Positions 1-64,000 of a stretch of 64,000 nt of DNA are shown here, one piece after another (positions within the stretch are counted from its first letter, which is position 1; every line of letters begins with the position of its first letter). The notes beneath the pieces were generated by a model. It was not told the origin of the DNA, made no database searches, and saw only the letters and a list, made by a program, of their open reading frames with translations. Made by a program: the position numbers and the translations under genes. The stretch covers positions 124,001 to 188,000 of the forward strand of contig PVBG01000001.1 of the NCBI GenBank assembly GCA_002968845.1, given 5' to 3'. Source of the DNA: Neorhizobium tomejilense (GTDB taxonomy: Bacteria; Pseudomonadota; Alphaproteobacteria; Rhizobiales; Rhizobiaceae).

Positions 1-155
1 GGACCATCGATCACCACGTCGCCTTTCACCTGATCCGCCCGAACGACGCGATGAAAGCTTCTGCCGCCGAGTTTGCCCGGCGCTTCCTGCAGGAGGCCGG
101 GTTCGACGAGACGGCGATCGCAGCCTTCATCGCGCCGGGACGGGGAAAGGGATAA
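1..155 (+). CDS. C-terminal fragment, possible LysR-type regulator
   Basis: The window opens inside a plus-strand reading frame whose first complete codon is at base 3 and which ends at TAA 153-155. About 50 residues are visible, beginning TIDHHVAFHLIRPNDAMKAS and ending in a basic tail. The pattern of a short beta strand (VAFHLIRP) followed by an amphipathic helix (AEFARRFLQEAG) resembles the end of the effector domain of LysR-type regulators, where a strand is followed by the last helix. This is only a resemblance: no DNA-binding domain is in the window. It could be another protein with the same C-terminal fold. It is tail-to-tail with the deacetylase-like gene that follows, so it probably belongs to a different unit. 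Confidence 0.4.
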   Translation, partial: TIDHHVAFHLIRPNDAMKASAAEFARRFLQEAGFDETAIAAFIAPGRGKG

Positions 156-224
156 ACCTAGGCACCTACCGCATGCACTGAATACCGCCGATATCGGTAA
201 TCAGCTCAGCTTGGGCTGGAGGGC

Positions 225-1109
225 TCACACCCCGCCATTCTCCCTGGCGAAGCGGGCGATATCGGCATGGGTGGCGAACCAGACGCCCTCGTGGCCCTGG
301 ATGTGCCTGATCAGATCCTCCAGCACGAAGATGCGCGAGCGGTAACCGGACACATGCGGATGCATGGTCAAAAGGAACAGCCCGCCTTCGATATAGGCGC
401 GGTCGAACTCCCGCTTGAAGATGTCGAGCACGGAGGTCGGCGGGGTGTAAGGGCGGAGCGCGGTAAACCGGTTCATGTTGAAATAGACCGCATCGTCGCG
501 GATCCACTCGACCGGCAGTTCGACCATGCCGGTCGGCTCGCCGTCCTCGACCAGTTCGTAAGGATCGTCGTCGGCCATCAGCGAGGAATCATAGATCAGC
601 CCGAGCTCGCGCTCGATCTTCAGCGTCTCATAGGAAAAGTCCCAGGAGGGCGTGCGCATGCCGACCGGGCGGATGCCGGTGATCTTTTCGAGCGTGTCGG
701 CGGCGCGGAAATGCAATTCCCGTTCCTTGTCGGCCGGAACCTTGGTGTTCACCTCGTGAATCCAGCCGTGCAGGCCGATTTCGTGGCCTTCGGCGATGAC
801 GCGCCGCTGTTCGTCGGGATAGAGGAGGGCCGCGACCGCCGGCACGAAGAAGGTCGCCGGGACATCGGCATTCTTCAGCGTTTCGAGGATGCGCGGCACG
901 CCCATGCGGTTGCCGTATTGCCCCTGGGACATGCGGCCGATCGATTCGCCGCCGTCGCGAAGTTCGTTGGTCTCATGGTCGCTGTCGAAGGAAAGGGCGA
1001 CCGCGCAGCGCGCGCCGTCCTTCCAGGCTTTCGGTTTCAGCGAACGGCCGGCGCGCACCTTGTTGACCTTGCCGCGCCACGTGGCCTCGTCCCACTCCCA
1101 GGGTTCCAT
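225..1109 (-). CDS. polysaccharide-deacetylase-fold hydrolase (PgdA/PuuE-like)
   Basis: A 294-residue protein of the NodB-homology (carbohydrate esterase 4) fold. Metal-site motifs are visible: the SFDSDHE segment at 40-46 supplies the acidic residues, and HGWIH at 114-118 is the HxxxH pair; later MRTPSWD and LTMHPH match the other conserved blocks. There is no signal peptide, so it should act in the cytoplasm. That fits the PgdA/PuuE/cyclic-imide-hydrolase branch, which works on small amides or imides, better than secreted chitin or peptidoglycan deacetylases. The ATG at 1109 was chosen because a GGGAGAACGG ribosome site precedes it; the upstream frame lacks one. It is the last gene of the minus-strand peptide-importer operon, 16 bases after the ATPase gene. 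The substrate is unknown; a role in breaking down the imported compound is inference. Confidence 0.8.
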   Translation of the reverse strand: MEPWEWDEATWRGKVNKVRAGRSLKPKAWKDGARCAVALSFDSDHETNELRDGGESIGRMSQGQYGNRMGVPRILETLKNADVPATFFVPAVAALLYPDEQRRVIAEGHEIGLHGWIHEVNTKVPADKERELHFRAADTLEKITGIRPVGMRTPSWDFSYETLKIERELGLIYDSSLMADDDPYELVEDGEPTGMVELPVEWIRDDAVYFNMNRFTALRPYTPPTSVLDIFKREFDRAYIEGGLFLLTMHPHVSGYRSRIFVLEDLIRHIQGHEGVWFATHADIARFARENGGV

Positions 1110-1125
1110 ATCCCGTTCTCCCTTT

Positions 1126-2841
1126 TTATTCGGCCGCCTCCGGCAGGACCGGCACGGCGGCGAGCAGCCGCTTGGTGTAATCGTGCTGCGGATCGGCATA
1201 GATCGTAGAGGCCACGCCTTCCTCGACGATTTTGCCGCGATACATGATCGCGACGCGGTCGCAGAGATGCCGGACGACGGACAGGTCGTGGCTGATGAAG
1301 ATCAGTGAAAGGTCGAGCTCGGCGCGCAGGCGGATCAACAGGTTGATGATCTGCGCCTGGATCGACACGTCGAGCGAGGCGACCGGTTCGTCACAGACGA
1401 CCACATCCGGCTGCATGGCGAGCGCGCGGGCGATCGCGATGCGCTGCCGCTGGCCGCCGGAGAATTGGTGCGGGAAACGGTTGGCGAAGGTGGGATCGAG
1501 CCCGACTGCTGCCAGCCATTCCCCGACATAGACCAGCGCTTCGGCGCGTGTCACCAGCTTATGGGCGAGCGGCCCTTCAGCGATGATATCGCCGATCCGC
1601 ATGCGGCCGTTGAGCGACGCAAACGGATCCTGGAAGATCGTCTGGATGCGGGTGGTGATTTTTCGCGCATTGCGGCCGTGGCTCATGACCGGCTTGCCGT
1701 TGAGACGGATCGTTCCGGAGGTTGGAATCGCAATGCCGGCAGCCATGCGGCCGAGCGTCGATTTTCCGGAACCGGATTCGCCGACAAGGCCAAGCACTTC
1801 GCCACGCTTCAGCGTGATCGACACGCCGTCGACCGCCTGGACGACCGGCATCGGCTGGGAAATGCCGGACTTGATCGCCAGGTTCCTGAACAGGCCCGCC
1901 GGCTTTTCGAAGCGCTTCATCGCATCGTCGATGACGAGATAGGGGCTGCCGAGCGGCGGCAGGTTCAGTGTCGCCGACTTGCGCGGCGGCGGTGCCGCAT
2001 CCGCGATGCCGCTGCCGCGCAGCAGCAGTTGCCCGGGCTTGGCGCGTGAGGGCAACGCATCGAGCAGCGCCTTGGTATAATCGTGCTGCGGGCGGGTCAG
2101 CACGCCGAGCGCCGGGCCGATCTCGACGATCTTGCCGTATCTCATCACCGCGACGCGGTCGGCGATCGACGAGACGATCGCCAGATCATGGCTGATCCAG
2201 ATCAGCGCGGTGCCGAGTTCGGTCACCAGTTCCTTCATCTCGGCGAGGATTTCCGCCTGGATCGACACGTCGAGCGCCGTTGTCGGTTCGTCGCAGATGA
2301 TCAGCTTCGGCCGGTGCAGCAGGGCGATGGCGATGGCCACGCGCTGGCGCATGCCTCCGGAAAACTGATGCGGGAAGAAATCCACCTTGCGTTCGGGCTC
2401 GCTGATGCGGACCTGGGCGAGCGCCTTGATCGCTCTTTCCCGTGCGTCCGATGCGCTGATTTTTTCATGGGCTTCGAGCGCGAGCCTGATCTGGGTGCCG
2501 ATGCTCAGGACCGGGTTCAAGGTCATCATCGGGTCCTGGAAGACCATCGAAATGGTCTTGCCGCGGATGGCGCGCAGTTCATGCGCGGGCAGACCGATCA
2601 GCTCACGGCCGTCGAGCTTGATCGAACCCTCGACGATGCGGCCGGGTTCGTCGATCAGGCCGATGATCGAGAAACCGGTGATCGACTTGCCGGAACCGGA
2701 TTCTCCGACAAGGCCAAGCACTTCGCCGGGCGCCAGCGAAAACGAGACGCCGTCGACCGCCTTGATCTCGCCGCGTCCGCTCGGAAACCAGGTCCTGAGG
2801 TTGGTGACTTCCAGAAGCGGAGCACTCGTCGTTTCAGTCAT
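1126..2841 (-). CDS. peptide-type ABC importer, fused double ATPase (DppD-DppF type)
   Basis: A 571-residue protein with two complete ATP-binding cassettes, equivalent to DppD and DppF joined in one chain. The first cassette shows Walker A GESGSGKS at 46-53, signature [15 protein letters not shown] and Walker [12 protein letters not shown]. The second repeats [24 protein letters not shown] and [12 protein letters not shown]. Both catalytic glutamates are present, so both sites should hydrolyse ATP. Each half carries the C-terminal oligopeptide/dipeptide extension, with the [10 protein letters not shown] and [10 protein letters not shown] segments. It overlaps the upstream permease gene by four bases and powers the importer of this operon together with the binding protein at 6227-7819. 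Confidence 0.95.
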
Positions 2842-3713
2842 CGGCGGAGCCTCGGATTGAGCTGATCGCGGATCTGGTCACCGACGAGGTTGAGCGAGAC
2901 GATGAACAGGATCAGCGCCACGCCCGGATAGATCGAGATCCAGTAGCGGCCGGAAAGCAGATACTGGAAGCCGTTGGCGATCAGCATGCCGAGCGACGGT
3001 TCGGTCGGCGGCAGGCCGACGCCCAGGAAGGAGAGGGTGGCTTCCAGCGAAATGGCGCTCGCCACCTGCACCGTCGCGACGACGATCAGCGGCGGCAGCG
3101 AGTTCGGCAGGATGTGCTTGACCACGACACGCCAGGGCGACAGCGGGATCGAGAGCGCGGCCTCGACATAGTCCTTCTGCCTTTCGGCCGATGCCGCGCC
3201 GTGGGCGGTGCGAGCGAAATAGGCGTACTGGGCGAAGATCAGCGCCATGATCAGCTGATAACGCCCCTGGCCGAGAAGGGCCGCGATGACGAAGGCGAGC
3301 AGGATTGCCGGGAAGGAAAGCTGCAGGTCGACGATACGCATGGCAAGGCTCTCGAAGCGGCCACCGATATAGGCGGCCGAGCAGCCAACCACCGCGCCGA
3401 TGACGAAGGCGATGCCGCCAGCGATCACGCCCATTTGCAGCGAGATGCGCAGGCCGTAGATGATCGCCGACAGGAGGTCGCGGCCTTGCGAGTCCGTGCC
3501 GAGCCAATGGGTGTAACCGCCGGTGCCGACATAACCCGGCGCACGGCGGGCATCGCGCAGCACGAGGCTGGTCAGGTCGTACGGATCTTGCGGGGTGACC
3601 AGCGGCGCGACGATCGCGGTCAGGACGATCAGCAGGACGACGATCGCGGCGCCCGTCGCGACCTTGTTGCGGAAGAATTCCTCGAGGAAACGGCCAAGCA
3701 GAGTATCGCGCAT
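2838..3713 (-). CDS. peptide-type ABC importer permease (DppC type)
   Basis: A 291-residue inner-membrane protein of the DppC/OppC family. The N-terminal region has one membrane segment after a short cytoplasmic tail, then the family motif LGTDSQGRDLLS near residue 70 and a binding-protein-dependent transport domain with about five more segments. The cytoplasmic coupling loop reads YVEAALSIPLSPWRVVVKHILPN, partly quoted here only to mark it; it contacts the ATPase. It forms the translocation pore with the DppB-type permease, whose stop overlaps this start (TGATG), so translation is coupled. Confidence 0.92.
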   Translation of the reverse strand: MRDTLLGRFLEEFFRNKVATGAAIVVLLIVLTAIVAPLVTPQDPYDLTSLVLRDARRAPGYVGTGGYTHWLGTDSQGRDLLSAIIYGLRISLQMGVIAGGIAFVIGAVVGCSAAYIGGRFESLAMRIVDLQLSFPAILLAFVIAALLGQGRYQLIMALIFAQYAYFARTAHGAASAERQKDYVEAALSIPLSPWRVVVKHILPNSLPPLIVVATVQVASAISLEATLSFLGVGLPPTEPSLGMLIANGFQYLLSGRYWISIYPGVALILFIVSLNLVGDQIRDQLNPRLRR

Positions 3714-4684
3714 CAGGCACGGCCCTTTCGCAGGCGCGGATCGAGCAGCGCGTAGGTCAGATCGACGATCAGGTTAATGACGATGAACAGGAAGGCGACG
3801 AGCATCAGGTAGGCGACCATGACGGGCCGGTCGAGCGAGGTGATGCTGTCGATGATCAGCTTGCCGAGGCCGGGCCAGGAAAAGATGGTTTCGGTGACGA
3901 CCGCAAAGGCGAGGGTCGAGCCGAGCTCCAGACCGAAGACGGTGACGAGCGGAATTGAGATCAGGCGAAGCACGTGCCGGCTCAGCACCGTGAATTCGGA
4001 CAGGCCGGCGGCACGGGCGAATTTCACCGTGTCGCTCAGCATCAGTTCGCGTGTACCGGCGCGGGCGAGGCGGATCATCAAAGAGAACTTGAAGAGCGCC
4101 AGGTTCAGTGCCGGCAGTACCAGATGCGAGAGGCCGTCGCCGGTGAGGAAGCTGAAATCGACGCCGAAGAGGCTCACCGTCTCGCCGCGTCCGCCGGCCG
4201 GCATGCAGCCGCATTGAACGGCAAACACCATGATCAGCATCAGGCCGAACCAGAAGGTCGGCACCGAGAATCCGAGGATCGAGATCGCCATGATGGCACG
4301 GGAAACCAGGCTATGCGGCCGGTAGCCGGCATACATGCCGATCGGGATGCCGACGAGGCTGGCAAATAGAACGGCCGCCAGCGTCAGTTCCAGCGTCGCC
4401 GGCAGGCGGGTGAGGATCAGTTCGCTGACCGGCATGCTATAAACGAGCGAGCGGCCGAAATCGCCTTCGATCAGCCGGCCGAGAAAGGCGAAATATTGCC
4501 GCCACAGCGGCTGGTCGAGCCCGTATTGGGCGATCACCGCAGCGCGAATGTCCTGCGTCGCATCCGGCGAGATCAGCACGTCGATGGGATTGCCGACGGC
4601 ATAGACGCCGCAGAAGACGAGCGCCGACATCGCGATGACCACGATCGCCGCCTGCCACAGGCGTTGCAAGACGAAACTTAACAT
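3713..4684 (-). CDS. peptide-type ABC importer permease (DppB type)
   Basis: A 323-residue inner-membrane protein of the DppB/OppB family. It starts MLSFVLQRLWQAAIVV, a typical first membrane helix. The conserved features are a QYGLDQPLWRQY block, GDFGRSL, a transport domain with about five further helices, and the C-terminal DLTYALLDPRLR ending. The frame stays open upstream to 5062, but the family N-terminus begins at the ATG at 4684, so I take that as the start; the stretch above it is antisense to nothing and overlaps the creatininase gene. It pairs with the DppC-type permease immediately downstream. Confidence 0.92.
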   Translation of the reverse strand: MLSFVLQRLWQAAIVVIAMSALVFCGVYAVGNPIDVLISPDATQDIRAAVIAQYGLDQPLWRQYFAFLGRLIEGDFGRSLVYSMPVSELILTRLPATLELTLAAVLFASLVGIPIGMYAGYRPHSLVSRAIMAISILGFSVPTFWFGLMLIMVFAVQCGCMPAGGRGETVSLFGVDFSFLTGDGLSHLVLPALNLALFKFSLMIRLARAGTRELMLSDTVKFARAAGLSEFTVLSRHVLRLISIPLVTVFGLELGSTLAFAVVTETIFSWPGLGKLIIDSITSLDRPVMVAYLMLVAFLFIVINLIVDLTYALLDPRLRKGRA

Positions 4685-4760
4685 ATGTTCCCCTGTTCTT
4701 GTCCCCCAGTCCCGTCTTCTGCGGGTTTCGTAGGGTGAGGCTCCGAAGGATACCTCGCCG

Positions 4761-5462
4761 TCAGCGCCAGTCGTTTTCGAGAAGATCGCGAGTTTCCGCG
4801 ACCGCCACATCCCAGATCGCCAGCATGTCCTCGTCGGGGCGCTGGTAGAGGCCGTGATAGTTTCCGTCCCCAAGGAGTTTCCGCTTGCGTCCCGCATCGA
4901 CCTGGGCAAGGCCGGCGAAATCCACTTTCGGCTTGGCGGTCGTCGGCTGACGCTGATCTTTCGTACGGGTCCAGGGGAAGTTTTCCATCCAGGAGGCGTG
5001 CGAGGCGGCTGGATCGGTTTCCTGCACCTTTGCCCAGGTTTTGGGCGCCCGCCACCAGTCATGGAATTTCACAGAGGCATCAGGATGCGCATTCAGCCAT
5101 TCGGAGATGACGGCGGTTGCCGGCGTGTTGCCGCCGTGGCCGTTGACGATCAGGATGCGGCGGAAGCCGGAACGGTGGATGCTATCCATCAAGTCGCGGA
5201 TCACGCCGATATAGGTGGAGAGCGTCAATGTCAGCGTGCCGGGAAAGGTCGCAAACGACGAGGCGAGGCCATAGGGCACGACAGGGAAAACCGGGATGCC
5301 GAGCGGTTCGGCCGCGTCGAGGGAGATCTTTTCGGCAAGGATCATGTCCGTCGCGAGGCTAAGATAGGCGTGCTGCTCGACGCTGCCGATCGGGAGCACG
5401 CAACGGTCGTCTTCGGCCGCCCGTTCCTCCACCTGCATCCAGTTCATATCCGCGATCTTCAT
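4761..5462 (-). CDS. creatininase-family amidohydrolase
   Basis: A 233-residue cytoplasmic metal-dependent hydrolase of the creatininase/FAPy-deformylase/ArfB family. The metal-binding motifs are visible: GSVEQHAYL (E29, H31) with D39 in the following helix, and NGHGGN near residue 120. Known members open cyclic amides (creatinine), deformylate pyrimidines or act in mycofactocin and riboflavin pathways, so the family alone does not fix the substrate. The ATG at 5462 has GGAGA eight bases upstream. It is the first gene of the minus-strand operon, ahead of the two permeases, and probably processes what they import. The intergenic DNA before it holds the two operator candidates shared with the MarR gene. 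Confidence 0.88.
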   Translation of the reverse strand: MKIADMNWMQVEERAAEDDRCVLPIGSVEQHAYLSLATDMILAEKISLDAAEPLGIPVFPVVPYGLASSFATFPGTLTLTLSTYIGVIRDLMDSIHRSGFRRILIVNGHGGNTPATAVISEWLNAHPDASVKFHDWWRAPKTWAKVQETDPAASHASWMENFPWTRTKDQRQPTTAKPKVDFAGLAQVDAGRKRKLLGDGNYHGLYQRPDEDMLAIWDVAVAETRDLLENDWR

Positions 5463-5564
5463 GAAATCTCCATGCGATGCGCGTGACGCGCAAAAACTAA
5501 TCACAATCTCGCACAAAAGCACAAAAAATGTGCCTTGACAGGCGCTGCGCCAATCAAATGCAAA

Positions 5565-5578
5565 GTTCCATACGGAAC
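5565..5578. promoter_or_regulatory. operator candidate 1, GTTCCATACGGAAC
   Basis: A 14-base inverted repeat (GTTCC, four-base centre, GGAAC) between the creatininase operon and the marR gene. The same 14 bases recur 53 bases away. A TTGACA box (5535-5540) lies just upstream on the plus strand. It is probably bound by the MarR protein encoded next door, although the sequence style is also seen for IclR-type regulators. Confidence 0.6.
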
Positions 5579-5617
5579 TAAAAAAAAGAGATTGACAGCC
5601 AAATAAGCCACCGTCAA

Positions 5618-5631
5618 GTTCCATACGGAAC
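5618..5631. promoter_or_regulatory. operator candidate 2, GTTCCATACGGAAC
   Basis: Exact second copy of the palindrome, preceded by AA as in the first copy. It lies 39 bases before the TTG start of the marR gene, and a second TTGACA box (5592-5597) stands upstream at a distance similar to that of the first copy. The centre-to-centre spacing of 53 bases is close to five helical turns, which would let two dimers sit on the same face. This suggests joint control of both divergent units. Confidence 0.6.
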
Positions 5632-5669
5632 AAAATCCGGACCTCGGATTTCTGCGGGAGCTGACGGCA

Positions 5670-6230
5670 TTGCAATTGGAAATCTCATCCTTCGATGCGC
5701 TCCTCAGGCAGGGTGGCAAGGCCGCGGCCGGCAGTCATGGCGTCGATGATCTGGTTTCCGTGAAGCTGTGGCAGAACCCCTGCTGGCTTTCGTTCCGCAT
5801 CAATTTTCTGGCGCTGCAGTTCAACGAGCCGATCTATCGCTGGATCGAAAAAGAGTATGGGCTGGCCCGGCCGGAATTCGTTGTTCTCTATTCGCTCGGC
5901 CTTTCGAACGGCCTGACGGCGAGTGCCATCAGCAGCTCCTCGGGTTTCCCGAAGAATACGATGAGCCGGGCGATCCAGAAGCTGATCGACAAGAACATCA
6001 TCCGGCGCGAGGTCGACGCGGCGGATCTTCGAAGCTTCGTCCTGTTCATCACGGACGAAGGAAAGCGCATCGTCGACCAAGCCATCCAGCCGATGGTGGA
6101 GCGCGAAAAGGTCATGCTGTCGGGGCTGACGCCTGCCGAAAAGCTGATGCTCTCCGAGCTGCTGGCGAAAGTCGTCGTGGACTCACCCAACTGGCCCCCA
6201 ATGATAAATATAGAGGAGAACGAAGAATGA
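5670..6230 (+). CDS. MarR-family transcriptional regulator
   Basis: A 186-residue winged-helix protein. The MarR core is clear: dimerisation helix around NEPIYRWIEKEYGL, recognition-helix region SSGFPKNTMSRAIQKLIDKN at about 107-126, and a wing with the basic ADLRSFVLFITDEG segment. The start is TTG at 5670, supported by GGGAG nine bases upstream; no ATG lies in a better place, and a later start would still leave the DNA-binding domain. The stop overlaps the start of the binding-protein gene (ATGA), so the regulator and the transporter's binding protein are co-translated. It likely senses the transported compound or a derivative and acts at the paired palindromes upstream. Confidence 0.85.
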   Translation: MQLEISSFDALLRQGGKAAAGSHGVDDLVSVKLWQNPCWLSFRINFLALQFNEPIYRWIEKEYGLARPEFVVLYSLGLSNGLTASAISSSSGFPKNTMSRAIQKLIDKNIIRREVDAADLRSFVLFITDEGKRIVDQAIQPMVEREKVMLSGLTPAEKLMLSELLAKVVVDSPNWPPMINIEENEE

Positions 6231-7819
6231 CTATTCTCAAGACATTCCGCACAGCGGCTCTCGCCGCCGTACTGCTCGGCAGCGTTTCGGGTGCTGCACT
6301 TGCCGCCGACCTGATGATCGGCGTGCGCGCCGGCCCGCTATCGGTCGATCCGCATTTCACCGCCGCCGGCACCCACGCCGAAGCGGTCAAGCATATCTAC
6401 GACTCGCTGGTGAAATCCGGCAACAACCTCGAACTCGAGCCTGGGCTGGCGACCAGCTGGACCGCCATCGACAATACGACCTGGGAGTTCAAGCTCCGCC
6501 CGGGCGTCAAATTCCACGACGGCTCCGACTTCACCGCCGAGGACGTGAAATTCTCGATCGAGCGCATCCCGGCAGTCACCGGCCCAAACCCGACCACCAT
6601 CTATGTGCGCCGCGTCCGAGGTATCGAGATCGTCGATCCGTTGACGATCCGGATCAAGACCGATGGTGCCGCGCCGAACCTGCCGAACGACTTCATCCGC
6701 CTGTTCGTCGTGTCGCACACGGCGGCCAAGGACTTTTCCGCCAATGCCGACAAGGCTTCGGAAGGCTTCAACTCCGGCAAGGCGGCGATCGGTACCGGTC
6801 CCTACAAGTTCGTCTCCTGGACGCCGAAGGAACAGCTCGTGCTGCAGAAGTTCGACGGCTACTGGGGCGAAAAGGAGCCTTGGGACAAGGTGACCCGCAA
6901 GGAAATTCCCAATGATGCGGCCCGCGTTGCGCAGCTGAAAGCCGGCCAGGTCGACCTGATCTCGCGCATCCCGGCCTCCGACGTGCCCACGCTGGAGAAG
7001 GATACCAAGCTCACCGTCGTGCGCCAGAACAGCGTCTACCTCTTCAATATCGCCTTCGACTTCCGTGAGAAGCCGCCGCAGGTGAGCGCCAAGGACGGCT
7101 CGCCGCTGCCCAAGAACCCCTTCCAGGATCCCAAGGTGCGCGAAGCCTTCGATCTGGCGATCGACCGCGAAACGGTCACCGAGATCGCCATGGAGGGCAT
7201 GGGCACCGTCCAGTCGCAACTCGTGACGCCGAACATCTTCGGCTGGAACCCTAACGTCAAATCCACGAAGGCCGATCCGGCTAAGGCCAAGAAGCTGCTT
7301 GCCGAAGCCGGATATCCGAACGGCTTCAAGGTGACCTTCTCCTTCACCAACGACCGCCTGCCGGGTGACAAGGATGTGGGCACGACGATCGCACAAATGC
7401 TGACCGCAATCGGCATCCAGGTGGAAGCGAACTCTCAGCCGGGCGCCGTGTTCTTCCCGGCTAACACGCGCGGAGACTACTCGATGACCATGTCGGGCTG
7501 GGGCACGCTGACAGGTGAATCGAACTACACGCTGTCTTCGCTGGCCCACAGCAACGATGCGACCACCAAGCTCGGCGCCTTCAACCTTCGCGGCTATGTC
7601 AACAAGACGATGGACAAGCTGATCGAGGACGCCGCCATCGAGATGGACCCCAAGAAGCGCGAAAAGTTCCTGATGGATGCCAATGCCCTGGTTTCGACCG
7701 ATCGGCCCTATCTGGCGATTGCCTCGACCGTCTCGGCCTGGGGCATGAAGAAGGGCATCACCATCGTTCCCCGTTCCGACGAGGACACGCTGGCAATGAA
7801 CATCCGCCCGGCGAAATAG
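6227..7819 (+). CDS. periplasmic binding protein of peptide-type ABC importer (DppA family)
   Basis: A 530-residue extracellular solute-binding protein, family 5. Residues 1-27 form a Sec signal peptide (hydrophobic LAAVLLGSVSG, cleavage after ALA). The family signature blocks include LEPGLATSW, KLRPGVKFHDGSDFTAEDVKFS and GTGPYKFVSW; the length is normal. The start ATG overlaps the marR stop, with an AGAGGAG ribosome site in the end of marR. It is the periplasmic receptor for the permeases and ATPase encoded on the opposite strand (1126-4684). The split of one importer between two divergent units is consistent with shared operators at 5565-5631. Confidence 0.93.
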   Translation: MTILKTFRTAALAAVLLGSVSGAALAADLMIGVRAGPLSVDPHFTAAGTHAEAVKHIYDSLVKSGNNLELEPGLATSWTAIDNTTWEFKLRPGVKFHDGSDFTAEDVKFSIERIPAVTGPNPTTIYVRRVRGIEIVDPLTIRIKTDGAAPNLPNDFIRLFVVSHTAAKDFSANADKASEGFNSGKAAIGTGPYKFVSWTPKEQLVLQKFDGYWGEKEPWDKVTRKEIPNDAARVAQLKAGQVDLISRIPASDVPTLEKDTKLTVVRQNSVYLFNIAFDFREKPPQVSAKDGSPLPKNPFQDPKVREAFDLAIDRETVTEIAMEGMGTVQSQLVTPNIFGWNPNVKSTKADPAKAKKLLAEAGYPNGFKVTFSFTNDRLPGDKDVGTTIAQMLTAIGIQVEANSQPGAVFFPANTRGDYSMTMSGWGTLTGESNYTLSSLAHSNDATTKLGAFNLRGYVNKTMDKLIEDAAIEMDPKKREKFLMDANALVSTDRPYLAIASTVSAWGMKKGITIVPRSDEDTLAMNIRPAK

Positions 7820-7843
7820 GCCATCCCCCACCTACGAGCTACC

Positions 7844-7870
7844 GGCCGGGCATCTCGCCCGGCCTTTTTT
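7844..7870 (+). terminator. Rho-independent terminator after the binding-protein gene
   Basis: GGCCGGGC and GCCCGGCC form an eight-base-pair stem around a five-base loop, followed by a run of six T. It begins 25 bases after the binding-protein stop and separates that gene from the isoaspartyl peptidase gene. Confidence 0.88.
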
Positions 7871-7904
7871 CTGAAAACTTCAAGTTCGGACGGGAGAAGG
7901 ACCG

Positions 7905-8855
7905 ATGGGAAAGATTGCGCTGGCGATCCACGGCGGCTGCGGCGTCATGGCGAAGCTCGACCTGAGCGACGAGGAATGGGCGGCTGCCCGTGTCGATCTC
8001 GGACGGGCGCTGAAAGCCGGCTGGGAAATCCTGACGGCAGGCGGCGCGGCGCTCGACGCGGTGCAGGCCGCCGTGGTCGTCATGGAGGATTCGCCGCATT
8101 TCAACGCCGGTTACGGCGCAGCGCTGAACACCAACGGCAAACATGAGCTCGACGCATCGATCATGGACGGCCGCACGCTCGAAGCCGGCGCGGTGACGCT
8201 GGTGCGGCGCATCCGCAATCCGATCAAGGCGGCCCGCAAGATCATGGAAGATGGCGATGCGATCCTGCTTGGCGGCGATGCGGCCGACGATTTCGCCCGC
8301 GAGGCGGGGCTCGATATCGTCGAGCCGGACTATTTCACCACCGAGCGCCGCACCAAGGCGCTGGCGGCGATGAAGGCGCATGCTGCGGCGGGCACAGCGG
8401 CGAAAGCCAGCGAGTCGGAAAAGCATGGCACGGTCGGTGCGGTGGCGCTCGACAGCGCCGGGCATCTGGCGGCGGCGACCTCGACTGGCGGCTACAACAA
8501 CAAGCCGGAAGGCCGGATCGGCGACACCCCGATCATCGGCGCAGGAACCTATGCACGGGACGGGGCCTGCGCCGTTTCCGGCACCGGCAAGGGCGAATAT
8601 TTCATGCGTTATGCCGTCGGCCATGAAGTGGCGGCCCGCGTCTCCTATCTCGGCGAGAGCCTTGAGAAGGCCGCCGCAAAGGTCATCCAGGAGGACCTGA
8701 AGCAGCACGATATCGGGGCAGGCCTCGTGGCGGTCGGCGCCGACGGCTCGATCACCGCGCCTTACAATACGGACGGCATGTTCCGCGGCTGGGTGACGCC
8801 GGAAGGCGAATTCCACGTCGCCACCCATGGCGAGGTTTTCCCGATCAATCCCTGA
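7905..8855 (+). CDS. iaaA: isoaspartyl peptidase / L-asparaginase (Ntn hydrolase)
   Basis: A 316-residue plant-type asparaginase. These proteins cleave themselves in front of a threonine that becomes the nucleophile; here it is T176 in HGTVGAVALD. Other family blocks are visible: IHGGCG at the N-terminus, NAGYGAALN, and STGGYNNKPEGRIGDTPIIG, which shapes the substrate pocket. The enzyme hydrolyses beta-aspartyl dipeptides and asparagine in the cytoplasm. It sits on the same strand just after the binding-protein terminator, so it may be transcribed by readthrough or from its own promoter. Next to a peptide importer, a job in using beta-aspartyl peptides or related amides is plausible. Confidence 0.92.
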   Translation: MGKIALAIHGGCGVMAKLDLSDEEWAAARVDLGRALKAGWEILTAGGAALDAVQAAVVVMEDSPHFNAGYGAALNTNGKHELDASIMDGRTLEAGAVTLVRRIRNPIKAARKIMEDGDAILLGGDAADDFAREAGLDIVEPDYFTTERRTKALAAMKAHAAAGTAAKASESEKHGTVGAVALDSAGHLAAATSTGGYNNKPEGRIGDTPIIGAGTYARDGACAVSGTGKGEYFMRYAVGHEVAARVSYLGESLEKAAAKVIQEDLKQHDIGAGLVAVGADGSITAPYNTDGMFRGWVTPEGEFHVATHGEVFPINP

Positions 8856-8876
8856 ACCGGCAGAACTTCCGGCACG

Positions 8877-8903
8877 AAAAGTCCGGCGGGATGACCGCCG
8901 GAC
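8877..8903 (-). terminator. terminator of hppD
   Basis: GTCCGGCGG and CCGCCGGAC form a perfect nine-base-pair stem with a five-base loop. On the minus strand it is followed by CTTTT, so it fits as the end of the hppD transcript; on the plus strand there is no T run directly after it, but it lies between the convergent genes. Confidence 0.75.
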
Positions 8904-8927
8904 CTCGCGCCCTCCGGAGCCGCTCTT

Positions 8928-10043
8928 TTATTCGGCGGCTTGCTGCGGCTTCAGGACGCCGCGGCGGATCTGGTCTTCCTCGATGGATTCGAACAAGGCG
9001 CGGAAATTGCCTTCTCCAAATCCTTCGTCGCCCTTGCGCTGGATGAACTCGAAAAAGATCGGGCCGATCACTGTTTTCGAGAAGATCTGCAGCAGGATCT
9101 TGGTCGTGCCGCCATCGACCACGCCTTCGCCATCGATCAGGATGCCGTGTTTCTTCATCCGCTCGATCGGTTCGTCGTGGCCGTGCACACGGGTTCCGGA
9201 CATTTCGTAATAGGTATCCGGCGGGCCGGGCATGAATTTCAGCCCATTGTCGGCGAGCTTGTCGGTCGCTTCGTAAATGCCGTCTGTGCCGACCGCGATA
9301 TGCTGGATGCCTTCGCCCTTGTACTTCTTCAGGAATTCCTCGATCTGGCTGGTCTCGTCCTTCGACTCGTTCAGCGGGATGCGGATCTTGCCGCAGGGCG
9401 AGGTGATCGCCCGGCTCACCAGGCCGGTGATGCGGCCGTCGATGTTGAAGAAGTGGATCTGCTTGAAATTGAAGAGTTCGCGGTAGAAGTCCCACCACTT
9501 GTCCATGTTGCCGCGATAGACGTTGTGGGTCAGGTGGTCGAGGTAATAGAAACCGACGCCTTCGGGCCTGGGGTTGCGTGTCTCCAGCCACTCGAATTCG
9601 GCCTCATAGGCCGACCCCTTCTCGCCGTAGGTCTCGATGAAATAGAGAAGCGAACCGCCGATGCCGACGATGGCCGGCACGTCGAGCGTCTTATCCTTGC
9701 CCTCATAAGGCGTCGCACCCTTGGCGACCGCGTGGTCGAAGGCATGTTTGGCATCGACGACGCGCCAGGCCATCGCCGGCGCGCAGGGGCCGTGCTCATC
9801 GACGAAGCGCATGGCATGGCTGCCCGGCTCGGCATTGACGACGTAATTGATGTCGCCCTGGCGCCAGACGGTGATGTTCTTCGTCCTGTGCTTCGCCGCC
9901 GGCCTGTAGCCCATGCGGGTGAACAGCTCTTCGAGCTTCTGCGGCTCCGGATGGGCGAATTCGACGAATTCGAAACCATCGGTGCCTGCCGGGTTGTCGG
10001 CGGTAATCTCAGAAACCGGTGCGTCGTGCGGGAAAGGACCCAT
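8928..10043 (-). CDS. hppD: 4-hydroxyphenylpyruvate dioxygenase
   Basis: A 371-residue Fe(II) enzyme that turns 4-hydroxyphenylpyruvate into homogentisate, the entry step of tyrosine breakdown. The two-domain vicinal-oxygen-chelate layout is intact. The three iron ligands are visible: H170 in YLDHLTHNV, H248 in GIQHIAVG and E332 in FFEFIQRKGDEGFGEGNF, partly conserved through the C-terminal helix that closes the active site. The ATG at 10043 has AGGAGG upstream. It is divergent from an Lrp-type regulator gene, and the next genes to the right supply the following three steps of the pathway. Confidence 0.97.
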   Translation of the reverse strand: MGPFPHDAPVSEITADNPAGTDGFEFVEFAHPEPQKLEELFTRMGYRPAAKHRTKNITVWRQGDINYVVNAEPGSHAMRFVDEHGPCAPAMAWRVVDAKHAFDHAVAKGATPYEGKDKTLDVPAIVGIGGSLLYFIETYGEKGSAYEAEFEWLETRNPRPEGVGFYYLDHLTHNVYRGNMDKWWDFYRELFNFKQIHFFNIDGRITGLVSRAITSPCGKIRIPLNESKDETSQIEEFLKKYKGEGIQHIAVGTDGIYEATDKLADNGLKFMPGPPDTYYEMSGTRVHGHDEPIERMKKHGILIDGEGVVDGGTTKILLQIFSKTVIGPIFFEFIQRKGDEGFGEGNFRALFESIEEDQIRRGVLKPQQAAE

Positions 10044-10065
10044 GGCAAATTCCTCCTGTCATTCG

Positions 10066-10079
10066 ATCATCATGATGAT
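10066..10079. promoter_or_regulatory. palindrome ATCATCATGATGAT in hppD upstream region
   Basis: A perfect 14-base palindrome 22 bases before the hppD start, in the 124-base region shared with the divergent Lrp-type gene. It may be an operator or part of the hppD leader. No clear -35/-10 pair could be assigned around it. Confidence 0.4.
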
Positions 10080-10167
10080 GCAGGAGAGGCGCATTGTGCT
10101 TGCAATCTTGGCGAGGTTCTGCTCGATTTGTGCATGAAATGTGCGGATATGAGGAGCTGCGTGCACG

Positions 10168-10647
10168 ATGGACGCGCTGGACGGATATGACCTGAAGATC
10201 TTGAGCCATCTGCAGACCGACGGGCGGCTGACCAATAACGAATTGTCGGAACTCGTCGCGCTCTCCCCGTCACAATGTTCGCGCCGCCGGGCGCGGCTCG
10301 AGGGCGAGGGGTTCATCCAGACCTATCGGGCACATCTCAACCGCCAGAAACTCGGCCTCGACCTGCTGGTCGTGATCGCCGTGACGCTTGCGACCCATAA
10401 CCGCGACAATGCCAAGCGGTTCGCGCGCCTTGTCGAGGACCTGCCGGAAGTGCTGGAATGTTTCTCGCTAACCGGAGAGATGGACTATCATCTGAAGGTG
10501 GTGACGCGTGACCTCGCGGGGCTATCCCATTTCGTCAACGACATTTTGTTGCCGCACGAGAGCGTGCAGCATGTCAAAACATCGATCGTTCTCAGCGTGT
10601 TGAAGGATTTTGGTGGGATTCCGATTCAAAAACCCACCAAGGCTTGA
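10168..10647 (+). CDS. Lrp/AsnC-family regulator, likely of hppD
   Basis: A 159-residue protein with an N-terminal helix-turn-helix (LSELVALSPSQCSRRRARLE at 27-46) and a C-terminal RAM ligand domain from about residue 60. Lrp-type proteins form octamers and respond to amino acids. The gene is divergent from hppD, an arrangement seen in other Proteobacteria where the Lrp-type protein activates hpd in response to tyrosine or phenylalanine; that function here is inferred from position. Its 3' end overlaps the end of the convergent marR-type gene by 22 bases. Confidence 0.88.
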   Translation: MDALDGYDLKILSHLQTDGRLTNNELSELVALSPSQCSRRRARLEGEGFIQTYRAHLNRQKLGLDLLVVIAVTLATHNRDNAKRFARLVEDLPEVLECFSLTGEMDYHLKVVTRDLAGLSHFVNDILLPHESVQHVKTSIVLSVLKDFGGIPIQKPTKA

Positions 10648-11120
10648 AGTTCGTTCGGCTCCGGCGGTTTCCCTTTGCCCGAGCGGCTGATGGCCTGCTC
10701 GATTGCCGCTAGACCGGTCGACAAAGCCTCGATGCCGTTCCCGCCTAATTCCGCCTCCAGTTCGGCCTGATAGCGGCGGGCGAGCTCGATCAGCTCCCGA
10801 TAGGCCTGCTGTCCGGCGGGGGTAAGTTCCAGGTGTTCGAGACGCCGGTCCGCATCGTCCTGGCTGCGCTTCAGCCAGCGGCGTTGTTCGAGCGCGAAGA
10901 CGGCGCGGCTGACCTTGGTCTTGTGCATGGAGGAATGCGCGCCGACGGCTTTCGAGGTCATGCGGCCCGAGCTGCCCAGCGCCGCAAGCGTGCGCCATTC
11001 CGGCCGGGTCAGGCCGTATTTCGCCCTGTAATGGGCGGCGAAGCGCAGGCCGACGAATTCGGCGGCGCGGTTGAGCCTGTAGGGGAGGAACTGTTCGAGT
11101 TCGAAACTATCGGTCGTCAT
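10626..11120 (-). CDS. MarR-family regulator, likely of hmgA operon
   Basis: A 164-residue winged-helix protein with the MarR layout: N-terminal helices, the recognition region SSMHKTKVSRAVFALEQR at about 63-80, and a wing with DDADRRLEHLELT. It is divergent from hmgA with only 79 bases between the starts, so it very likely controls hmgA-fah-maiA and itself, with homogentisate or a later intermediate as ligand. That assignment is inference from position. The shared promoter region contains repeated TTGATGGTTACA elements that are good binding-site candidates. Confidence 0.85.
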   Translation of the reverse strand: MTTDSFELEQFLPYRLNRAAEFVGLRFAAHYRAKYGLTRPEWRTLAALGSSGRMTSKAVGAHSSMHKTKVSRAVFALEQRRWLKRSQDDADRRLEHLELTPAGQQAYRELIELARRYQAELEAELGGNGIEALSTGLAAIEQAISRSGKGKPPEPNELQALVGF

Positions 11121-11135
11121 GACGTTGATCGGGCG

Positions 11136-11173
11136 TTGATGGTTACAAAATTGATGGTTACATTTGCAACCAT
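11136..11173. promoter_or_regulatory. operator candidate region before hmgA
   Basis: TTGATGGTTACA occurs twice as a direct repeat (11136-11147 and 11151-11162), 15 bases apart. The second copy also begins an inverted repeat, ATGGTT (11154-11159) with AACCAT (11168-11173). The site lies between the divergent marR-type gene and hmgA and ends 11 bases before the hmgA ribosome site. Confidence 0.6.
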
Positions 11174-11199
11174 ATCGTCATCATGGGAGGAAACAAGCC

Positions 11200-12564
11200 A
11201 TGCTGGACAAGATCGATCCGAACGTCACGCAGTTTACCGGGGCGAATGCCGAAACGCTCGGCTATATGCCGGGTTTCGGTAACGATTTCGAAACCGAGAG
11301 CCTGCCCGGCGCCCTGCCGCAGGGGCAGAACAGCCCGCAGAAGTGCAATTACGGGCTTTATGCGGAACAGCTCTCCGGCTCGCCTTTCACGGCGCCGCGC
11401 GGCACCAACGAGCGTTCCTGGCTCTATCGCATCCGCCCGAGCGTGCGCCATACCGGCCGGTTCAGGAAGATCGACTATCCGCTGTGGAAGACGGCACCTC
11501 ACATCGCCGAACATTCGCTGGCGCTCGGCCAGCTCCGCTGGAGTCCGGTGCCGGCGCCGACGGAGAAGCTGAACTTCCTCGAAGGCATCCGCACGATGAC
11601 GACGGCGGGCGATGCACTCTCCCAGTCAGGCATGGCGGCGCATGTCTATGTCTTCAACACCGACATGGTGGACGACTATTTCTTCAATGCCGACGGCGAA
11701 ATGATGATCGTGCCGGAGACGGGGTCGATCCGCGTCTTCACCGAGCTCGGCAAGATGGATCTGGAGCCTTCGGAGATCTGCATCATCCCGCGCGGAACCA
11801 TGTTCAAGGTGACCCGGCTCAGCGAGGAAAAGGTCTGGCGCGGGTATATCTGCGAAAATTACGGCGCCAAATTCACCCTGCCGGATCGCGGACCGATCGG
11901 CGCCAACTGCCTTGCCAATCCGCGCGATTTCAAGACGCCGGTGGCAGCCTACGAAGACAAGGAGACACCCTGCCGCGTGCAGGTGAAATGGTGCGGTTCC
12001 TTCCATCTGACGGAGATCGGCCATTCGCCGCTCGACGTGGTTGCCTGGCACGGCAATTACGCGCCCTACAAATACGACCTGCGCACCTTCTCGCCGGTCG
12101 GGGCCATTCTCTTCGACCATCCGGATCCGTCGATCTTCACGGTTCTCACCGCTCCCTCGGGAGAGGAGGGAACCGCCAATGTCGATTTCGTGATTTTTCC
12201 ACCGCGCTGGCTGGTGGCCGAGCACACGTTCCGTCCGCCCTGGTATCACCGCAACATCATGAGCGAGTTCATGGGCCTGATCTGCGGCCGCTATGATGCC
12301 AAGGAGGAGGGCTTCGTGCCGGGCGGCATGAGCCTGCACAACATGATGCTGCCGCACGGACCGGATTTCACCGGCTTCGAGAAGGCCTCGAACGGTGAGC
12401 TGAAACCCGTCAAGCTTGAGAACACCATGGCATTCATGTTCGAGACCCGTTTCCCGCAGCAGCTCACCAAATTCGCGGCAGATCTGGAGACCCTGCAGGA
12501 CAATTACGTGGATTGCTGGTCAGGCCTCGAGCGAAAGTTCGACGGTACGCCGGGGATCAAGTGA
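11200..12564 (+). CDS. hmgA: homogentisate 1,2-dioxygenase
   Basis: A 454-residue Fe(II) enzyme that opens the ring of homogentisate to maleylacetoacetate. The iron ligands correspond to H350 (PPWYHRN), E356 (SEFMG) and H386 (LPHGPD), with the same spacing as H335, E341 and H371 of the human enzyme. The conserved N-terminal GFGNDFETE and the [16 protein letters not shown] block are present. The ATG at 11200 is preceded by GGGAGG; the frame is open a little further upstream but would run into the operator repeats. It is the first gene of the operon that continues with fumarylacetoacetase and maleylacetoacetate isomerase. Confidence 0.97.
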
Positions 12565-12650
12565 GGCGGCGCGACATAACGGTTGCCTTCTTGCGCGATC
12601 TCCACACATTCTGGGAGCAATACCAACGATAAAACGGGAAACACTCATTC

Positions 12651-13670
12651 ATGAAGCTCGCGACACTGAAGGATTCCACCCGCGACGGCCGCCTGGTCGT
12701 CGTCTCGAAAGACCTGACCCAGTGCTCGGAGGTCGGCCATATCGCCCGGACCCTCCAGGCAGCGCTCGACGACTGGGCGTATGTTGGTCCGCGGCTCGAA
12801 CGGGTGGCGGACGGTATCGAGACCGGTGCGCAGCCGACCATCCGTTTCCATGAACATGATGCGGCTTCGCCGCTGCCGCGTGCCTACCAGTGGGCGGACG
12901 GGTCGGCTTACGTCAATCACGTCGAGCTGGTGCGCCGGGCGCGCGATGCGGACATGCCAGAGAGCTTCTGGACCGACCCACTGATCTACCAGGGCGGGTC
13001 CGACAGTTTCCTCGGGCCTCGCGATCCGATCCTGCTCGAAAACGAAGCCTGGGGCGCCGATATGGAGGGCGAGGTCGCGGTGATCCTCGGCGACGTGCCC
13101 ATGGGGGCGTCCGTGGATGAGGCGCGGGAGGCGATCCGCCTCGTGCTTCTCGTCAACGACGTATCCTTGCGCGGGCTGATCCCATCCGAACTCGCCAAGG
13201 GGTTCGGCTTCTTTCAGTCGAAACCGTCCTCCGCTTTTTCTCCGGTCGCGGCCACGCCCGATGAGCTGGGTTCGGCCTGGGACGGTGGCAAGCTTTCCCT
13301 GCCGCTCAAGGTCGATCTGAACGGCAAGCCTTTCGGCCGGGCCAATGCCGGCGTCGACATGACCTTCGATTTCCCGCAACTGATCGCCCATGCGGCGAAG
13401 ACGCGGCCGCTGGTCGCCGGCACGATCATCGGTTCGGGCACGGTCTCCAACAAGCTCGACGGAGGTTCCGGCAAGCCGGTTGCCGATGGCGGAGCCGGTT
13501 ATTCCTGCATTGCCGAAATCCGCACGATCGAGACAATCAACTTCGGCGTTCCGAAGACCCCCTTCCTGCACTTCGGCGATACGGTGCGGATCGAGATGAA
13601 GGACGACAAGGGTCATTCGATCTTCGGTGCGATTGAGCAGACCGTGACGAGATACGAGAAGGCAGGATGA
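12651..13670 (+). CDS. fahA: fumarylacetoacetase
   Basis: A 339-residue member of the fumarylacetoacetate hydrolase family. It splits fumarylacetoacetate into fumarate and acetoacetate, the last step of homogentisate breakdown. Conserved parts include YQGGSDSFLGPRDPI, the acidic metal-binding block WGADMEGEVAVILG near 135-148, LVLLVNDVSLRGL, and the catalytic-core GTIIGSGTVSN. It follows hmgA after 86 bases with a weak ribosome site (GGGAAA), and its stop overlaps the maiA start (ATGA). The pathway position makes this assignment firmer than for most family members. Confidence 0.93.
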   Translation: MKLATLKDSTRDGRLVVVSKDLTQCSEVGHIARTLQAALDDWAYVGPRLERVADGIETGAQPTIRFHEHDAASPLPRAYQWADGSAYVNHVELVRRARDADMPESFWTDPLIYQGGSDSFLGPRDPILLENEAWGADMEGEVAVILGDVPMGASVDEAREAIRLVLLVNDVSLRGLIPSELAKGFGFFQSKPSSAFSPVAATPDELGSAWDGGKLSLPLKVDLNGKPFGRANAGVDMTFDFPQLIAHAAKTRPLVAGTIIGSGTVSNKLDGGSGKPVADGGAGYSCIAEIRTIETINFGVPKTPFLHFGDTVRIEMKDDKGHSIFGAIEQTVTRYEKAG

Positions 13671-14317
13671 GCGAGACGGTCCTCTACGACTACTGGCGGT
13701 CCTCGGCGAGCTATCGGCTGAGGATCGCCCTCAACATGGCGGCCGAAACATTCCGCACGGTTCCGATCGATATCCTCGCCAAGGAGCACAGGTCGCAGGA
13801 ACATCTCGCCCGCAATCCGCAGGGGCTGGTGCCGGTGCTGGAAATCGACGGCCACAGTTTCACGCAGTCGCTGGCGGTGATCGAATATCTCGACGAGACG
13901 CGCGGCGGCGCCTTCCTGCCGGGCGATGTCGTCGAGCGGCAGCGGGTGAGGGCGCTTTCCTATGTCATCGCCATGGAAATCCATCCGGTCTGCAACACGC
14001 ACGTTGTCGGCCATGTCTTATCGCTGACCGGCGGTGGCGACGACGCCCGGCTGGCCTGGATGCAGAAGTTCATCGGCGAAGGGCTTGCAGCCTTCGAGAT
14101 ACTGCTCTCTTCCCCTTCGACCGGCACATTCTGTCACGGCGACCGGCCGGGGATGGCGGATATCTGCCTCGTGCCGCAGGTCTACAACGCCCGACGGTGG
14201 AGCGTCGATCTTTCGGCCTGCCCGAAACTTGTCGGGATCGCCGACCGCTGCGCCGAACTGAAACCCTTCGCCAACGCCCATCCCGATAAGGCCGGTCCCG
14301 ACAGGGCGGTTCGTTAA
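13667..14317 (+). CDS. maiA: maleylacetoacetate isomerase (zeta-class glutathione transferase)
   Basis: A 216-residue zeta-class glutathione S-transferase. The N-terminal thioredoxin-like domain carries the zeta signature SSASYRLRIALN at 12-23, whose serines activate glutathione, followed by NPQGLVPVLEIDG and QSLAVIEYLDE that bind the tripeptide. The C-terminal helical domain completes the family length. It isomerises maleylacetoacetate to fumarylacetoacetate, linking hmgA to the fumarylacetoacetase just upstream, with which it is translationally coupled. The stop overlaps that of the convergent tetR gene by four bases. Confidence 0.95.
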   Translation: MSETVLYDYWRSSASYRLRIALNMAAETFRTVPIDILAKEHRSQEHLARNPQGLVPVLEIDGHSFTQSLAVIEYLDETRGGAFLPGDVVERQRVRALSYVIAMEIHPVCNTHVVGHVLSLTGGGDDARLAWMQKFIGEGLAAFEILLSSPSTGTFCHGDRPGMADICLVPQVYNARRWSVDLSACPKLVGIADRCAELKPFANAHPDKAGPDRAVR

Positions 14318-14985
14318 GTCTTCAGGTAGCTGATCACCGCGTCGGCGATCATGCCCTTGTGGCGCTCCATGGTCGCCGGTTCCGAAAGGTCACGGCGGAA
14401 GATCGTGCCGAACGTATAGCGGTTGGAGACGCGGAAGAAGCAGAAGGCACTGATCAGCATGTGAATGTCGATCGGGTCGGCTTTCCGGGCAAATACACCG
14501 GCCGCGACGCCGCGATCAAGGATCGCCGCAATCGTCTCGATGACCGAGACGTTCAGGTCCCGGATCGCGTCCGAGCGCAGCATATGTGCGGCGTGGTGGA
14601 TGTTCTCGATGCTGACCAGCCGGACGAAGTCCGGATTGGCCTCGTCATGTTCGAAGGTCGTCGAGATCAGCACCCGTAGCGCCTGTTCTGGGGGCAGGTT
14701 GGAAAGCTGCAGGTCCTCTTCCAGCGTGCGGATCTTGCGGTAGGCTCGCTCGAGGACGGCGAGATAGAGCCCCTCTTTGCTGCCGAAATAATAATAGATC
14801 ATCCGCTTCGAGGTGCGGGTCTTCTCCGCGATCGCATCGACGCGGCCGCCGGCAAGGCCATGGGTCGTGAATTCCTCCGTCGCCACATCCAGAATGTCTT
14901 CCTGGGTGCGCTGCGGATCGTTTTTCCTGCCGTTTTCGCGTTTCGCCGCCATCCCCGAATCCGCCTTCACCGTTTCGTCCGCCAT
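14314..14985 (-). CDS. TetR-family regulator of the TRAP operon
   Basis: A 223-residue protein. The N-terminal DNA-binding domain reads AEKTRTSKRMIYYYFGSKEG around residues 50-70, typical of TetR proteins; the C-terminal part is a ligand-binding helical domain. The frame is open upstream to a TTG at 15078 and an ATG at 15054, but a perfect inverted repeat lies at 15004-15025, exactly where an autoregulatory operator should be if translation begins at 14985, so I prefer that start. The gene is divergent from the TRAP transporter genes and probably represses them until the imported compound or a derivative binds. Its first 30 residues are polar and probably disordered. Confidence 0.85.
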   Translation of the reverse strand: MADETVKADSGMAAKRENGRKNDPQRTQEDILDVATEEFTTHGLAGGRVDAIAEKTRTSKRMIYYYFGSKEGLYLAVLERAYRKIRTLEEDLQLSNLPPEQALRVLISTTFEHDEANPDFVRLVSIENIHHAAHMLRSDAIRDLNVSVIETIAAILDRGVAAGVFARKADPIDIHMLISAFCFFRVSNRYTFGTIFRRDLSEPATMERHKGMIADAVISYLKT

Positions 14986-15003
14986 GCTCACAGAAACAGG
15001 CCT

Positions 15004-15025
15004 TGTGGACAACCGATTGTCCACA
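15004..15025. promoter_or_regulatory. inverted repeat, likely tetR operator
   Basis: TGTGGACAA (15004-15012) and TTGTCCACA (15017-15025) are perfect complements around a four-base centre. The repeat stands 18 bases before the chosen tetR start. A chance perfect 9+9 repeat is unlikely; a role in tetR autoregulation is inference. Confidence 0.6.
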
Positions 15026-15088
15026 TCGAATTTTCGTATTTGTTCCAAAGTCATAATGGGCCTGTGCGAGGCTTTCAATAGATGCTGC

Positions 15089-15118
15089 TTGACATACGCA
15101 CTAGTTCGTACATTTTAT
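15089..15118 (+). promoter_or_regulatory. TRAP operon promoter with embedded operator
   Basis: A consensus -35 box TTGACA (15089-15094) and a plausible -10 TTTTAT (15113-15118) are 18 bases apart. Between them lies TACGCACTAGTTCGTA (15095-15110), a palindrome with a single mismatch centred on ACTAGT. A repressor bound there would block RNA polymerase. It differs in sequence from the repeat at 15004-15025, so two proteins or two site classes may be involved. Confidence 0.65.
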
Positions 15119-15247
15119 CCGGATTGCCGGTCGATCCCTGAGGAGGCGGTCCCGGCGGAGGTTATCTTGTCAAAGGACCGAGTGGGCAGCCGTATCAGCG
15201 GTGGCCCTTGTCGACATCCGGTGACGGAAGCCTTGGGAGGACCGGAA

Positions 15248-15811
15248 GTGACACGAATAATCGATTTCTATTTCTTCGCGCTGAAGGTCGTCATCGCCCT
15301 GCTTCTGGCAGGCATGGTGGTGCTTGTCTTCGGCAATGTCGTGCTGCGTTATGCCTTCAACCAGGGGATCACCGTCTCGGAAGAGCTGTCGCGGGTCTTC
15401 TTCATCTGGCTGACGTTTCTCGGTGGCGTCGTTGCGATGCGCGAACACGGCCACCTCGGTGTCGATTCGCTCCTGAAGCGGCTGCCGCCGACAAGTGCCA
15501 GGATCGCCGTGCTGATGGGGCAGGGGCTGATGCTCGTCGCCACCTGGCTGTTGATCAGCGGAAGCTGGACGCAGACTCTGATCAACCTGCCCGCCACCAT
15601 GCCGGCAACCGGCATTTCGATGGGCTGGTTCTACGGGGCCGGCCTTGCCTTCGGGGTTCCGACCTTCCTCATCATCCTATGGGACGCCTTCCAGGTGGCC
15701 ACCGGCCGCATCGATATCGCGACCGCCCAACTGGTGCGCGACAGCGAGGAGGAAGTGGCTCTCGACCATCATCCGGAAGCCGCCGTTGCCGCCGGCGTCA
15801 CCAAGGTCTGA
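15248..15811 (+). CDS. TRAP transporter small permease (DctQ family)
   Basis: A 187-residue inner-membrane protein with four hydrophobic segments, the standard DctQ/SiaQ layout. The helix starting ALKVVIALLLAGMVVLVF and the motif NVVLRYAFNQGITVSEELSR are family hallmarks; the conserved REHGHLGVD segment follows. It starts at GTG 15248 with GGGAGG seven bases upstream; earlier in-frame codons would translate the promoter. The protein partners the large permease encoded next. TRAP systems import organic acids using a sodium gradient rather than ATP. Confidence 0.92.
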   Translation: MTRIIDFYFFALKVVIALLLAGMVVLVFGNVVLRYAFNQGITVSEELSRVFFIWLTFLGGVVAMREHGHLGVDSLLKRLPPTSARIAVLMGQGLMLVATWLLISGSWTQTLINLPATMPATGISMGWFYGAGLAFGVPTFLIILWDAFQVATGRIDIATAQLVRDSEEEVALDHHPEAAVAAGVTKV

Positions 15812-15821
15812 GGAGAAACCG

Positions 15822-17102
15822 ATGACGCTCACTATTTTCCTCGGCGCCCTTCTCGGCCCCATGGCACTCGGCGTGCCGATCGCGTTTGCGCTCATCCTCA
15901 GCGGCGTGGCGCTGATGATGTACATGGACATCTTCGACGCCCAGATCGTCGCACAGAACGTGCTGAACGGCGCCGACAGCTTTCCGCTGATGGCCGTTCC
16001 CTTCTTCCTGCTGGCCGGCGAGGTGATGAATACCGGCGGCCTGTCGAAGCGCATCGTCAATCTCGCCATGGCCCTGGTCGGCCACGTGCGCGGAGGTCTC
16101 GGTTTCGTGGCGATCTTCGCCGCCTGCGTGTTGTCGAGCCTTTCGGGTTCGGCGGTAGCGGATGCCGCCGCGCTCGGCGCGCTTCTTTATCCGATGATGA
16201 TCAAATCCGGCCATGATCCGGCGCGGACCGGTGGATTGTTGGCATCGGCTTCGGTCATCGGGCCGATCATCCCGCCTTCGATCGGCTTCATCCTCTATGG
16301 CGTCATCGGCGGCGTCTCGATCACCAAGCTCTTCCTCGCCGGCATCGTTCCCGGCCTGCTGATCGCGCTGGCGCTCTGCATCACCTGGCTGATCGTCGCC
16401 CGCAAGGAGCAGTTCGAACTGCCTCCGAGACAGAGCCGCGAGGTGCGCGTCAAGGCGCTCGTCGACAGCATCTGGGCGCTGATGCTGCCGGTCATCATCA
16501 TCGTCGGACTGAAGTTCGGCGTGTTCACGCCGACCGAAGCCGGCGTCGTCGCGGCCGTTTATTCGCTGTTCGTCTCGATGGTCGTTTATCGCGAGCTTGC
16601 GCCGTCCGAACTCTTCAACGTCTTCGTGGCGGCAGCGAAGATCACCGCGGTCGTGATGTTCCTGGTCGCCTGTGCCGCGGTTTCGGCCTGGCTGATCACG
16701 GTTGCCGACGTACCCGGCGATCTCGTCGCGCTGCTGGAGCCGCTGATGGACAACCAGACGCTGCTGCTGCTCGCGATCATGGTGCTGATCGTCCTGGTCG
16801 GTACCGCAATGGACATGACGCCGACCATTCTGGTGATGACGCCGGTGCTGATGCCGATCATCAAGCAGGCGGGCATCGATCCGGTCTATTTCGGCGTGCT
16901 CTTTATCATCAACAACTCGATCGGCCTGATCACTCCGCCGGTAGGTACGGTGCTCAACGTCATCTGCGGGGTCTCCAAGCTGTCGATGGAAGACCTGATG
17001 AAGGGCGTGATGCCCTTCCTGATCGCCGAACTGATCGTTCTCTTCCTTCTCGTCCTGTTCCCGCAACTGGTGACCGTGCCGGTCGCCTGGTTCGGGCGTT
17101 GA
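15822..17102 (+). CDS. TRAP transporter large permease (DctM family)
   Basis: A 426-residue polytopic inner-membrane protein, normal size for DctM/SiaM. Visible hallmarks are the PMALGVPIAFALILSGVA first segment, FFLLAGEVMNTGGLSKRI, the SGSAVADAAALGALLYPMM loop and GPIIPPSIGFILYG, the last being part of the ion and substrate site. Near the end NNSIGLITPPVGTVLN mirrors that motif in the second inverted repeat. It forms the transport channel with the DctQ protein, ten bases upstream, and receives its substrate from the DctP-type binding protein encoded next. Confidence 0.95.
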   Translation: MTLTIFLGALLGPMALGVPIAFALILSGVALMMYMDIFDAQIVAQNVLNGADSFPLMAVPFFLLAGEVMNTGGLSKRIVNLAMALVGHVRGGLGFVAIFAACVLSSLSGSAVADAAALGALLYPMMIKSGHDPARTGGLLASASVIGPIIPPSIGFILYGVIGGVSITKLFLAGIVPGLLIALALCITWLIVARKEQFELPPRQSREVRVKALVDSIWALMLPVIIIVGLKFGVFTPTEAGVVAAVYSLFVSMVVYRELAPSELFNVFVAAAKITAVVMFLVACAAVSAWLITVADVPGDLVALLEPLMDNQTLLLLAIMVLIVLVGTAMDMTPTILVMTPVLMPIIKQAGIDPVYFGVLFIINNSIGLITPPVGTVLNVICGVSKLSMEDLMKGVMPFLIAELIVLFLLVLFPQLVTVPVAWFGR

Positions 17103-17176
17103 GGCCGGGAAGCTTCTGCCAACCAAGTACATATCAACCGGCCGTGGGGAACCTCGGCCACCAGTGGGAGGAAAAC

Positions 17177-18190
17177 ATGTTCAACAAGATGATGAAACTG
17201 GCGCTCGGGATCGCCTTGCCGGTGATGCTGTTTGCCGGTACGGCATCCGCCGAAGTCCGCGCGCATACGCTGAAGTTTGCGGCTGCCAACAACAAGGGCC
17301 ATCCGCAGGTCACCGGCATGGAAAAATTCGCCGAGATCGTCAAGGCGAAGAGCGGCGGCAAGATCGACGTCAAGCTGTTTCCGGGCGGCGTGCTTGGCGG
17401 CGACGTGCAGACCGTCTCCGCGCTGCAGGGCGGCGTGGTCGAGATGCTGGTGCTGAATGCCGGCATCCTGTCGAGTAACGTCAAGGCGTTCGGCGCCGTC
17501 GACCTGCCTTTCCTGTTCAACAGCGGGGAAGAAGCCGACAAGGTCATGGACGGCGCCTTCGGCAAGAGCCTTGCCGAAAAGCTGCCGGCGACCGGCCTCG
17601 TCGGTCTCGCCTATTGGGAACTCGGCTTCCGCAACCTCACCAATAATCGCCGCGCGGTCACCAAGCTCGAAGATATCAAGGGCCTGAAGATCCGCACGCT
17701 GCAGTCACCGATCCCGATCGAGCTGTTCAACAACCTCGGCGCCAACGCGGTGCCGCTGCCCTACACGGAACTCTACACCGCGCTTGAAACCGGAACGGTC
17801 GACGGCCAGGAAAATCCGTTCGCGAACATCCTCAATGCCAAGTTCTACGAGGTGCAGAAGTACCTGACGGTCACCCGTCACCAGTACAATCCGCAGATCG
17901 TGCTGGTCAGCAAGAAGTTCTGGGACGGCCTCAACGACGAGGAGAAGGGCATTCTCCAGTCGGCTGCGACCGAAGCCCGTGATTTCCAGCGCAAGGTTTC
18001 CCGCGAAGCGGACGCCAAGGCGCTCGACGAGATCAAGAAGACCGGCATGCAGGTCACCGAACTCAACGCCGCCGAAACCCAGAAGATCCGCGATGCCGTG
18101 AAGCCGCTGATCGACAAGTTCAGCGCCGATGTGGGTGCCGATACCGTTTCGCTGCTCTTCAAGGAACTGGACGCCGTCCGCAAGAAGTAA
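17177..18190 (+). CDS. TRAP transporter periplasmic binding protein (DctP family)
   Basis: A 337-residue secreted protein. Residues 1-25 form a signal peptide (LALGIALPVMLFAGTASA). The mature part shows the DctP pattern, including GMEKFAEIVKAKSGGKI, the LKIRTLQSP strand whose arginine normally binds the substrate carboxylate, and LETGTVDGQENP. The ATG at 17177 has GGGAGG upstream. The carboxylate-binding arginine suggests an organic acid ligand. With a shikimate/quinate-type dehydrogenase directly downstream, shikimate, quinate or a related acid is the best guess, not a proven one. Confidence 0.92.
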   Translation: MFNKMMKLALGIALPVMLFAGTASAEVRAHTLKFAAANNKGHPQVTGMEKFAEIVKAKSGGKIDVKLFPGGVLGGDVQTVSALQGGVVEMLVLNAGILSSNVKAFGAVDLPFLFNSGEEADKVMDGAFGKSLAEKLPATGLVGLAYWELGFRNLTNNRRAVTKLEDIKGLKIRTLQSPIPIELFNNLGANAVPLPYTELYTALETGTVDGQENPFANILNAKFYEVQKYLTVTRHQYNPQIVLVSKKFWDGLNDEEKGILQSAATEARDFQRKVSREADAKALDEIKKTGMQVTELNAAETQKIRDAVKPLIDKFSADVGADTVSLLFKELDAVRKK

Positions 18191-18197
18191 CATCCGC

Positions 18198-18224
18198 GCC
18201 GGCCCGTCTTCCCGGCGGGCCGGC
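18198..18224 (+). terminator. stem-loop between the TRAP binding protein and dehydrogenase genes
   Basis: GCCGGCCCG and CGGGCCGGC form a perfect nine-base-pair stem with a nine-base loop, starting eight bases after the binding-protein stop. There is no T run, so it more likely protects the upstream mRNA end or slows polymerase than ends transcription. Confidence 0.6.
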
Positions 18225-18251
18225 CCTTCCACCGAAACGAGGCGCGGTACC

Positions 18252-19112
18252 ATGGCCGAGACATTGCTGAAACCCTTGAAGGCCGGGCTGATCGGCGCCG
18301 GCATCCAGGCCTCGCTGACGCCGGCCATGCACATGAAGGAAGGTGCTGCCCAGGGGTTTTCATATGAATACGAGCTGATCGATCTCAATCAGCTCGGGCT
18401 GACGCCGAGCAGCCTGCCGGAGCTTCTGGACGATGCGGAAGCACGCGGGCTGATTGGCCTCAACATCACACACCCCTGCAAGCAACTGGTCATTCCCTAT
18501 CTCGACGACCTATCCGACGAGGCGAGGGCGCTCGGCGCCGTCAACACGGTGGTGCTGAAGGACGGCAAGCGTTTTGGCCACAATACCGACTGGTGGGGCT
18601 TCGCCGAAAGTTTCCGGCGCGGCTTGCCGGGGGCCGATCTGAGCGCGGCGGTTCAGATCGGCGCCGGTGGCGCAGGCGTTGCGACGGCCTACGCGATCCT
18701 GTCCCTCGGTCTCAAGACACTCACGGTGTTCGATCGCGAGCCTGATCGGGCCGAGCAGCTTGCCCAAACGATGTCGGTGCTCTTTCCGGACGTCTCGATC
18801 CAAGCGTCATCCGATATCGTTTCGGCGATGCAGGACGTCTCGGGCATCATCCATGCAACGCCGACCGGCATGGCGAAATACCCGGGCCTGCCGCTGCCGC
18901 CGGAACTTCTCCAGCCGCATCACTGGGTCGCGGAGATCGTCTATTTCCCGCTCGAAACCGAGCTGCTAAGCGTTGCCAGCCAGCGCGGCTGCCAGGTGCT
19001 GAACGGCGGCGGCATGGCCGTCTTCCAGGCAGTCGGCGCCTTTCAGCTGTTCACCGGCCGGGAGCCGGATGCCGCCCGCATGCTCCAGCATTTCGAAGCA
19101 CTGACAGGCTGA
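18252..19112 (+). CDS. aroE: shikimate/quinate 5-dehydrogenase family protein
   Basis: A 286-residue member of the AroE family, which interconverts shikimate (or quinate) and the dehydro-acid. The catalytic lysine and aspartate are visible: K77 in NITHPCKQ and D113 in NTDWWGF. The nucleotide-binding loop is GAGGAG at 137-142. After the next strand comes D161 (VFDRE) where biosynthetic NADP-dependent AroE has an NRT-type arginine motif; an acidic residue there is typical of NAD-dependent catabolic quinate/shikimate dehydrogenases. Placement behind a TRAP importer supports a catabolic role. The gene is therefore probably not the housekeeping aroE, despite the family symbol. Confidence 0.88.
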   Translation: MAETLLKPLKAGLIGAGIQASLTPAMHMKEGAAQGFSYEYELIDLNQLGLTPSSLPELLDDAEARGLIGLNITHPCKQLVIPYLDDLSDEARALGAVNTVVLKDGKRFGHNTDWWGFAESFRRGLPGADLSAAVQIGAGGAGVATAYAILSLGLKTLTVFDREPDRAEQLAQTMSVLFPDVSIQASSDIVSAMQDVSGIIHATPTGMAKYPGLPLPPELLQPHHWVAEIVYFPLETELLSVASQRGCQVLNGGGMAVFQAVGAFQLFTGREPDAARMLQHFEALTG

Positions 19113-19279
19113 CGGAAAACCTTCCGGCCCTGCTCGTCACATAGTGCCCATCTGCGGCGCCTGCGATTTTTGCCGGCTATCTCGGCAGTGGGTCTGGCGA
19201 TCCTGGTTTGGCCGACTATAGTGGCCGGGCCGCACTTCTGCGGCATCATCCCCGCCGAAGAACGCCCAGGGTTATTGCC

Positions 19280-20428
19280 ATGACGCTTGCCATTTCCGCC
19301 AAAGACATCGACGACAAGGCTCTTATCGACGAGTTGAAGCAGTGGGTCGAGATCGAGACGCCGACGCCGAATGCCGCGGCTGTCAATGTATTGGCGGATA
19401 GGGTCGAGGCGATCGGCAAGGCGGCTGGTCTGGAGACGGAGCGGGTGCCGGGCACGCTCGGTTTCGGCGATATTCTGGCGATCCGCTCTCCGCGCCCGGC
19501 CGGCAGCAACGAAAAGACCGTTTTGATACTGGCGCATCTCGATACCGTGCATGCGGTGGGCGTGATCGGCAACCAGCTGCCGCTGCGTCAAGAGGGGGAC
19601 AAACTCTATGGCCCCGGCGTCTACGACATGAAGTCTGGCGCGCTGATGGCGCTCGAGGCGATGAAGCTCGCAGTCAGGCACGGCAGCAGGATGCCGATCG
19701 ACCTGATTTTCGTGCCCGACGAGGAGATGGGAAGCCTTTCGTCGCGCGCCTTCATGGAAGAGGCGGCGAAGAATGCAGGTTATGCGCTGGTGGTGGAACC
19801 TGCCCGCGACGGCGGCAAGATCGTCGTCGCCCGCAAAGGGGTCGCCATGTACGATGTCACCGTGCGGGGGCATGCCGCTCACGCCGGTACGAGGCCGCAG
19901 GATGGTCGCAGTGCCATTCGCGCAGCCGCCCGGCTGGTTTTGGACCTTGAGGCGCTCAACGATACCGAACGCGGCGTTACCGTCACGGTCGGCACGATCC
20001 AGGGCGGGACGGGCCGCAATACCGTGCCCGCGGAATGCCGTCTGCAGGTTGACGTTCGTGTTCCCGACGATGTGATCGCCAGGGAGATAACCGGCAAGAT
20101 CGAGGCGATGAAGCCTGTCGATCCGGATATCACCTTCGAAATCGACGGCCAGATGAACCGTCCGCCGTTCGCGCAGACCGAAGAGGGCAGGCGTCTTTTC
20201 GATGTTGCCGCAGAGATCGCCGACGGTCTTGGCATCGCGCTGGAAGGAATGACGACGGGCGGCGGCTCGGACGGCAATTTCACGGCAGCGCTCGGCGTGC
20301 CGACGCTCGACGGGCTCGGCGCAGACGGTGCCGGCGCCCATACGTTCAACGAACATATCTTCGTCAGCAGTGTTGCGCCGCGCACCGCCCTGCTCGCCAA
20401 CTTGATGATCTCGCTCGACGCGAGATAA
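19280..20428 (+). CDS. M20-family metallopeptidase (glutamate carboxypeptidase-like)
   Basis: A 382-residue zinc peptidase of the M20/CPG2 group. Metal and catalytic residues are visible: H86 and D88 in AHLDTVH, D116 in GPGVYDMKSG, the EE pair at 148-149 in PDEEMGS, and the late histidine in GAGAHTFNEH. The dimerisation domain begins near RKGVAMYDVTVRGHAAHAG, whose histidine completes the substrate site. No signal peptide is seen, so it works in the cytoplasm, unlike secreted CPG2. The ATG at 19280 follows a weak AGGG site. It is 167 bases after the dehydrogenase gene and may have its own promoter; the substrate, an N-acyl amino acid or dipeptide, is not defined. Confidence 0.87.
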   Translation: MTLAISAKDIDDKALIDELKQWVEIETPTPNAAAVNVLADRVEAIGKAAGLETERVPGTLGFGDILAIRSPRPAGSNEKTVLILAHLDTVHAVGVIGNQLPLRQEGDKLYGPGVYDMKSGALMALEAMKLAVRHGSRMPIDLIFVPDEEMGSLSSRAFMEEAAKNAGYALVVEPARDGGKIVVARKGVAMYDVTVRGHAAHAGTRPQDGRSAIRAAARLVLDLEALNDTERGVTVTVGTIQGGTGRNTVPAECRLQVDVRVPDDVIAREITGKIEAMKPVDPDITFEIDGQMNRPPFAQTEEGRRLFDVAAEIADGLGIALEGMTTGGGSDGNFTAALGVPTLDGLGADGAGAHTFNEHIFVSSVAPRTALLANLMISLDAR

Positions 20429-20434
20429 CCTGTC

Positions 20435-21178
20435 TCAGGCCGGCAGGGTCACTTCGAACGAGTTGGCGATGCGGACCTTGCCGACCTCGATGACGTGCCG
20501 CATGGCGGAGATCGCCCTGTCAGGATCACGCGAGGCGACCGCATGGGCGATCCTCAGGTGGTTGGTGGCGACCTCGTCGATCTTTTCCGGCGAAGCAGCC
20601 GGCGAGGAGAGCTGGAAGGAAATGGCAAGCGCTGCCTCGATGAGTGCGCTCGCCGAGCGCATGAACGGATTGCCCGACATGCGGGCGATGGCGAGGTGGA
20701 ATTCGAGGTCCACCTTGGCGATGGTTTCCGGGGTATGGGAGAGATCGTCGAATTTCGCGGCGATCGCGTAGAGCGCAACGATGTCGTCGCTGGAGGCGCG
20801 CAGCGCTGCTGCTGCTGCCGCTGCCGGTTCCAGCGCCATGCGCATTTCGGCGAGATGCTCGATGAATTCGAAATCCAGCCCGGATTCGAAACGCCAGCCG
20901 AGCACGTCCGAGTCGAAGAAGTTCCAGCTGGCCTTGTCGAGCACGCGCGTGCCGACCTTGGCCTTGGCTTCGACCAGCCTTTTGGCGGCGAGCGTCTTCA
21001 TGGATTCCCGCAACACCGTGCGGGACACGCCGAAACGGGCCGAAAGCTCGGTGTCGCCGGGCAGCAGGGAGCCTTCCGGGATCTTGCCGGAAACGATCCC
21101 CCGGCCGAGCTCCGCCACCACATGCGCGTGGTTGCTGCGGCGCTTTCGCCCACTGATCGTCGTTTCCAGAAGTCCCAC
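20435..21178 (-). CDS. GntR/FadR-family regulator of sugar transport
   Basis: A 247-residue regulator with an N-terminal winged helix (DTELSARFGVSRTVLRESMKTL at 42-63) and a C-terminal all-helical FCD domain with metal-ligand residues in DLEFHLAIARMSGN and NHLRIAHAV. FCD regulators bind sugar acids and similar carboxylates; galactonate-responsive DgoR is of this type. It starts with GTG directly after the TGA of the permease gene, with a strong AAGGAG in the permease's last codons, so it is the last gene of the furanose-importer operon. It probably controls that operon and the divergent sugar-oxidation operon at 26118 onward. Confidence 0.87.
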   Translation of the reverse strand: MGLLETTISGRKRRSNHAHVVAELGRGIVSGKIPEGSLLPGDTELSARFGVSRTVLRESMKTLAAKRLVEAKAKVGTRVLDKASWNFFDSDVLGWRFESGLDFEFIEHLAEMRMALEPAAAAAAALRASSDDIVALYAIAAKFDDLSHTPETIAKVDLEFHLAIARMSGNPFMRSASALIEAALAISFQLSSPAASPEKIDEVATNHLRIAHAVASRDPDRAISAMRHVIEVGKVRIANSFEVTLPA

Positions 21179-22165
21179 TCAGATCTCCTTCAGCCGGCTC
21201 TCGGCCAGTCGCCGGTTTGAATACCAGATGATTCCGCGCTGCAATACAATGAACACGAAGAGCAGGATGCCAATGACGATTTTCGTCCACCACGACGACA
21301 GCGTGCCGTCGAAGACGATGTAAGTCTGGATCAAGCCCTGGATCAAAATACCGATGAACGTTCCCGCGACCAGGCCGACGCCGCCAGTCAGAAGCGTGCC
21401 GCCGATGACGACGGCCGCGATTGCGTCGAGTTCGACGCCGACCGTCGCCAGCGAATAACCGGACGAGGTATAGAGCGTGTAGGCAATGCCGGCGAGGCCC
21501 GAGAGGAAGCCGGACAGCGCATAGATGCCGACCGTCGTGGAGCCGACGGGGACACCCATCAGCTCGGCCGACTGCTCGCTGCCGCCGATCGCATAGACAT
21601 TGGCGCCAAAGCGGGTGCGAGCCGCGACGAAGGCGCCGACGACGAACACCAGCAGCATCAGCATGGCAAGCATGGTCAGACGGCCGCCGCCCGGGAAGCG
21701 GAAGTAGAAGCCTTGGATCGTGTCGATCATCTCGTGGCTGATCGGCACGGATTCCGTCGAGATCAGGTAGGCAGCACCGCGGGCCAAAAACATGCCGGCG
21801 AGCGTCACCACGAAGGGCGGAATGCCGAGATAACGGATCATCGCTCCCATCAGGCTGCCGAAAAGGGTCGAGATGACCAGGACGGCCGCAAAGGCGATCA
21901 GCGGGTGAACGCCGAGGGAGCCGACCAGGACGGCGACGAAAACGCTGGTAAAGGCGATCACCGAGCCTATCGACAGATCGATGCCGCCCGACAGGATGAC
22001 AAAAGTCATGCCGACCGCGGCGATGCCGAGAAAGGCGTTGTCTGTCAGAAGGTTGCCGATGACGCGCATCGACAGCATGTTCGGAAACTGCAGCACGCAG
22101 AGGGCATAGGCGATGACGAAGATGCCGAGCGTGGTGACGAAGGGCAGGTTGCGGGTATGGATCAT
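21179..22165 (-). CDS. yjfF: sugar ABC importer permease (YjfF type)
   Basis: A 328-residue inner-membrane protein of the RbsC/AraH family, nearest to YjfF of the E. coli galactofuranose importer. It has about nine hydrophobic segments and the family motif GGIDLSIGSVIAFTS near residue 70; ARTRFGANVYAIGGSEQSAELMGV is the cytoplasmic loop that contacts the ATPase. The ATG at 22165 was taken because the typical N-terminus begins there, though the frame is open much further up. It overlaps the YtfT-type gene by four bases. The two permeases together form a heterodimeric pore. Confidence 0.88.
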   Translation of the reverse strand: MIHTRNLPFVTTLGIFVIAYALCVLQFPNMLSMRVIGNLLTDNAFLGIAAVGMTFVILSGGIDLSIGSVIAFTSVFVAVLVGSLGVHPLIAFAAVLVISTLFGSLMGAMIRYLGIPPFVVTLAGMFLARGAAYLISTESVPISHEMIDTIQGFYFRFPGGGRLTMLAMLMLLVFVVGAFVAARTRFGANVYAIGGSEQSAELMGVPVGSTTVGIYALSGFLSGLAGIAYTLYTSSGYSLATVGVELDAIAAVVIGGTLLTGGVGLVAGTFIGILIQGLIQTYIVFDGTLSSWWTKIVIGILLFVFIVLQRGIIWYSNRRLAESRLKEI

Positions 22166-23211
22166 CGAACCGTTCCTTCCGCCTTGTGGGATGTCTCGCG
22201 GGATGCGGTCTCGCCCTTGTGCCGCGAGGCCTTGACGAAGCCGAACAGCGCCATGATCGCCGGCGACTGCAGGGTCAGGACGACGATGATGATACCGGCC
22301 TTGATGATCAGGTTGAATTCCGGTGGGAAACCCGAGACCAGAATGCCGGTGTTGATCGACTGGATGATCAGCGCGCCGATCAGCGATGCGGTGATGGAAA
22401 ACCGTCCGCCGTTCAGCGAAGTGCCGCCGATGACGACGGCGAGGATTGCGTCGAGCTCCAGCCAGAGACCGGCATTGTTTGCATCGGCGCCGCGGATATC
22501 GGCAGTGACGATCAGGCCGGCGATGGCGGCGCAGATGCCGGAAATCGCATAGACGAAGAACAGCAGGAAACGAGCGCGCACGCCGGCAAGCGTCGCGGCG
22601 CGGCGGTTGATGCCAGTCGCCTCGATCAGGAAGCCGAGTGCGGAGCGGCGCACCAGCAGGCCGATGATCAGTGCCGCGCAGACCCAGATGAGGATCGGGA
22701 TCGGGATGCCGCCGAGCGAACCGGAACCGAGCGCCGCGAAGCTGTCGTTGTTGAAGGTGAGGATAACGCCTTCGGTGATCAGCTGGGCGATGCCGCGGCC
22801 GGCCACCATCAGGATCAGGGTGGCGATGATCGGCTGGATATCGAGGAGGGCGACCAGAATGCCGTTCCACAGGCCGCAGAGGAGGCCGACGCCGAGCGAG
22901 ATCAGGATCACGACCGGCAGCGGATAATCGTGTGCGATCAGCGTCGCGGCGACTGCACCGCAGATGGCGATCACCGCGCCGATCGACAGGTCGATGCCGC
23001 GGGTGGCGATCACCAGCGTCATGCCGATCGTCAGCAGCGCGACAGGGGCGGCGCGCACCAGGATGTCGATCAGGCTGCCGTAGAGACGGCCGTTCTGGAA
23101 GGAGACGTTGAGGAAGCCCGGCGCAACTGCTGTGATCAGAGCGAGGATGACCGCAAGCGCGATGATCTGAGGTGCTAGCCGTTTCAGCCGGCGGGTAAAG
23201 CGGTCCATCAT
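22162..23211 (-). CDS. ytfT: sugar ABC importer permease (YtfT type)
   Basis: A 349-residue inner-membrane protein of the same family as the YjfF-type partner. It carries TRGIDLSIGAVIAICGAVAA, the EATGINRRAATLAGV coupling loop and about nine hydrophobic segments. The C-terminal tail after FGFVKAS is polar and unusually long for the family. It sits between the ATPase and the second permease gene with four-base overlaps on both sides, so the set should be made in fixed proportion. Confidence 0.88.
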   Translation of the reverse strand: MMDRFTRRLKRLAPQIIALAVILALITAVAPGFLNVSFQNGRLYGSLIDILVRAAPVALLTIGMTLVIATRGIDLSIGAVIAICGAVAATLIAHDYPLPVVILISLGVGLLCGLWNGILVALLDIQPIIATLILMVAGRGIAQLITEGVILTFNNDSFAALGSGSLGGIPIPILIWVCAALIIGLLVRRSALGFLIEATGINRRAATLAGVRARFLLFFVYAISGICAAIAGLIVTADIRGADANNAGLWLELDAILAVVIGGTSLNGGRFSITASLIGALIIQSINTGILVSGFPPEFNLIIKAGIIIVVLTLQSPAIMALFGFVKASRHKGETASRETSHKAEGTVR

Positions 23212-24734
23212 GCTGCCTCCGTGTGGCCCGGCGCTGCGATCGCCTGCATGATGTTGTCGGCAGTCACCCGATCGCCCTTGAGCTCGGCGATATGCTTGCG
23301 GTCGGAAAGCACGATGACGCGATGGGCGATGGCGGTCAGTTCCTCCAGTTCCGAGGAGATGACCACCAGCGACATGCCGTCGGCGCAGAGTTTTTCGATC
23401 ATTTTCAGGATTTCTGCATGCGCGCCGATATCGATGCCGCGCGTCGGTTCGTCGAGGATCAGCAAACGGGGCCCGGTCGCCAGCCAGCGGGCGAGGATCG
23501 CCTTCTGCTGGTTGCCGCCGGAGAGGAATTTCATCTGCCTGTTGGCATCGGCCGGCCGGATATCCAGCGACTTGATGAAGCTTTCGGCAAGGGCTGCCTT
23601 TTCCCGCGAGGAGATCGGTTTTGCCCAGCCCTGGCGAGCCTGCACCGCAAGCGCGATATTATCCGCGACGGAAAAATCGCCGATAATTCCGTCCGTCTTG
23701 CGTTCTTCCGGGCAGAAGCCGAAGCCGTTGGCAATCGCTGCCTCCGGAGAGGAGAGGGCGACCTGCTGGTTGTCGACGGTCGCCGTGCCGCTGTCGGCAC
23801 GGTCGATGCCGAAAAGCAGGAAGGCGGTCTCGGTGCGGCCGGAGCCGAGCAGACCCGCAACGCCGACCACTTCGCCGGGCCGGATGTCCAGATCGAAAGG
23901 TGCGACGCTGCCGCGCTTGCCGTAGCCGGAGAAGCGGATCGGCGCTTCGGCTGTCGAGGCTATGGTTTCTTCCTGGGCCTGATGCTCGCGGGTGATGTGC
24001 TGCAGCTCGCGGCCGAGCATCATCGAGATCAGCTCCAGCCGCGGCAGTTCGGCCAGCTTGCGGGTGCCGACGAGCCGGCCGTTGCGCAAGACCGTGACAC
24101 GGTCGGCGACCGCATAAACCTGGTTGAGGAAATGGGTGATGATGATGATGCCGAGGCCTTCCTCGCGCAGCCGGCGCAGGACGACAAACAACATCTCTAC
24201 CTCGTGAGCGTCGAGGCTGGCGGTCGGCTCGTCGAGCACCAGGACCTTGCCGGACAGATCGACGGCGCGGGCGATGGCGACAAGCTGGCGGACGGCAACG
24301 GAATAGGACGAGAGCAGGGCGTCGACATCGATATCGAGGCCGTAGCGTTCGAGCAATGCTTTGGACCGGCGGCGCATTTCGCCGCGGTCAATCAGGCCGA
24401 AACGGCGCGGCTGGCGGCCGAGGAAGAGGTTTTCAGCGACCGTCAGGTTTTCGAGGAGATTGACCTCCTGGTAGACGGTGCCGATGCCGAGGCCTTGCGC
24501 CTCCGCGACGCTGGCCGGCGTCACTTCCGCGCCGTCGAGGCGCATGGTGCCGTGATCGCGGCTGTAGACCCCGGTCAGGATCTTGATCAGAGTCGATTTA
24601 CCGGCGCCGTTTTCGCCGAGCAGCGCATGGATTTCGCCGCGCTCGAGCGTGAAGTCGACGGCGTCGAGAGCTGTGATGCCGAGGAAGGCCTTGCCGATGC
24701 CCCGGGCTTCCAAAAGTGAGTTTGTATCCGACAT
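23208..24734 (-). CDS. ytfR: sugar ABC importer ATPase (YtfR type)
   Basis: A 508-residue protein with two cassettes in one chain, the usual form for monosaccharide importers. The first has Walker [10 protein letters not shown] at about 38-46 and Walker [14 protein letters not shown]; the second has the degenerate GLLGSGRTE loop, signature [15 protein letters not shown] and Walker [13 protein letters not shown]. Loss of the lysine in the second Walker A is normal for this family. It follows the binding-protein gene after 107 bases that contain two stem-loops, and precedes the permeases. Confidence 0.92.
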   Translation of the reverse strand: MSDTNSLLEARGIGKAFLGITALDAVDFTLERGEIHALLGENGAGKSTLIKILTGVYSRDHGTMRLDGAEVTPASVAEAQGLGIGTVYQEVNLLENLTVAENLFLGRQPRRFGLIDRGEMRRRSKALLERYGLDIDVDALLSSYSVAVRQLVAIARAVDLSGKVLVLDEPTASLDAHEVEMLFVVLRRLREEGLGIIIITHFLNQVYAVADRVTVLRNGRLVGTRKLAELPRLELISMMLGRELQHITREHQAQEETIASTAEAPIRFSGYGKRGSVAPFDLDIRPGEVVGVAGLLGSGRTETAFLLFGIDRADSGTATVDNQQVALSSPEAAIANGFGFCPEERKTDGIIGDFSVADNIALAVQARQGWAKPISSREKAALAESFIKSLDIRPADANRQMKFLSGGNQQKAILARWLATGPRLLILDEPTRGIDIGAHAEILKMIEKLCADGMSLVVISSELEELTAIAHRVIVLSDRKHIAELKGDRVTADNIMQAIAAPGHTEAA

Positions 24735-24759
24735 GCCTAAAGTCCCGCGTCTATCGAAG

Positions 24760-24832
24760 AACCGGAGCGGCGAGATGCACCGCTCCGGTTGCTGAGTTGC
24801 CCGGCTCTAAGGGGTATGAGGTGGAGCCGGGC
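24760..24832 (-). terminator. two tandem stem-loops between binding protein and ATPase genes
   Basis: GCCCGGCTC with GAGCCGGGC (24799-24832) and AACCGGAGCGG with CCGCTCCGGTT (24760-24790) form two strong perfect stems, in that downstream order reversed on the minus transcript. Neither is followed by a T run. They probably protect the binding-protein message from 3' decay, giving more binding protein than ATPase. Confidence 0.7.
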
Positions 24833-24841
24833 GGCGGGAGG

Positions 24842-25801
24842 TCAGTAACCGAGGCCCTTCTTGGCTTCGTAGACCTTCATCGGGTCATCCTTGGCGGTGT
24901 AGAGCTTCGATTCCGTCTGGATCCACTTCGGCGGAGCCTTCTTGTCCTTGAGATAGGCATTGAGGGCTTCGAAGGCGGGGCCGGCCATGTTCGGGGTCAG
25001 CTCGACCGTCGCATTGGCTTCGCCCTTGGCCATCGCCTGGAAGATATCCGGCACGGCGTCGATCGAGACGACCTTGATGTCGGTACCGGGCTTCAAGCCG
25101 GCTTCCTTGATCGCCTGGATGGCGCCGACGGCCATGTCGTCGTTATGGGCATAGACCGCGCAGATATCCTTGCCGCCGCCTTCAGCCTTGATGAAGCTTT
25201 CCATGACTTCCTTGCCCTTGGTGCGGGTGAAGTCGCCGGTCTGCGAGCGGGCAATCTTGATGTTGGAATGGCCCGCGAGCGCCTGTTCGAAACCCTTCTT
25301 GCGGTTGATGGCCGGCGAAGAACCGGTCGTGCCCTGAAGTTCCACGACCTTGCAGGTCTTGGAGCCGATTTCCTTGACCAGCCAGTCGCCGGCGACCTTG
25401 CCTTCGAACACCTGGTCGGAGGTGACGGCCGTCAGGTAGAGGTCCTTCGGTGCGTCGATGTCGCGGTCGAGCAGGATGACCGGGATTTTCTCTTCCTTGG
25501 CTTCCTTGAGAACCGCATCCCAGCCGGTGGCGACCACCGGTGCGATGAAGATCGCGTCGACCTTTTGGGCGATGAAGCCGCGGATCGCCTTGATCTGGTT
25601 TTCCTGCTTCTGCTGCGCATCGGCGAACTTCAAGGTAACGCCGCGTTTTTCGGCTTCCTGCTTGGTGACCGTGGTTTCGGCGGCGCGCCAGCCGGATTCG
25701 GATCCGATCTGCGAGAAACCGACTGTAAGGGACGCGGCGGAAACGCCGGATGCCAACGATAGGGTAAGAGCGGCTACAGCTGCCGCGAGAGCTCTTTTCA
25801 T
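24842..25801 (-). CDS. ytfQ: periplasmic furanose-binding protein (YtfQ type)
   Basis: A 319-residue secreted protein with a signal peptide of about 22 residues (cleavage after VSA). The mature start LTVGFSQIGSESGWRAAE and the later segments QQKQENQIKA, APVVATGWDAVLKEAK, GDFTRTKGKEVMESFIKAE and VELTPNMAGPAFEAL match E. coli YtfQ, the galactofuranose receptor, very closely. Related proteins in other bacteria take L-arabinofuranose. It starts at ATG 25801 with GGGAGG seven bases upstream and heads the minus-strand importer operon. Confidence 0.92.
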   Translation of the reverse strand: MKRALAAAVAALTLSLASGVSAASLTVGFSQIGSESGWRAAETTVTKQEAEKRGVTLKFADAQQKQENQIKAIRGFIAQKVDAIFIAPVVATGWDAVLKEAKEEKIPVILLDRDIDAPKDLYLTAVTSDQVFEGKVAGDWLVKEIGSKTCKVVELQGTTGSSPAINRKKGFEQALAGHSNIKIARSQTGDFTRTKGKEVMESFIKAEGGGKDICAVYAHNDDMAVGAIQAIKEAGLKPGTDIKVVSIDAVPDIFQAMAKGEANATVELTPNMAGPAFEALNAYLKDKKAPPKWIQTESKLYTAKDDPMKVYEAKKGLGY

Positions 25802-26117
25802 CCTAAATCCTCCCAGAGATGATAAAGCGAACTGACGGCCCAAGGATTGGCATATAATATTACTTTTTCAAGCGCTATTTTTGAAGAAATTGCAAGAAAG
25901 GCGGTATCCTGCCACTTTCGAGGGCAACAATCGATTGAATTCTTGGGATAAACGGCATTCTTAAAAAGATCTGGATTGCCGGAAGCAGTTTTCCTCCTCC
26001 TTGACAAGCCCGATGCCAATCCAATAGTCGTATTAATGACTACATCGGGCCTGATGGTTCTGATGGGAGGAGTGGCATGGCGACAGGAGACGTCATGTTG
26101 GTATTGGAAGCATTTGG
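25802..26117. promoter_or_regulatory. divergent promoter region with inverted GGATTGGCAT sites
   Basis: This 316-base region separates the YtfQ-type operon from the sugar-oxidation operon and holds no gene. GGATTGGCAT occurs at 25844-25853 and its exact complement ATGCCAATCC at 26013-26022, one near each divergent start. The second lies just after a TTGACA box (26001-26006) and before a TAGTC/GACTA inverted repeat (26026-26042). On the minus strand an A+T-rich TAATAT stretch near 25857 could be the -10 for the importer. A common regulator, probably the GntR at 20435-21178, is likely. Confidence 0.55.
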
Positions 26118-27122
26118 GTGATTAAATCGATGTTGCGGGTTCTTCAGGTCTTGGATGGCGCTGGTGCGTCTATTGTTGTCGCGTGGGATGGCGAAGGTGC
26201 TGCCCGGGCGGTGAATGACGTCTCGTCTACCTATGATCTTGCCAGCCAAGCGATTGCCGCCGGCCAGACATTGGCTCAGCGGATCGAAGCGGCTGGTCTC
26301 GGCGATGTCGTCGATCTTGAAAAGGCCACGGGCGAGGGGCGCCTTGGCCTGCCGATCACCCATCCGGACCCGGCACATTTCATCGTCGCCGGCACCGGTT
26401 TGACGCATCTCGGCTCTGCCGATGGTCGCGACAAGATGCACAAGGCGGCACAGGCGGCGGAAAAGCCGACCGATTCGATGCGCATGTTCCTGATGGGCGT
26501 CGAAGGCGGCAAGCCGAAACCCGGCGAGGCCGGCGTGCAGCCGGAATGGTTCTACAAGGGTAACGGCTCGCAGCTTCGCGCCACCGGCAGCGATCTGGTA
26601 TCGCCGGCCTTCGCGCTCGATGGCGGCGAGGAGCCGGAACTGGCGGGCATCTATCTCATCGGTCCGGACGGTACGCCCTTCCGCCTGGGCTTCTGTCTCG
26701 CAAACGAATTTTCCGACCACGTGACCGAGAAGGGCAACTATCTCTGGCTCGCCCATTCCAAGCTCCGCCAGGCCGCCCTCGGCGCGGAGCTTCTGGTCGG
26801 CGACCTGCCGGACCACGTGGAAGGCACGTCACGCGTGCGGCGCGGCGACGAGGTGATCTTCGAAAAGCCGTTCCTTTCGGGCGAGGCGAACATGTCGCAC
26901 ACGATCGCCAACCTCGAACATCATAATTTCAAATACGATATCTTCCGCCAGCCGGGCGATCTGCATGTCCATTTCTTCGGAACGGCGACGCTGTCGTTTT
27001 CCGAGGGGATCAAGACGGAGCCGGGCGACGTTTTCGAGATTTCTGCGGCTCCTTTCAAACTGCCGCTCGTCAACCGGCTGACTGTCGCGGCGGATGCGCC
27101 CGTGACGATCACGAAGCTCTGA
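26118..27122 (+). CDS. FAH-family AraD1/GguC-like protein, likely keto-deoxy sugar acid dehydratase
   Basis: A 334-residue protein whose C-terminal two thirds have the fumarylacetoacetase-family fold: the acidic metal block GGEEPELAGIYLIGPDG, GFCLANEFSDH, and a HFFGTATLSF core near the end. It resembles GguC of Agrobacterium and the AraD1 group; the D-xylose-pathway dehydratase XylX of Caulobacter is in the same superfamily and removes water from 2-keto-3-deoxy-pentonate. Here the next two genes encode a sugar dehydrogenase and an aldonate dehydratase, so removal of water from, or cleavage of, the resulting keto-deoxy acid is a reasonable inference. It is the first gene of the operon that ends with chvE-gguA-gguB. 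Confidence 0.82.
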   Translation: MIKSMLRVLQVLDGAGASIVVAWDGEGAARAVNDVSSTYDLASQAIAAGQTLAQRIEAAGLGDVVDLEKATGEGRLGLPITHPDPAHFIVAGTGLTHLGSADGRDKMHKAAQAAEKPTDSMRMFLMGVEGGKPKPGEAGVQPEWFYKGNGSQLRATGSDLVSPAFALDGGEEPELAGIYLIGPDGTPFRLGFCLANEFSDHVTEKGNYLWLAHSKLRQAALGAELLVGDLPDHVEGTSRVRRGDEVIFEKPFLSGEANMSHTIANLEHHNFKYDIFRQPGDLHVHFFGTATLSFSEGIKTEPGDVFEISAAPFKLPLVNRLTVAADAPVTITKL

Positions 27123-27129
27123 GGCGGCC

Positions 27130-28056
27130 ATGGCTCCCATCCGCGTCGCCATCGTCGGGCTTGGAAAGATCGCAAGGGATCAGCATCTCGGCGCGATCGA
27201 AGCAACCGACGGCATCGAACTCGTGGCCGTCGCCAGCCGTCACGCCAAGCTCGATCACATCGCCTGTTTCCATGAGATCGGCGATCTGCTCGCTTCGGAC
27301 GTCAAGTTCGACGCTGTTTCTCTCTGTACGCCGCCCGTCGGGCGCTTCGAGCAGGCGAAGGCGGCACTCGATGCCGGCAAGCATGTGATGCTCGAAAAGC
27401 CGCCGGGTGCGACGCTTTCGGAAGTCTACGCGCTGGAGAAGCTCGCCAGGGAAAAAGGCGTCTCGCTGTTTTCAACCTGGCACTCGCGCGCCGCCGCAGC
27501 TGTCGAGCCGGCGCGGGCGCTGCTTGCCAAACGCAGGATCCGCAGCGTTGCGGTGGAGTGGAAGGAAGACGTCCGCCATTGGCATCCCGGTCAGGCCTGG
27601 ATCTGGGAGCCGGGTGGCCTCGGCGTCTTCGATCCCGGCATCAACGCGCTGTCGATCGTCACGCGCATCCTGCCGGAAAGCTTTCACCTCACCCGTTCCG
27701 AACTGACCTTTCCGGCCAACCGGGCGGCCCCGATCGCGGCAAGCCTCTCTTTCGAGACCGATGGCGGAGTTCCGGTCCTGGCCGAGTTCGACTGGCGCCA
27801 GACCGGGCCGCAGACCTGGGATATCCGCGTCGAGACCGACGAGGGCCCGATCGTTCTGACCCATGGCGGCAGCCGCCTTTTCGTCGATGGCAAAAGCGCG
27901 ATCGTCGAGGAAGACAAGGAATACCGCAATCTCTATCGTGATTTCGTGACGCTGGTGGCAGAAAGCCGCAGCGACACCGATTTCTCGCCGCTGGTGCATG
28001 TCGCCGATGCCTTTATGCTGGGCCGGCGCATTCAAACAGACGTATTTGAGGACTGA
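27130..28056 (+). CDS. L-arabinose / D-galactose 1-dehydrogenase (Gfo/Idh/MocA family)
   Basis: A 308-residue NAD(P)-dependent oxidoreductase. It closely resembles the Azospirillum L-arabinose 1-dehydrogenase, sharing [11 protein letters not shown] at the nucleotide site, [14 protein letters not shown] with the conserved EKP lysine, [27 protein letters not shown] with the catalytic-region residues, and [12 protein letters not shown]. Those enzymes oxidise L-arabinose and D-galactose to lactones at C1. It starts seven bases after the AraD1-type gene, and its stop overlaps the dehydratase start (ATGATGA). Confidence 0.9.
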
Positions 28057-29903
28057 TGATGACCAATTCCGAAAACGTAACCTCGAACGAGATCGCCGAA
28101 ACCGGCCAGCGCCGCCAGGAGGTCCGTAAGCTCCGCTCTCGCGCGTGGTTCGACAACCCGTCGAATGTCGACATGACGGCGCTCTACCTCGAGCGCTACA
28201 TGAATTTCGGTCTCAGCCAGGCCGAACTGCAGTCCGACCGGCCAATCATCGGCATCGCCCAGACGGGTTCCGATCTTTCGCCGTGCAATCGGCATCATCT
28301 GGAACTGGCGCATCGTCTGCGCGAGGGTATCCGCGAGGCGGGCGGCATCGCCATCGAATTCCCGGTCCATCCCATCCAGGAAACGGGCAAGCGTCCGACC
28401 GCCGGCCTTGACCGCAACCTTGCCTATCTCGGCCTCGTGGAAGTGCTCTATGGCTATCCGCTCGATGGCGTCGTGCTGACGATCGGCTGCGACAAGACCA
28501 CGCCGGCCTGTCTGATGGCGGCGGCCACCGTCAACATTCCGGCGATCGCGCTGTCGGTCGGTCCGATGCTGAACGGCTGGTTCCGTGGCGAGCGCACCGG
28601 CTCCGGCACCATCGTCTGGAAGGCTCGCGAGCTGCTGGCCAAGGGCGAGATCGACTATGCAGGCTTCGTGAAGCTCGTCGCCTCCTCGGCGCCGTCCACC
28701 GGTTATTGCAACACGATGGGCACGGCGACGACGATGAATTCGCTTGCCGAAGCGCTCGGCATGCAGCTTCCGGGCTCTGCCGCGATCCCGGCGCCCTATC
28801 GCGACCGGCAGGAAGTCTCCTACCTGACCGGGCTCCGCATCGTCGAGATGGTCAAGGAAGACCTGAAGCCTTCCGAGATCATGACCAAGGAAGCCTTCAT
28901 CAACGCCATCCGCGTCAATTCGGCGATCGGCGGTTCGACCAACGCGCCGATCCATCTGAACGCGCTTGCCCGCCATATCGGCGTCGAGCTCACCGTCGAC
29001 GACTGGCAGACCTACGGCGAGGAAGTGCCGCTGCTCGTCAACCTGCAGCCGGCCGGCGAATATCTCGGCGAGGACTATTATCATGCAGGCGGCGTGCCTG
29101 CAGTCGTCAACCAGTTGATGACCCAGGGCCTCATCCATGAGGACGCCATGACGGTCAACGGCAAGACGATCGGCGAGAACTGCCGTGGCGCGATCATCGA
29201 AGACGAGAAGGTCATCCGCCGCTACGACGAGCCTCTGAAGGCCCATGCGGGCTTCCGGGTGCTGCGCGGCAATCTGTTCTCTTCGGCGATCATGAAGACC
29301 AGCGTCATCTCGCCGGAATTCCGTCAGCGTTATCTCTCCAACCCGAACGATCCGGAGGCCTTCGAAGGCAGGGCGGTCGTGTTCGACGGTCCGGAGGATT
29401 ATCATCACCGGATCGACGACCCGTCGCTCGAAATCGACGCGCACACGGTCCTGTTCATGCGCGGCGCCGGCCCGATCGGGTATCCGGGCGCTGCCGAAGT
29501 CGTCAACATGCGTGCGCCGGACTATCTCCTGAAGCAGGGTATTTCGTCGCTCGCCTGCATCGGCGACGGCCGCCAGTCGGGAACGTCGGGCAGCCCCTCG
29601 ATCCTCAATGCCTCGCCGGAAGCTGCTGCCGGTGGTGGTCTCGCCATCCTGCGGACCGGCGATCGCGTGCGTATCGATGTCGGCCGCGGCACCGCGGACA
29701 TCCTGATTTCCGACGAGGAGATGGCGGAGCGCCGCAAGGCACTCGAAGCGGCGGGGGGCTACCAGTACCCGAAGCATCAGACGCCCTGGCAGGAAATCCA
29801 GCGCAACTACGTCGGACAGCTCGAAACCGGCGCAGTGCTGGAGCCGGCCGTCAAATACCAGCGGATTGCCCAAACCAACGGCATTCCGCGCGACAATCAC
29901 TGA
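28056..29903 (+). CDS. aldonate dehydratase, IlvD/Edd family (xylonate/arabonate type)
   Basis: A 615-residue iron-sulfur dehydratase. It matches the Caulobacter D-xylonate dehydratase XylD closely: [20 protein letters not shown] near the N-terminus, [18 protein letters not shown] with one cluster cysteine, [13 protein letters not shown] with the second, and [18 protein letters not shown] with the third, then [12 protein letters not shown]. The family accepts several C5 and C6 aldonates with matching C2-C3 stereochemistry. The upstream dehydrogenase type favours L-arabonate or D-galactonate, while the sequence favours the XylD branch, so the exact acid is open. It yields a 2-keto-3-deoxy acid. 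Confidence 0.9.
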
Positions 29904-29987
29904 CCGTTTCGGTCCCCAGGGTGGCGGGGACCGCCCTTAGACAAGATTGGCGGCTCGAAGGGAGCCGCTCCAAAGGAGGAGTAATCC

Positions 29988-31052
29988 ATGCGAATGTTCA
30001 AATATCTCGCGACCGCGGCCATGTTGGCCGGTCTGGTCGTCGCGGCTCCGGCCAGCGCACAGGAAAAGGGTCTCGTCGGCGTCGCCATGCCGACCAAGTC
30101 TTCCGCCCGCTGGATCGCGGACGGCGACAACATGGTCAAGGTTCTGAAAGAACGCGGTTACAAGACCGACCTTCAGTACGCTGAAGACGATATCCCGAAC
30201 CAGCTCGCGCAGATCGAAAACATGATCACCAAGGGCGCCAAGGTTCTCGTGATCGCCTCGATCGACGGCACGACGCTTTCCGACGTGCTGCAGCAGGCCG
30301 CCGACCAGAAGATCAAGGTCATCGCCTATGACCGCCTGATCCGCGATACCCCGAACGTCAGCTACTACGCCACCTTCGACAATTTCCAGGTCGGCGTTCA
30401 GCAGGCTACTTCGCTGGTGAAGGGCCTCAAGGCCGACACCGAAAAGGGCCCGTTCAACATCGAACTCTTCGGCGGTTCGCCGGACGACAACAACGCCTTC
30501 TTCTTCTATAACGGCGCGATGAGCGTGCTTCAGCCGCTGATCGACAAGGGCGTGCTGAAGGTCGGCAGCGGCCAGGTCGGCATGGACAAGGTCGCGACGC
30601 TGCGCTGGGACCCGGCAACCGCCCAGTCCCGCATGGACGCAATCCTCTCGTCGACCTATTCCGGCAAGAAGCTGGACGGCGTTCTGTCTCCCTATGACGG
30701 CATCTCCATCGGTATCCTGTCGTCGCTGAAGGGCGTCGGTTACGGTTCCGGCGGTCAGGCGATGCCGATCGTTACCGGCCAGGACGCAGAAGTCCCGTCC
30801 GTCAAGTCGATCATTGCCGGCGAGCAGTCTTCGACGATCTTCAAGGACACGCGCGACCTTGCCAAGGTCACCGTCGACATGGTCGATGCTGCGATGAGCG
30901 GCAAGGAGCCTGTTGTCAACGACACCAAGACCTATGACAACGGCAAGAAGGTCGTTCCGTCATACCTCCTGAAGCCGGTCGTGGTTGACAAGACCAACTG
31001 GAAGCAGGTTCTGGTGGACGGCGGTTACTACAAAGAATCGCAGCTTAAGTAA
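29988..31052 (+). CDS. chvE: multiple sugar-binding periplasmic protein ChvE
   Basis: A 354-residue secreted protein with a 24-residue signal peptide ending ASA. Long stretches agree with Agrobacterium ChvE, such as [56 protein letters not shown] and [20 protein letters not shown]. ChvE binds arabinose, galactose, glucose and other monosaccharides, feeds the GguAB importer and in Agrobacterium also signals to the VirA sensor. Here the neighbouring enzymes point to nutrition. A terminator-like hairpin right after the gene should make it more abundant than GguA. Confidence 0.95.
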
Positions 31053-31061
31053 GCCTTTTAA

Positions 31062-31098
31062 TCCGCGCGGTGGTATTCTGCCGCGCGGACCTTTTTTT
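31062..31098 (+). terminator. intercistronic terminator/attenuator between chvE and gguA
   Basis: TCCGCGCGG and CCGCGCGGA form a perfect nine-base-pair stem with a ten-base loop, followed by seven T (31092-31098). The gguA ribosome site begins two bases later. A complete-looking terminator within a transporter operon should stop most transcripts after chvE. Confidence 0.85.
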
Positions 31099-31108
31099 CG
31101 GAGTGATC

Positions 31109-32668
31109 ATGCTCGATCCCGTTCAGCTTGCCGAAAAGCCACCCATCCTCGAGATGCGGGCGATTTCGAAGAGCTTTGGCGCCGTAAAGGCGCTTTCCGA
31201 TGTCAGCTTCGCCGTTCAGGAGGGTGAGATTCATGCCCTCGTCGGTGAAAACGGCGCTGGCAAATCGACCCTCATGAAAGTGCTTTCCGGCGTTTATCCG
31301 CACGGTTCCTACGAGGGCTCCATCTTTTTCGGGGGTGAGGAGCGGCATTTCCGCGACATCAACGATTCCGAAAAGCTCGGCATCATTATCATCCATCAGG
31401 AACTGGCACTCATTCCGTTGATGTCGATCGCGGAAAACATCTTCCTGACCAATCCCCCGGCGAGCCGCGGGGTGATCGACCGGAGCGAACGGCACAAGCG
31501 CACCCAGGCATTGCTCGCAAAGGTGGGGCTTACAGAACAGCCGGATACGCTGATCACCAATATCGGCGTCGGAAAGCAGCAGCTGGTCGAAATCGCCAAA
31601 GCGCTGTCCAAGGACGTGCGGCTGCTGATCCTCGACGAGCCGACCGCGTCGCTCAACGAGACCGACAGTGCCGCGCTTTTGGAACTGCTCAAGGAATTCC
31701 GCCGCAACGGCATTACCTCGATCATGATCTCGCACAAGCTCAACGAGATTTCCGAGGTCGCCGACCGTATCACGGTGCTGCGCGACGGCCGCACTGTCGG
31801 CACGCTGGATTGCCATGCCGGTCCAGTCGACGAAGACGAGATCGTGCGACGCATGGTCGACCGCGACCTGGAAAGCCGCTATCCGAAGCGCGAACCAAAG
31901 ATCGGCGACGTTATCTTCGAAGTCGAGAACTGGTCCGCCTATCATCCGATGCACTCGGACCGGCAGGTGGTGAAGAACGTCTCGCTGAAGGTGCGGTCAG
32001 GCGAGGTCGTGGGCATTTCCGGCCTGATGGGCGCCGGGCGCACCGAATTCGCCATGAGCCTGTTCGGCCGGTCCTGGGGGCGCCACGTTACCGGCACCGC
32101 CAAGCTGCACGGCAAGGAACTCGACCTTTCCGACGTCCACAAGGCGATCAAGGCCGGCCTTGCCTACGTGACCGAGGACCGCAAGCAGCTCGGGCTGGTT
32201 CTCTCGGAGGATATCCGCAAGAACGTCTCACTCGCCCATCTCGGCGGCGTTTCTTCCCGCGGCGTCATCGACGACATCGCAGAGATGAAAGTAGCGCAGG
32301 AATTCCGTGGCCGGATGCGCATCCGCAGCCACAACGTCTACCAGGAGACCGGCAAGCTGTCCGGCGGCAATCAGCAGAAAGTGGTATTGTCGAAATGGCT
32401 GTTCACCGGTCCCGACGTGCTCATTCTCGATGAGCCGACGCGCGGGATCGATGTCGGCGCGAAATATGAAATCTACACAATCATCAACGAACTCGCCGAT
32501 GCGGGCAAGGCGGTGATCGTCATCTCGTCGGAAATGCCCGAGCTGATCGGCATCTGCGACCGTATCGTGGTGATGCACGAAGGTGCGTTTGTCGGCGAAG
32601 TGGCCGGCGAGGAAGCCACGCAGGAAAATATCATGCGCGCCATCATGCGGCGCAAAGGGAGAGAATAA
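31109..32668 (+). CDS. gguA: sugar ABC importer ATPase GguA
   Basis: A 519-residue double ATPase of the monosaccharide class. The first cassette has [16 protein letters not shown], signature-region [15 protein letters not shown] and Walker [14 protein letters not shown]; the second has [16 protein letters not shown] in place of a true Walker [16 protein letters not shown] and [12 protein letters not shown]. The ATG at 31109 was chosen because GGAG precedes it by six bases; the frame continues upstream only through the terminator. Its stop overlaps the gguB start (TAATG). Confidence 0.95.
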
Positions 32669-33858
32669 TGAGTACTCCGCAGGAAACGATATCGGCGCCT
32701 CAGAGCGTGGGCGGTTTTCTGAAGGACAATCTGCGCGATTTCGGCATGCTGATCTCGCTGGTCGTGATCGTCATCTTCTTCCAGATCGCCACGGACGGCG
32801 TGCTCCTGAGGCCGCTCAACGTCACCAACATCGTGTTGCAGAACTCCTATATCGTCATCATGGCACTTGGCATGCTGATGGTGATCGTCACCGGCCATAT
32901 CGACCTGTCGGTCGGTTCGGTCGCGGGCTTCATCGGCGGTTTTGCCGGGTTGCTGATGGTTCAGTGGGGTATCAATTTCGCCGTCGTCATCGTCATCAGC
33001 CTTGCCGTTGGCGGCTTGATCGGGGCGACTCAGGGCTATTTCGTCGCCTATTTCAAGATACCGTCCTTCATCGTCACACTGGCAGGCATGCTGGTCTTCC
33101 GCGGACTGATGATCGCCATCCTCGGGAGCCAGGCAATCGGTCCTTTCCCGCCGATTTTCCAGAAGCTTTCGTCCGGTTACGTCGTCGAGCTGATCTCGTC
33201 GACCGGCGGCCTCTACATCACCTCGTTCCTACTCGGGCTGGTGCTTGCGGTCATCCTCATCGTGCAGAATTTCGCAAGCCGCAAGCGGCGCGTTTCGCAT
33301 GGCGTCGAGACGGAGCCGTTCGGCTTCTTCGTGGCCAAGAACCTGCTGATCCTCGCCGGCGTCGGTTACATTGCCTTCCTGATCTCGTCGCATCGCGGCA
33401 TGCCGAACGTGCTGATCATCATGGCGGTGCTGATCGCCGCCTATAGCTTCCTCACCACCCGCACGGTGATCGGCAGGCAGATCTATGCGGTCGGCGGCAA
33501 CGCCCGCGCGGCCGAGCTTTCCGGCATCAAGACGACGCGGCTGGTGTTCCTCACCTTCGTGAACATGGGCGTGCTTGCGGCTCTCGGCGGGCTCGTCGTC
33601 GCCGCACGACTGAACAGCGCTACGCCGAAGGCCGGTACCGGCTTCGAGCTGGACGTCATTGCGGCCTGCTTCATTGGTGGCGCATCCGCCTATGGCGGCG
33701 TCGGCAAGGTGACGGGTGCTGTCATCGGCGCCTTCCTGATGGGCGTGATGAACAACGGCATGTCGATCCTCGGCATCGGCATCGACTACCAGCAGGTGAT
33801 CAAGGGCCTGGTTCTGCTCGGCGCCGTCTGCGTCGACGTCTACAACCAGCGCCGCTGA
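32668..33858 (+). CDS. gguB: sugar ABC importer permease GguB
   Basis: A 396-residue inner-membrane protein of the XylH/GguB type, longer than RbsC because of an inserted polar loop around residues 190-225 (ASRKRRVSHGVETEPFG). The family motif GHIDLSVGSVAGFIGGFAG is near residue 75, and VIGRQIYAVGGNARAAELSG is the coupling loop. It forms a homodimeric pore that takes sugar from ChvE and is driven by GguA. Confidence 0.95.
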   Translation: MSTPQETISAPQSVGGFLKDNLRDFGMLISLVVIVIFFQIATDGVLLRPLNVTNIVLQNSYIVIMALGMLMVIVTGHIDLSVGSVAGFIGGFAGLLMVQWGINFAVVIVISLAVGGLIGATQGYFVAYFKIPSFIVTLAGMLVFRGLMIAILGSQAIGPFPPIFQKLSSGYVVELISSTGGLYITSFLLGLVLAVILIVQNFASRKRRVSHGVETEPFGFFVAKNLLILAGVGYIAFLISSHRGMPNVLIIMAVLIAAYSFLTTRTVIGRQIYAVGGNARAAELSGIKTTRLVFLTFVNMGVLAALGGLVVAARLNSATPKAGTGFELDVIAACFIGGASAYGGVGKVTGAVIGAFLMGVMNNGMSILGIGIDYQQVIKGLVLLGAVCVDVYNQRR

Positions 33859-33899
33859 GGCCAGACCTTCCTTCAAGGATTGCTAGAACAAAACTCGAA

Positions 33900-33933
33900 A
33901 GCCCGGATGCGTCAGACGCCTCCGGGCTTTTTT
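33900..33933. terminator. bidirectional terminator after gguB
   Basis: AGCCCGGA and TCCGGGCT enclose a loop that itself contains GCGT/ACGC, followed by six T on the plus strand. On the minus strand the stem is followed by TTCGAGTTTTG, so it may also catch transcripts from the convergent exporter genes. Confidence 0.9.
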
Positions 33934-33992
33934 GCGTTGGTCCTTAACCGCGAAGACTCCAGGGGGATGGGTGGAACGCCCTAAAACCGGTT

Positions 33993-35891
33993 TCAGGTCG
34001 CCTGCTCGGTCACGGCCTCTTCGATGACATCCTCCGGGATATCGTCGAAGGACGAGTAGTTGAGGTTGTAGAGCTTCGAATAGAGCTTCTTGTTCTTCAT
34101 CAGCTCGCGGTGATTGCCGCTCTCGATCAGCTCGCCGTTCTGCAGCACGATGATGCGGTCGGCCTCGCGGATGGTCGCAAGGCGATGGGCGATGACGAGC
34201 CCGGTGCGGCCTTCGAGCAGCTTCACGAGCGCCTTCTGGATGAGCATTTCGGTATAGCTGTCGATATTGGCGGTCGCCTCGTCGAGCACCAGGATTTTCG
34301 CGTCCGCCACAAGCGCGCGGGCAAAACTCAGAAGCTGGCGCTGGCCGAGCGAGAGATTGCCGCCGCGCTGGCCAAGGATGCTTTCATAACCCTCCGGCAT
34401 GCGCATGATGAAGTCGTGGGCGCCGACTGCCTTGGCAGCCTCGATCACCTGTTCCCGTGTCGCGTCCTTCTTGTGGTAGCGGATGTTCTCGAACACCGTT
34501 CCTGTGAAGAGGAACGGCTCCTGCAGCACCATGGCGATCTGCCGGCCGAGCGATTCCTGCGTCAGGTCGCGCACGTCGTGACCGCCGACCAGGACCTGGC
34601 CCTGCTGCACGTCATAGAAACGATGGATCAGCGACATGCAGCTCGACTTGCCCGAGCCCGTCGGGCCGACCAGCGCGACCGTCTCACCCGGGTTCACCTT
34701 GAAGCTCACATGTTTCAGGACCGGGTGCTTGGGATTGTAGCCGAAGACCACGTCCTTGAATTCGACCGAGCCGTCCATGTCCGATGTTAGGACCTTGGCG
34801 TTCGGTGCATCCCGGACGTCGACCGGCACGTCCAGCACTTCGGTCAGGCGCTGGCCGGACGCCATGGCGCGCTGCATCACCGAATATTGCAGCGTCAGCG
34901 ACCGGATCGGGTCGAAGAAGCGCTGAATGTAGAACAGGAAGGCGACCATGACGCCGACGTCGAGCGCCTGGTTGAGCACGCGGGCACCGCCGACCACGAC
35001 GACGAGAGCCATCGCAAGGCCGGTCAAAGAGTCGACGATCGGCACCATCACCTGGGCGTATTTCGCCGCGTTCAGATGCGTGTTGAGGTTGGCGCGCGCC
35101 TTGTCGTCATAGAGCATGAAGTTGACGCTCTGGCGGTCCATGCTCTGGACGGCGCGCACGCCGTGGATGGCTTCGGCAAGCGCGCCGTTGGCGATCGAAT
35201 TGGTTTCATGCGCCGCCATGAACGATTTTCTCGCACGCGGCAGCCAGAAGAGGCGCACGACGAAGAGTACGGGCAGCGCGCAGAGGGTCAGGAGGCCGAG
35301 CTTGAAATCGAGCGTCAGCATCACGAAGACAATGCCGAACAGCAGAGTGATATCGCCGACCGAGAGAACCGAGGTTTCGAGGAATTCCTGCATGGAATTG
35401 ACGTCGCCCTGCAGGCGCGACATCAGGCGGCCAACCTCCGTCTTGTCCATCCAGGAGAGCGAGACGCGCTGCAGATGCGTGAACATCGCCTTGCGGATAT
35501 CGAAGAGCACGTCTTCGGCGACGCCGCCGACCAGCGTTTCCTGGGCATAGCTGGCGCCGAAATTGATGACGATCGCCACGAGAAAGGCAACGATCGACCA
35601 GATCAATATCGACTGGCTGTCTGCGCCGGCCTGCATGCCGTGGTCGATCGCGTAACGGATGATCAGCGGGATCAGGAGCTGCATGGCCGTGAAGGTCAGC
35701 ACCGCTAGCACGGCCCAATAGATCTTGGTGCGGTAGGGCCGCACGAAACTCCAGATGCGCCTGACGATATTACTGTCGAAGACCTTGCCGAAGATTTCCT
35801 CTTCGATGCGGTGAGACCCGACCACCGCGCGCGGCGGGCGCCTGCCGTCGTCGCGAACGTCGGAGCGTTCGGTTTCCAGTTCCTCGGCCAT
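33993..35891 (-). CDS. ABC exporter half-transporter, canonical subunit
   Basis: A 632-residue type IV ABC exporter (MsbA/MdlB-like): a polar N-terminal tail of about 45 residues, six membrane helices between about 50 and 340, then a nucleotide-binding domain. Walker A is GPTGSGKSS, the signature is LSLGQRQLLSFARAL and Walker B is ILVLDEATANID with the catalytic glutamate. It starts at ATG 35891 with GAGGGAGG upstream, ten bases after the partner gene. Because the partner has a defective catalytic motif, the two most likely work as a heterodimer. Substrates of such pairs include drugs, lipids and peptides; none is indicated here. Confidence 0.9.
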   Translation of the reverse strand: MAEELETERSDVRDDGRRPPRAVVGSHRIEEEIFGKVFDSNIVRRIWSFVRPYRTKIYWAVLAVLTFTAMQLLIPLIIRYAIDHGMQAGADSQSILIWSIVAFLVAIVINFGASYAQETLVGGVAEDVLFDIRKAMFTHLQRVSLSWMDKTEVGRLMSRLQGDVNSMQEFLETSVLSVGDITLLFGIVFVMLTLDFKLGLLTLCALPVLFVVRLFWLPRARKSFMAAHETNSIANGALAEAIHGVRAVQSMDRQSVNFMLYDDKARANLNTHLNAAKYAQVMVPIVDSLTGLAMALVVVVGGARVLNQALDVGVMVAFLFYIQRFFDPIRSLTLQYSVMQRAMASGQRLTEVLDVPVDVRDAPNAKVLTSDMDGSVEFKDVVFGYNPKHPVLKHVSFKVNPGETVALVGPTGSGKSSCMSLIHRFYDVQQGQVLVGGHDVRDLTQESLGRQIAMVLQEPFLFTGTVFENIRYHKKDATREQVIEAAKAVGAHDFIMRMPEGYESILGQRGGNLSLGQRQLLSFARALVADAKILVLDEATANIDSYTEMLIQKALVKLLEGRTGLVIAHRLATIREADRIIVLQNGELIESGNHRELMKNKKLYSKLYNLNYSSFDDIPEDVIEEAVTEQAT

Positions 35892-35901
35892 GTATCCTCC
35901 C

Positions 35902-37755
35902 TCAGGCGCTGAGCGCGTCGTCGCCCGGACGTACCTGCAGATCGTAAAGCGCCTTATAGCGGCCGCCGAGCGCCAGCAGCTCGTCATGCGTTCCGCTTTC
36001 GACAATGCGGCCTTCTTCCATGAACAGGATCCGGTCGGCATGCATCAGCGAGCTCAGGCGATGGGCGACGATGATCGTCACCCGGTCGGCTGCATATCTG
36101 CGCATCGCGGTACGGATGCGCTGCTCGGTGCCGGCATCGATCGCGGCGGTCGAATCGTCGAACACCATTACGGCCGGGCGCAGCATCAGCGCACGGGCGA
36201 TCGACAGGCGCTGCCGCTGCCCGCCGGATAGCGAAACGCCGCGTTCGCCGACGACCGTGCCGTAACCGGTCGGCAGGCCGAGCACGTAATTGTGGAGCTG
36301 CGCACTTTCGCTGGCACGCTCGATGCGTCCTTCCTTCGCCCACGGGTCGCCATAGGCGATGTTGTTTTCGATCGTCGTGGTGAACAGAAAACTGTCCTGT
36401 TGGACCACGGCCACCGACCGGCGCAGCGATTGCAGCGTAGCGCTGTGGATGTCCTGGCCGTCGATGGTGATCTTGCCGCCCGTCACATCGTAGAAACGCG
36501 GGATCAGATGGGCCATGGTCGATTTGCCGCTGCCGGGCGGGCCGACGATGCCGATCGTCTCGCCGCGCTTGGCCTCGAAGGAAACGCCGGTCAGGACCTG
36601 ATGTTTCTCGGCGCCCGGATAGGCGAAATCGACATCCTCGAACCGCAGCGTGCCGTCGGTGACCTTCAGCTCCCTGGCGTCCTTCTCGTCCTTGATGGCG
36701 ATATCGAGGTCGAGCAGTTCGAACAGGCGCGCACCGCAGGTGGAGGCGCGGGCAAAGGCGTTGACCATCAGGCCGAGCTGGCGCACCGGCATCTGCAGGA
36801 TGGTCATGAAGGTGAGGAAGGAGGTGAGCGTGCCGACGGTCATCTCGCCGGCCATTACCTTGGTGCCGCCGACCCAGAGAACGAGGCCCATGGAGGCGAA
36901 GAAGGAGAGCGTCATGGCGCTGGTATTGGCGACGCGGATGCCGACGCGCTGATGCGCCAGCGACACCGCGCTCTTCGATGCCGTGTCGAACTTTTCGAGC
37001 TCGTGGTCCTGGGCGGCGAAGGCACGCACGACGCGGATGCCGCCGAGGTTTTCCTCCATTACGCGGGTCAGAACCGAAAGCCGTTCCTGGAGGTCGAGCC
37101 AGGTGGCGCGCAGCCGGAGCTGCGTCACCGATGAGCGCCAGCCGACGAACGGCACGAAGCTCAGGGCCAGCAGGCCGAGCACCACGTCGGTCGACAGCAG
37201 AAGGTAGGCGCCGATGCCGATCAGCACGGTCAACAGGACCATGCGCACCAGCGCGGTCGAGAAATACATGCGCACGCCTTCAAGGTCGAGCAGCCCGACG
37301 GTGATCAGGTCGCCCGAATGCATGCTGTCATGGAAGCTGAAGGAGAGCCGCTGGATCTTTTCGTAACAGGCAAGCCGGAGGCGATAGCCCATATGGTGGC
37401 CGACCGCCTCGCTGTAGTAGTTCTGGAACAGGGTGAAAACGCCGCGGAGCACGCTGGCGCCGAGGAGCAGCAGGGCAGTCGTCAGAAGCGCATCCTGAGC
37501 CGCCTGGCCGGCATCGCCCCCGGTCAGCGCCACCTGCGTGTGATCCACCGCCTCGCCAAGCAGCCGCGGGATCATCAGCTGGAAGGCGCAGGCGATCAGG
37601 GTCGCGCCGATCGCGAAGCTCGATTGCCACGGATGACGGAAGGCCATGACGGTAATGCGGGTCAGTATCGAGAAGCCTTTGCCCCAACCTGCCGCATTCA
37701 CCAGCGCCAACGAAGCCGACGGCTTCGCGACGCGAACTGTTGCATCGCTGCTCAC
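35902..37755 (-). CDS. ABC exporter half-transporter, degenerate-site subunit
   Basis: A 617-residue type IV ABC exporter with six membrane helices and a C-terminal nucleotide-binding domain. Walker A GPPGSGKST and signature LSGGQRQRLSIARAL are intact, but Walker B reads VMVFDDSTAAID: the residue after the Walker aspartate is Asp, not the catalytic Glu. This is the usual sign of the degenerate site in heterodimeric exporters such as MdlA or TM287/288-type systems. It is the first gene of the pair, transcribed toward the canonical subunit. Confidence 0.9.
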   Translation of the reverse strand: MSSDATVRVAKPSASLALVNAAGWGKGFSILTRITVMAFRHPWQSSFAIGATLIACAFQLMIPRLLGEAVDHTQVALTGGDAGQAAQDALLTTALLLLGASVLRGVFTLFQNYYSEAVGHHMGYRLRLACYEKIQRLSFSFHDSMHSGDLITVGLLDLEGVRMYFSTALVRMVLLTVLIGIGAYLLLSTDVVLGLLALSFVPFVGWRSSVTQLRLRATWLDLQERLSVLTRVMEENLGGIRVVRAFAAQDHELEKFDTASKSAVSLAHQRVGIRVANTSAMTLSFFASMGLVLWVGGTKVMAGEMTVGTLTSFLTFMTILQMPVRQLGLMVNAFARASTCGARLFELLDLDIAIKDEKDARELKVTDGTLRFEDVDFAYPGAEKHQVLTGVSFEAKRGETIGIVGPPGSGKSTMAHLIPRFYDVTGGKITIDGQDIHSATLQSLRRSVAVVQQDSFLFTTTIENNIAYGDPWAKEGRIERASESAQLHNYVLGLPTGYGTVVGERGVSLSGGQRQRLSIARALMLRPAVMVFDDSTAAIDAGTEQRIRTAMRRYAADRVTIIVAHRLSSLMHADRILFMEEGRIVESGTHDELLALGGRYKALYDLQVRPGDDALSA

Positions 37756-38097
37756 GGGTTTATTCCAAAATGAATTACAGAGCCGGAAAAATATCCGGAA
37801 AGACGGCCATTATGAGATGAAGATTCGAGACCTCGATCTAGCCTGCATAATGGTGCTGAATCAGTCAACCGATTTGGACCAAAAACCGAGCCCCATGTGG
37901 TGAATTTTTGACCTGTGTGGCGCCTGAATTTTCAGCAACGAGCCTGCCGGTATTCCAATGCCTGAGCATGCGGATGCGGGAGGAAAACGTCCATCAGGAT
38001 GTTGACCGCGGTTTCTTTTGTCTCCGTGCATATCGCAAGCTCGGTTCCGTGCTGATATCGTCGCGCCGTAACTCACTAGAAAAGGTTCGGCTTTCGC
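37756..38097. other. intergenic region between exporter and MhqO-MhqD genes
   Basis: A 342-base gap between divergent genes. It is A+T-richer than its surroundings near 37770-37930 and should hold both promoters. I could not assign a convincing -35/-10 pair, palindrome or small gene in it; short open frames here have no ribosome site or recognisable protein. Confidence 0.5.
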
Positions 38098-39654
38098 ATG
38101 ACCAGCGGCCTGCATCACATCACCGCCATCACCCGCAAGATCCAGGCGAATGTCGATTTCTACACTGGCTTTCTCGGCCTGCGGCTCGTCAAGAGGACGG
38201 CGGGCTTCGAGGACGCCCGCCAGCTTCATCTGTTCTACGGCGACGGCGCTGCGACCCCCGGCTCGCTGATGACTTTCCTCGCCTGGGAGGATGGCTCGCT
38301 TGGGCGAGTCGGGCATGGGGCGCCGAGCGAGATCAGTTTTGCGATCGCGCCCGACGCGATCGGTTTCTGGCTGACGCGGGCGCTGCAGTTCAACGTCAAA
38401 TTTTCCGGTCCGGCCCAGGAATTCGGCGAACCGGTGCTGCGGCTGACCGACCCCGACGGCATCATCGTCAAGCTGGTCGGCGTCGAAGACACGACGCCCT
38501 GGGTCTGGTGGAGCGGCGGCGGCATAACCGAGGCGGATGCGATCCGAAAACTCCACGGCGCGACGATCCTTTCCGAAAAGCCGGAGCAGACGGCGGAATT
38601 TCTAACACGGCACATGGGCCTCAGGCTCGGGCCGAAGGACGGCAATATCCAGCGGCTGGTGTCGGATGCGCGAGATATCGTCGATGTCCGCGATGCCGGC
38701 GGCTTCTGGACTGCTGCACCCGGCACCGGCACGATCGACCATATCGCGTTTCGCGCCGTCGATCGACCCGAGGTCGAGGCGGTGCATGCGAAATTGCTGG
38801 CGGAGGATGCCGGTGAGATGAACATGCATGACCGGCATTATTTCCATTCGCTCTATGTCCGCGAGCCGTCCGGTACGCTGATCGAACTGGCGACGGACGG
38901 GCCGGGTTTCGCGGCCGACGAGCCGATTGAAACGCTCGGGTCCGAGCTGTTTATCCCGGCGCATTTCAAGGAAGACCATGACGTCCTGCGGGTCATGCTG
39001 CCGCAGTTCGGCCTGCCGGGGGAGGAACGCATCATTTATCGCGACCTGCCTTTCGTGCATCGCATACACATGCCGGAGAATTGGGACGGCACAACTCTGG
39101 TGTTGCTGCACGGCAGCGGCGGCAATGAAACGACCATGCTGCCCTTCGGACGCAAGACGGCTCCGAACGCCATGCTGATCGGGGTGCGCGGGCGGTCTAC
39201 GGACGAGGGGCATCCGCGATATTTCCGTCGTTTCACGGAGACGACGTTCGATCAGAAGGAGATCGTCTCGGAAGCGGAGGCCTTCGTCGCCTTCGTGGAG
39301 GAACTCGGTCCGGCCTATGGCGTCGATCCGGCGCGGACGGGTTTTGCCGGCTGGTCCAACGGCGGCAACATGATCGGCGCGGTGATGCAGCTTCATCCGG
39401 ACCTGATCCGCAAAGCGATCCTGCTGCGGTCGATGAACTGCCTGGAAGCTCGGCCGGCAGTTGATCTTTCCGGCACGCATGTCCTGTCGCTCAGCGCGAC
39501 CGACGATTTTTACGGTTCGCTGGCCCTGGAACTCGAAGAGCGGCTTCTCGCTGACGGAGCGGAACTTACCGCCAGGACGCTCGATGCCAATCACGGGATC
39601 GGCACCGAGGACGAAGTGATCGCTCACGACTGGCTGATCGAAAAGGGCTTCTGA
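38098..39654 (+). CDS. fusion of MhqO-like ring-cleavage dioxygenase and MhqD-like hydrolase
   Basis: A 518-residue two-part protein. Residues 1-280 contain two vicinal-oxygen-chelate modules like Bacillus MhqO; the metal ligands appear to be H7 (GLHHITA), H215 (IDHIAFRA) and E263 (GTLIELAT). Residues 310-518 are an alpha/beta hydrolase like MhqD, with the oxyanion motif LHGSGGNE at 338-344, nucleophile S420 in GWSNGG, an acid in SATDDFYG (469 or 470) and H499 in DANHGIG. In Bacillus the separate MhqO and MhqD proteins detoxify quinones and hydroquinones. A fused form should open a hydroquinone ring and hydrolyse the product in one polypeptide; that coupling is inference. It ends one base before the convergent aminotransferase gene. 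Confidence 0.88.
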   Translation: MTSGLHHITAITRKIQANVDFYTGFLGLRLVKRTAGFEDARQLHLFYGDGAATPGSLMTFLAWEDGSLGRVGHGAPSEISFAIAPDAIGFWLTRALQFNVKFSGPAQEFGEPVLRLTDPDGIIVKLVGVEDTTPWVWWSGGGITEADAIRKLHGATILSEKPEQTAEFLTRHMGLRLGPKDGNIQRLVSDARDIVDVRDAGGFWTAAPGTGTIDHIAFRAVDRPEVEAVHAKLLAEDAGEMNMHDRHYFHSLYVREPSGTLIELATDGPGFAADEPIETLGSELFIPAHFKEDHDVLRVMLPQFGLPGEERIIYRDLPFVHRIHMPENWDGTTLVLLHGSGGNETTMLPFGRKTAPNAMLIGVRGRSTDEGHPRYFRRFTETTFDQKEIVSEAEAFVAFVEELGPAYGVDPARTGFAGWSNGGNMIGAVMQLHPDLIRKAILLRSMNCLEARPAVDLSGTHVLSLSATDDFYGSLALELEERLLADGAELTARTLDANHGIGTEDEVIAHDWLIEKGF

Positions 39655-40746
39655 TCAATCGCCATAATGCAGGGCGATGGCGTCGACGGCGGCGGATATG
39701 TCTGCCTTGAACCCCCGCCGGCGAAGCGCCATGCCATAGGCCGTCAGGTTGCCGAGCACGATATCGAAACGGGCGCGCTGGCCGGTATGGTTGAGCCGGA
39801 TCAGCCGTTCGGCGCCGGGACCGACGCCGACGGAAAGCTCGATGCCGCGCGGGGCGACGGAGAGAACGGCGGTTGGATCGGCTGCGGCCGGAAGCCTGGC
39901 CGCCGTCACCAGGTTCGAACCATGCAAGGCATCGACCCAGAGTTCGCCGCCCATGGCAGCGAGTGCCGCACGTGTCGCTCGGGCGGCGCGGACATGCCGG
40001 GCGACGATCGCATCGATGCCCTCCGCCTCGACGCGATCGAGGGCGGCTTCGAGCGCGAAAAATTCCAGCGGGGCGGTGGTGCCGGATAACGCGCCGCGGC
40101 CGGTTTCGAGCCAGGCTTTCTGGTCGATAAGCGAGAGAATGGAATCCCTTGGCGCCCCTTGTTCAGAAATCAGTTTCCAGGCGGCCGGGCTGACGGAGAG
40201 CGCCGAAACCCCGGCCGGTCCCGCCAGCGCCTTCTGCGGGCCGATAACGGCGATGTCGATGCCGAGTTCGTCGATGCTAAGTGCATGGCCGCCGATCGAA
40301 GCGACCGCATCCACCACCGTGACGATGCCGCGCGAGCGGGCGAGCGCTATGATCTCCTCCAACGGGTTGCGGATGCCGCTTGCCGATTCCGCATGGACTA
40401 GGGCCAGGACCTTGATGTCCGGATGTGCATTCAGCGCCGCCTCGACCGCTTCCAGCCTGATCGGACGGGCGGGCTCTGCGGCGAGATCGACGACCTCGGC
40501 GCCGCCACGCCTGAGCCAGGTGCCGAACCAGCCGCCATACATGCTGGTGACGATGTTGATCGCCTTGAGGCCGGGGCGGGCGAGGCTGAGGGCGGCCGCT
40601 TCCAGCGCGACGACGGCTTCTGCCTGGATCAGCAGGACGTCGTTGCGGGTCTTCAGGATTTTGGCGATCCGGTCGGCGATCGTGGAATAACGCGCAATGG
40701 GAAAGGACGGCGCGTCGTTCAGCGGGTTCCAGCGGTCAAACGTCAT
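39655..40746 (-). CDS. class V aminotransferase (alanine-glyoxylate / pyridoxamine-pyruvate type)
   Basis: A 363-residue PLP enzyme of fold type I. The Schiff-base lysine is K172 in IGPQKALAGPAGV, preceded by the PLP-ring aspartate in VVDAVASIGG (D146). Relatives use alanine, serine or pyridoxamine as amino donor and glyoxylate or pyruvate as acceptor. The N-terminus is short and lacks the usual glycine-rich GPxxVP start, so the entry part of the active site may be unusual. It is the last gene of the second peptide-importer operon, overlapping the ATPase gene by 11 bases, which suggests it acts on an imported amine or amino acid. Confidence 0.85.
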   Translation of the reverse strand: MTFDRWNPLNDAPSFPIARYSTIADRIAKILKTRNDVLLIQAEAVVALEAAALSLARPGLKAINIVTSMYGGWFGTWLRRGGAEVVDLAAEPARPIRLEAVEAALNAHPDIKVLALVHAESASGIRNPLEEIIALARSRGIVTVVDAVASIGGHALSIDELGIDIAVIGPQKALAGPAGVSALSVSPAAWKLISEQGAPRDSILSLIDQKAWLETGRGALSGTTAPLEFFALEAALDRVEAEGIDAIVARHVRAARATRAALAAMGGELWVDALHGSNLVTAARLPAAADPTAVLSVAPRGIELSVGVGPGAERLIRLNHTGQRARFDIVLGNLTAYGMALRRRGFKADISAAVDAIALHYGD

Positions 40747-41533
40747 GGGAGGGTCCTTCCGTTGGTTCTGTCAAAAGGCGCGGTACGGCATGGACCAGGG
40801 CCCGGGCTGCAGGCGATTGCGGATTTTCGATCACCTGCCGCATCGGCCCGGTCTCGACCAGCCGCCCGGCATCCATGACGGCTATCCGGTGCGAGACGGC
40901 GCGCAGGACGGCGAGATCGTGCGAGACGAAAAGATAGCTGATGCCGCGCTCTTCTTGTAGCTCGACCAGCAGTTCGAGGATCTTGCCTCGGATCGAGACG
41001 TCCAGCGCCGATACCGCCTCATCGAGCACGATCAGCGACGGCTTTGTGGCGATGGCACGGGCAATGGCGATACGCTGCCGCTGGCCGCCGGAAACCTCGC
41101 GGATCGAGCGTTCGGCATAGTTCGCGGGCAGGCCGACGCGATCGAGCAGCATTGCGATCTCCGTCGCTCGCCCGGCTTTCGGCACGATGTTGTGGATACG
41201 CAGTGGGTCATTCAAGACCGAGGCAACGGTGGCGCGCGGGTTGAAGGCGCCCAGCACGTCCTGAAACACCATCTGCATCCTGGCGCGACGATGGCGGAGA
41301 TTGGCGCCGGACAGCGAAAGCCAATCCTTGCCCTCGAACCGGATGGCGCCGCCATCGGCTGGCAGCAGCCGCATCAGGATTCGGGCGAGGGTCGATTTCC
41401 CGCTGCCCGAGGCGCCGACGAGGCCGAGCGTCTCGCCGGGTCCTAGCGTCAGCGAAACATCGCTGACCGCCACAACTTCACGGCCGCCGGACGAAAAACG
41501 CTTCGAGAGATTTTCGATCGCGAGCAGCGTCAC
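40736..41533 (-). CDS. peptide-type ABC importer ATPase (OppF type)
   Basis: A 265-residue ATPase of the dipeptide/nickel class. Walker A GASGSGKST is at 40-48, the signature is [15 protein letters not shown] and Walker B is LIVLDEAVSALD. It overlaps the OppD-type gene by four bases and the aminotransferase gene by 11. Unlike the first importer of the window, the two ATPases are separate proteins here. Confidence 0.93.
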   Translation of the reverse strand: MTLLAIENLSKRFSSGGREVVAVSDVSLTLGPGETLGLVGASGSGKSTLARILMRLLPADGGAIRFEGKDWLSLSGANLRHRRARMQMVFQDVLGAFNPRATVASVLNDPLRIHNIVPKAGRATEIAMLLDRVGLPANYAERSIREVSGGQRQRIAIARAIATKPSLIVLDEAVSALDVSIRGKILELLVELQEERGISYLFVSHDLAVLRAVSHRIAVMDAGRLVETGPMRQVIENPQSPAARALVHAVPRLLTEPTEGPSHDV

Positions 41534-42312
41534 GGCGTTGCCTCCCGAATGAGCGGAGGCGTCGCGAGATCGCGATGGCTGGCGATCAGCGTCCTTGTGT
41601 AGGCCTCTCTGGGGGACGAGAGAACAAGTCCGGTCGGGCCAGTTTCAACGAGCCTGCCATCTTTGAAGATTGCCACGCGATCGGCGAAACCAGAAGCCAG
41701 CGCGATGTCATGGGTGATGAAGATCAACGTCATGCCGGCCTCGCGAACCAGTTCGTCGAGCAGCGAGACGATCTCGGCCTGCACGACCATGTCGAGCGCA
41801 CTGGTCGCCTCGTCGGCGATCAGGATGCCGGGCTTGGCGGCAAGGGCGGCGGCAATCGCGACGCGCTGGCGCTGGCCGCCGGAAAGCTGGTGCGGGAAGG
41901 CTTCCATCGCCTTGTCCGGCTGGGGCAAGCCGACTCGCTCCAGCATTTTTAACGCATGGGCATAGGCCTCTGTCCAGGACAGGCGGAGATGTCGGCGGGC
42001 GCCTTCGGCCACCTGTTCGCCGACGCTGAGCACCGGGTTGAGGCTGGAGGATGGGTCCTGGAAAACGAAGCCGAGATCGCGGCCGGGCAAAGGCGACCCG
42101 CCCGAAGACCATCGCATCTCGCCCGCCAGTTTCGCACCCGGCGGCAAGAGGCCGGCCACTGCGCGCGCAAGCGTGCTTTTACCGGAGCCGCTTTCGCCGA
42201 TGATCGCCAGCCACTCGCCTGCGGCAATGTCGAGGTTGAGATGATCCAGCGCCGGCAGCGTCTGGCCGCGATAGGTGACCGAGAGGTTTCTGATCTGGCA
42301 CAACGTGCTCAT
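41530..42312 (-). CDS. peptide-type ABC importer ATPase (OppD type)
   Basis: A 260-residue ATPase paired with the OppF-type protein. Walker [10 protein letters not shown] is at 39-47, the signature is LSGGQRQRVAIAAAL and Walker B is ILIADEATSALD. The C-terminal oligopeptide extension is short. It overlaps the permease gene upstream by four bases, consistent with one tightly coupled operon. Confidence 0.93.
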   Translation of the reverse strand: MSTLCQIRNLSVTYRGQTLPALDHLNLDIAAGEWLAIIGESGSGKSTLARAVAGLLPPGAKLAGEMRWSSGGSPLPGRDLGFVFQDPSSSLNPVLSVGEQVAEGARRHLRLSWTEAYAHALKMLERVGLPQPDKAMEAFPHQLSGGQRQRVAIAAALAAKPGILIADEATSALDMVVQAEIVSLLDELVREAGMTLIFITHDIALASGFADRVAIFKDGRLVETGPTGLVLSSPREAYTRTLIASHRDLATPPLIREATP

Positions 42313-43139
42313 GGCTCCAGCCTCCGGCCGCCAAGCGCCTTGGTCAGGCCTTCGCTGAAGAGGTAGACCCCGACGACGGTCACCACCAGCGCGATGCCCG
42401 GGAAGATCGACAGCGACGGCGAGGAGCGCAGGATGTTGCGGCCCTCGGCGATCATCGAGCCCCAGGTGACCACGTTCGGGTCGCCGAGGCCGAGAAAGGA
42501 AAGGGCGGCTTCGGTGAGGATCGCTGCCGCGACGATGATTGCGGATAGAGCCAGAACAGGCGGCAGGGCGTTGGGCAGGATTTCCCGGAAGGCGATTTCG
42601 GCCGGGTGCATGCCGATCACCCGGGCGGAGGCAACATAATCCCGCTCGCGGATCGAAAGCACCTGCGCCCGCGTCAGCCGTGCCGGATCGGCCCAGGCGC
42701 CGAGCGCGATCGCCAGCACCACAACTGGCACCGAGGCGCCGATGACGCTGACGAAGGCGAGCGCCAGCAGGAAACTCGGGACGATCTGGAAGGCGTCGAC
42801 GATGCGCATCAGCCCTTCATCGACTAGGCCGCCGGCAAAACCGGCCGTCAGCCCGACACAGAGGCCAATTGCAATCGCCGCCAGGGCTGCCGCAAGACCG
42901 ACCGCCAGCGACGTCCTTGTGCCGTGAAGGATGCCTGCCAGCACATCACGGCCGAGCCGGTCTGTGCCGAGCGGGAAGGCGGGGTCGGTGAAGGGCGGCA
43001 ACAGGGCCCGGCCGGCAATGCGCAGCGGGTCGCCGGCGGACAGCATCGGCGCGAACAATGCCACGAGCACCAGAGCCGCCAGGATGCCGAGCCCGATCGC
43101 GCCTTCCGGCGTCCGGACGAGATCGCGTAGGAGCCTCAT
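42309..43139 (-). CDS. peptide-type ABC importer permease (DppC type)
   Basis: A 276-residue inner-membrane protein. LGTDRLGRDVLAGI near residue 60 is the DppC-family motif, followed by a five-helix transport domain and the coupling loop YVASARVIGMHPAEIAFREI. The ATG at 43139 begins the typical cytoplasmic tail; the upstream open frame overlaps the other permease gene and lacks a better ribosome site. It forms the pore with the DppB-type partner. Confidence 0.92.
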   Translation of the reverse strand: MRLLRDLVRTPEGAIGLGILAALVLVALFAPMLSAGDPLRIAGRALLPPFTDPAFPLGTDRLGRDVLAGILHGTRTSLAVGLAAALAAIAIGLCVGLTAGFAGGLVDEGLMRIVDAFQIVPSFLLALAFVSVIGASVPVVVLAIALGAWADPARLTRAQVLSIRERDYVASARVIGMHPAEIAFREILPNALPPVLALSAIIVAAAILTEAALSFLGLGDPNVVTWGSMIAEGRNILRSSPSLSIFPGIALVVTVVGVYLFSEGLTKALGGRRLEP

Positions 43140-43149
43140 GCACGCCCTC

Positions 43150-44139
43150 TCATGAATTGGGCTCCGAGGCACCGACGCGGGGGTCGAGCGCCGCATAAAC
43201 AAGATCGACGAGGAGATTGACGCAGATCACCAGCACGGCGCTGACGACGATGATGCCCATCAGCAGCGGCGCGTCGCGGCCGCTGACTGCCTCCTGCGCC
43301 AGCCGGCCGAAACCGGGAATGGCAAAGATGCTCTCGATGACGACGCTGCCGCCGAGCATGGCGGCCGATTGCAGGCCGAGCATGGTGACGAGCGGCAGCA
43401 TAGCGTTGCGCGCTACATGGCGCAGAACGATGCGGCTGCGGGACAACCCCTTGGAGCGGGCGAACAGCACGAAATCCAGCGTCCAGGCCTCCGCCATGCC
43501 GGAGCGCATCACCCTCAGGAACAGCGCCATGTAGATCAGCGCCAGCGCGCCGACCGGCAGGACGAGATGCCGCGCGATATCCATGGCGCGGGCAAGACCT
43601 GCCTTGCCGGAGGCGATGGTCTCGATGCCCGAGGTCGGCAGCCATCGGAGCTGCACCGCAAAGACGATGCTGAGAACCAGGCCGAGCCAGAAGCTCGGGA
43701 TCGCGTAAAGAATGAGGGAACAGGTGGAAAGCGCTCTGTCTATTATGCTTTCGGGCTTTGCGCCGGCGACGATCCCGAGTGCGGAGCCCAGTCCGAAGGA
43801 AAGCGCCGTGGCGCTGCCCATCAGCAGCAGCGTGTTCGGAAGGCGCTCAAGAATGAGGTCGAGAACCGGCCGCCCGAAGGCGACAGACCAACCAAGATCG
43901 AGCTTCGCCAGCGAGGAGACGTAGAGCCAGAGCCGGGCGAGCATCGACTGGTCGAGGCCATAGGCCTGACGCAACGACTGGGCGACGGTGGCGTCGCCGC
44001 CACCGATCGACAGGAGATAGGCATCCACCGCATCGCCGGAGGCGGATTCGAGCAGGAGGAAGGTCAGGACGACGACGATCAGCAGCACCGGGATGCTGCT
44101 GATCGCGCGACGTCGGATCAATCGAATGGCTCGGTTCAC
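43150..44139 (-). CDS. peptide-type ABC importer permease (DppB type)
   Basis: A 329-residue inner-membrane protein with six predicted helices. The DppB blocks RQAYGLDQSMLARLWLYV, LDLGWSV and the C-terminal DLVYAALDPRVG are visible. It starts with GTG at 44139 and only a weak ribosome site. It follows the binding-protein gene by 40 bases and precedes the DppC-type gene by ten. Confidence 0.92.
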   Translation of the reverse strand: MNRAIRLIRRRAISSIPVLLIVVVLTFLLLESASGDAVDAYLLSIGGGDATVAQSLRQAYGLDQSMLARLWLYVSSLAKLDLGWSVAFGRPVLDLILERLPNTLLLMGSATALSFGLGSALGIVAGAKPESIIDRALSTCSLILYAIPSFWLGLVLSIVFAVQLRWLPTSGIETIASGKAGLARAMDIARHLVLPVGALALIYMALFLRVMRSGMAEAWTLDFVLFARSKGLSRSRIVLRHVARNAMLPLVTMLGLQSAAMLGGSVVIESIFAIPGFGRLAQEAVSGRDAPLLMGIIVVSAVLVICVNLLVDLVYAALDPRVGASEPNS

Positions 44140-44179
44140 GCCGAAAAGCGCCTCTGAATCGGATAGTCCGTCAAGCCTA

Positions 44180-45784
44180 TCACGATTTCAGCGCGGTATC
44201 CGACCAGTTCGACACCGCCCAGCGCGGATTGTTGGAGACGTTCGAAACCGTATCGCGCGCCACGGTGATGAAGCCCCACTCGGCGACGTTGATCAGCGGC
44301 AGGTCGGTGGCGACGATCTTCTGGAACTGTTTGTAGAGTTCCGTGCGGGCTGCGGTATCGACCGTTTCCGCCGCCTTGGCGATGATGCCGTCGAGCTCCT
44401 TGTTCTCGTAGCCGCCCTGGTTGGAGAAGGGTACGCCCGCCGGGATGCCGGACCGGACGAGGATGGTCGTCGAGATCGCGGGGTCGCCGCGGAAGACCGG
44501 CGGGCCGATGGCAAGATCGAAATCGTGATCCGTGTAGACCGCCTTCTGGTGGGCCGCGGAATCCGCATTGATGAGCTGTGCATCGATGCCGACTGCCGCA
44601 AGCGCCTGGCGCAGGTAGTCGCCGAACTGTTTTGTCTCGTTGAAATAGGGCGCCGGGCGCAGTTTCAGGGAGAAGCGGGTGCCATTGGCGCCCTTCTTGT
44701 AGCCGGCTTCGTCGAGCAGAGCGTTCGCCTTGGCAGTATCGAAAGCGTAGGTCGGCACGCTGGCGTCATAGAATTCCGGGGCGTTCTTCGGCACGGGGCC
44801 TGTCGAGGCGGCGGCGTAACCCAGAAAGATCGTGTCGACGACGAACTTCTTGTCGATCGCATGGGCGATCGCCTGGCGCACCTTGACGTCGGCGAGCTCC
44901 TTGCGGCGGTGATTGATCTCGACCACGAGCTGATAGGTCAGCGCCTCGTAGCCCTTGGAGGTCACCTTGATGCCCGGCACCTTGGAAATGCGGGCGAGAT
45001 CGGTGAGCGGCACGGCCGAGAAGGCGGCGAGCTGGATCTCTTCCGCTTCCAGTGCAGCACCTGCCCCGGCGCGATCCGGCAGGACGCGGAAGATTATCTC
45101 GTCGAGCTTCGGTTCGCCCTTGGCCCAGTAGTCGGCGTTCTTGGTCAGGCGGTAATATTCGCCCGGCTTGTATTCGGTGAACTTGAACGGACCGGTGCCC
45201 ACCAGCTTCACGTTGGCAGGGTTGGTGGCGATGTCGGTGCCTTCATAGAGATGTTTCGGCACGACGCTGCTGACCACCGGCAGGGCGTTGCGGATGAGCT
45301 GCAAGGGCGTCGGCTTGGAGAACTTGAAGACGGCGGTCGTCGCATCCGGCGTGTCGACGGCTTCGAGATTGGCGAAGACGAGGCGGCCGAGGTTCTGCAG
45401 CGGCTTCCAGATGTTGAGCGCCGAATAGGCGACATCGGCCGAGGTGAACGGCTTGCCGTCGTGCCATTTCACGCCCTCGCGCAGCTTGAAGGTTACCGAT
45501 TTGCCATCGGCCGAACCTTCCCAGGAGGTTGCGAGACGTGGCGCAAGGCCGCCCTTGCCATCAAAGGAGGCTTCGGCCAGCGGCTCGACCACCTTGCTTG
45601 CGATGAAGAACACGCCGTTGGAGGCGACGATCGCCGGGTTGAGGTTTTTAGGTTCGGAATCTGCCGCGACCACCAGCCGGTTGCCGGCACCTTGAGCAAG
45701 GGCGAAAGTCGGCAAAGCTGTCGAGGCGAGCAGTGTGCCGCCCGCCTGCAAAAGGGTCCGTCGGGGTAGGGTGGCGATCGTCAT
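44180..45784 (-). CDS. periplasmic binding protein of second peptide-type importer, Tat signal
   Basis: A 534-residue family 5 binding protein. The N-terminus MTIATLPRRTLLQAGGTLLA is a twin-arginine signal (RRTLLQ), so it is exported folded. Family blocks include APRLATSWEGSADGKSVTF, KWHDGKPFTSADVAYS and GTGPFKFTEYKPGEY. The ATG at 45784 has AGGAGAGAG upstream. It heads the operon of two permeases, two ATPases and an aminotransferase. Substrate unknown; family members bind peptides, opines, nickel or glutathione. Confidence 0.92.
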   Translation of the reverse strand: MTIATLPRRTLLQAGGTLLASTALPTFALAQGAGNRLVVAADSEPKNLNPAIVASNGVFFIASKVVEPLAEASFDGKGGLAPRLATSWEGSADGKSVTFKLREGVKWHDGKPFTSADVAYSALNIWKPLQNLGRLVFANLEAVDTPDATTAVFKFSKPTPLQLIRNALPVVSSVVPKHLYEGTDIATNPANVKLVGTGPFKFTEYKPGEYYRLTKNADYWAKGEPKLDEIIFRVLPDRAGAGAALEAEEIQLAAFSAVPLTDLARISKVPGIKVTSKGYEALTYQLVVEINHRRKELADVKVRQAIAHAIDKKFVVDTIFLGYAAASTGPVPKNAPEFYDASVPTYAFDTAKANALLDEAGYKKGANGTRFSLKLRPAPYFNETKQFGDYLRQALAAVGIDAQLINADSAAHQKAVYTDHDFDLAIGPPVFRGDPAISTTILVRSGIPAGVPFSNQGGYENKELDGIIAKAAETVDTAARTELYKQFQKIVATDLPLINVAEWGFITVARDTVSNVSNNPRWAVSNWSDTALKS

Positions 45785-45830
45785 TGCTCTCTCCTGCATC
45801 CAGCCATTTTTCAGCATATTGCCAGCGAAA

Positions 45831-45844
45831 TGTGCGGTCGCACA
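45831..45844. promoter_or_regulatory. palindrome TGTGCGGTCGCACA before the importer operon
   Basis: A 14-base inverted repeat (TGTGCG, two-base centre, CGCACA) 46 bases before the binding-protein start and within the 147-base gap that separates it from the tetR gene. It is a plausible operator for the importer operon. Confidence 0.45.
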
Positions 45845-45931
45845 GGCAGGAAATTCCTCTGCGGGGCATTCGGGAACAAATTCTTGGGCGCGGACGAGTG
45901 GAAGGTGAATTTTCCATTGCACCATAAAGGC

Positions 45932-46504
45932 TTAGTGCCGGGTCTCCAGCTTGTCGCGAAGGGTGGCGAGGATCTCCTCCGCGAGCGGCGCATCGCCGAC
46001 CGCGCGAGCGAGCGTCATCCCGCCGACCATCTGTGACAGGATGACGATCGACTTGCGGCGCCGATCCTCGTCGCCGTCGCCATCGACGATCTCCTGCAGC
46101 AGCTGGAGGTGGTTTTCGATGCCTTCGGCGAACACGGATTGCACCGCTTCGCCCTGCCGGGAGGCGTCGGCACAGAGAGAGGCGAGGGTACAGCCCTTGG
46201 CCTTGAAGATCAGGTTCGGCCGGGACAGATACATGCTTGCGATCGCCTTGAGGGCCTTTTCGCGGGTATGGCCGATCGTCTGCCGCCAGTTCGCGGCATT
46301 GAGCGCCAGCGCCTGGCGCGTTGCCTCGGCCGCCAGATCCACCTTCGATCTGAACTGGCCGTAAAATCCCCCGTGCGTCAGGCCCGCCGCCTTCATCAGG
46401 TCGGCGATGCCGATGCCGTCAAAGCCGTATTCGCGGAACAGTTCGCCCGCTTTTAGCACCACGCGGGCGCGGTTCTCCCCGGCTTCCTGGCGGCTCACCT
46501 TCAT
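45932..46504 (-). CDS. TetR-family regulator
   Basis: A 190-residue protein. The N-terminal helix-turn-helix region GIGIADLMKAAGLTHGGFYGQFRSKVDL (positions about 30-57; key GFYGQF) is typical of the TetR subgroup that includes AcuR and YxaF-like proteins. The ATG at 46504 follows AAGGAG by six bases. It is divergent from the fabF-type gene and upstream of the importer operon on the same strand, so it could govern either. An inverted repeat at the fabF promoter makes fabF the likelier target. Confidence 0.85.
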   Translation of the reverse strand: MKVSRQEAGENRARVVLKAGELFREYGFDGIGIADLMKAAGLTHGGFYGQFRSKVDLAAEATRQALALNAANWRQTIGHTREKALKAIASMYLSRPNLIFKAKGCTLASLCADASRQGEAVQSVFAEGIENHLQLLQEIVDGDGDEDRRRKSIVILSQMVGGMTLARAVGDAPLAEEILATLRDKLETRH

Positions 46505-46524
46505 CGTCTTCTCCTTCGAACATC

Positions 46525-46572
46525 TTGACACTTATATTCTGATCGTCATCTAAAGGAGATAAATGATGATCA
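46525..46572 (+). promoter_or_regulatory. fabF-type promoter and operator candidate
   Basis: A consensus TTGACA (46525-46530) is followed after 18 bases by TCTAAA as a possible -10. TGATCGTCAT (46540-46549) and ATGATGATCA (46563-46572) form an inverted repeat with one mismatch and straddle that -10. The divergent TetR protein is the natural candidate to bind it. Confidence 0.5.
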
Positions 46573-46580
46573 AAATTTAA
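46563..46580 (+). CDS. possible five-codon leader peptide before fabF
   Basis: ATG ATG ATC AAA ATT TAA is preceded by AAGGAGATAA, a near-perfect ribosome site at good spacing and stronger than that of the fabF-type gene 13 bases further on. It could be a real leader peptide, or the ribosome site could serve to load ribosomes that reinitiate at the next start. Part of it overlaps the operator repeat, so it may equally be coincidental. Confidence 0.3.
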   Translation: MMIKI

Positions 46581-46593
46581 ATCGAGGTGAAAC

Positions 46594-47883
46594 ATGCCGG
46601 CAAGACCGAGCGACAGAATAGTGATCACCGGCATGGGCATGGTATCGCCTCTCGCCAGCGGCGTGGAAGCCACCTGGAAACGCCTGATCGAGGGCCGTTC
46701 CGGCCTGCGCCGGCTGTCCGACGAGATGGTACCGGATATCGACGCCAAGGTCGGCGGCGTGGTGCCCGGTATCGAGGAGGACGAGTTCGGTTTCAATATC
46801 GACCTTGCGGTGCCGCACAAGGAGCGCAAGAAGATGGATCGCTTCATCGCATTTGCGCTCGAAGCCTCGCGGCAGGCGCTGGAGCAGTCCGGCTGGGTCG
46901 CCGATACCGACGACAAGCAGGACCGTACCGCGACGATCATCGCCTCCGGCATCGGCGGGTTCCATTCGATCGCCGAGGCTGTGCGCACGGTGGACGCACG
47001 CGGCGCCGGCCGGCTCTCGCCCTTCACGGTCCCGTCCTTCCTCGTCAATCTTGCGGCCGGCCATGTCTCCATCCGTTACGGTTTCAAAGGCCCGATCGGG
47101 GCGCCGGTGACGGCTTGCGCGGCAAGTGTGCAAGCGATCGGCGACGGCGTTCGGATGATCAGAAGCGGTGAAGTCGACGTGGCGCTGTGCGGCGGTACCG
47201 AGGCTTGCATCAACCGCGTTGCGCTTGGTGGATTTGCGGCGGCGCGCGGTCTTTCCACCGCCTTCAACGATACGCCTGAAAAGGCGTCGCGGCCGTTCGA
47301 TGCCGCGCGCGACGGTTTCGTCATGGGCGAGGGCGCCGGCATCGTCGTCGTCGAAACGCTCGAACACGCGCTTGCGCGCGGCGCGACCCCGCTCGTCGAA
47401 GTGGTCGGTTACGGCACCAGCGCCGATGCCTATCACCTGACCGCCGGTCCGGCCGATGGTTCCGGGGCGAAAAGGGCGGTCCAGCGGGCGCTGCAGATGG
47501 CAGGCCTTCAACCGGGAGCAATCGGTTATCTCAACGCGCATGCAACATCGACGCCGGTGGGTGACGCGGGCGAGCTCGCTGCGATCAAGTCCATTTTCGG
47601 CACCAATAACGGCCCGGCGATCTCTTCGACCAAGTCGGCGACCGGCCATCTGCTCGGTGCGGCCGGTGGGCTCGAAGCGATCATCACCGCACTGGCGTTG
47701 CGCGACGGCATCTTGCCGCCGACCCTCAATCTCGAAGATCCCGATCCGCTCGCCGAAGGGCTCGATCTCATCGGACCGCAGGCCCGTCACGCAGAGGTCG
47801 AATACGCGCTGTCCAACGGTTTCGGCTTCGGCGGTGTCAATGCCAGCGTCATCCTGCGCCGCTTCGACGAAAACGCAATCTAG
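46594..47883 (+). CDS. fabF: beta-ketoacyl-ACP synthase II (FabF-like)
   Basis: A 429-residue thiolase-fold condensing enzyme. The catalytic triad is complete: C175 in VTACAASVQ, and histidines in NAHATSTPVGD and SATGHLLGAAGG. It condenses malonyl-ACP with acyl-ACP in fatty acid or related synthesis. No acpP, fabG or fabZ gene lies nearby, so it is not the housekeeping fab cluster. Instead it pairs with a thiolase-like gene 11 bases downstream and a divergent tetR, which suggests a small inducible acyl-modification unit whose purpose I cannot name. Confidence 0.9.
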   Translation: MPARPSDRIVITGMGMVSPLASGVEATWKRLIEGRSGLRRLSDEMVPDIDAKVGGVVPGIEEDEFGFNIDLAVPHKERKKMDRFIAFALEASRQALEQSGWVADTDDKQDRTATIIASGIGGFHSIAEAVRTVDARGAGRLSPFTVPSFLVNLAAGHVSIRYGFKGPIGAPVTACAASVQAIGDGVRMIRSGEVDVALCGGTEACINRVALGGFAAARGLSTAFNDTPEKASRPFDAARDGFVMGEGAGIVVVETLEHALARGATPLVEVVGYGTSADAYHLTAGPADGSGAKRAVQRALQMAGLQPGAIGYLNAHATSTPVGDAGELAAIKSIFGTNNGPAISSTKSATGHLLGAAGGLEAIITALALRDGILPPTLNLEDPDPLAEGLDLIGPQARHAEVEYALSNGFGFGGVNASVILRRFDENAI

Positions 47884-47894
47884 GGAGAACCGTC

Positions 47895-49075
47895 ATGTCC
47901 GAAGTCGTCATCGTCCAGCCGGTGCGCACCGCGATCGGCAAATATAACGGCTCGCTCGCCGGCATACCGGCGGTCGATCTCGGTGCTGCGGTCATCCGCA
48001 AGACGATCGCGCGTTCCGGCCTTGCCGCTTCCGAGGTGGCCTCGGTCACCATGGGCAATGTCGTCCAGGCCGGCAACAGGATGAACCCGGCGCGGCAGGC
48101 GGCGATCCATGGCGGCCTGCCGGTCTCGGTGCCGGCAGTCACGGTCAACCGCGTCTGCGGCTCGGGCGCCGAAGCGATCGCCAGTGCGGCCAAGGATATC
48201 TGGCTCGGCCATGCCAGTGCCGCCATTGCCGGCGGCATGGAGAACATGGACCGCGCGCCCTACCTGATGAGCGGCGGCCGCTGGGGTTATCGCATGGGCC
48301 ATGCGGAAATTTTTGACAGCATGCTGCTCGACGGCCTGCACGATGCATTTTCGGGCCGACATTCCGGCTGGCATACCGAAGACATGATCGCGTCGCAGCA
48401 GATCAGTCGCACGGACCAGGATCGCTGGGCGGCACGTTCGCAGCAGCGTTTCAGCGCCGCGCAGGCGGAAGGCAGGTTCGCAGCCGAGATCGTTGGCATC
48501 GACCTTCCGGTGAAGGGTGGCGTGAGAAGTTTTGTCGCCGACGAAACGCCAAGGCCGGATACCACGATAGAGGCGCTTGCCAAGCTCAAGCCTGCCTTCC
48601 GCGACGACGGCACGATCACCGCCGGCAATGCGCCGGGTCTCAACAGCGGCGCGGCGGCGATGATCGTCGCCGACCGGGCGTTTGCCGAAGCCAAGGGCCT
48701 GCGCCCGATGGCGCGGCTGGTGCCTATGGCGTTGCCGCCGTCGAACCCGGCATGTTCGCGCTCGCGCCGATCCCGGCGGTCAATCAGGCGCTGGAGCGTG
48801 CCGGCTGGACGATCGGCGATATCGAGCGGATCGAGATCAACGAGGCCTATGCGGCGGTGCCGCTCGCGGTCCTGAAAGGCCTCGGCCTGCCGGAGTATAT
48901 CGCCAATGTCGAAGGCGGGGCGGTGGCGCACGGTCACCCGATCGGCGCGACCGGCGCGATCCTGACGACGCGGCTTCTCCATTCGATGCAGCGCGACGGC
49001 CTGAAGCGCGGTGTCGTCACGCTCTGCATCGGCGGCGGCCAAGGCATCGCGCTTGCGTTGGAGATGATCCGATAG
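47895..49075 (+). pseudogene. acetyl-CoA acetyltransferase (thiolase) with frameshift
   Basis: The first reading frame runs from ATG 47895 and encodes a normal thiolase start with C88 in NRVCGSGAEAI. Near base 48720 the protein similarity moves to another frame, which continues through EINEAYAAVP, the catalytic GGAVAHGHPIGATG and the second cysteine in TLCIGGGQG to TAG 49073-49075. Adding one base at about 48718-48723 (GTGGCC instead of GTGCC) restores a continuous protein of about 393 residues, the family length. Unrepaired, the first frame ends at 48875 and lacks the catalytic histidine and second cysteine. This is either a recent null mutation or a sequencing error. Confidence 0.85.
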
Positions 49076-49084
49076 GAGCAGCAA

Positions 49085-49114
49085 AAAGCGCGGCAAGAGG
49101 GATTGCCGCGCTTT
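49085..49114. terminator. bidirectional terminator between thiolase and binding-protein genes
   Basis: AAAGCGCGGCAA and TTGCCGCGCTTT form a perfect 12-base-pair stem with a six-base loop. Each strand ends the stem in T bases, so it can stop both the thiolase transcript and the convergent amidohydrolase operon. Confidence 0.88.
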
Positions 49115-49156
49115 CCGTCTATCCAGGCAGAGAGGACCTTAGGGTCTTGGAGACCC

Positions 49157-50176
49157 TTACGGATAGATTTTCTTGGCCAGATCCATCATCGGGCCGTATT
49201 CGTTCATCTCGCGGGTGCCGAGCAGCTTGGCGCCGGCGAAGCGCTTGGATTCCGGGTCGAGCTGGTCCTCGACACCCTTGGCGACCGGCAGCATCCAGGC
49301 CTTGGCGTAGGTGACCTGCGATTCCATGTCGAGGAAGTGGTTGATGAACAGTTTTGACGCGTTCGGATGCGGCGCGTTCTTCATCATCGCGAAATGGATC
49401 GAGACGTAGGGCACCCCTTCCGGTGGCACGATCACCTTGATCGGCAGGCCCTTCAGGTCGTTGGCGAATGCGAACATCTGCGGAATGTAGACGGGATATT
49501 CGCCCCGGGCTACACGCTTGGCGTCATTGCGCAGATCGCGGCTGAAGACCGGCTTGTTTTCGGCGAGCTTCTCGTTGAACGCCTGGCCGAGGGCCTTGTG
49601 GAAGACCACGAACATCGTGCCGCCGGAACCGAGCGGGCGCATGTCGTCGGAGAGGATCTTGCCCTTCCATTTCGGGTCGGCAAGGTCCTTCCAGCTTTTC
49701 GGTTCGTCTTCCGGCTTGACCAGGCTGGTGTTGACCAGGATGCCGTAGGCCTGCAGGAAACCCGGCACGTGGGTGTCGGTAATTTCCTTGCGCATGTCCT
49801 CGCGGATATTGGCGACGTTCGGGATGGTGCCGAGCGGCTGTACGAGGGTGCCCTGGGTGACGCCGGTCTCGATCGAGTTCGCCGAATGCATCTGGATGTC
49901 GGCGATGAAGCGGCCGGCGGCCTGTTCGGCGCGCAGGCGCTCGGTCAGCTCGCTGGCGCGCAGGTCGAGCGACTCGACCTTGATGCCGTATTTCTTCTGA
50001 AAGCTTTCGACGACGGCGAGAAAGTTCGGGGCGCCGAGTTGCGAATTGTAGACGGTGACGGTGCCTTCCTTCTTGGCGGCTTCCACCACCTTGTTCCAGT
50101 CGGCATCCTGCGCAAGCGCCGGGCTACAGAGCATCGCGCCGAGCGCGAGCGCGGCCAATTTGGTGATGAGCGACAT
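49157..50176 (-). CDS. periplasmic binding protein, family 1 (Fe/aromatic type), no permease of its own
   Basis: A 339-residue secreted protein with a 22-residue signal peptide (cleavage after ALA). It belongs to the FbpA/AfuA-like class of extracellular binding proteins. It shares many segments with the protein at 56718-57797, for example EAAKKEGTVTVYNSQLG against DAGKKEGSLVLYTALVG and SWKDLADPKWKGKILSDD against SWKDIADPKWQGKILSDD. It lacks the tyrosine pairs expected of true iron binders in the segments I can compare, so an organic ligand is more likely. It is the last gene of the amidohydrolase operon and has no adjacent permease; it probably uses the importer at 57872-60820. Confidence 0.88.
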   Translation of the reverse strand: MSLITKLAALALGAMLCSPALAQDADWNKVVEAAKKEGTVTVYNSQLGAPNFLAVVESFQKKYGIKVESLDLRASELTERLRAEQAAGRFIADIQMHSANSIETGVTQGTLVQPLGTIPNVANIREDMRKEITDTHVPGFLQAYGILVNTSLVKPEDEPKSWKDLADPKWKGKILSDDMRPLGSGGTMFVVFHKALGQAFNEKLAENKPVFSRDLRNDAKRVARGEYPVYIPQMFAFANDLKGLPIKVIVPPEGVPYVSIHFAMMKNAPHPNASKLFINHFLDMESQVTYAKAWMLPVAKGVEDQLDPESKRFAGAKLLGTREMNEYGPMMDLAKKIYP

Positions 50177-50211
50177 TTTTCCTCCCGAGATATTCGCTTG
50201 TGAAAAGGTTT

Positions 50212-50625
50212 TCAGATCTCGACGATCACGTAGTCCTCGTCGATGGAGACCGGAAAGGTTTCGGCCTGGTAGGGACCTTCGCTAAGCGCCCCGCCCTTGG
50301 CGACGGACACGTCGAAGCTCTTGACGCGGGTGCGCGCCGGATCGCACCAGGACTTGCCGGTGCGGATGTCGAATTCCCAGCCGTGCCAGGGGCAGCGGAC
50401 GAGTTCGCCATGGCGCGTCATGCGGTATTTGCCGGGCTCGTCCGACTCGGCGAGGCCTACGACCTGGCCGCGGCAGAGATCGGCGCCCTCGTGCGGGCAG
50501 CGATTGGCAATGGCGAAAAACTCGCCCTTGACGTTGAAGAGGGCGATGTCGCGGCCGGCGACCTTCACCAGCTTGGACTTGCCGACTTCGAGTTCATCGA
50601 CCTTGGCGATTACGTGACGGGCCAT
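50212..50625 (-). CDS. Rieske-type [2Fe-2S] ferredoxin
   Basis: A 137-residue soluble protein. The cluster motif is complete: CPHEGADLCRG supplies the first Cys-His pair and CPWHGWEFD the second. It has no membrane anchor or catalytic domain, so it is an electron carrier or regulatory partner rather than an oxygenase. Such ferredoxins normally serve ring-hydroxylating dioxygenases or monooxygenases, but none is encoded beside it. It starts two bases after the stop of an amidohydrolase gene, so it is co-translated with that enzyme family. Its partner is not apparent. Confidence 0.93.
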   Translation of the reverse strand: MARHVIAKVDELEVGKSKLVKVAGRDIALFNVKGEFFAIANRCPHEGADLCRGQVVGLAESDEPGKYRMTRHGELVRCPWHGWEFDIRTGKSWCDPARTRVKSFDVSVAKGGALSEGPYQAETFPVSIDEDYVIVEI

Positions 50626-50627
50626 GC

Positions 50628-51734
50628 TCAGTTCAATCCATAGAAGTTGATAGCGTTTCCGGCGAAGATCGCCGCTTTTTCGGCCGCCGACAGCGGCACC
50701 TTGAAGGCGTAGCGGGGGTCGTCGAAATCCCAGTGGGGATAGTCGGTCGAGAACATCAGCCGGTCGGTGCCGATCCAGTTCAGCGTGTCCGTGAGGTTCT
50801 TGGCCGGGTTCGGCTCTTCCATCGGCTGGGTGGTGAACCAGATGTTGTTCTTTAGATATTCCGAGGGCGGCCGCTTCACATGCGGGACCTCGTCGCGCAT
50901 CGCACCCCAAGCCTTGTCCATGCGCCAGCCGAAGGCCGGCACCCAAGAGAAGCCGCCTTCGACGAAGGAGATCTTCAGGCCCGGAAAATGCTCGAAGACG
51001 CCCTCGAAGATCAGGCTAGATATCACCGACTGCATGGTCTGCACCTGGCTGTGGTGCTCCTCGATGTAATAGGAAGGCCAGCCGGCGCCGGTCGCCTGAT
51101 GCCCGCCGACGCCGCCGACATGCAGGGAGATCGGCAGACGGTGACTGACCGCCGCTTCGAAGATCGGCCAGTGGCGGCGTTTTCCGAGCGGCTCGATCGA
51201 GCGCGGCGGCAGCAGGACCTGCACGAAGCGCTTATCGGAGGCGCGGCGGTTGATCTCGGCGATGGCGCTTTGCGGGTCCTCCTGGGTGGCGATGATCGAG
51301 CCGCGCAGGCGCGGTTCCGGCTCCAGGAATTTGCCGACCTGCCAGTCGTTGATGGCGGAGGCGATGGCGGTGGCGAAATCCGGATGGCGCTGGCCGCTGG
51401 CGTTGAAGCGCAGCGGCACGAGCACGCCGATATCGATGCCCAGCCCGTCGAGATGCTGTTCGCGCAGAAAGGAGAGATCGGAACCCGGGGGACCGCCTGC
51501 CGGCGGCCAGCTGTCTACGCGCGAGACCTCCGGCACCATGCGCGGATGGGACAGGGTTTCAGACAGTCCCTGGCGGGTATGGCCGCCATAGGTTGCAAGG
51601 TGATCCCGCCAGCGCTGCGACAGATAGGGATGCATCTCCGCCGGCGTCTTCATCGACGGATGGATGTCGCAGTCGACCAGATTGTATTTGGTCTTCGCCT
51701 CGATCGGGCGTTCCAGCGTTTGGGTTTCGGTCAT
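50628..51734 (-). CDS. ACMSD-type amidohydrolase, type A (copy 1)
   Basis: A 368-residue TIM-barrel protein of the amidohydrolase-2 family, which includes the decarboxylases ACMSD, LigW (5-carboxyvanillate) and gamma-resorcylate decarboxylase, and some hydrolases. Likely metal ligands are D23 and H25 (VDCDIHP), H205 (ISLHVGG) and D331 (FSTDYPHWDFDD). The first motif is DxH, where classic ACMSD has HxH and resorcylate decarboxylase ExH. It overlaps the type B gene upstream by four bases. The near paralogue is at 52872-53975. Action on an aromatic or dienoic acid is inference from the family and the LigM neighbour. Confidence 0.87.
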   Translation of the reverse strand: MTETQTLERPIEAKTKYNLVDCDIHPSMKTPAEMHPYLSQRWRDHLATYGGHTRQGLSETLSHPRMVPEVSRVDSWPPAGGPPGSDLSFLREQHLDGLGIDIGVLVPLRFNASGQRHPDFATAIASAINDWQVGKFLEPEPRLRGSIIATQEDPQSAIAEINRRASDKRFVQVLLPPRSIEPLGKRRHWPIFEAAVSHRLPISLHVGGVGGHQATGAGWPSYYIEEHHSQVQTMQSVISSLIFEGVFEHFPGLKISFVEGGFSWVPAFGWRMDKAWGAMRDEVPHVKRPPSEYLKNNIWFTTQPMEEPNPAKNLTDTLNWIGTDRLMFSTDYPHWDFDDPRYAFKVPLSAAEKAAIFAGNAINFYGLN

Positions 51735-52855
51735 CGTGCGGCCTCCTTCTCAAAATCCGCGGCGATCCGCGGATAAGTGGCGAGCGGGTTGTCTATCAGG
51801 ATCTTCTTCGACAGTGTCTCGCCGAACCTGACCGAGAGCGCCTTGGTGCCTTCGAACTGCGCATGCGGGTAGTCGGTCGAAAACAGCAGAAGATCGTCGC
51901 AGTCGATGTGTTCGAGCGTGCGAGCGAGCGCATCCGTTTCGAGCGGGACTTCGACCGGCTGCAGCGTGAAGCGGACATGCCGCTTGACGATGTCGCTCGG
52001 CTGTTCGGTGACCCAGGGCGTCTCGGCGCGCACGCCGCGCCAGGTCTTGTCGGCCCGCCAGAAGAACGACGGCAGCCATGTGAAGCCGCTTTCGGCAAAC
52101 ACCACCTTGAGGTCCGGCACCTTGTGGAAGACGCCTTCGGCGATGAGGCTGAGGAGTTGGCTTTCGAAGATCGAGCCTTGAGCCACATAGGCCTCGACGA
52201 AGAAACTCGGCCAGCCGGTGGCGGTCGGCGCGTGGCGGTTGCTGCCGCCGGCATGGATACAGAGCGGCAGCTTGTTGCGGGCGGCGGCCTCGTAGATCGG
52301 CCAGTAACGGCGCCGCCCGAGCGGCTCGTCGTTCTGGGCGAGGATCATCACCTGTACGAAACGCGGATCGGCCGCGCGCTTCTCGATCTCGGCGACGGCG
52401 AGGTCTGCGTTCTGGGCCGAGACGATGATCGAACCGCGCAGGCGCGGCTCCTTGTCGAACCATTCCCGCGCCAGCCATTCGTTGACGGCGCCGCAGAGTG
52501 CCGCGGCCATGTCGTCGGAATGCATGATCATCGAGCCGTGCAGCACGTTGCAGATCGCCAGCCGCGTTCCGAACGGGTCGAGCGCCTGGGCGCGGACGGC
52601 TTCCAGCGTATCGCCGGCAAAGCCGCTTGCCGCCTTCCAGTCAGGACGGACATTGATCGGCGCGCGCGGCGGCGATGCGGTCATCGCCAGGCTCATCCGG
52701 TCGACACCGCGCATGATAAAAGTTTCGCGCCAGTAGTCGTCGAGATAGGGCAGCAGCGTCGCGGTCGCCGGCGAGGCCGGATGCAGGTCGCAGTCGATGC
52801 CGCCGATGGTCGACAGTCCAGGCTCGGTGCCCAGCGATCTCACCATTTCATTCAT
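51731..52855 (-). CDS. ACMSD-type amidohydrolase, type B (copy 1)
   Basis: A 374-residue amidohydrolase-2 protein. D23 and H25 lie in IDCDLHP, the barrel histidine in LCIHAGGSNRHAP, and the final aspartate in FSTDYPHAQFEG. The YPHAQFEG ending and the LLPYLDDYWRE segment place it with the gene at 53979-55058 and apart from its immediate neighbours, which have YPHWDFDD. Its two halves look intact and no signal peptide is present, so it is cytoplasmic. It may act with the type A protein as a two-subunit enzyme or on a related substrate. Confidence 0.86.
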   Translation of the reverse strand: MNEMVRSLGTEPGLSTIGGIDCDLHPASPATATLLPYLDDYWRETFIMRGVDRMSLAMTASPPRAPINVRPDWKAASGFAGDTLEAVRAQALDPFGTRLAICNVLHGSMIMHSDDMAAALCGAVNEWLAREWFDKEPRLRGSIIVSAQNADLAVAEIEKRAADPRFVQVMILAQNDEPLGRRRYWPIYEAAARNKLPLCIHAGGSNRHAPTATGWPSFFVEAYVAQGSIFESQLLSLIAEGVFHKVPDLKVVFAESGFTWLPSFFWRADKTWRGVRAETPWVTEQPSDIVKRHVRFTLQPVEVPLETDALARTLEHIDCDDLLLFSTDYPHAQFEGTKALSVRFGETLSKKILIDNPLATYPRIAADFEKEAAR

Positions 52856-52871
52856 GTGAGCACTCCCATGT

Positions 52872-53975
52872 TCAGGGCAGGCGGTAGACGCGCTTTGCGT
52901 TATCGCGAAAAATCTGCGCGCGCTCCATCGGCGACAGCGGCACCTTGAAGGCGTAGCGCGGATCGTCGAAATCCCAGTGCGGATAATCAGTCGAGAACAT
53001 CAGCCGGTCGGTGCCGACCCAGCGCAGCGTGTCGAGCAGGTGGCGGTTGTTTTCCGGCTCCTCGATCGGCTGGGTGGCGAACCAGACGTTCTCGCGGATA
53101 TATTCGGACGGCGGCCGCTTCACATGCGGCACCTCCGAGCGCATCCGCTCCCACTGCTTGTCGAGCCGCCACATCAGCGGGGCCGCCCAGGCGAAGCCGC
53201 CTTCGACGACGATCAGCTTCAGCTTGGGGAAGCGTTCGAAGACGCCTTCGAAGACCATACTGGTGACGACGCTCTGCAGGCTGTGCGAGAAGGCGTAGTG
53301 CTCCTCGATGTAGAAGTTCAGCCAGCCGGCGCCGCTATTCGCGTGCTGGCCATAGGCTGCCGAATGCATGCCGATCGGCATGTCGTAATGTTCGGCAGCC
53401 TCGTAGATCGGCCAGTAGCGGCGACGTCCCGCCGGCTCGATGGTACGCGGCGGAATGGCGATCTGGGCGAAACTCCGGTCGCCGATACGCGCCTCGATTT
53501 CGGCAAGCGCCGCCGGCACGTCTTCCTGGGTGACGGAGATCGAGGCTTTCAGGCGCGGGTCCGGGCCTGTCCATTTGTCGAGCTGCCAGTCGTTGACGGC
53601 AGCGCACATCGCAGCGCCGAGCTCCTGGTTCAGCGTCGAGGAACCGGCCGCCAAGGGTTGCAGGATGCCGTATTCGATGCCGAGCGGGTCGAGCAACTGC
53701 TCCTGCAGATAGGCAAGGTCGGAGGCCGGCGGTCCGCCGTTCGGCGGCCAGGCGTCGCGGCGCATGCCGTTGCCGGGCGTCATGCGCGGATAGGGCAGGG
53801 TGCCGACCACCGGATTGGCACTGCGCTGGCCGTAATCGGCCAGATGGTCGCGCCAGCGGACGGGCAGGAATTTCGCAAGTTCCGCAGGCGAGCCGAAGGC
53901 CGGGTGGATGTCGCAATCGACGATCCCGAGCTTGGCTTCGGTTTTGGTCTCCTTGTCCAGAACGGCTTGGTTCAT
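52872..53975 (-). CDS. ACMSD-type amidohydrolase, type A (copy 2)
   Basis: A 367-residue amidohydrolase-2 protein closest to the one at 50628-51734: both have RWRDHLA, WPPAGGPP or WPPNGGPP, VPHVKRPPSEY and YPHWDFDDPRYAFKVPLS. Candidate metal ligands are D22 and H24 (VDCDIHP), the barrel histidine in IGMHSAAYGQH and the aspartate of STDYPH. Differences around the barrel histidine suggest it has drifted to another substrate. Gap to the type B gene downstream is 16 bases and to the upstream gene three bases. Confidence 0.86.
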   Translation of the reverse strand: MNQAVLDKETKTEAKLGIVDCDIHPAFGSPAELAKFLPVRWRDHLADYGQRSANPVVGTLPYPRMTPGNGMRRDAWPPNGGPPASDLAYLQEQLLDPLGIEYGILQPLAAGSSTLNQELGAAMCAAVNDWQLDKWTGPDPRLKASISVTQEDVPAALAEIEARIGDRSFAQIAIPPRTIEPAGRRRYWPIYEAAEHYDMPIGMHSAAYGQHANSGAGWLNFYIEEHYAFSHSLQSVVTSMVFEGVFERFPKLKLIVVEGGFAWAAPLMWRLDKQWERMRSEVPHVKRPPSEYIRENVWFATQPIEEPENNRHLLDTLRWVGTDRLMFSTDYPHWDFDDPRYAFKVPLSPMERAQIFRDNAKRVYRLP

Positions 53976-53978
53976 GGC

Positions 53979-55058
53979 TTAGTCCTCCAGTCGCGAATAG
54001 GTGGCGAGCGCGTTCTGCCGAACCAGCCGGTCGATCAGCCGTTCCGGGAAACCGGCGGGAATCGCGGCGTCGCCTTCGAATTGCGCATGCGGGTAGTCGG
54101 TCGAGAACAACAGCATGTCGTCGCAATCGAGATGTTCGATGATGCGTTCCAGTTCGGCCGGGTCGTGCGGCGCATCGAAGGGCTGCGTCGTCATGCGGAT
54201 CTGGCGGCGGACGAGGGCCGACGGCGGCTCCTTGACCCACGGTATCTCGATGCGGGCGCCGCGCCAGTCCTTGCTCATCCGCCACATCTGGCCGGGCAGC
54301 CAGGAGACGCCGGACTCGATCAGCACGATCTTCATGTCGGGGAACTTGCCGAGCACGCCTTCGGAAACGAAACTGCCGACCTGGGCTGCAAAACCCTGGA
54401 CCTGATGGGCGTAATCCTCGGCGAGATAGGAGAGGAAACCGCTCTGGCTCGGCGCGTGGCGGTAGGCGCTGCCGGCATGCACGCCGAGCGCAAAACCATG
54501 GCGCTGGGCGGCCTCGTAGACCGGCCAGTAGATGCGGCGGCCGAGCGGCATCTCGCCCATGCAGAGCGTCAGCACCTGCACGAAACGCTTGTCATCGGCG
54601 AAGCGCTCGATCTCCTCGACGGCGGCTTCCGGGTTCTGCATCGGCAGGACGAGCGAGGCGCGCAGGCGCGGGTCGCGGTCCAGCCATTCCGTCTTCAGCC
54701 AGTCGTTAGTGGCGCGGCAGACGGCGGTCGCGAGATAGGGATCGTAGATCGCATGCACGGCGGTGATGCAGTTGAGGATCGCGTATTTGAGACCGTAGGG
54801 ATCGAGCAGGTTTTTCCGCAGCCTTTCGACGCCCTTGCCCTCCGTCGCTTTCCAGTCCTCCCGGAAGAACGGCTTGGTGCGGGTCGGGAAATTGGTTAGC
54901 TCGAGACGGTCGACATCGCGCGTCGTAACGATCTCGCGCCAGTAATCGTCGAAATAGGGAAGAAGATCCTCTCGCCCCGGCGCGTCCGGATGAACGTCAC
55001 AATCGATCGCGCCCAATTGCGAAAGCACAGGGCGCTGCTGGGTCACAGCAGTATCCAC
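53979..55058 (-). CDS. ACMSD-type amidohydrolase, type B (copy 2)
   Basis: A 359-residue amidohydrolase-2 protein, paralogue of the one at 51731-52855 (shared LPYFDDYWRE-type segment, RHAPS, TDYPHAQFEG). D21 and H23 form the DxH motif in IDCDVHP. It starts at GTG 55058 with GGGAGG nine bases upstream and is the first gene of the six-gene minus-strand operon that ends with the Rieske ferredoxin and binding protein. The promoter should lie in the 239 bases above it, where a long palindrome is found. Confidence 0.86.
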   Translation of the reverse strand: MDTAVTQQRPVLSQLGAIDCDVHPDAPGREDLLPYFDDYWREIVTTRDVDRLELTNFPTRTKPFFREDWKATEGKGVERLRKNLLDPYGLKYAILNCITAVHAIYDPYLATAVCRATNDWLKTEWLDRDPRLRASLVLPMQNPEAAVEEIERFADDKRFVQVLTLCMGEMPLGRRIYWPVYEAAQRHGFALGVHAGSAYRHAPSQSGFLSYLAEDYAHQVQGFAAQVGSFVSEGVLGKFPDMKIVLIESGVSWLPGQMWRMSKDWRGARIEIPWVKEPPSALVRRQIRMTTQPFDAPHDPAELERIIEHLDCDDMLLFSTDYPHAQFEGDAAIPAGFPERLIDRLVRQNALATYSRLED

Positions 55059-55297
55059 CGCTCAAAACCTCCCTTGTCTTTCGGTCCGGCCGCTCGTTTC
55101 GCGGCGGACCTGAGCCCCACTCCCGGGCGGCGCGTCGACAGGCGACGGCCAACCTCGCATCAGCGATGCGTTTCCTCGATTTGGGAGGGTAAGCGGCACG
55201 GGGAGCCAAGAGAATATGCTTTTTCATCGTAGCGGCTTTCTCGATTCGAGAAAGCCAATCGGCTTTCAGTTTTTCTCCTGGAGCAAAGGCGTGGCGC
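55059..55297 (-). promoter_or_regulatory. leader of the amidohydrolase operon with a 23-base palindrome
   Basis: Between the lysR gene and the first amidohydrolase gene lies a perfect palindrome at 55234-55256, GGCTTTCTCGA and TCGAGAAAGCC around a single T. Downstream on the transcript are two stem-loops: CGCATC/GATGCG near 55157-55171 and an imperfect GGTCC/GGACC stem near 55082-55110. The motif TTCGAGAAA from the palindrome recurs at 56276 before lysR, suggesting one regulator for both. I found no gene here. Confidence 0.55.
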
Positions 55298-56203
55298 TCA
55301 CGCTGCTCGATCACCCGGAACGAGAGCTGCGTGCATATGAATACGCAGCCACTCCATGAGCGCACGCACGGTCGGTTTGCGCGCCTGGGTCTGGGGGATG
55401 AGCGCCTTCAGCCAGAGTTCCGCGACGGGATAGTCCGGCAGGAGCTCGATTAGCTTGCCGGTCCGGATGGATTCTTCCGCCACGTAATTCGCCACCATGG
55501 CAACGCCACGGCCTCGCAGCGCCAGGTCGTGCAGGATTTGGGTATCGTTGGCGCTGAAGGAGGAGCGCACCTCGACATCGATCGGGCCGCCGGGGCTGCG
55601 GAAGGACCAGGTCGAACCCGTCGCGTGGAACGTCAGGCAGATGTGATTGACCAGATCGCGCGGGTGTTTCGGCAGGCCGCGGTTTTCGAGATAATCCGGA
55701 GCTGCGCAGAGTTTTCGCGGATAGGGGCAGAGCGGTTCGTCGACGACGTTGGAATAGGAGGCGGGCAGGGCGCCGAGCGCGATGTCGTATCCTTCTTCCG
55801 CCGGATTGACTGAGCGGTCGACCAGCGCAAGATCCATCGTGACGTTCGGGTTCTCCTGCTGGAAGTCGCTCAGGATGCGGGCGAGGAAGGCGATCGTCAC
55901 CGTCGTCGGCGCCTTTATCCTCAAATGTCCCTCGATCCGCTGGGCGACGGCCGCCGCTCCGCTGATGGCATCGTCGATCTCCTTGACCAGAGATTGGTAG
56001 CGGGGCAGGTAGCGCTCACCGATCTCCGTCAGGATGATCTGGCGGGTCGAGCGGACGAAGAGTTTCACCCGCATCTGGTCTTCCAGCCGGCTGATGCGTT
56101 TGGTCACGACCGAGGGTGCGACGCCGAGATGACGGCCGGCCGCCGAAAAGCTGCCGGACCGGGCAACCGCCAGAAACGTGCGGATATTGATAAGCGTATC
56201 CAA
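55298..56203 (-). CDS. LysR-family regulator of the amidohydrolase region
   Basis: A 301-residue LysR protein: helix-turn-helix SFSAAGRHLGVAPSVVTKRI at about 18-37, linker helix, and a two-lobed effector domain. I chose TTG at 56203 because it gives the standard LysR beginning (MDTLINIRTFLAVARSG) and has GGGAG ten bases upstream; an ATG at 56266 would add 21 unusual residues and has a poor ribosome site. It lies between the amidohydrolase operon (same strand) and the importer operon (opposite strand), so it could control both in response to the imported acid. The length and domains are normal. Confidence 0.87.
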   Translation of the reverse strand: MDTLINIRTFLAVARSGSFSAAGRHLGVAPSVVTKRISRLEDQMRVKLFVRSTRQIILTEIGERYLPRYQSLVKEIDDAISGAAAVAQRIEGHLRIKAPTTVTIAFLARILSDFQQENPNVTMDLALVDRSVNPAEEGYDIALGALPASYSNVVDEPLCPYPRKLCAAPDYLENRGLPKHPRDLVNHICLTFHATGSTWSFRSPGGPIDVEVRSSFSANDTQILHDLALRGRGVAMVANYVAEESIRTGKLIELLPDYPVAELWLKALIPQTQARKPTVRALMEWLRIHMHAALVPGDRAA

Positions 56204-56717
56204 TGTCTTAGGTCTCCCATGCCGCCATGTCGGGCAGCCCTCCGCATAAACGGTAACACAATTCATCTTTCTATTTTCGAGAAAAGTGAATGTAAAAAAA
56301 TGGTGCTTTTCCCCTGCACGGGAAAAGGTCAATCTAACAGAAGAGGGAGTTCCGGTGCCGGGTGGCATCGCCGCGACCGGCAGGGAGAGCCGGCGCAGAT
56401 CGGAATTCAGATAAAGGGGGTTTGCAGTTGGCCGAGGCCAATCCTGTCCGAACCGAAGGCCTGAATGCTCCGTATCATGCGGTGCTTATCAGGGACCTTG
56501 TCAATTGCAGGATGCGCGCCAGATCGTTTCTGGAACACCGGTGAGCGGTCGGGATTAAGCCGGAAATTAAGGCCCAGTTGCAGCTGTTCGGGAAAACGCC
56601 ACCGCTTGCGGTGAAAAGGGAGATCGCGGCCGGTGGCCGCAGAAATTTTGAGCGTCGAGTGCCGGGATCGGGTTCCGGGCGCGATGCTCGATCGTCGGTT
56701 CCAGGGAGGAGAGACAC
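56204..56717 (+). promoter_or_regulatory. intergenic region between lysR and importer operon
   Basis: A 514-base gap without a supported gene; small frames here show no recognisable protein. It contains TTCGAGAAAAG at 56276-56286, like the arm of the palindrome at 55234, and a stem-loop CTTTTCCC/GGGAAAAG at 56306-56327. The binding-protein start at 56718 has a strong AGGGAGGAG site just before it. The promoter of the importer operon must lie here, but I could not fix its position. Confidence 0.45.
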
Positions 56718-57797
56718 GTGACGACAAACACATCCATGACTTCGGCCATTCAGAAGGCTTCGGCCATTCAAAAATGGTCGCGCCGGGTTTTCATGGCGGC
56801 TGCGGGCAGCCTTGCCATCTCGGCGGCGGCTGGCCTTCCTGCCTTGGCGCAGGATGCCGAGTGGCAGAAGGTGATCGACGCGGGCAAGAAGGAGGGCTCG
56901 CTCGTCCTCTATACCGCGCTCGTCGGCCAGCCGAGCACCAAGCAGATCGCCGAGGCCTTTACCAAGCAATACGGCATCTCGGTCGAAGTGCTTGAAGCGC
57001 GCGCCAGTGAAATCCGCGAGCGCGTCCGCGTCGAGCAGGCCGCGGGCCGCTTTGCTGCCGACGTGATGTTCACCAGCGAAGGGCAGACCATGCTCTACGA
57101 CAAGGAGGACAAGTCCGTCGATCCGCTGCCGGTGACCCCGAATTCGCAAAAGATCGGCGACAAGTTCAAGCTCAAGGTGCCGATGGCCTCGGTCATGACC
57201 ATTCCCTACGGGATCATGATCAACACCGGCCTCGTGAAGCCAGCCGACGAGCCGAAGAGCTGGAAAGACATTGCCGATCCCAAGTGGCAGGGCAAGATCC
57301 TGTCCGACGACCCGCGCGCGATCGGTGCCGGTTACCTCTGGTTCTTCTCGACCCATGACAAGATCGGCGAAGACTATTTGAGGAAGGTCGCGAGCCAGAA
57401 GCTCGTCTTCACCCGCGACCAGCGCGAGTCGCAGCGCCGCACCGCACGCGGCGAATATTCGATCTACATGCCGGTCATCATGACCGATTTCTCGGATCTG
57501 AAGGGGCTGCCGGTCAAGTTCATCATTCCGGAGGAGGGCGTTCCTTACGTTCTTTACGGCACCGTCATGCTCAAGAAGGCTCCGCACCCGAACGCCGCCA
57601 AGCTCTATCTCGATTTCATGCAGGGCCCGGTCGTGCAGAAAATCTATGCGAGCCTCGGCTACGGTCCCGTCCTTCCCGGCATGACCGAGGGCCTGCCGGC
57701 GGACGTCAAGGCGATTTCCGAAGCCAAGCTCTACGGCACGACGGACACGACCCGCCAGAACGAGATGCTGGCCAAGTCCAAGGACATCTTCAAGTAA
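56718..57797 (+). CDS. periplasmic binding protein of Fe/aromatic-type ABC importer
   Basis: A 359-residue family 1 binding protein. It has a long N-terminal region with a twin-arginine-like signal (SRRVFMAAAG at 21-30) ending ALA near 44. It starts at GTG 56718 with a strong ribosome site. The mature part is paralogous to the orphan protein at 49157-50176. It feeds the two-domain permease and ATPase that follow. Iron transporters share this fold, but the surrounding amidohydrolase and demethylase genes favour an organic acid. Confidence 0.9.
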   Translation: MTTNTSMTSAIQKASAIQKWSRRVFMAAAGSLAISAAAGLPALAQDAEWQKVIDAGKKEGSLVLYTALVGQPSTKQIAEAFTKQYGISVEVLEARASEIRERVRVEQAAGRFAADVMFTSEGQTMLYDKEDKSVDPLPVTPNSQKIGDKFKLKVPMASVMTIPYGIMINTGLVKPADEPKSWKDIADPKWQGKILSDDPRAIGAGYLWFFSTHDKIGEDYLRKVASQKLVFTRDQRESQRRTARGEYSIYMPVIMTDFSDLKGLPVKFIIPEEGVPYVLYGTVMLKKAPHPNAAKLYLDFMQGPVVQKIYASLGYGPVLPGMTEGLPADVKAISEAKLYGTTDTTRQNEMLAKSKDIFK

Positions 57798-57810
57798 GCC
57801 TCCCAGGCCG

Positions 57811-57847
57811 CCGCCGGTCCGATGTTCGGGCCGGCGGTGCCGTTTTT
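57811..57847 (+). terminator. stem-loop between importer binding protein and permease genes
   Basis: CCGCCGGTCC and GGGCCGGCGG pair over ten positions with one G-T pair and a seven-base loop, followed five bases later by five T. It begins 13 bases after the binding-protein stop and should attenuate transcription into the permease gene. Confidence 0.7.
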
Positions 57848-57871
57848 CATACCCGGAGCCGCGAGGATCCC

Positions 57872-59638
57872 ATGACGATTATCCACAATCGCCCCCTAGA
57901 CGACATCGCCGAAACTGCGCCGACGATTGCCGGCAATGCTTTCACGCGCGCCTTTTCGGGCGGATCGCTGTGGCGTCTGATCGGCATGCTGGTGCTGATC
58001 CTGATCCTCGGCTTCCTGACGATCTATCCACTCGCCATGCTGCTCTACGGCAGCCTGCATTCCACACCGCCCGGCATGGCCGGCGAGTTCAATCTGAACG
58101 GCTACCGGTCGATTATGACCACCCAAAACCTCATCGTTCTGGCCAACACGATCGGCATATCGCTCGCCAAAACCATACCGTCGCTGACGATCGCAGTGTT
58201 TCTCGCCTGGATCGTCGCGCGCACCGACACGCCCTTCCGGGGCACGCTGGAAGTGCTGATCACGCTGCCGTTCTTCATTCCTCCGATCCTGACCGCCATG
58301 GCCTGGGGCATGCTCGCCAACCCGCAGGTGGGCGTCATCAACATGGTGTGGCGCTGGCTGACCGGTGGTACCGATCCGCTCGTCAACATCTATTCCTATG
58401 GCGGCGTCATCTGGCACATGTGCCAATATTCGATCCCGTTCCTCTTCCTGTTCATGGTCGACGCCTTCCGGGCGATGGATCCGTCGCTCGAGGAATCGAG
58501 CCGCATGTGCGGCGCCTCGCGCTGGACGACTTTTCGCAAGATCACGCTGCTCCTGATGCTGCCGGTGCTGACCAGCTCCTTCATGCTGAGCTTCATCAAG
58601 GGCATCGAGACCTTCGAGTCGGCGCTGTTCTTCGGCCTGCCCGCAGGCATCAAGGTGATCACCACCGACATCTACGAGTCGATCAACCACCGCGCGACGC
58701 CCGACTACCAGTACGCGACGTCGCTTTCCTTCGCGATCATGGGGCTGATGTTCCTGCTCGTCATCTGGCAGTGGTGGATGCTGCGCGGCAAGAGCTTCCA
58801 GACCGTCACGGGCAAAGGGTTTCGCCCGAGCGTCATGGAACTCGGCCCGTGGCGCTGGGTCACCTTCGCCTTCTGCGTGCTGTTCTTCTTCGTCACGGTG
58901 GTGTTGCCGATCGGGCAGCTGATGCTCGGCTCGTTCTTCCGTTTCTTCGGCTTCTACACCTACGACATGCTGACGCTGGAGCATTACAGGTCCGTCTTCG
59001 CCAACAGCGAATTCTGGCGGGCGGTCCGCAATACGATGATGCTCGGCCTGCTCGGCGCTACCGCGACCATGGCGCTCGGCGCGATCGTCGCCTACATCTC
59101 GGTGCGCACCCGCTGGCGTGGCCGCAACCTGATCGACAGCATGGCCTGGCTTCCGTGGATGATGCCGGGCATGGTGCTCGGCGTCGGGTTCCTCTGGGCG
59201 TTTGCGATGCTGCCGGGACCGATCCCGATCTATGGCACCATTTGGGCGCTGTTGCTTGCCTATATCGCGCTCGGAACGCCGGTTTCCGTGCGGGTGATGA
59301 CCGGCGCCTATCACCAGCTTTCCTATGACCTGGAAGAATGTTCGCGTGTCCACGGAGCCAGCTGGTTCCAGACCATGTGGCGGATCATGGTGGCGCTTGC
59401 CTGGCCGGCCTTCGCGGTCGGCTGGGTGCTGACCTTCTTCGGCATCATGCGAGAACTGTCGGCGTCGATCCTTCTCTATTCGGTGGGCTCGGAAACGCTG
59501 GCGGTCGTGCTGATGAAACTCTGGGCCAACGGCAATGCCGAACAGGTAAGCGTCATCGGCCTGATGATGATGCTTCTGGTCATCGTGTTCCGCTGGGTCC
59601 AGCTCAGCTTCATCAAGGCCCGCATCAGCAAGCTTTAG
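57872..59638 (+). CDS. ABC importer permease with two transport domains (FbpB type)
   Basis: A 588-residue inner-membrane protein that holds both halves of the pore in one chain, as in FbpB/AfuB. About 12 hydrophobic segments are visible. Each half has an ATPase-coupling loop: DPSLEESSRMCGASRWTTFR at about 205-224 and DLEECSRVHGASWFQTMW at about 487-504. A polar N-terminal tail of about 30 residues precedes the first helix. It joins the binding protein upstream and the ATPase downstream. Confidence 0.93.
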   Translation: MTIIHNRPLDDIAETAPTIAGNAFTRAFSGGSLWRLIGMLVLILILGFLTIYPLAMLLYGSLHSTPPGMAGEFNLNGYRSIMTTQNLIVLANTIGISLAKTIPSLTIAVFLAWIVARTDTPFRGTLEVLITLPFFIPPILTAMAWGMLANPQVGVINMVWRWLTGGTDPLVNIYSYGGVIWHMCQYSIPFLFLFMVDAFRAMDPSLEESSRMCGASRWTTFRKITLLLMLPVLTSSFMLSFIKGIETFESALFFGLPAGIKVITTDIYESINHRATPDYQYATSLSFAIMGLMFLLVIWQWWMLRGKSFQTVTGKGFRPSVMELGPWRWVTFAFCVLFFFVTVVLPIGQLMLGSFFRFFGFYTYDMLTLEHYRSVFANSEFWRAVRNTMMLGLLGATATMALGAIVAYISVRTRWRGRNLIDSMAWLPWMMPGMVLGVGFLWAFAMLPGPIPIYGTIWALLLAYIALGTPVSVRVMTGAYHQLSYDLEECSRVHGASWFQTMWRIMVALAWPAFAVGWVLTFFGIMRELSASILLYSVGSETLAVVLMKLWANGNAEQVSVIGLMMMLLVIVFRWVQLSFIKARISKL

Positions 59639-59725
59639 GCTTCAGGCCCGGCGGCTGCGGCTGCCGGCCGATTTTTGGTTGTCGTTTAAGCGGGTCCTGG
59701 CATCCGCTCCGAAAGGAAGAGAAAT

Positions 59726-60820
59726 ATGGCTTCGGTGACGCTCGAAAACGTGAGCCGCATGTATGGCGCGATAACTGCCGTGGACAACGTGAACCTGAAG
59801 ATCAAGAGCGGCGAGTTCGTCACGCTGCTTGGGCCATCGGGCTGCGGCAAGACGACGACACTGCGCATGGTGGCAGGCCTCGAGAAGAATACCGGCGGCC
59901 GCATCGCGATCGGCGACAATGTCGTGTCGGATTCGGAGAAGGGCTATTTCGTGCCCTCCGAACGCCGGCGTCTCGGCATGGTCTTCCAGTCCTATGCGAT
60001 CTGGCCGCATATGACGGTGTTCGACAACGTCGCCTATCCCTTGCGCATCCGCCGCCGTCCCGACAAGGAGATCCAGGATCGCGTCATGAACGCGCTGCGC
60101 CTCGTCGAGATGGAGCAATATGCCGAGCGTCCGTCGCCGGCACTGTCCGGCGGCCAGCAGCAGCGCGTGGCGATCGCCCGTGCGCTGGTGTTCGAGCCGG
60201 AAGTGCTGCTGCTCGACGAGCCGCTTTCCAACCTCGACGCGCGCCTGCGCACCCAGATGGGCGATGATTTCCGCGCGCTGCAGCAGCGCCTGAAGATTAC
60301 CGCGCTCTACGTCACCCACGACCAGGCGGAAGCCATGGCGCTGTCCGACCGGGTGGTCGTCATGCATGGCGGCAGGATTTTGCAGGTCGGCGCGCCGGAG
60401 GAAATCTACCGCCGGCCGGAAAACCGCCAGGTGGCCGCCTTCTTTGGAACGCCCAACCTGCTGAACGCCACAGTCAAGGACTGCCGCCCGAACGGCGGGC
60501 AATATTACAAGCTCTCGGTCGAAGGCCAGGGCTGGTCCGGCGACTGTCATGCGGCAACCGAAATGCCGAAGGGTGCGGATGTTACGGTCATGGTTCGGCC
60601 GGAAAACCTGCATGTCCGCGATGCGGGCCAGGTGAACGGCGATCTTTCGTGGTCCGGCGAGGTTTCGCAGGCGATCTTCCGCGGCTCGCACCGCTCGATC
60701 ATGGTCAAGACCCCGGCGCAGACGTTGCATGTCGAGGCCTCGTCGCTTTCGAACGTGGATATCGGCCGCCCGGTCACGGTCGCCGCACCCGTGGAGGCTG
60801 CCTGGGCCGTGCGGAACTGA
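59726..60820 (+). CDS. ABC importer ATPase (FbpC/PotA type)
   Basis: A 364-residue ATPase. Walker A GPSGCGKTTT is at about 37-46, the signature is LSGGQQQRVAIARAL, Walker B VLLLDEPLSNLD, and the switch histidine is in YVTHDQAEAM. The last 110 residues form the TOBE regulatory domain. It starts at ATG 59726 with AAGGAAGAG upstream. It completes the importer and could also serve the orphan binding protein at 49157. Confidence 0.93.
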   Translation: MASVTLENVSRMYGAITAVDNVNLKIKSGEFVTLLGPSGCGKTTTLRMVAGLEKNTGGRIAIGDNVVSDSEKGYFVPSERRRLGMVFQSYAIWPHMTVFDNVAYPLRIRRRPDKEIQDRVMNALRLVEMEQYAERPSPALSGGQQQRVAIARALVFEPEVLLLDEPLSNLDARLRTQMGDDFRALQQRLKITALYVTHDQAEAMALSDRVVVMHGGRILQVGAPEEIYRRPENRQVAAFFGTPNLLNATVKDCRPNGGQYYKLSVEGQGWSGDCHAATEMPKGADVTVMVRPENLHVRDAGQVNGDLSWSGEVSQAIFRGSHRSIMVKTPAQTLHVEASSLSNVDIGRPVTVAAPVEAAWAVRN

Positions 60821-60895
60821 TTGTTCCGGGCGCCCGGGCCTATCCGGCTCGGGTTTGGGCCGGAGATACTGAAAACTTGCGTTTTGTCGCAGATA

Positions 60896-60907
60896 TTCAA
60901 TATTGAA
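60896..60907. promoter_or_regulatory. palindrome TTCAATATTGAA before gntR
   Basis: A perfect 12-base A+T-rich palindrome 71 bases before the gntR start. It may be the autoregulatory site of that gene or part of its promoter. Confidence 0.4.
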
Positions 60908-60978
60908 GCGATGTTCCCGCCGGCCTTTCCTCGACCGGCGGGATCCGCATTTCGATATGGCGCAGGTGAGGCCCAAGC

Positions 60979-61794
60979 ATGACCACAGGCACTCGAACTC
61001 AGAATCCTCCCGGGCCTGAGAAGCAGGAGACCCGCCAGCAGCACGTGATCGACAAGCTCAGGACCTGGGCGAGCGACGGCACGATCGATCCCCGCAAGAA
61101 ACTCTCCGAATCCGGGCTCGCCGAGGCGCTCGGCGTGTCGCGCACGCCGATCCGGCATGCGCTGGCGGTGCTGGTCGAAGAGGGCGTGCTGCAGCGGGTC
61201 GGCGCCCGCGGCTACCGTGTCCGGGCCTACAAGGTGGCCGACGTGATCGAGGCGATCGAGCTGCGATCGATGATCGAAGGTTATGCGGCCAAGAAGATCG
61301 CCAGCGAAGGCCCGTCACCGACGCTGGTGGCCGAGCTCAAGGACTGCCTGCGCGAGGGTGACGATATCTTCGAGAACGGCGGCATCGACGATCCGGTCAA
61401 CGAGGAGCGTTATGCGGCGATGAACCTGCGTTTCCACACGCTGATCATCGAGGCCGGCGGCGGAAACCTGCTGCACCAGCTCACCAGCCTTTTCGACCGT
61501 GTGCCGTTCGGCGCACCGGATTCGATCCGCTTCGACAACATCACCCGCAAGGAGCGGGCGCAGCACCTGCATTATGCGCACTGGCAGCACCATCACATGG
61601 TCTCGGCGCTGATCGCCCGCGACGGCGCCCGCGCGGAAAGCCTTTTCCGCGAGCATGGGGAAGGGGTGAAGATCAGCCTCGGCATCAGCAAGGGGCTTTT
61701 CGCGATCGACGGCTCGCGCATCCTGCCGATCTTCGACCTCGACAGCCCGGCCGGTCATATCAATGGCCCGATGCAGGACGAAAACGAAGACTAG
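60979..61794 (+). CDS. GntR/FCD-family regulator
   Basis: A 271-residue regulator with winged helix (LSESGLAEALGVSRTPIRHA at about 37-56) and an FCD effector domain with ligand histidines in NLRFHTLIIEAGGG and the HYAHWQHHHM segment. FCD proteins of the VanR type sense vanillate and control demethylation genes; the LigM-type gene just downstream makes a similar role likely. GGTGAGG precedes the ATG. A perfect operator-like palindrome follows 29 bases after its stop, before ligM. Confidence 0.88.
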   Translation: MTTGTRTQNPPGPEKQETRQQHVIDKLRTWASDGTIDPRKKLSESGLAEALGVSRTPIRHALAVLVEEGVLQRVGARGYRVRAYKVADVIEAIELRSMIEGYAAKKIASEGPSPTLVAELKDCLREGDDIFENGGIDDPVNEERYAAMNLRFHTLIIEAGGGNLLHQLTSLFDRVPFGAPDSIRFDNITRKERAQHLHYAHWQHHHMVSALIARDGARAESLFREHGEGVKISLGISKGLFAIDGSRILPIFDLDSPAGHINGPMQDENED

Positions 61795-62208
61795 GGACGT
61801 TTACAGGCACCGAGACAATTCCATTTGGGATCCCAAAAAGCCGATTTTGTTCGGAGATGGCGGCAATCCGGATCCAGTTTGTTTTTCCGCACCGCATCAA
61901 TTATCACCATATATTATACCAGCGGCGCAATTCTAATGGGCTGTCGCGGCACTTTTGGCGGAGCGGCCAAAATCGGGTATTGTATCCCAAAAATGATTGC
62001 TCTATGAATTGCTTCGACCGGGAGGAGGCCTCGATTTCCGCCGAGCCGTCGAGGCGAGGTTCGAGAACCGGGCTGTTGGGAGGAGATGGCGGGAGGAGAC
62101 CGCTGACCCTCAATTGCATGAGACATCTTGAGACGATGCATATCGTATCCCGAACCGGCTTTGCCGGCGGGCGGCATGCAGGAGAGCAACCGAGGGAAGG
62201 TTAAGACA
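61795..62208 (+). promoter_or_regulatory. promoter and operator region of ligM
   Basis: This 414-base gap has no supported gene. At 61824-61837 lies TTTGGGATCCCAAA, a perfect palindrome. ATCCCAAAAA from it recurs exactly at 61984-61993, where it overlaps TTGTAT (61980-61985), a possible -35 that is 17 bases from TATGAA (62003-62008). A third partial copy, GTATCCCGAA, is near 62145. The GntR protein encoded upstream is the probable binder. Confidence 0.6.
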
Positions 62209-63615
62209 ATGCCGAAGAATCTGACCCAGATCCTGAAAGAAAAGGGCAATACTGTCGAGATGCTGCGCAATTCGCGCATCGGCATGTATATCTATCCGGT
62301 CGTCGCACCGGAGTTTTCGAACTGGCGCACCGAGCAGATGGCATGGCGCCATTCGGCGGTCCTGTTCGACCAGTCCCACCACATGGACGAACTGATCGTC
62401 GAAGGCCCGGACGCGTCCAGGTTCCTCGAAAGCCTGGCGATCAACAGCTTTGCCAATTTCGGCGTCGATCGCGCCAAGCACTATGTTCCGGTGACGCCTG
62501 CCGGACACGTCATCGGCGACATGATCATCTTCCGCGAGCGTGACGACAAGTTCGTGCTCGTCGGCCGTGCGCCGACCGCCAACTGGCTGCGCTACAACGC
62601 TTCGCTCGGCAAGCATGACGTCAAGCTCACCCACGACCCGCGTTCGCCTTCGCGCCCGGACGGCAAGGAAGTCAATCGCGTTCACTACCGCTTCCAGATC
62701 CAGGGTCCGGACGCTCCGAAGATCTTTGAAAAGATGAATGGCGGCCCGATCCCCGACATCAAGTTCTTCCATGTCGACTGGATCAATATCGGCTCCAAGA
62801 AGGTCCAGGCCCTGCGCCACGGCATGGCCGGCGCGCCCGGTCTCGAAGTTTGGGGACCCTATGCCGAAAAGGACGAGGTCCGCGAGATCATCGTCAAGGC
62901 CGCCAGGGATGCCGGCGTCGACCTCTACCTCGTCGGTGCGCGCGCATACTCGACCAACACGCTGGAATCCGGCTGGATTCCCTCGCCGCTGCCGGGCATC
63001 TACACCGGCGCCGAATTGCAGGGTTATCGCGACTGGCTGACGGAAGACAGCTACGAAGCGACCGGCTCGATCGGCGGCAGCCTCGTCTCCGACAATATCG
63101 AAGACTATTACGTCAATCCGTACGAACTCGGTTACGGCATCTACATCAAGTTCGACCACGACTTCGTCGGCCGCGAGGCGCTGGAAAAGATGAAGGGTCA
63201 GCCGCAGCGCAAGAAGGTCACCTTCGAGTGGAACGCGGAAGACGTGATGAAGGTCATCGCCTCGAACTTCGTACCCGGCGGCGAGGCCTACAAGTGGATC
63301 GACCTGCCGCAGCCGAACTACGCATCTTCGAGCGCCGACAGGATCATGCATGGCGACAAGGTCGTCGGCATGTCGATGTTCAACGGCTACAGCTACAACG
63401 AACGCTGCATGCTGTCGCTCGGCGTCGTCGATGCGGATGTCCAGGAAGGCGACGTCCTGACGTTGATCTGGGGCGAACCGAATGGTGGAACCGGCAAGAC
63501 CTCGATCGAAAAGGGCCACAAACAGGCCGAAATCCGCGTCCGCGTCTCGCCAACCCCCTACGCCGCCGAAGCCCGCGAAAACTATGCCGAAAGCTGGCGC
63601 ACCAAGAAGGTCTGA
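62209..63615 (+). CDS. ligM: tetrahydrofolate-dependent aryl O-demethylase, LigM type
   Basis: A 468-residue member of the GcvT/aminomethyltransferase fold. It agrees with Sphingobium LigM over its whole length: NTVEMLRNSRIGMYIYPVVA near the start, PEFSNWRTEQ, QSHHM at 55-59, RHGMAGAPGLEVWGPY, SNTLESGWIPSPLP-like TNTLESGWIPSPLP, GGSLVSDNIEDYYVNPYELG and GMSMFNGYSYNER. LigM moves the methyl group of vanillate or 3-O-methylgallate to tetrahydrofolate. The substrate here should be a methoxylated aromatic acid, but which one is unknown. The ATG at 62209 follows GGGAAGG. No folate-recycling gene is visible in the window. Confidence 0.93.
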   Translation: MPKNLTQILKEKGNTVEMLRNSRIGMYIYPVVAPEFSNWRTEQMAWRHSAVLFDQSHHMDELIVEGPDASRFLESLAINSFANFGVDRAKHYVPVTPAGHVIGDMIIFRERDDKFVLVGRAPTANWLRYNASLGKHDVKLTHDPRSPSRPDGKEVNRVHYRFQIQGPDAPKIFEKMNGGPIPDIKFFHVDWINIGSKKVQALRHGMAGAPGLEVWGPYAEKDEVREIIVKAARDAGVDLYLVGARAYSTNTLESGWIPSPLPGIYTGAELQGYRDWLTEDSYEATGSIGGSLVSDNIEDYYVNPYELGYGIYIKFDHDFVGREALEKMKGQPQRKKVTFEWNAEDVMKVIASNFVPGGEAYKWIDLPQPNYASSSADRIMHGDKVVGMSMFNGYSYNERCMLSLGVVDADVQEGDVLTLIWGEPNGGTGKTSIEKGHKQAEIRVRVSPTPYAAEARENYAESWRTKKV

Positions 63616-63640
63616 TGTCCCTCCCAGGATGTTGTACGAG

Positions 63641-63664
63641 AACGGCGCCTCCGGGCGCCGTTTT
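63641..63664 (+). terminator. terminator after ligM
   Basis: AACGGCGCC and GGCGCCGTT form a nine-base-pair stem with a TCCG loop, followed by TT then GCGTTTTGG. It starts 25 bases after the ligM stop and separates ligM from the convergent oxidase gene. Confidence 0.85.
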
Positions 63665-63702
63665 GCGTTTTGGGGCGACGGGAGGGACAGTTGCCCCTGT
63701 TT

Positions 63703-64000
63703 TTAGCCTGCATCCCCCATCTTGCCCGGGTTCATGATCCCCAGGGGATCGAGTGCTGCCTTGATCTTCTTCATCACGTCCACCGCCTTGCCGTGTTCGC
63801 GGCGCATGAATTTGAGCTTGGCGATGCCGATGCCGTGTTCGCCGCTGGCCGTGCCGCCGACGGCGAGCGCCCGTTCGACGACGCGGTCGGCCATCTCGTC
63901 GGCTTCCTTAAGATGCTCCGGATTGTTCGGATCGATCAGGTAGGCGGTGTGGAAATTGCCGTCGCCGACATGGCCGATGATCTGGCCCGTCAGCGAGGAG
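63703..64000 (-). CDS. FAD-linked oxidase, GlcD/D-lactate dehydrogenase type, C-terminal part
   Basis: The end of a minus-strand gene whose start lies beyond the right edge; about 98 residues are visible. GHVGDGNFHTAYLIDP, ASGEHGIGIAKLKFMRREHG and the closing KAALDPLGIMNPGKM are hallmarks of the FAD-linked oxidase C-terminal domain (D-lactate dehydrogenase, glycolate oxidase GlcD, and 2-hydroxyglutarate dehydrogenases). The GHVGDGNxH histidines lie at the active site. Which 2-hydroxy acid is oxidised cannot be told from this end. Confidence 0.92.
   Translation of the reverse strand, partial: SSLTGQIIGHVGDGNFHTAYLIDPNNPEHLKEADEMADRVVERALAVGGTASGEHGIGIAKLKFMRREHGKAVDVMKKIKAALDPLGIMNPGKMGDAG

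Follow-up and report, generated by a model that had tools for sequence, protein, structure and literature searches.

Four adjacent PF04909 genes of Neorhizobium tomejilense, located in the 64,000-nucleotide stretch of contig PVBG01000001.1 analysed here (the window), most probably encode two AibH1H2-type oxygenases, already-diverged pairs that were brought together and share one Rieske ferredoxin. We assign this reading a probability of about 0.8. Its basis is homology, the metal ligand set, gene order, tree positions, the co-occurrence of one pair with a solute-binding protein within one genus and the co-evolution of the subunits of the other pair.

The four open reading frames adjoin one another on the minus strand and are transcribed in the order H1a (53979..55058), H2a (52872..53975), H1b (51731..52855) and H2b (50628..51734), followed by the Rieske ferredoxin gene. 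A sequence-only reading of this DNA had named them A, B, A prime and B prime and had placed them in one family. Amidohydro_2 (PF04909) is indeed found in all four with near-full profile coverage (E-values of 1.1e-34 for H1a, 2.5e-46 for H2a, 6.6e-34 for H1b and 5.1e-45 for H2b). That reading was also right that alternate genes are most alike and neighbours differ: the two B genes are 53.8% identical (197/366) and the two A genes 47.9% (172/359), both values exceeding all four A-B comparisons (33.1-38.7%). The motifs it had picked out are present as described, YPHWDFDD, VPHVKRPP and RWRDHLA in both B translations, YPHAQFEG and LPYxDDYWRE in both A translations. Its interpretation is thereby partly supported, for the A/B alternation and the presence of two A-B pairs.

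Intergenic spacings from H1a through to the Rieske gene are 3, 16, -4 and 2 bases, H1b overlapping the start of H2b by 4 bases and the Rieske ATG lying two bases past the H2b stop. This spacing suggests that both pairs and the Rieske gene are carried on one transcript. The AibG-like Rieske [2Fe-2S] ferredoxin (50212..50625, minus strand; PF00355, E 3.1e-18, ORF scanned up to 50643) carries a CPH...CPWH cluster motif (C-x-H...C-x2-H); its gene was absent from the earlier account. SBP_a, an extracellular solute-binding protein (49157..50176, minus strand; PF13343), is encoded 35 bases past it. Directly upstream of H1a, on the same strand and syntenic in relatives, lies a LysR-type regulator gene (55298..56368; PF00126 and PF03466, scanned as 55298-56221). 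The plus strand carries a divergent gene for a second solute-binding protein, SBP_b (56718..57797; PF13416), which is 43.6% identical to SBP_a and found in loci both with and without pair b, as well as genes for an ABC transporter double permease (57872..59638; PF00528 in two stretches) and an ABC transporter ATPase (59726..60820; PF00005 and PF08402).

Concerning subunit identity, H2a scores 318 bits with AibH2 (6m1w_B) versus 162 with AibH1, and H2b 303 versus 192. AibH1 is the best solved chain for H1a (6m1w_A, 269 bits versus 194 for AibH2); for H1b the margin is modest (6m2i_A, 242 versus 221 bits). In the alignment, the AibH2 metal ligands D25, H27, H211, E265, D337 and H340 are all filled in H2a and H2b, and the six positions are occupied identically (DHHEDH) in H1a and H1b. 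The DxH, barrel His and late Asp noted previously are conserved in all four proteins, together with the Glu and a further His. The column of AibH2 Asp342 reads D in H2a and H2b and Q in H1a and H1b; according to excerpts of PMC7782822 and PMC10401708, an acid at this position occurs only in dinuclear H2 and is absent from mononuclear H1. The contrast between YPHWDFDD and YPHAQFEG, which had been noticed from the letters, contains this published H2/H1 residue difference. In the wider alignment, where the H1 and H2 classes were sorted by the residue at the D342 column and are hence fixed by it, 99 of 100 H2-class rows (five of them solved chains) read DHHEDH, the remaining row starting too late for two positions, as do 88 of 92 H1-class rows, the other four being two incomplete ones and two that differ at the ligand columns; these counts left out PF04909 matches below 100 bits and loci L003, L005, L006 and L008, which overlap other loci. 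AlphaFold models, made for H2b and H1b (pTM 0.84 each), have amidohydrolase-related dinuclear oxygenases (AROs) as their best solved matches. The eight top Foldseek matches of H2b are chains of AibH1H2 entries (39-41% identity); the top match of H1b is SfbO, with AibH1 at 34-35% identity. Judged by these comparisons, H2a and H2b are probably the catalytic dinuclear-site subunits of their pairs and H1a is probably the non-catalytic mononuclear-site subunit of pair a, while H1b is by homology the AibH1-type subunit of pair b. At the level of single contacts, only N67, R232, R235 and W341 of the SfbO sulfate site could be placed, and Y280 was not reproduced, so that the pocket residues give no reliable guide to the substrate; the AibH1 contacts K282/Y287 given in excerpts of PMC12141560 did not agree with the numbering in this alignment and were set aside.

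The following points are inferred from these data: the metals bound, the hydroxylation reaction, assembly of the complexes, the route of the electrons, import and an insertion step. The H2 subunit of each pair would be a catalytic TIM barrel with two metals (Mn/Fe or Fe/Fe) that hydroxylates a small organic compound with O2, and the H1 subunit would hold one structural metal required for assembling the H1-H2 complex, H1a being the partner of H2a and H1b that of H2b. The operon-encoded Rieske ferredoxin is the probable electron donor of both pairs and would be served by a reductase encoded elsewhere. In a profile search for an AibF-like reductase, no Fer2 match was obtained on the window's contig (C11); 15 Fer2 matches lie elsewhere in the genome, none distinguishable as the AibF partner. 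Since no reductase gene lies beside the ferredoxin, the locus was not classed as a complete aibH1H2GF three-component operon. Two related compounds, one per pair, would probably enter through a single ABC transporter served by two binding proteins. As to its origin, an H1a-H2a-Rieske operon would have gained H1b-H2b between H2a and the Rieske gene, with SBP_a behind. A bolder version, to which we give slightly less than even odds, is that a foreign second H1-H2 pair was slotted in after an oxygenase and ahead of the Rieske gene belonging to it, that two heteromeric Mn/Fe-type oxygenases with separate histories share or compete for the donor, and that, with the two binding proteins on one transporter, they constitute a module for the uptake and oxidation of two substrates which strains exchange as a unit.

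Pair a occurs in 16 genomes of the genus, which overlap with the loci treated below (e.g. L103/L015, L105/L070) and so are not independent samples; pair b and SBP_a are both present in nine of them and both missing in seven. The seven pair-a-only genomes keep the Rieske gene with pair a. A remnant of the H2b end persists in all of them, as a stretch of 50-64 nt that aligns with the final 36-54 nt of the gene; none of 1000 letter shuffles matched as well, and there was no match to the H2a end. The Rieske tree unites the pair-a-only strains in a single clade (support 97/94) and requires one change of state. The pair-a and LysR trees need four changes each and the SBP_b tree three; the genus tree giving four was built without L109, which is incomplete, and without L070, which comes from the strain of L105. 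The joint absence may go back to a single event that recombination then spread; since the Rieske tree needs only one change, several independent joint losses are not claimed. Absence of pair b together with one solute-binding protein, while pair a persists, suggests separate compounds for the two pairs. It also speaks, though possibly as a single event, against the two pairs acting successively on one substrate in two oxidations, a scheme that would suit one apparent operon, one Rieske protein and one transporter core and that we regard as unlikely, yet worth keeping in mind. A general rule that two pairs always go with two binding proteins fails on the 47 full-length scan loci, which stem from the best 80 of 576 matches: two H2-type genes are present in eight, of which five have two binding proteins (all of the array lineage), one has one and two have none, and five of the 39 loci with a single H2-type gene have two or more. 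In a genome of another family (L115), a single pair of this kind stands in the order H1-H2-Rieske-SBP_a-permease-ATPase.

An obligate A+B partnership had been put forward as new. The pairing stood: H1 lies directly upstream of the H2-type gene in 90 of 95 cases in the loci set, which holds the best 80 of 576 confirmed matches, was chosen by H2 patterns and is biased to this clade, and locus L038 holds one further H1-H2 pair that the distance rule alone had missed. Genomes with a single A-B pair, which the sequence-only reading had proposed to look for, are the commonest case, 39 of the 47 full-length loci among these best 80 matches carrying one H2-type gene. The novelty did not stand, a heteromeric H1+H2 amidohydrolase-fold oxygenase being already published (excerpts of PMC7782822, PMC10401708 and PMC10811679); the A+B partnership is real, common and already known. 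The distance matrices of H1 and H2 correlate with r = 0.857 over 88 of the 90 pairs, those with a subunit of 300 or fewer aligned residues having been dropped, and again with r = 0.857 over the 74 pairs outside the array lineage, none of 2000 permutations being as high in either case. For the window, r is 0.951 for the encoded partners and -0.069 for swapped ones when all pairs are used, a comparison that leans on orthologous arrays, and 0.646 and -0.029 against the 74 outside pairs. Partner co-evolution against these outside pairs is clear for pair a (own partner 0.828, cross 0.353) and weak for pair b (0.095 and -0.330). The statement that both pairs have clearly co-evolved partners thus holds for pair a and fails for pair b once the array lineage is removed. 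Formation of a heteromeric (alpha2 alpha'2) H1-H2 complex would be consistent with this co-evolution, which bears on it indirectly. Alternatively, all four subunits might assemble into a single mixed enzyme, or partners might be exchanged (H1a with H2b), so that specificity would be combinatorial; the spacing suggestive of one transcript, the single Rieske protein and the little history that H1b and H2b share with outside pairs could be read in that way. Own partners nevertheless outscore cross partners in both pairs outside the array lineage, and in seven genomes pair a and the Rieske gene occur without pair b, so we hold this to be quite improbable.

The earlier idea of a local duplication of an A-B pair, both copies being retained, would account for the A-B-A-B order and the alternate similarity. 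It is not supported by AU tests, which reject a clade uniting pair a with pair b (H2, p 0.0089; H1, p 0.00019); reference chains and rows of 300 or fewer residues were left out, in one test also L013, which together with AibH1 and others carries a long-branch warning in the tree. Moreover, a further pair in the same genome (C33) is 61% (H1) and 67% (H2) identical to pair a, as compared to about 49% and 54% for the tandem pair b. The window's Rieske protein groups with pair-a-type loci (support 93/86); pair a and the Rieske protein fall among other Rhizobiaceae/Phyllobacteriaceae systems, with pair b outside them. We therefore consider a local duplication very unlikely. The two pairs are apparently of different ancestry, and pair b seems to have been inserted after H2a and ahead of the Rieske gene. 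H1b and H2b have different tree neighbours, at support of only 86-88, which may mean that pair b is mosaic or just sits on a long branch.

The label "ACMSD-type", for which the common Pfam family and fold speak, would make the four proteins non-redox enzymes, hydrolases or decarboxylases like ACMSD or gamma-resorcylate decarboxylase. This is hardly credible, since H2b reaches only 53 bits with gamma-resorcylate decarboxylase and about 40 with ACMSD, the two H2 queries reach 162-318 bits with AibH1H2 and SfbO-type chains, the metal site shows the DHHEDH set together with D342, a Rieske ferredoxin adjoins, and in Foldseek the H2b model matches such chains at 1e-23 or better and decarboxylases at 4e-14 or weaker. 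The ARO PtmU3, however, also reaches only 6e-14 with the H2b model, and over the H2b and H1b models it stands no higher than the decarboxylases or just slightly above them. ACMSD-type decarboxylases have an HxH metal motif and a catalytic His on a later strand. All four window proteins carry DxH instead, with Glu at the E265 column.

The partnership that seemed new is an already known one, and the doubled operon is a variant of the known H1-H2 system. AROs have been recognised recently and few have been studied. Here one apparent operon holds two H1-H2 pairs that are 48-54% alike and one ferredoxin, and close relatives lack one of the pairs; partner specificity, the role of H1 and the sharing of the Rieske protein are therefore directly testable. 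The presence or absence of SBP_a offers a lead to the substrate of pair b. Our data suggest that some alphaproteobacterial PF04909 "amidohydrolases" are oxygenases, as excerpts of PMC10401708 and PMC10811679 propose in general for PF04909 genes so annotated.

Neither tandem H1-H2 pairs nor Neorhizobium with an amidohydrolase and a Rieske protein were found in the literature, for which open-licence PMC articles were covered, so that this absence proves little. Among known systems, ACMSD and gamma-resorcylate decarboxylase share the PF04909 TIM barrel with the window proteins at weak sequence match; they are non-redox enzymes encoded by single genes. Their metal site is mononuclear or without metal (excerpts of PMC10811679). 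PtmU3 (PDB 6omp) is likewise an amidohydrolase-fold dinuclear hydroxylase. It differs in scoring at most 75 bits with the window proteins, in taking CoA-linked substrates (excerpts of PMC7782822) and in functioning without an H1 partner (excerpts of PMC10401708), whereas the window's H2 genes are paired with H1. SfbO and three other AROs (PDB 8sm6-8sm9) resemble the window in fold, dinuclear ligand set and Rieske neighbour; as described in excerpts of PMC10811679, each is a single PF04909 protein and not an H1-H2 pair. The closest system is AibH1H2 (PDB 6m1w, 6m2i, 8ful-8fuo), the 2-aminoisobutyrate monooxygenase of Rhodococcus wratislaviensis, which acts with AibG and AibF and in which AibH2 is the catalytic dinuclear (Mn/Fe) subunit and AibH1 its mononuclear structural partner (excerpts of PMC7782822 and PMC10401708). 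Of the window genes covered by the Pfam scan, none encodes another aib enzyme. Both systems share the H1-H2 gene order with the Rieske gene directly next, a LysR regulator in the cluster (AibR, excerpts of PMC7782822), the metal-ligand positions, the second-sphere Asp confined to H2 and the best match of each subunit. They differ in that the aib cluster has a reductase gene alongside, an amino acid permease and one pair, whereas the window has no such reductase gene, an ABC transporter and two pairs in one apparent operon.

Four adjacent ORFs on the minus strand of the window, H1a (53979-55058), H2a (52872-53975), H1b (51731-52855) and H2b (50628-51734), each match PF04909 over nearly the whole profile and are present as the sequence-only reading had claimed. 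H2b is followed on the same strand by a Rieske ferredoxin gene (starting at 50625) and then by SBP_a (49157-50176), which encodes a solute-binding protein. The intergenic spacings in the order of transcription (H1a, H2a, H1b, H2b, Rieske, SBP_a) are 3, 16, -4, 2 and 35 bases, so that the six genes likely form one operon. Upstream of H1a lies a LysR gene on the same strand as the four ORFs and, beyond it on the opposite strand, SBP_b (a second solute-binding protein), a double permease and an ATPase. A thiolase gene at 47895-49075 appears interrupted: the ORF of its N-terminal domain ends at 48875, after which an apparent C-terminus, seen by eye, runs on in another frame. Alternate genes are indeed most alike, with 53.8% identity between H2b and H2a and 47.9% between H1b and H1a in pairwise comparison versus 33-39% in the remaining H1-H2 comparisons. 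This observation is confirmed and was correctly read; the chemistry and the history were misjudged.

The ACMSD-type chemistry proposed for the four proteins is not borne out. In a comparison with every solved chain, H2a reaches 318 bits for AibH2 versus 162 for AibH1, H2b 303 versus 192, H1a 269 for AibH1 versus 194 for AibH2, and H1b 242 versus 221; ACMSD reaches only about 40 bits with H2b. In 2-aminoisobutyrate monooxygenase the hydroxylase is AibH1H2, which assembles as alpha2 alpha'2; the metal site of its AibH2 subunit is dinuclear (ligands D25, H27, H211, E265, D337 and H340, plus second-sphere D342), and that of AibH1 is mononuclear and lacks an acid at 342 (PMC7782822). The active form of the cofactor is Mn/Fe, the D342A substitution reduces activity, and the role of AibH1 is thought to be structural (PMC10401708). 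At the ligand columns of the alignment each of the four proteins reads D,H,H,E,D,H, and column 342 (AibH2 numbering), which falls within the motifs YPHWDFDD (H2) and YPHAQFEG (H1), holds D in H2a and H2b and Q in H1a and H1b. The predicted folds of H2b (pTM 0.84, mean pLDDT 81) and H1b (pTM 0.84, mean pLDDT 79) hit AibH1H2 and SfbO-type chains with E values of 1e-23 or better; for decarboxylases the values are 4e-14 or weaker, although PtmU3, itself an amidohydrolase-related dinuclear oxygenase (ARO), reaches only 4e-14 to 6e-14.

The conserved partnership of the two gene types holds among relatives. From the 576 confirmed relatives found in one genome scan, the best 80 loci, nearly all alphaproteobacterial or proteobacterial by title, were kept; with the window and two further loci of its own genome (L009, L013) these make 83 loci. 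There, H1 lies directly upstream of 90 of 95 H2-type genes, and a Rieske ORF is present in 68 of the 83 loci. L038 holds a 91st such pair that the distance rule had missed, L018 is truncated at the edge of its contig, and L013, also counted without upstream H1, is a distant single ARO-like gene. Possible exceptions are an extra divergent H2 adjoining a complete pair (L022, 5646-6725) and an H2 with Rieske and no separate H1 match in the locus (L073, 7944-8999). H1 and H2 distances correlate over 88 pairs (r = 0.857, species history still included; 0/2000 permutations as high), equally so for the 74 pairs outside the array lineage, i.e. the loci orthologous to the doubled array (again 0/2000). 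Exchanging the window's partners lowers r from 0.951 to -0.069 over all pairs, with a similar drop in five further array loci, but all these arrays are orthologous to each other; once their lineage is excluded, the window gives 0.646 as encoded versus -0.029 exchanged. Outside that lineage partner co-evolution is clear for pair a (own r 0.828, cross 0.353) and weak for pair b (0.095, cross -0.330).

Duplication of a pair in place, as first proposed, is probably not the origin of the array. A forced a+b clade was rejected for H2 (p 0.0089, 93 rows) and H1 (p 0.00019, 89 rows), values that are somewhat optimistic since the groups were defined once the trees had first been inspected. In quick trees of H1 and H2, pair a groups with strong support (100) with Phyllobacteriaceae, other rows and the own genome's third pair, and pair b lies outside this group. 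The subunits of pair b disagree on their relatives, H2b standing near Bradyrhizobium and Roseomonas pairs (support 86) and H1b near Beijerinckiaceae and other pairs (88). H1b relatives at E 1e-70 or better occur in 28 of 397 genomes of an order-wide sample, where the best outside the genus belong to other families (54-55% identity); one of these loci has a single pair in the order H1-H2-Rieske-SBP_a-permease-ATPase. The window Rieske clusters with those of pair-a-type loci (93/86, 14 rows). The simplest history would be insertion, an H1a-H2a-Rieske operon having gained pair b between H2a and Rieske, and SBP_a behind Rieske.

H2b relatives at E 1e-80 or better are found in 6 of 247 genomes of the family sample, and four, namely the window's genome, G047, G140 and G070, have both pairs. 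Within the genus, 16 of 57 genomes carry an orthologue of H2a at 89% or above, truncated in one by the edge of a contig; synteny was checked for every one of the 16, using 15 fetched loci plus the window. Nine also have pair b, and these nine alone carry SBP_a at 87% or above. G070, of another genus, has the array with SBP_a and no SBP_b or permease match within the 14 kb stretch examined. In the seven loci with pair a only, 50-64 bases between H2a and Rieske match the terminal 36-54 bases of H2b (scores 21-28 versus 8-14.5 against H2a's end; 0/1000 letter shuffles as good), an indication that these loci have lost pair b. Presence of pair b changes four times on the pair-a and LysR trees, three times on the SBP_b tree and once on the Rieske tree. 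Trees of neighbouring genes disagree on strain groupings (L095-L110), which suggests that a pair b-Rieske-SBP_a block moves between strains by recombination; the middle of the array has apparently been exchanged. The association of pair b with SBP_a is only suggestive because their joint loss may have happened only once. Binding-protein number does not simply track pair number in 47 full-length loci from the best 80 of 576 matches.

Separate H1-H2 pairs also cluster in further loci: in five (L061, L067, L083, L038, L111) a stretch of about 10 kb holds two diverged pairs, in some cases along with two Rieske genes or a common permease/ATPase. The window's own genome has a third pair on contig C33 (L009, 6877-10740; 61-67% to pair a). 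A GMC oxidoreductase gene immediately precedes this pair, and the 19 kb locus shows no Rieske match. On contig C66, a distant single PF04909 gene (L013, 5788-7741) with the full dinuclear ligand set and its own Rieske gene is a further candidate oxygenase.

Most likely, pairs a and b would each hydroxylate a small compound using O2, with electrons supplied to both by the shared Rieske protein and the compound entering through the neighbouring ABC transporter. This transporter resembles NCBIfam families named for 2-aminoethylphosphonate or polyamines; all scores shown are below the curated cut-off, and hence no substrate is claimed. The known operon aibH1H2GF includes the reductase, whereas a Fer2 search of the window's contig gave no Fer2-type reductase. 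Two pairs with one common ferredoxin gene were not found in the open-licence PMC papers searched. The H1-H2 partnership, thought new in the sequence-only reading, is not, the AibH1H2 heteromer having already been described (PMC7782822); the class has been named amidohydrolase-related dinuclear oxygenases, four members having been found via Rieske neighbours (PMC10811679). The window system is a doubled operon of this known class, probably of mixed ancestry.
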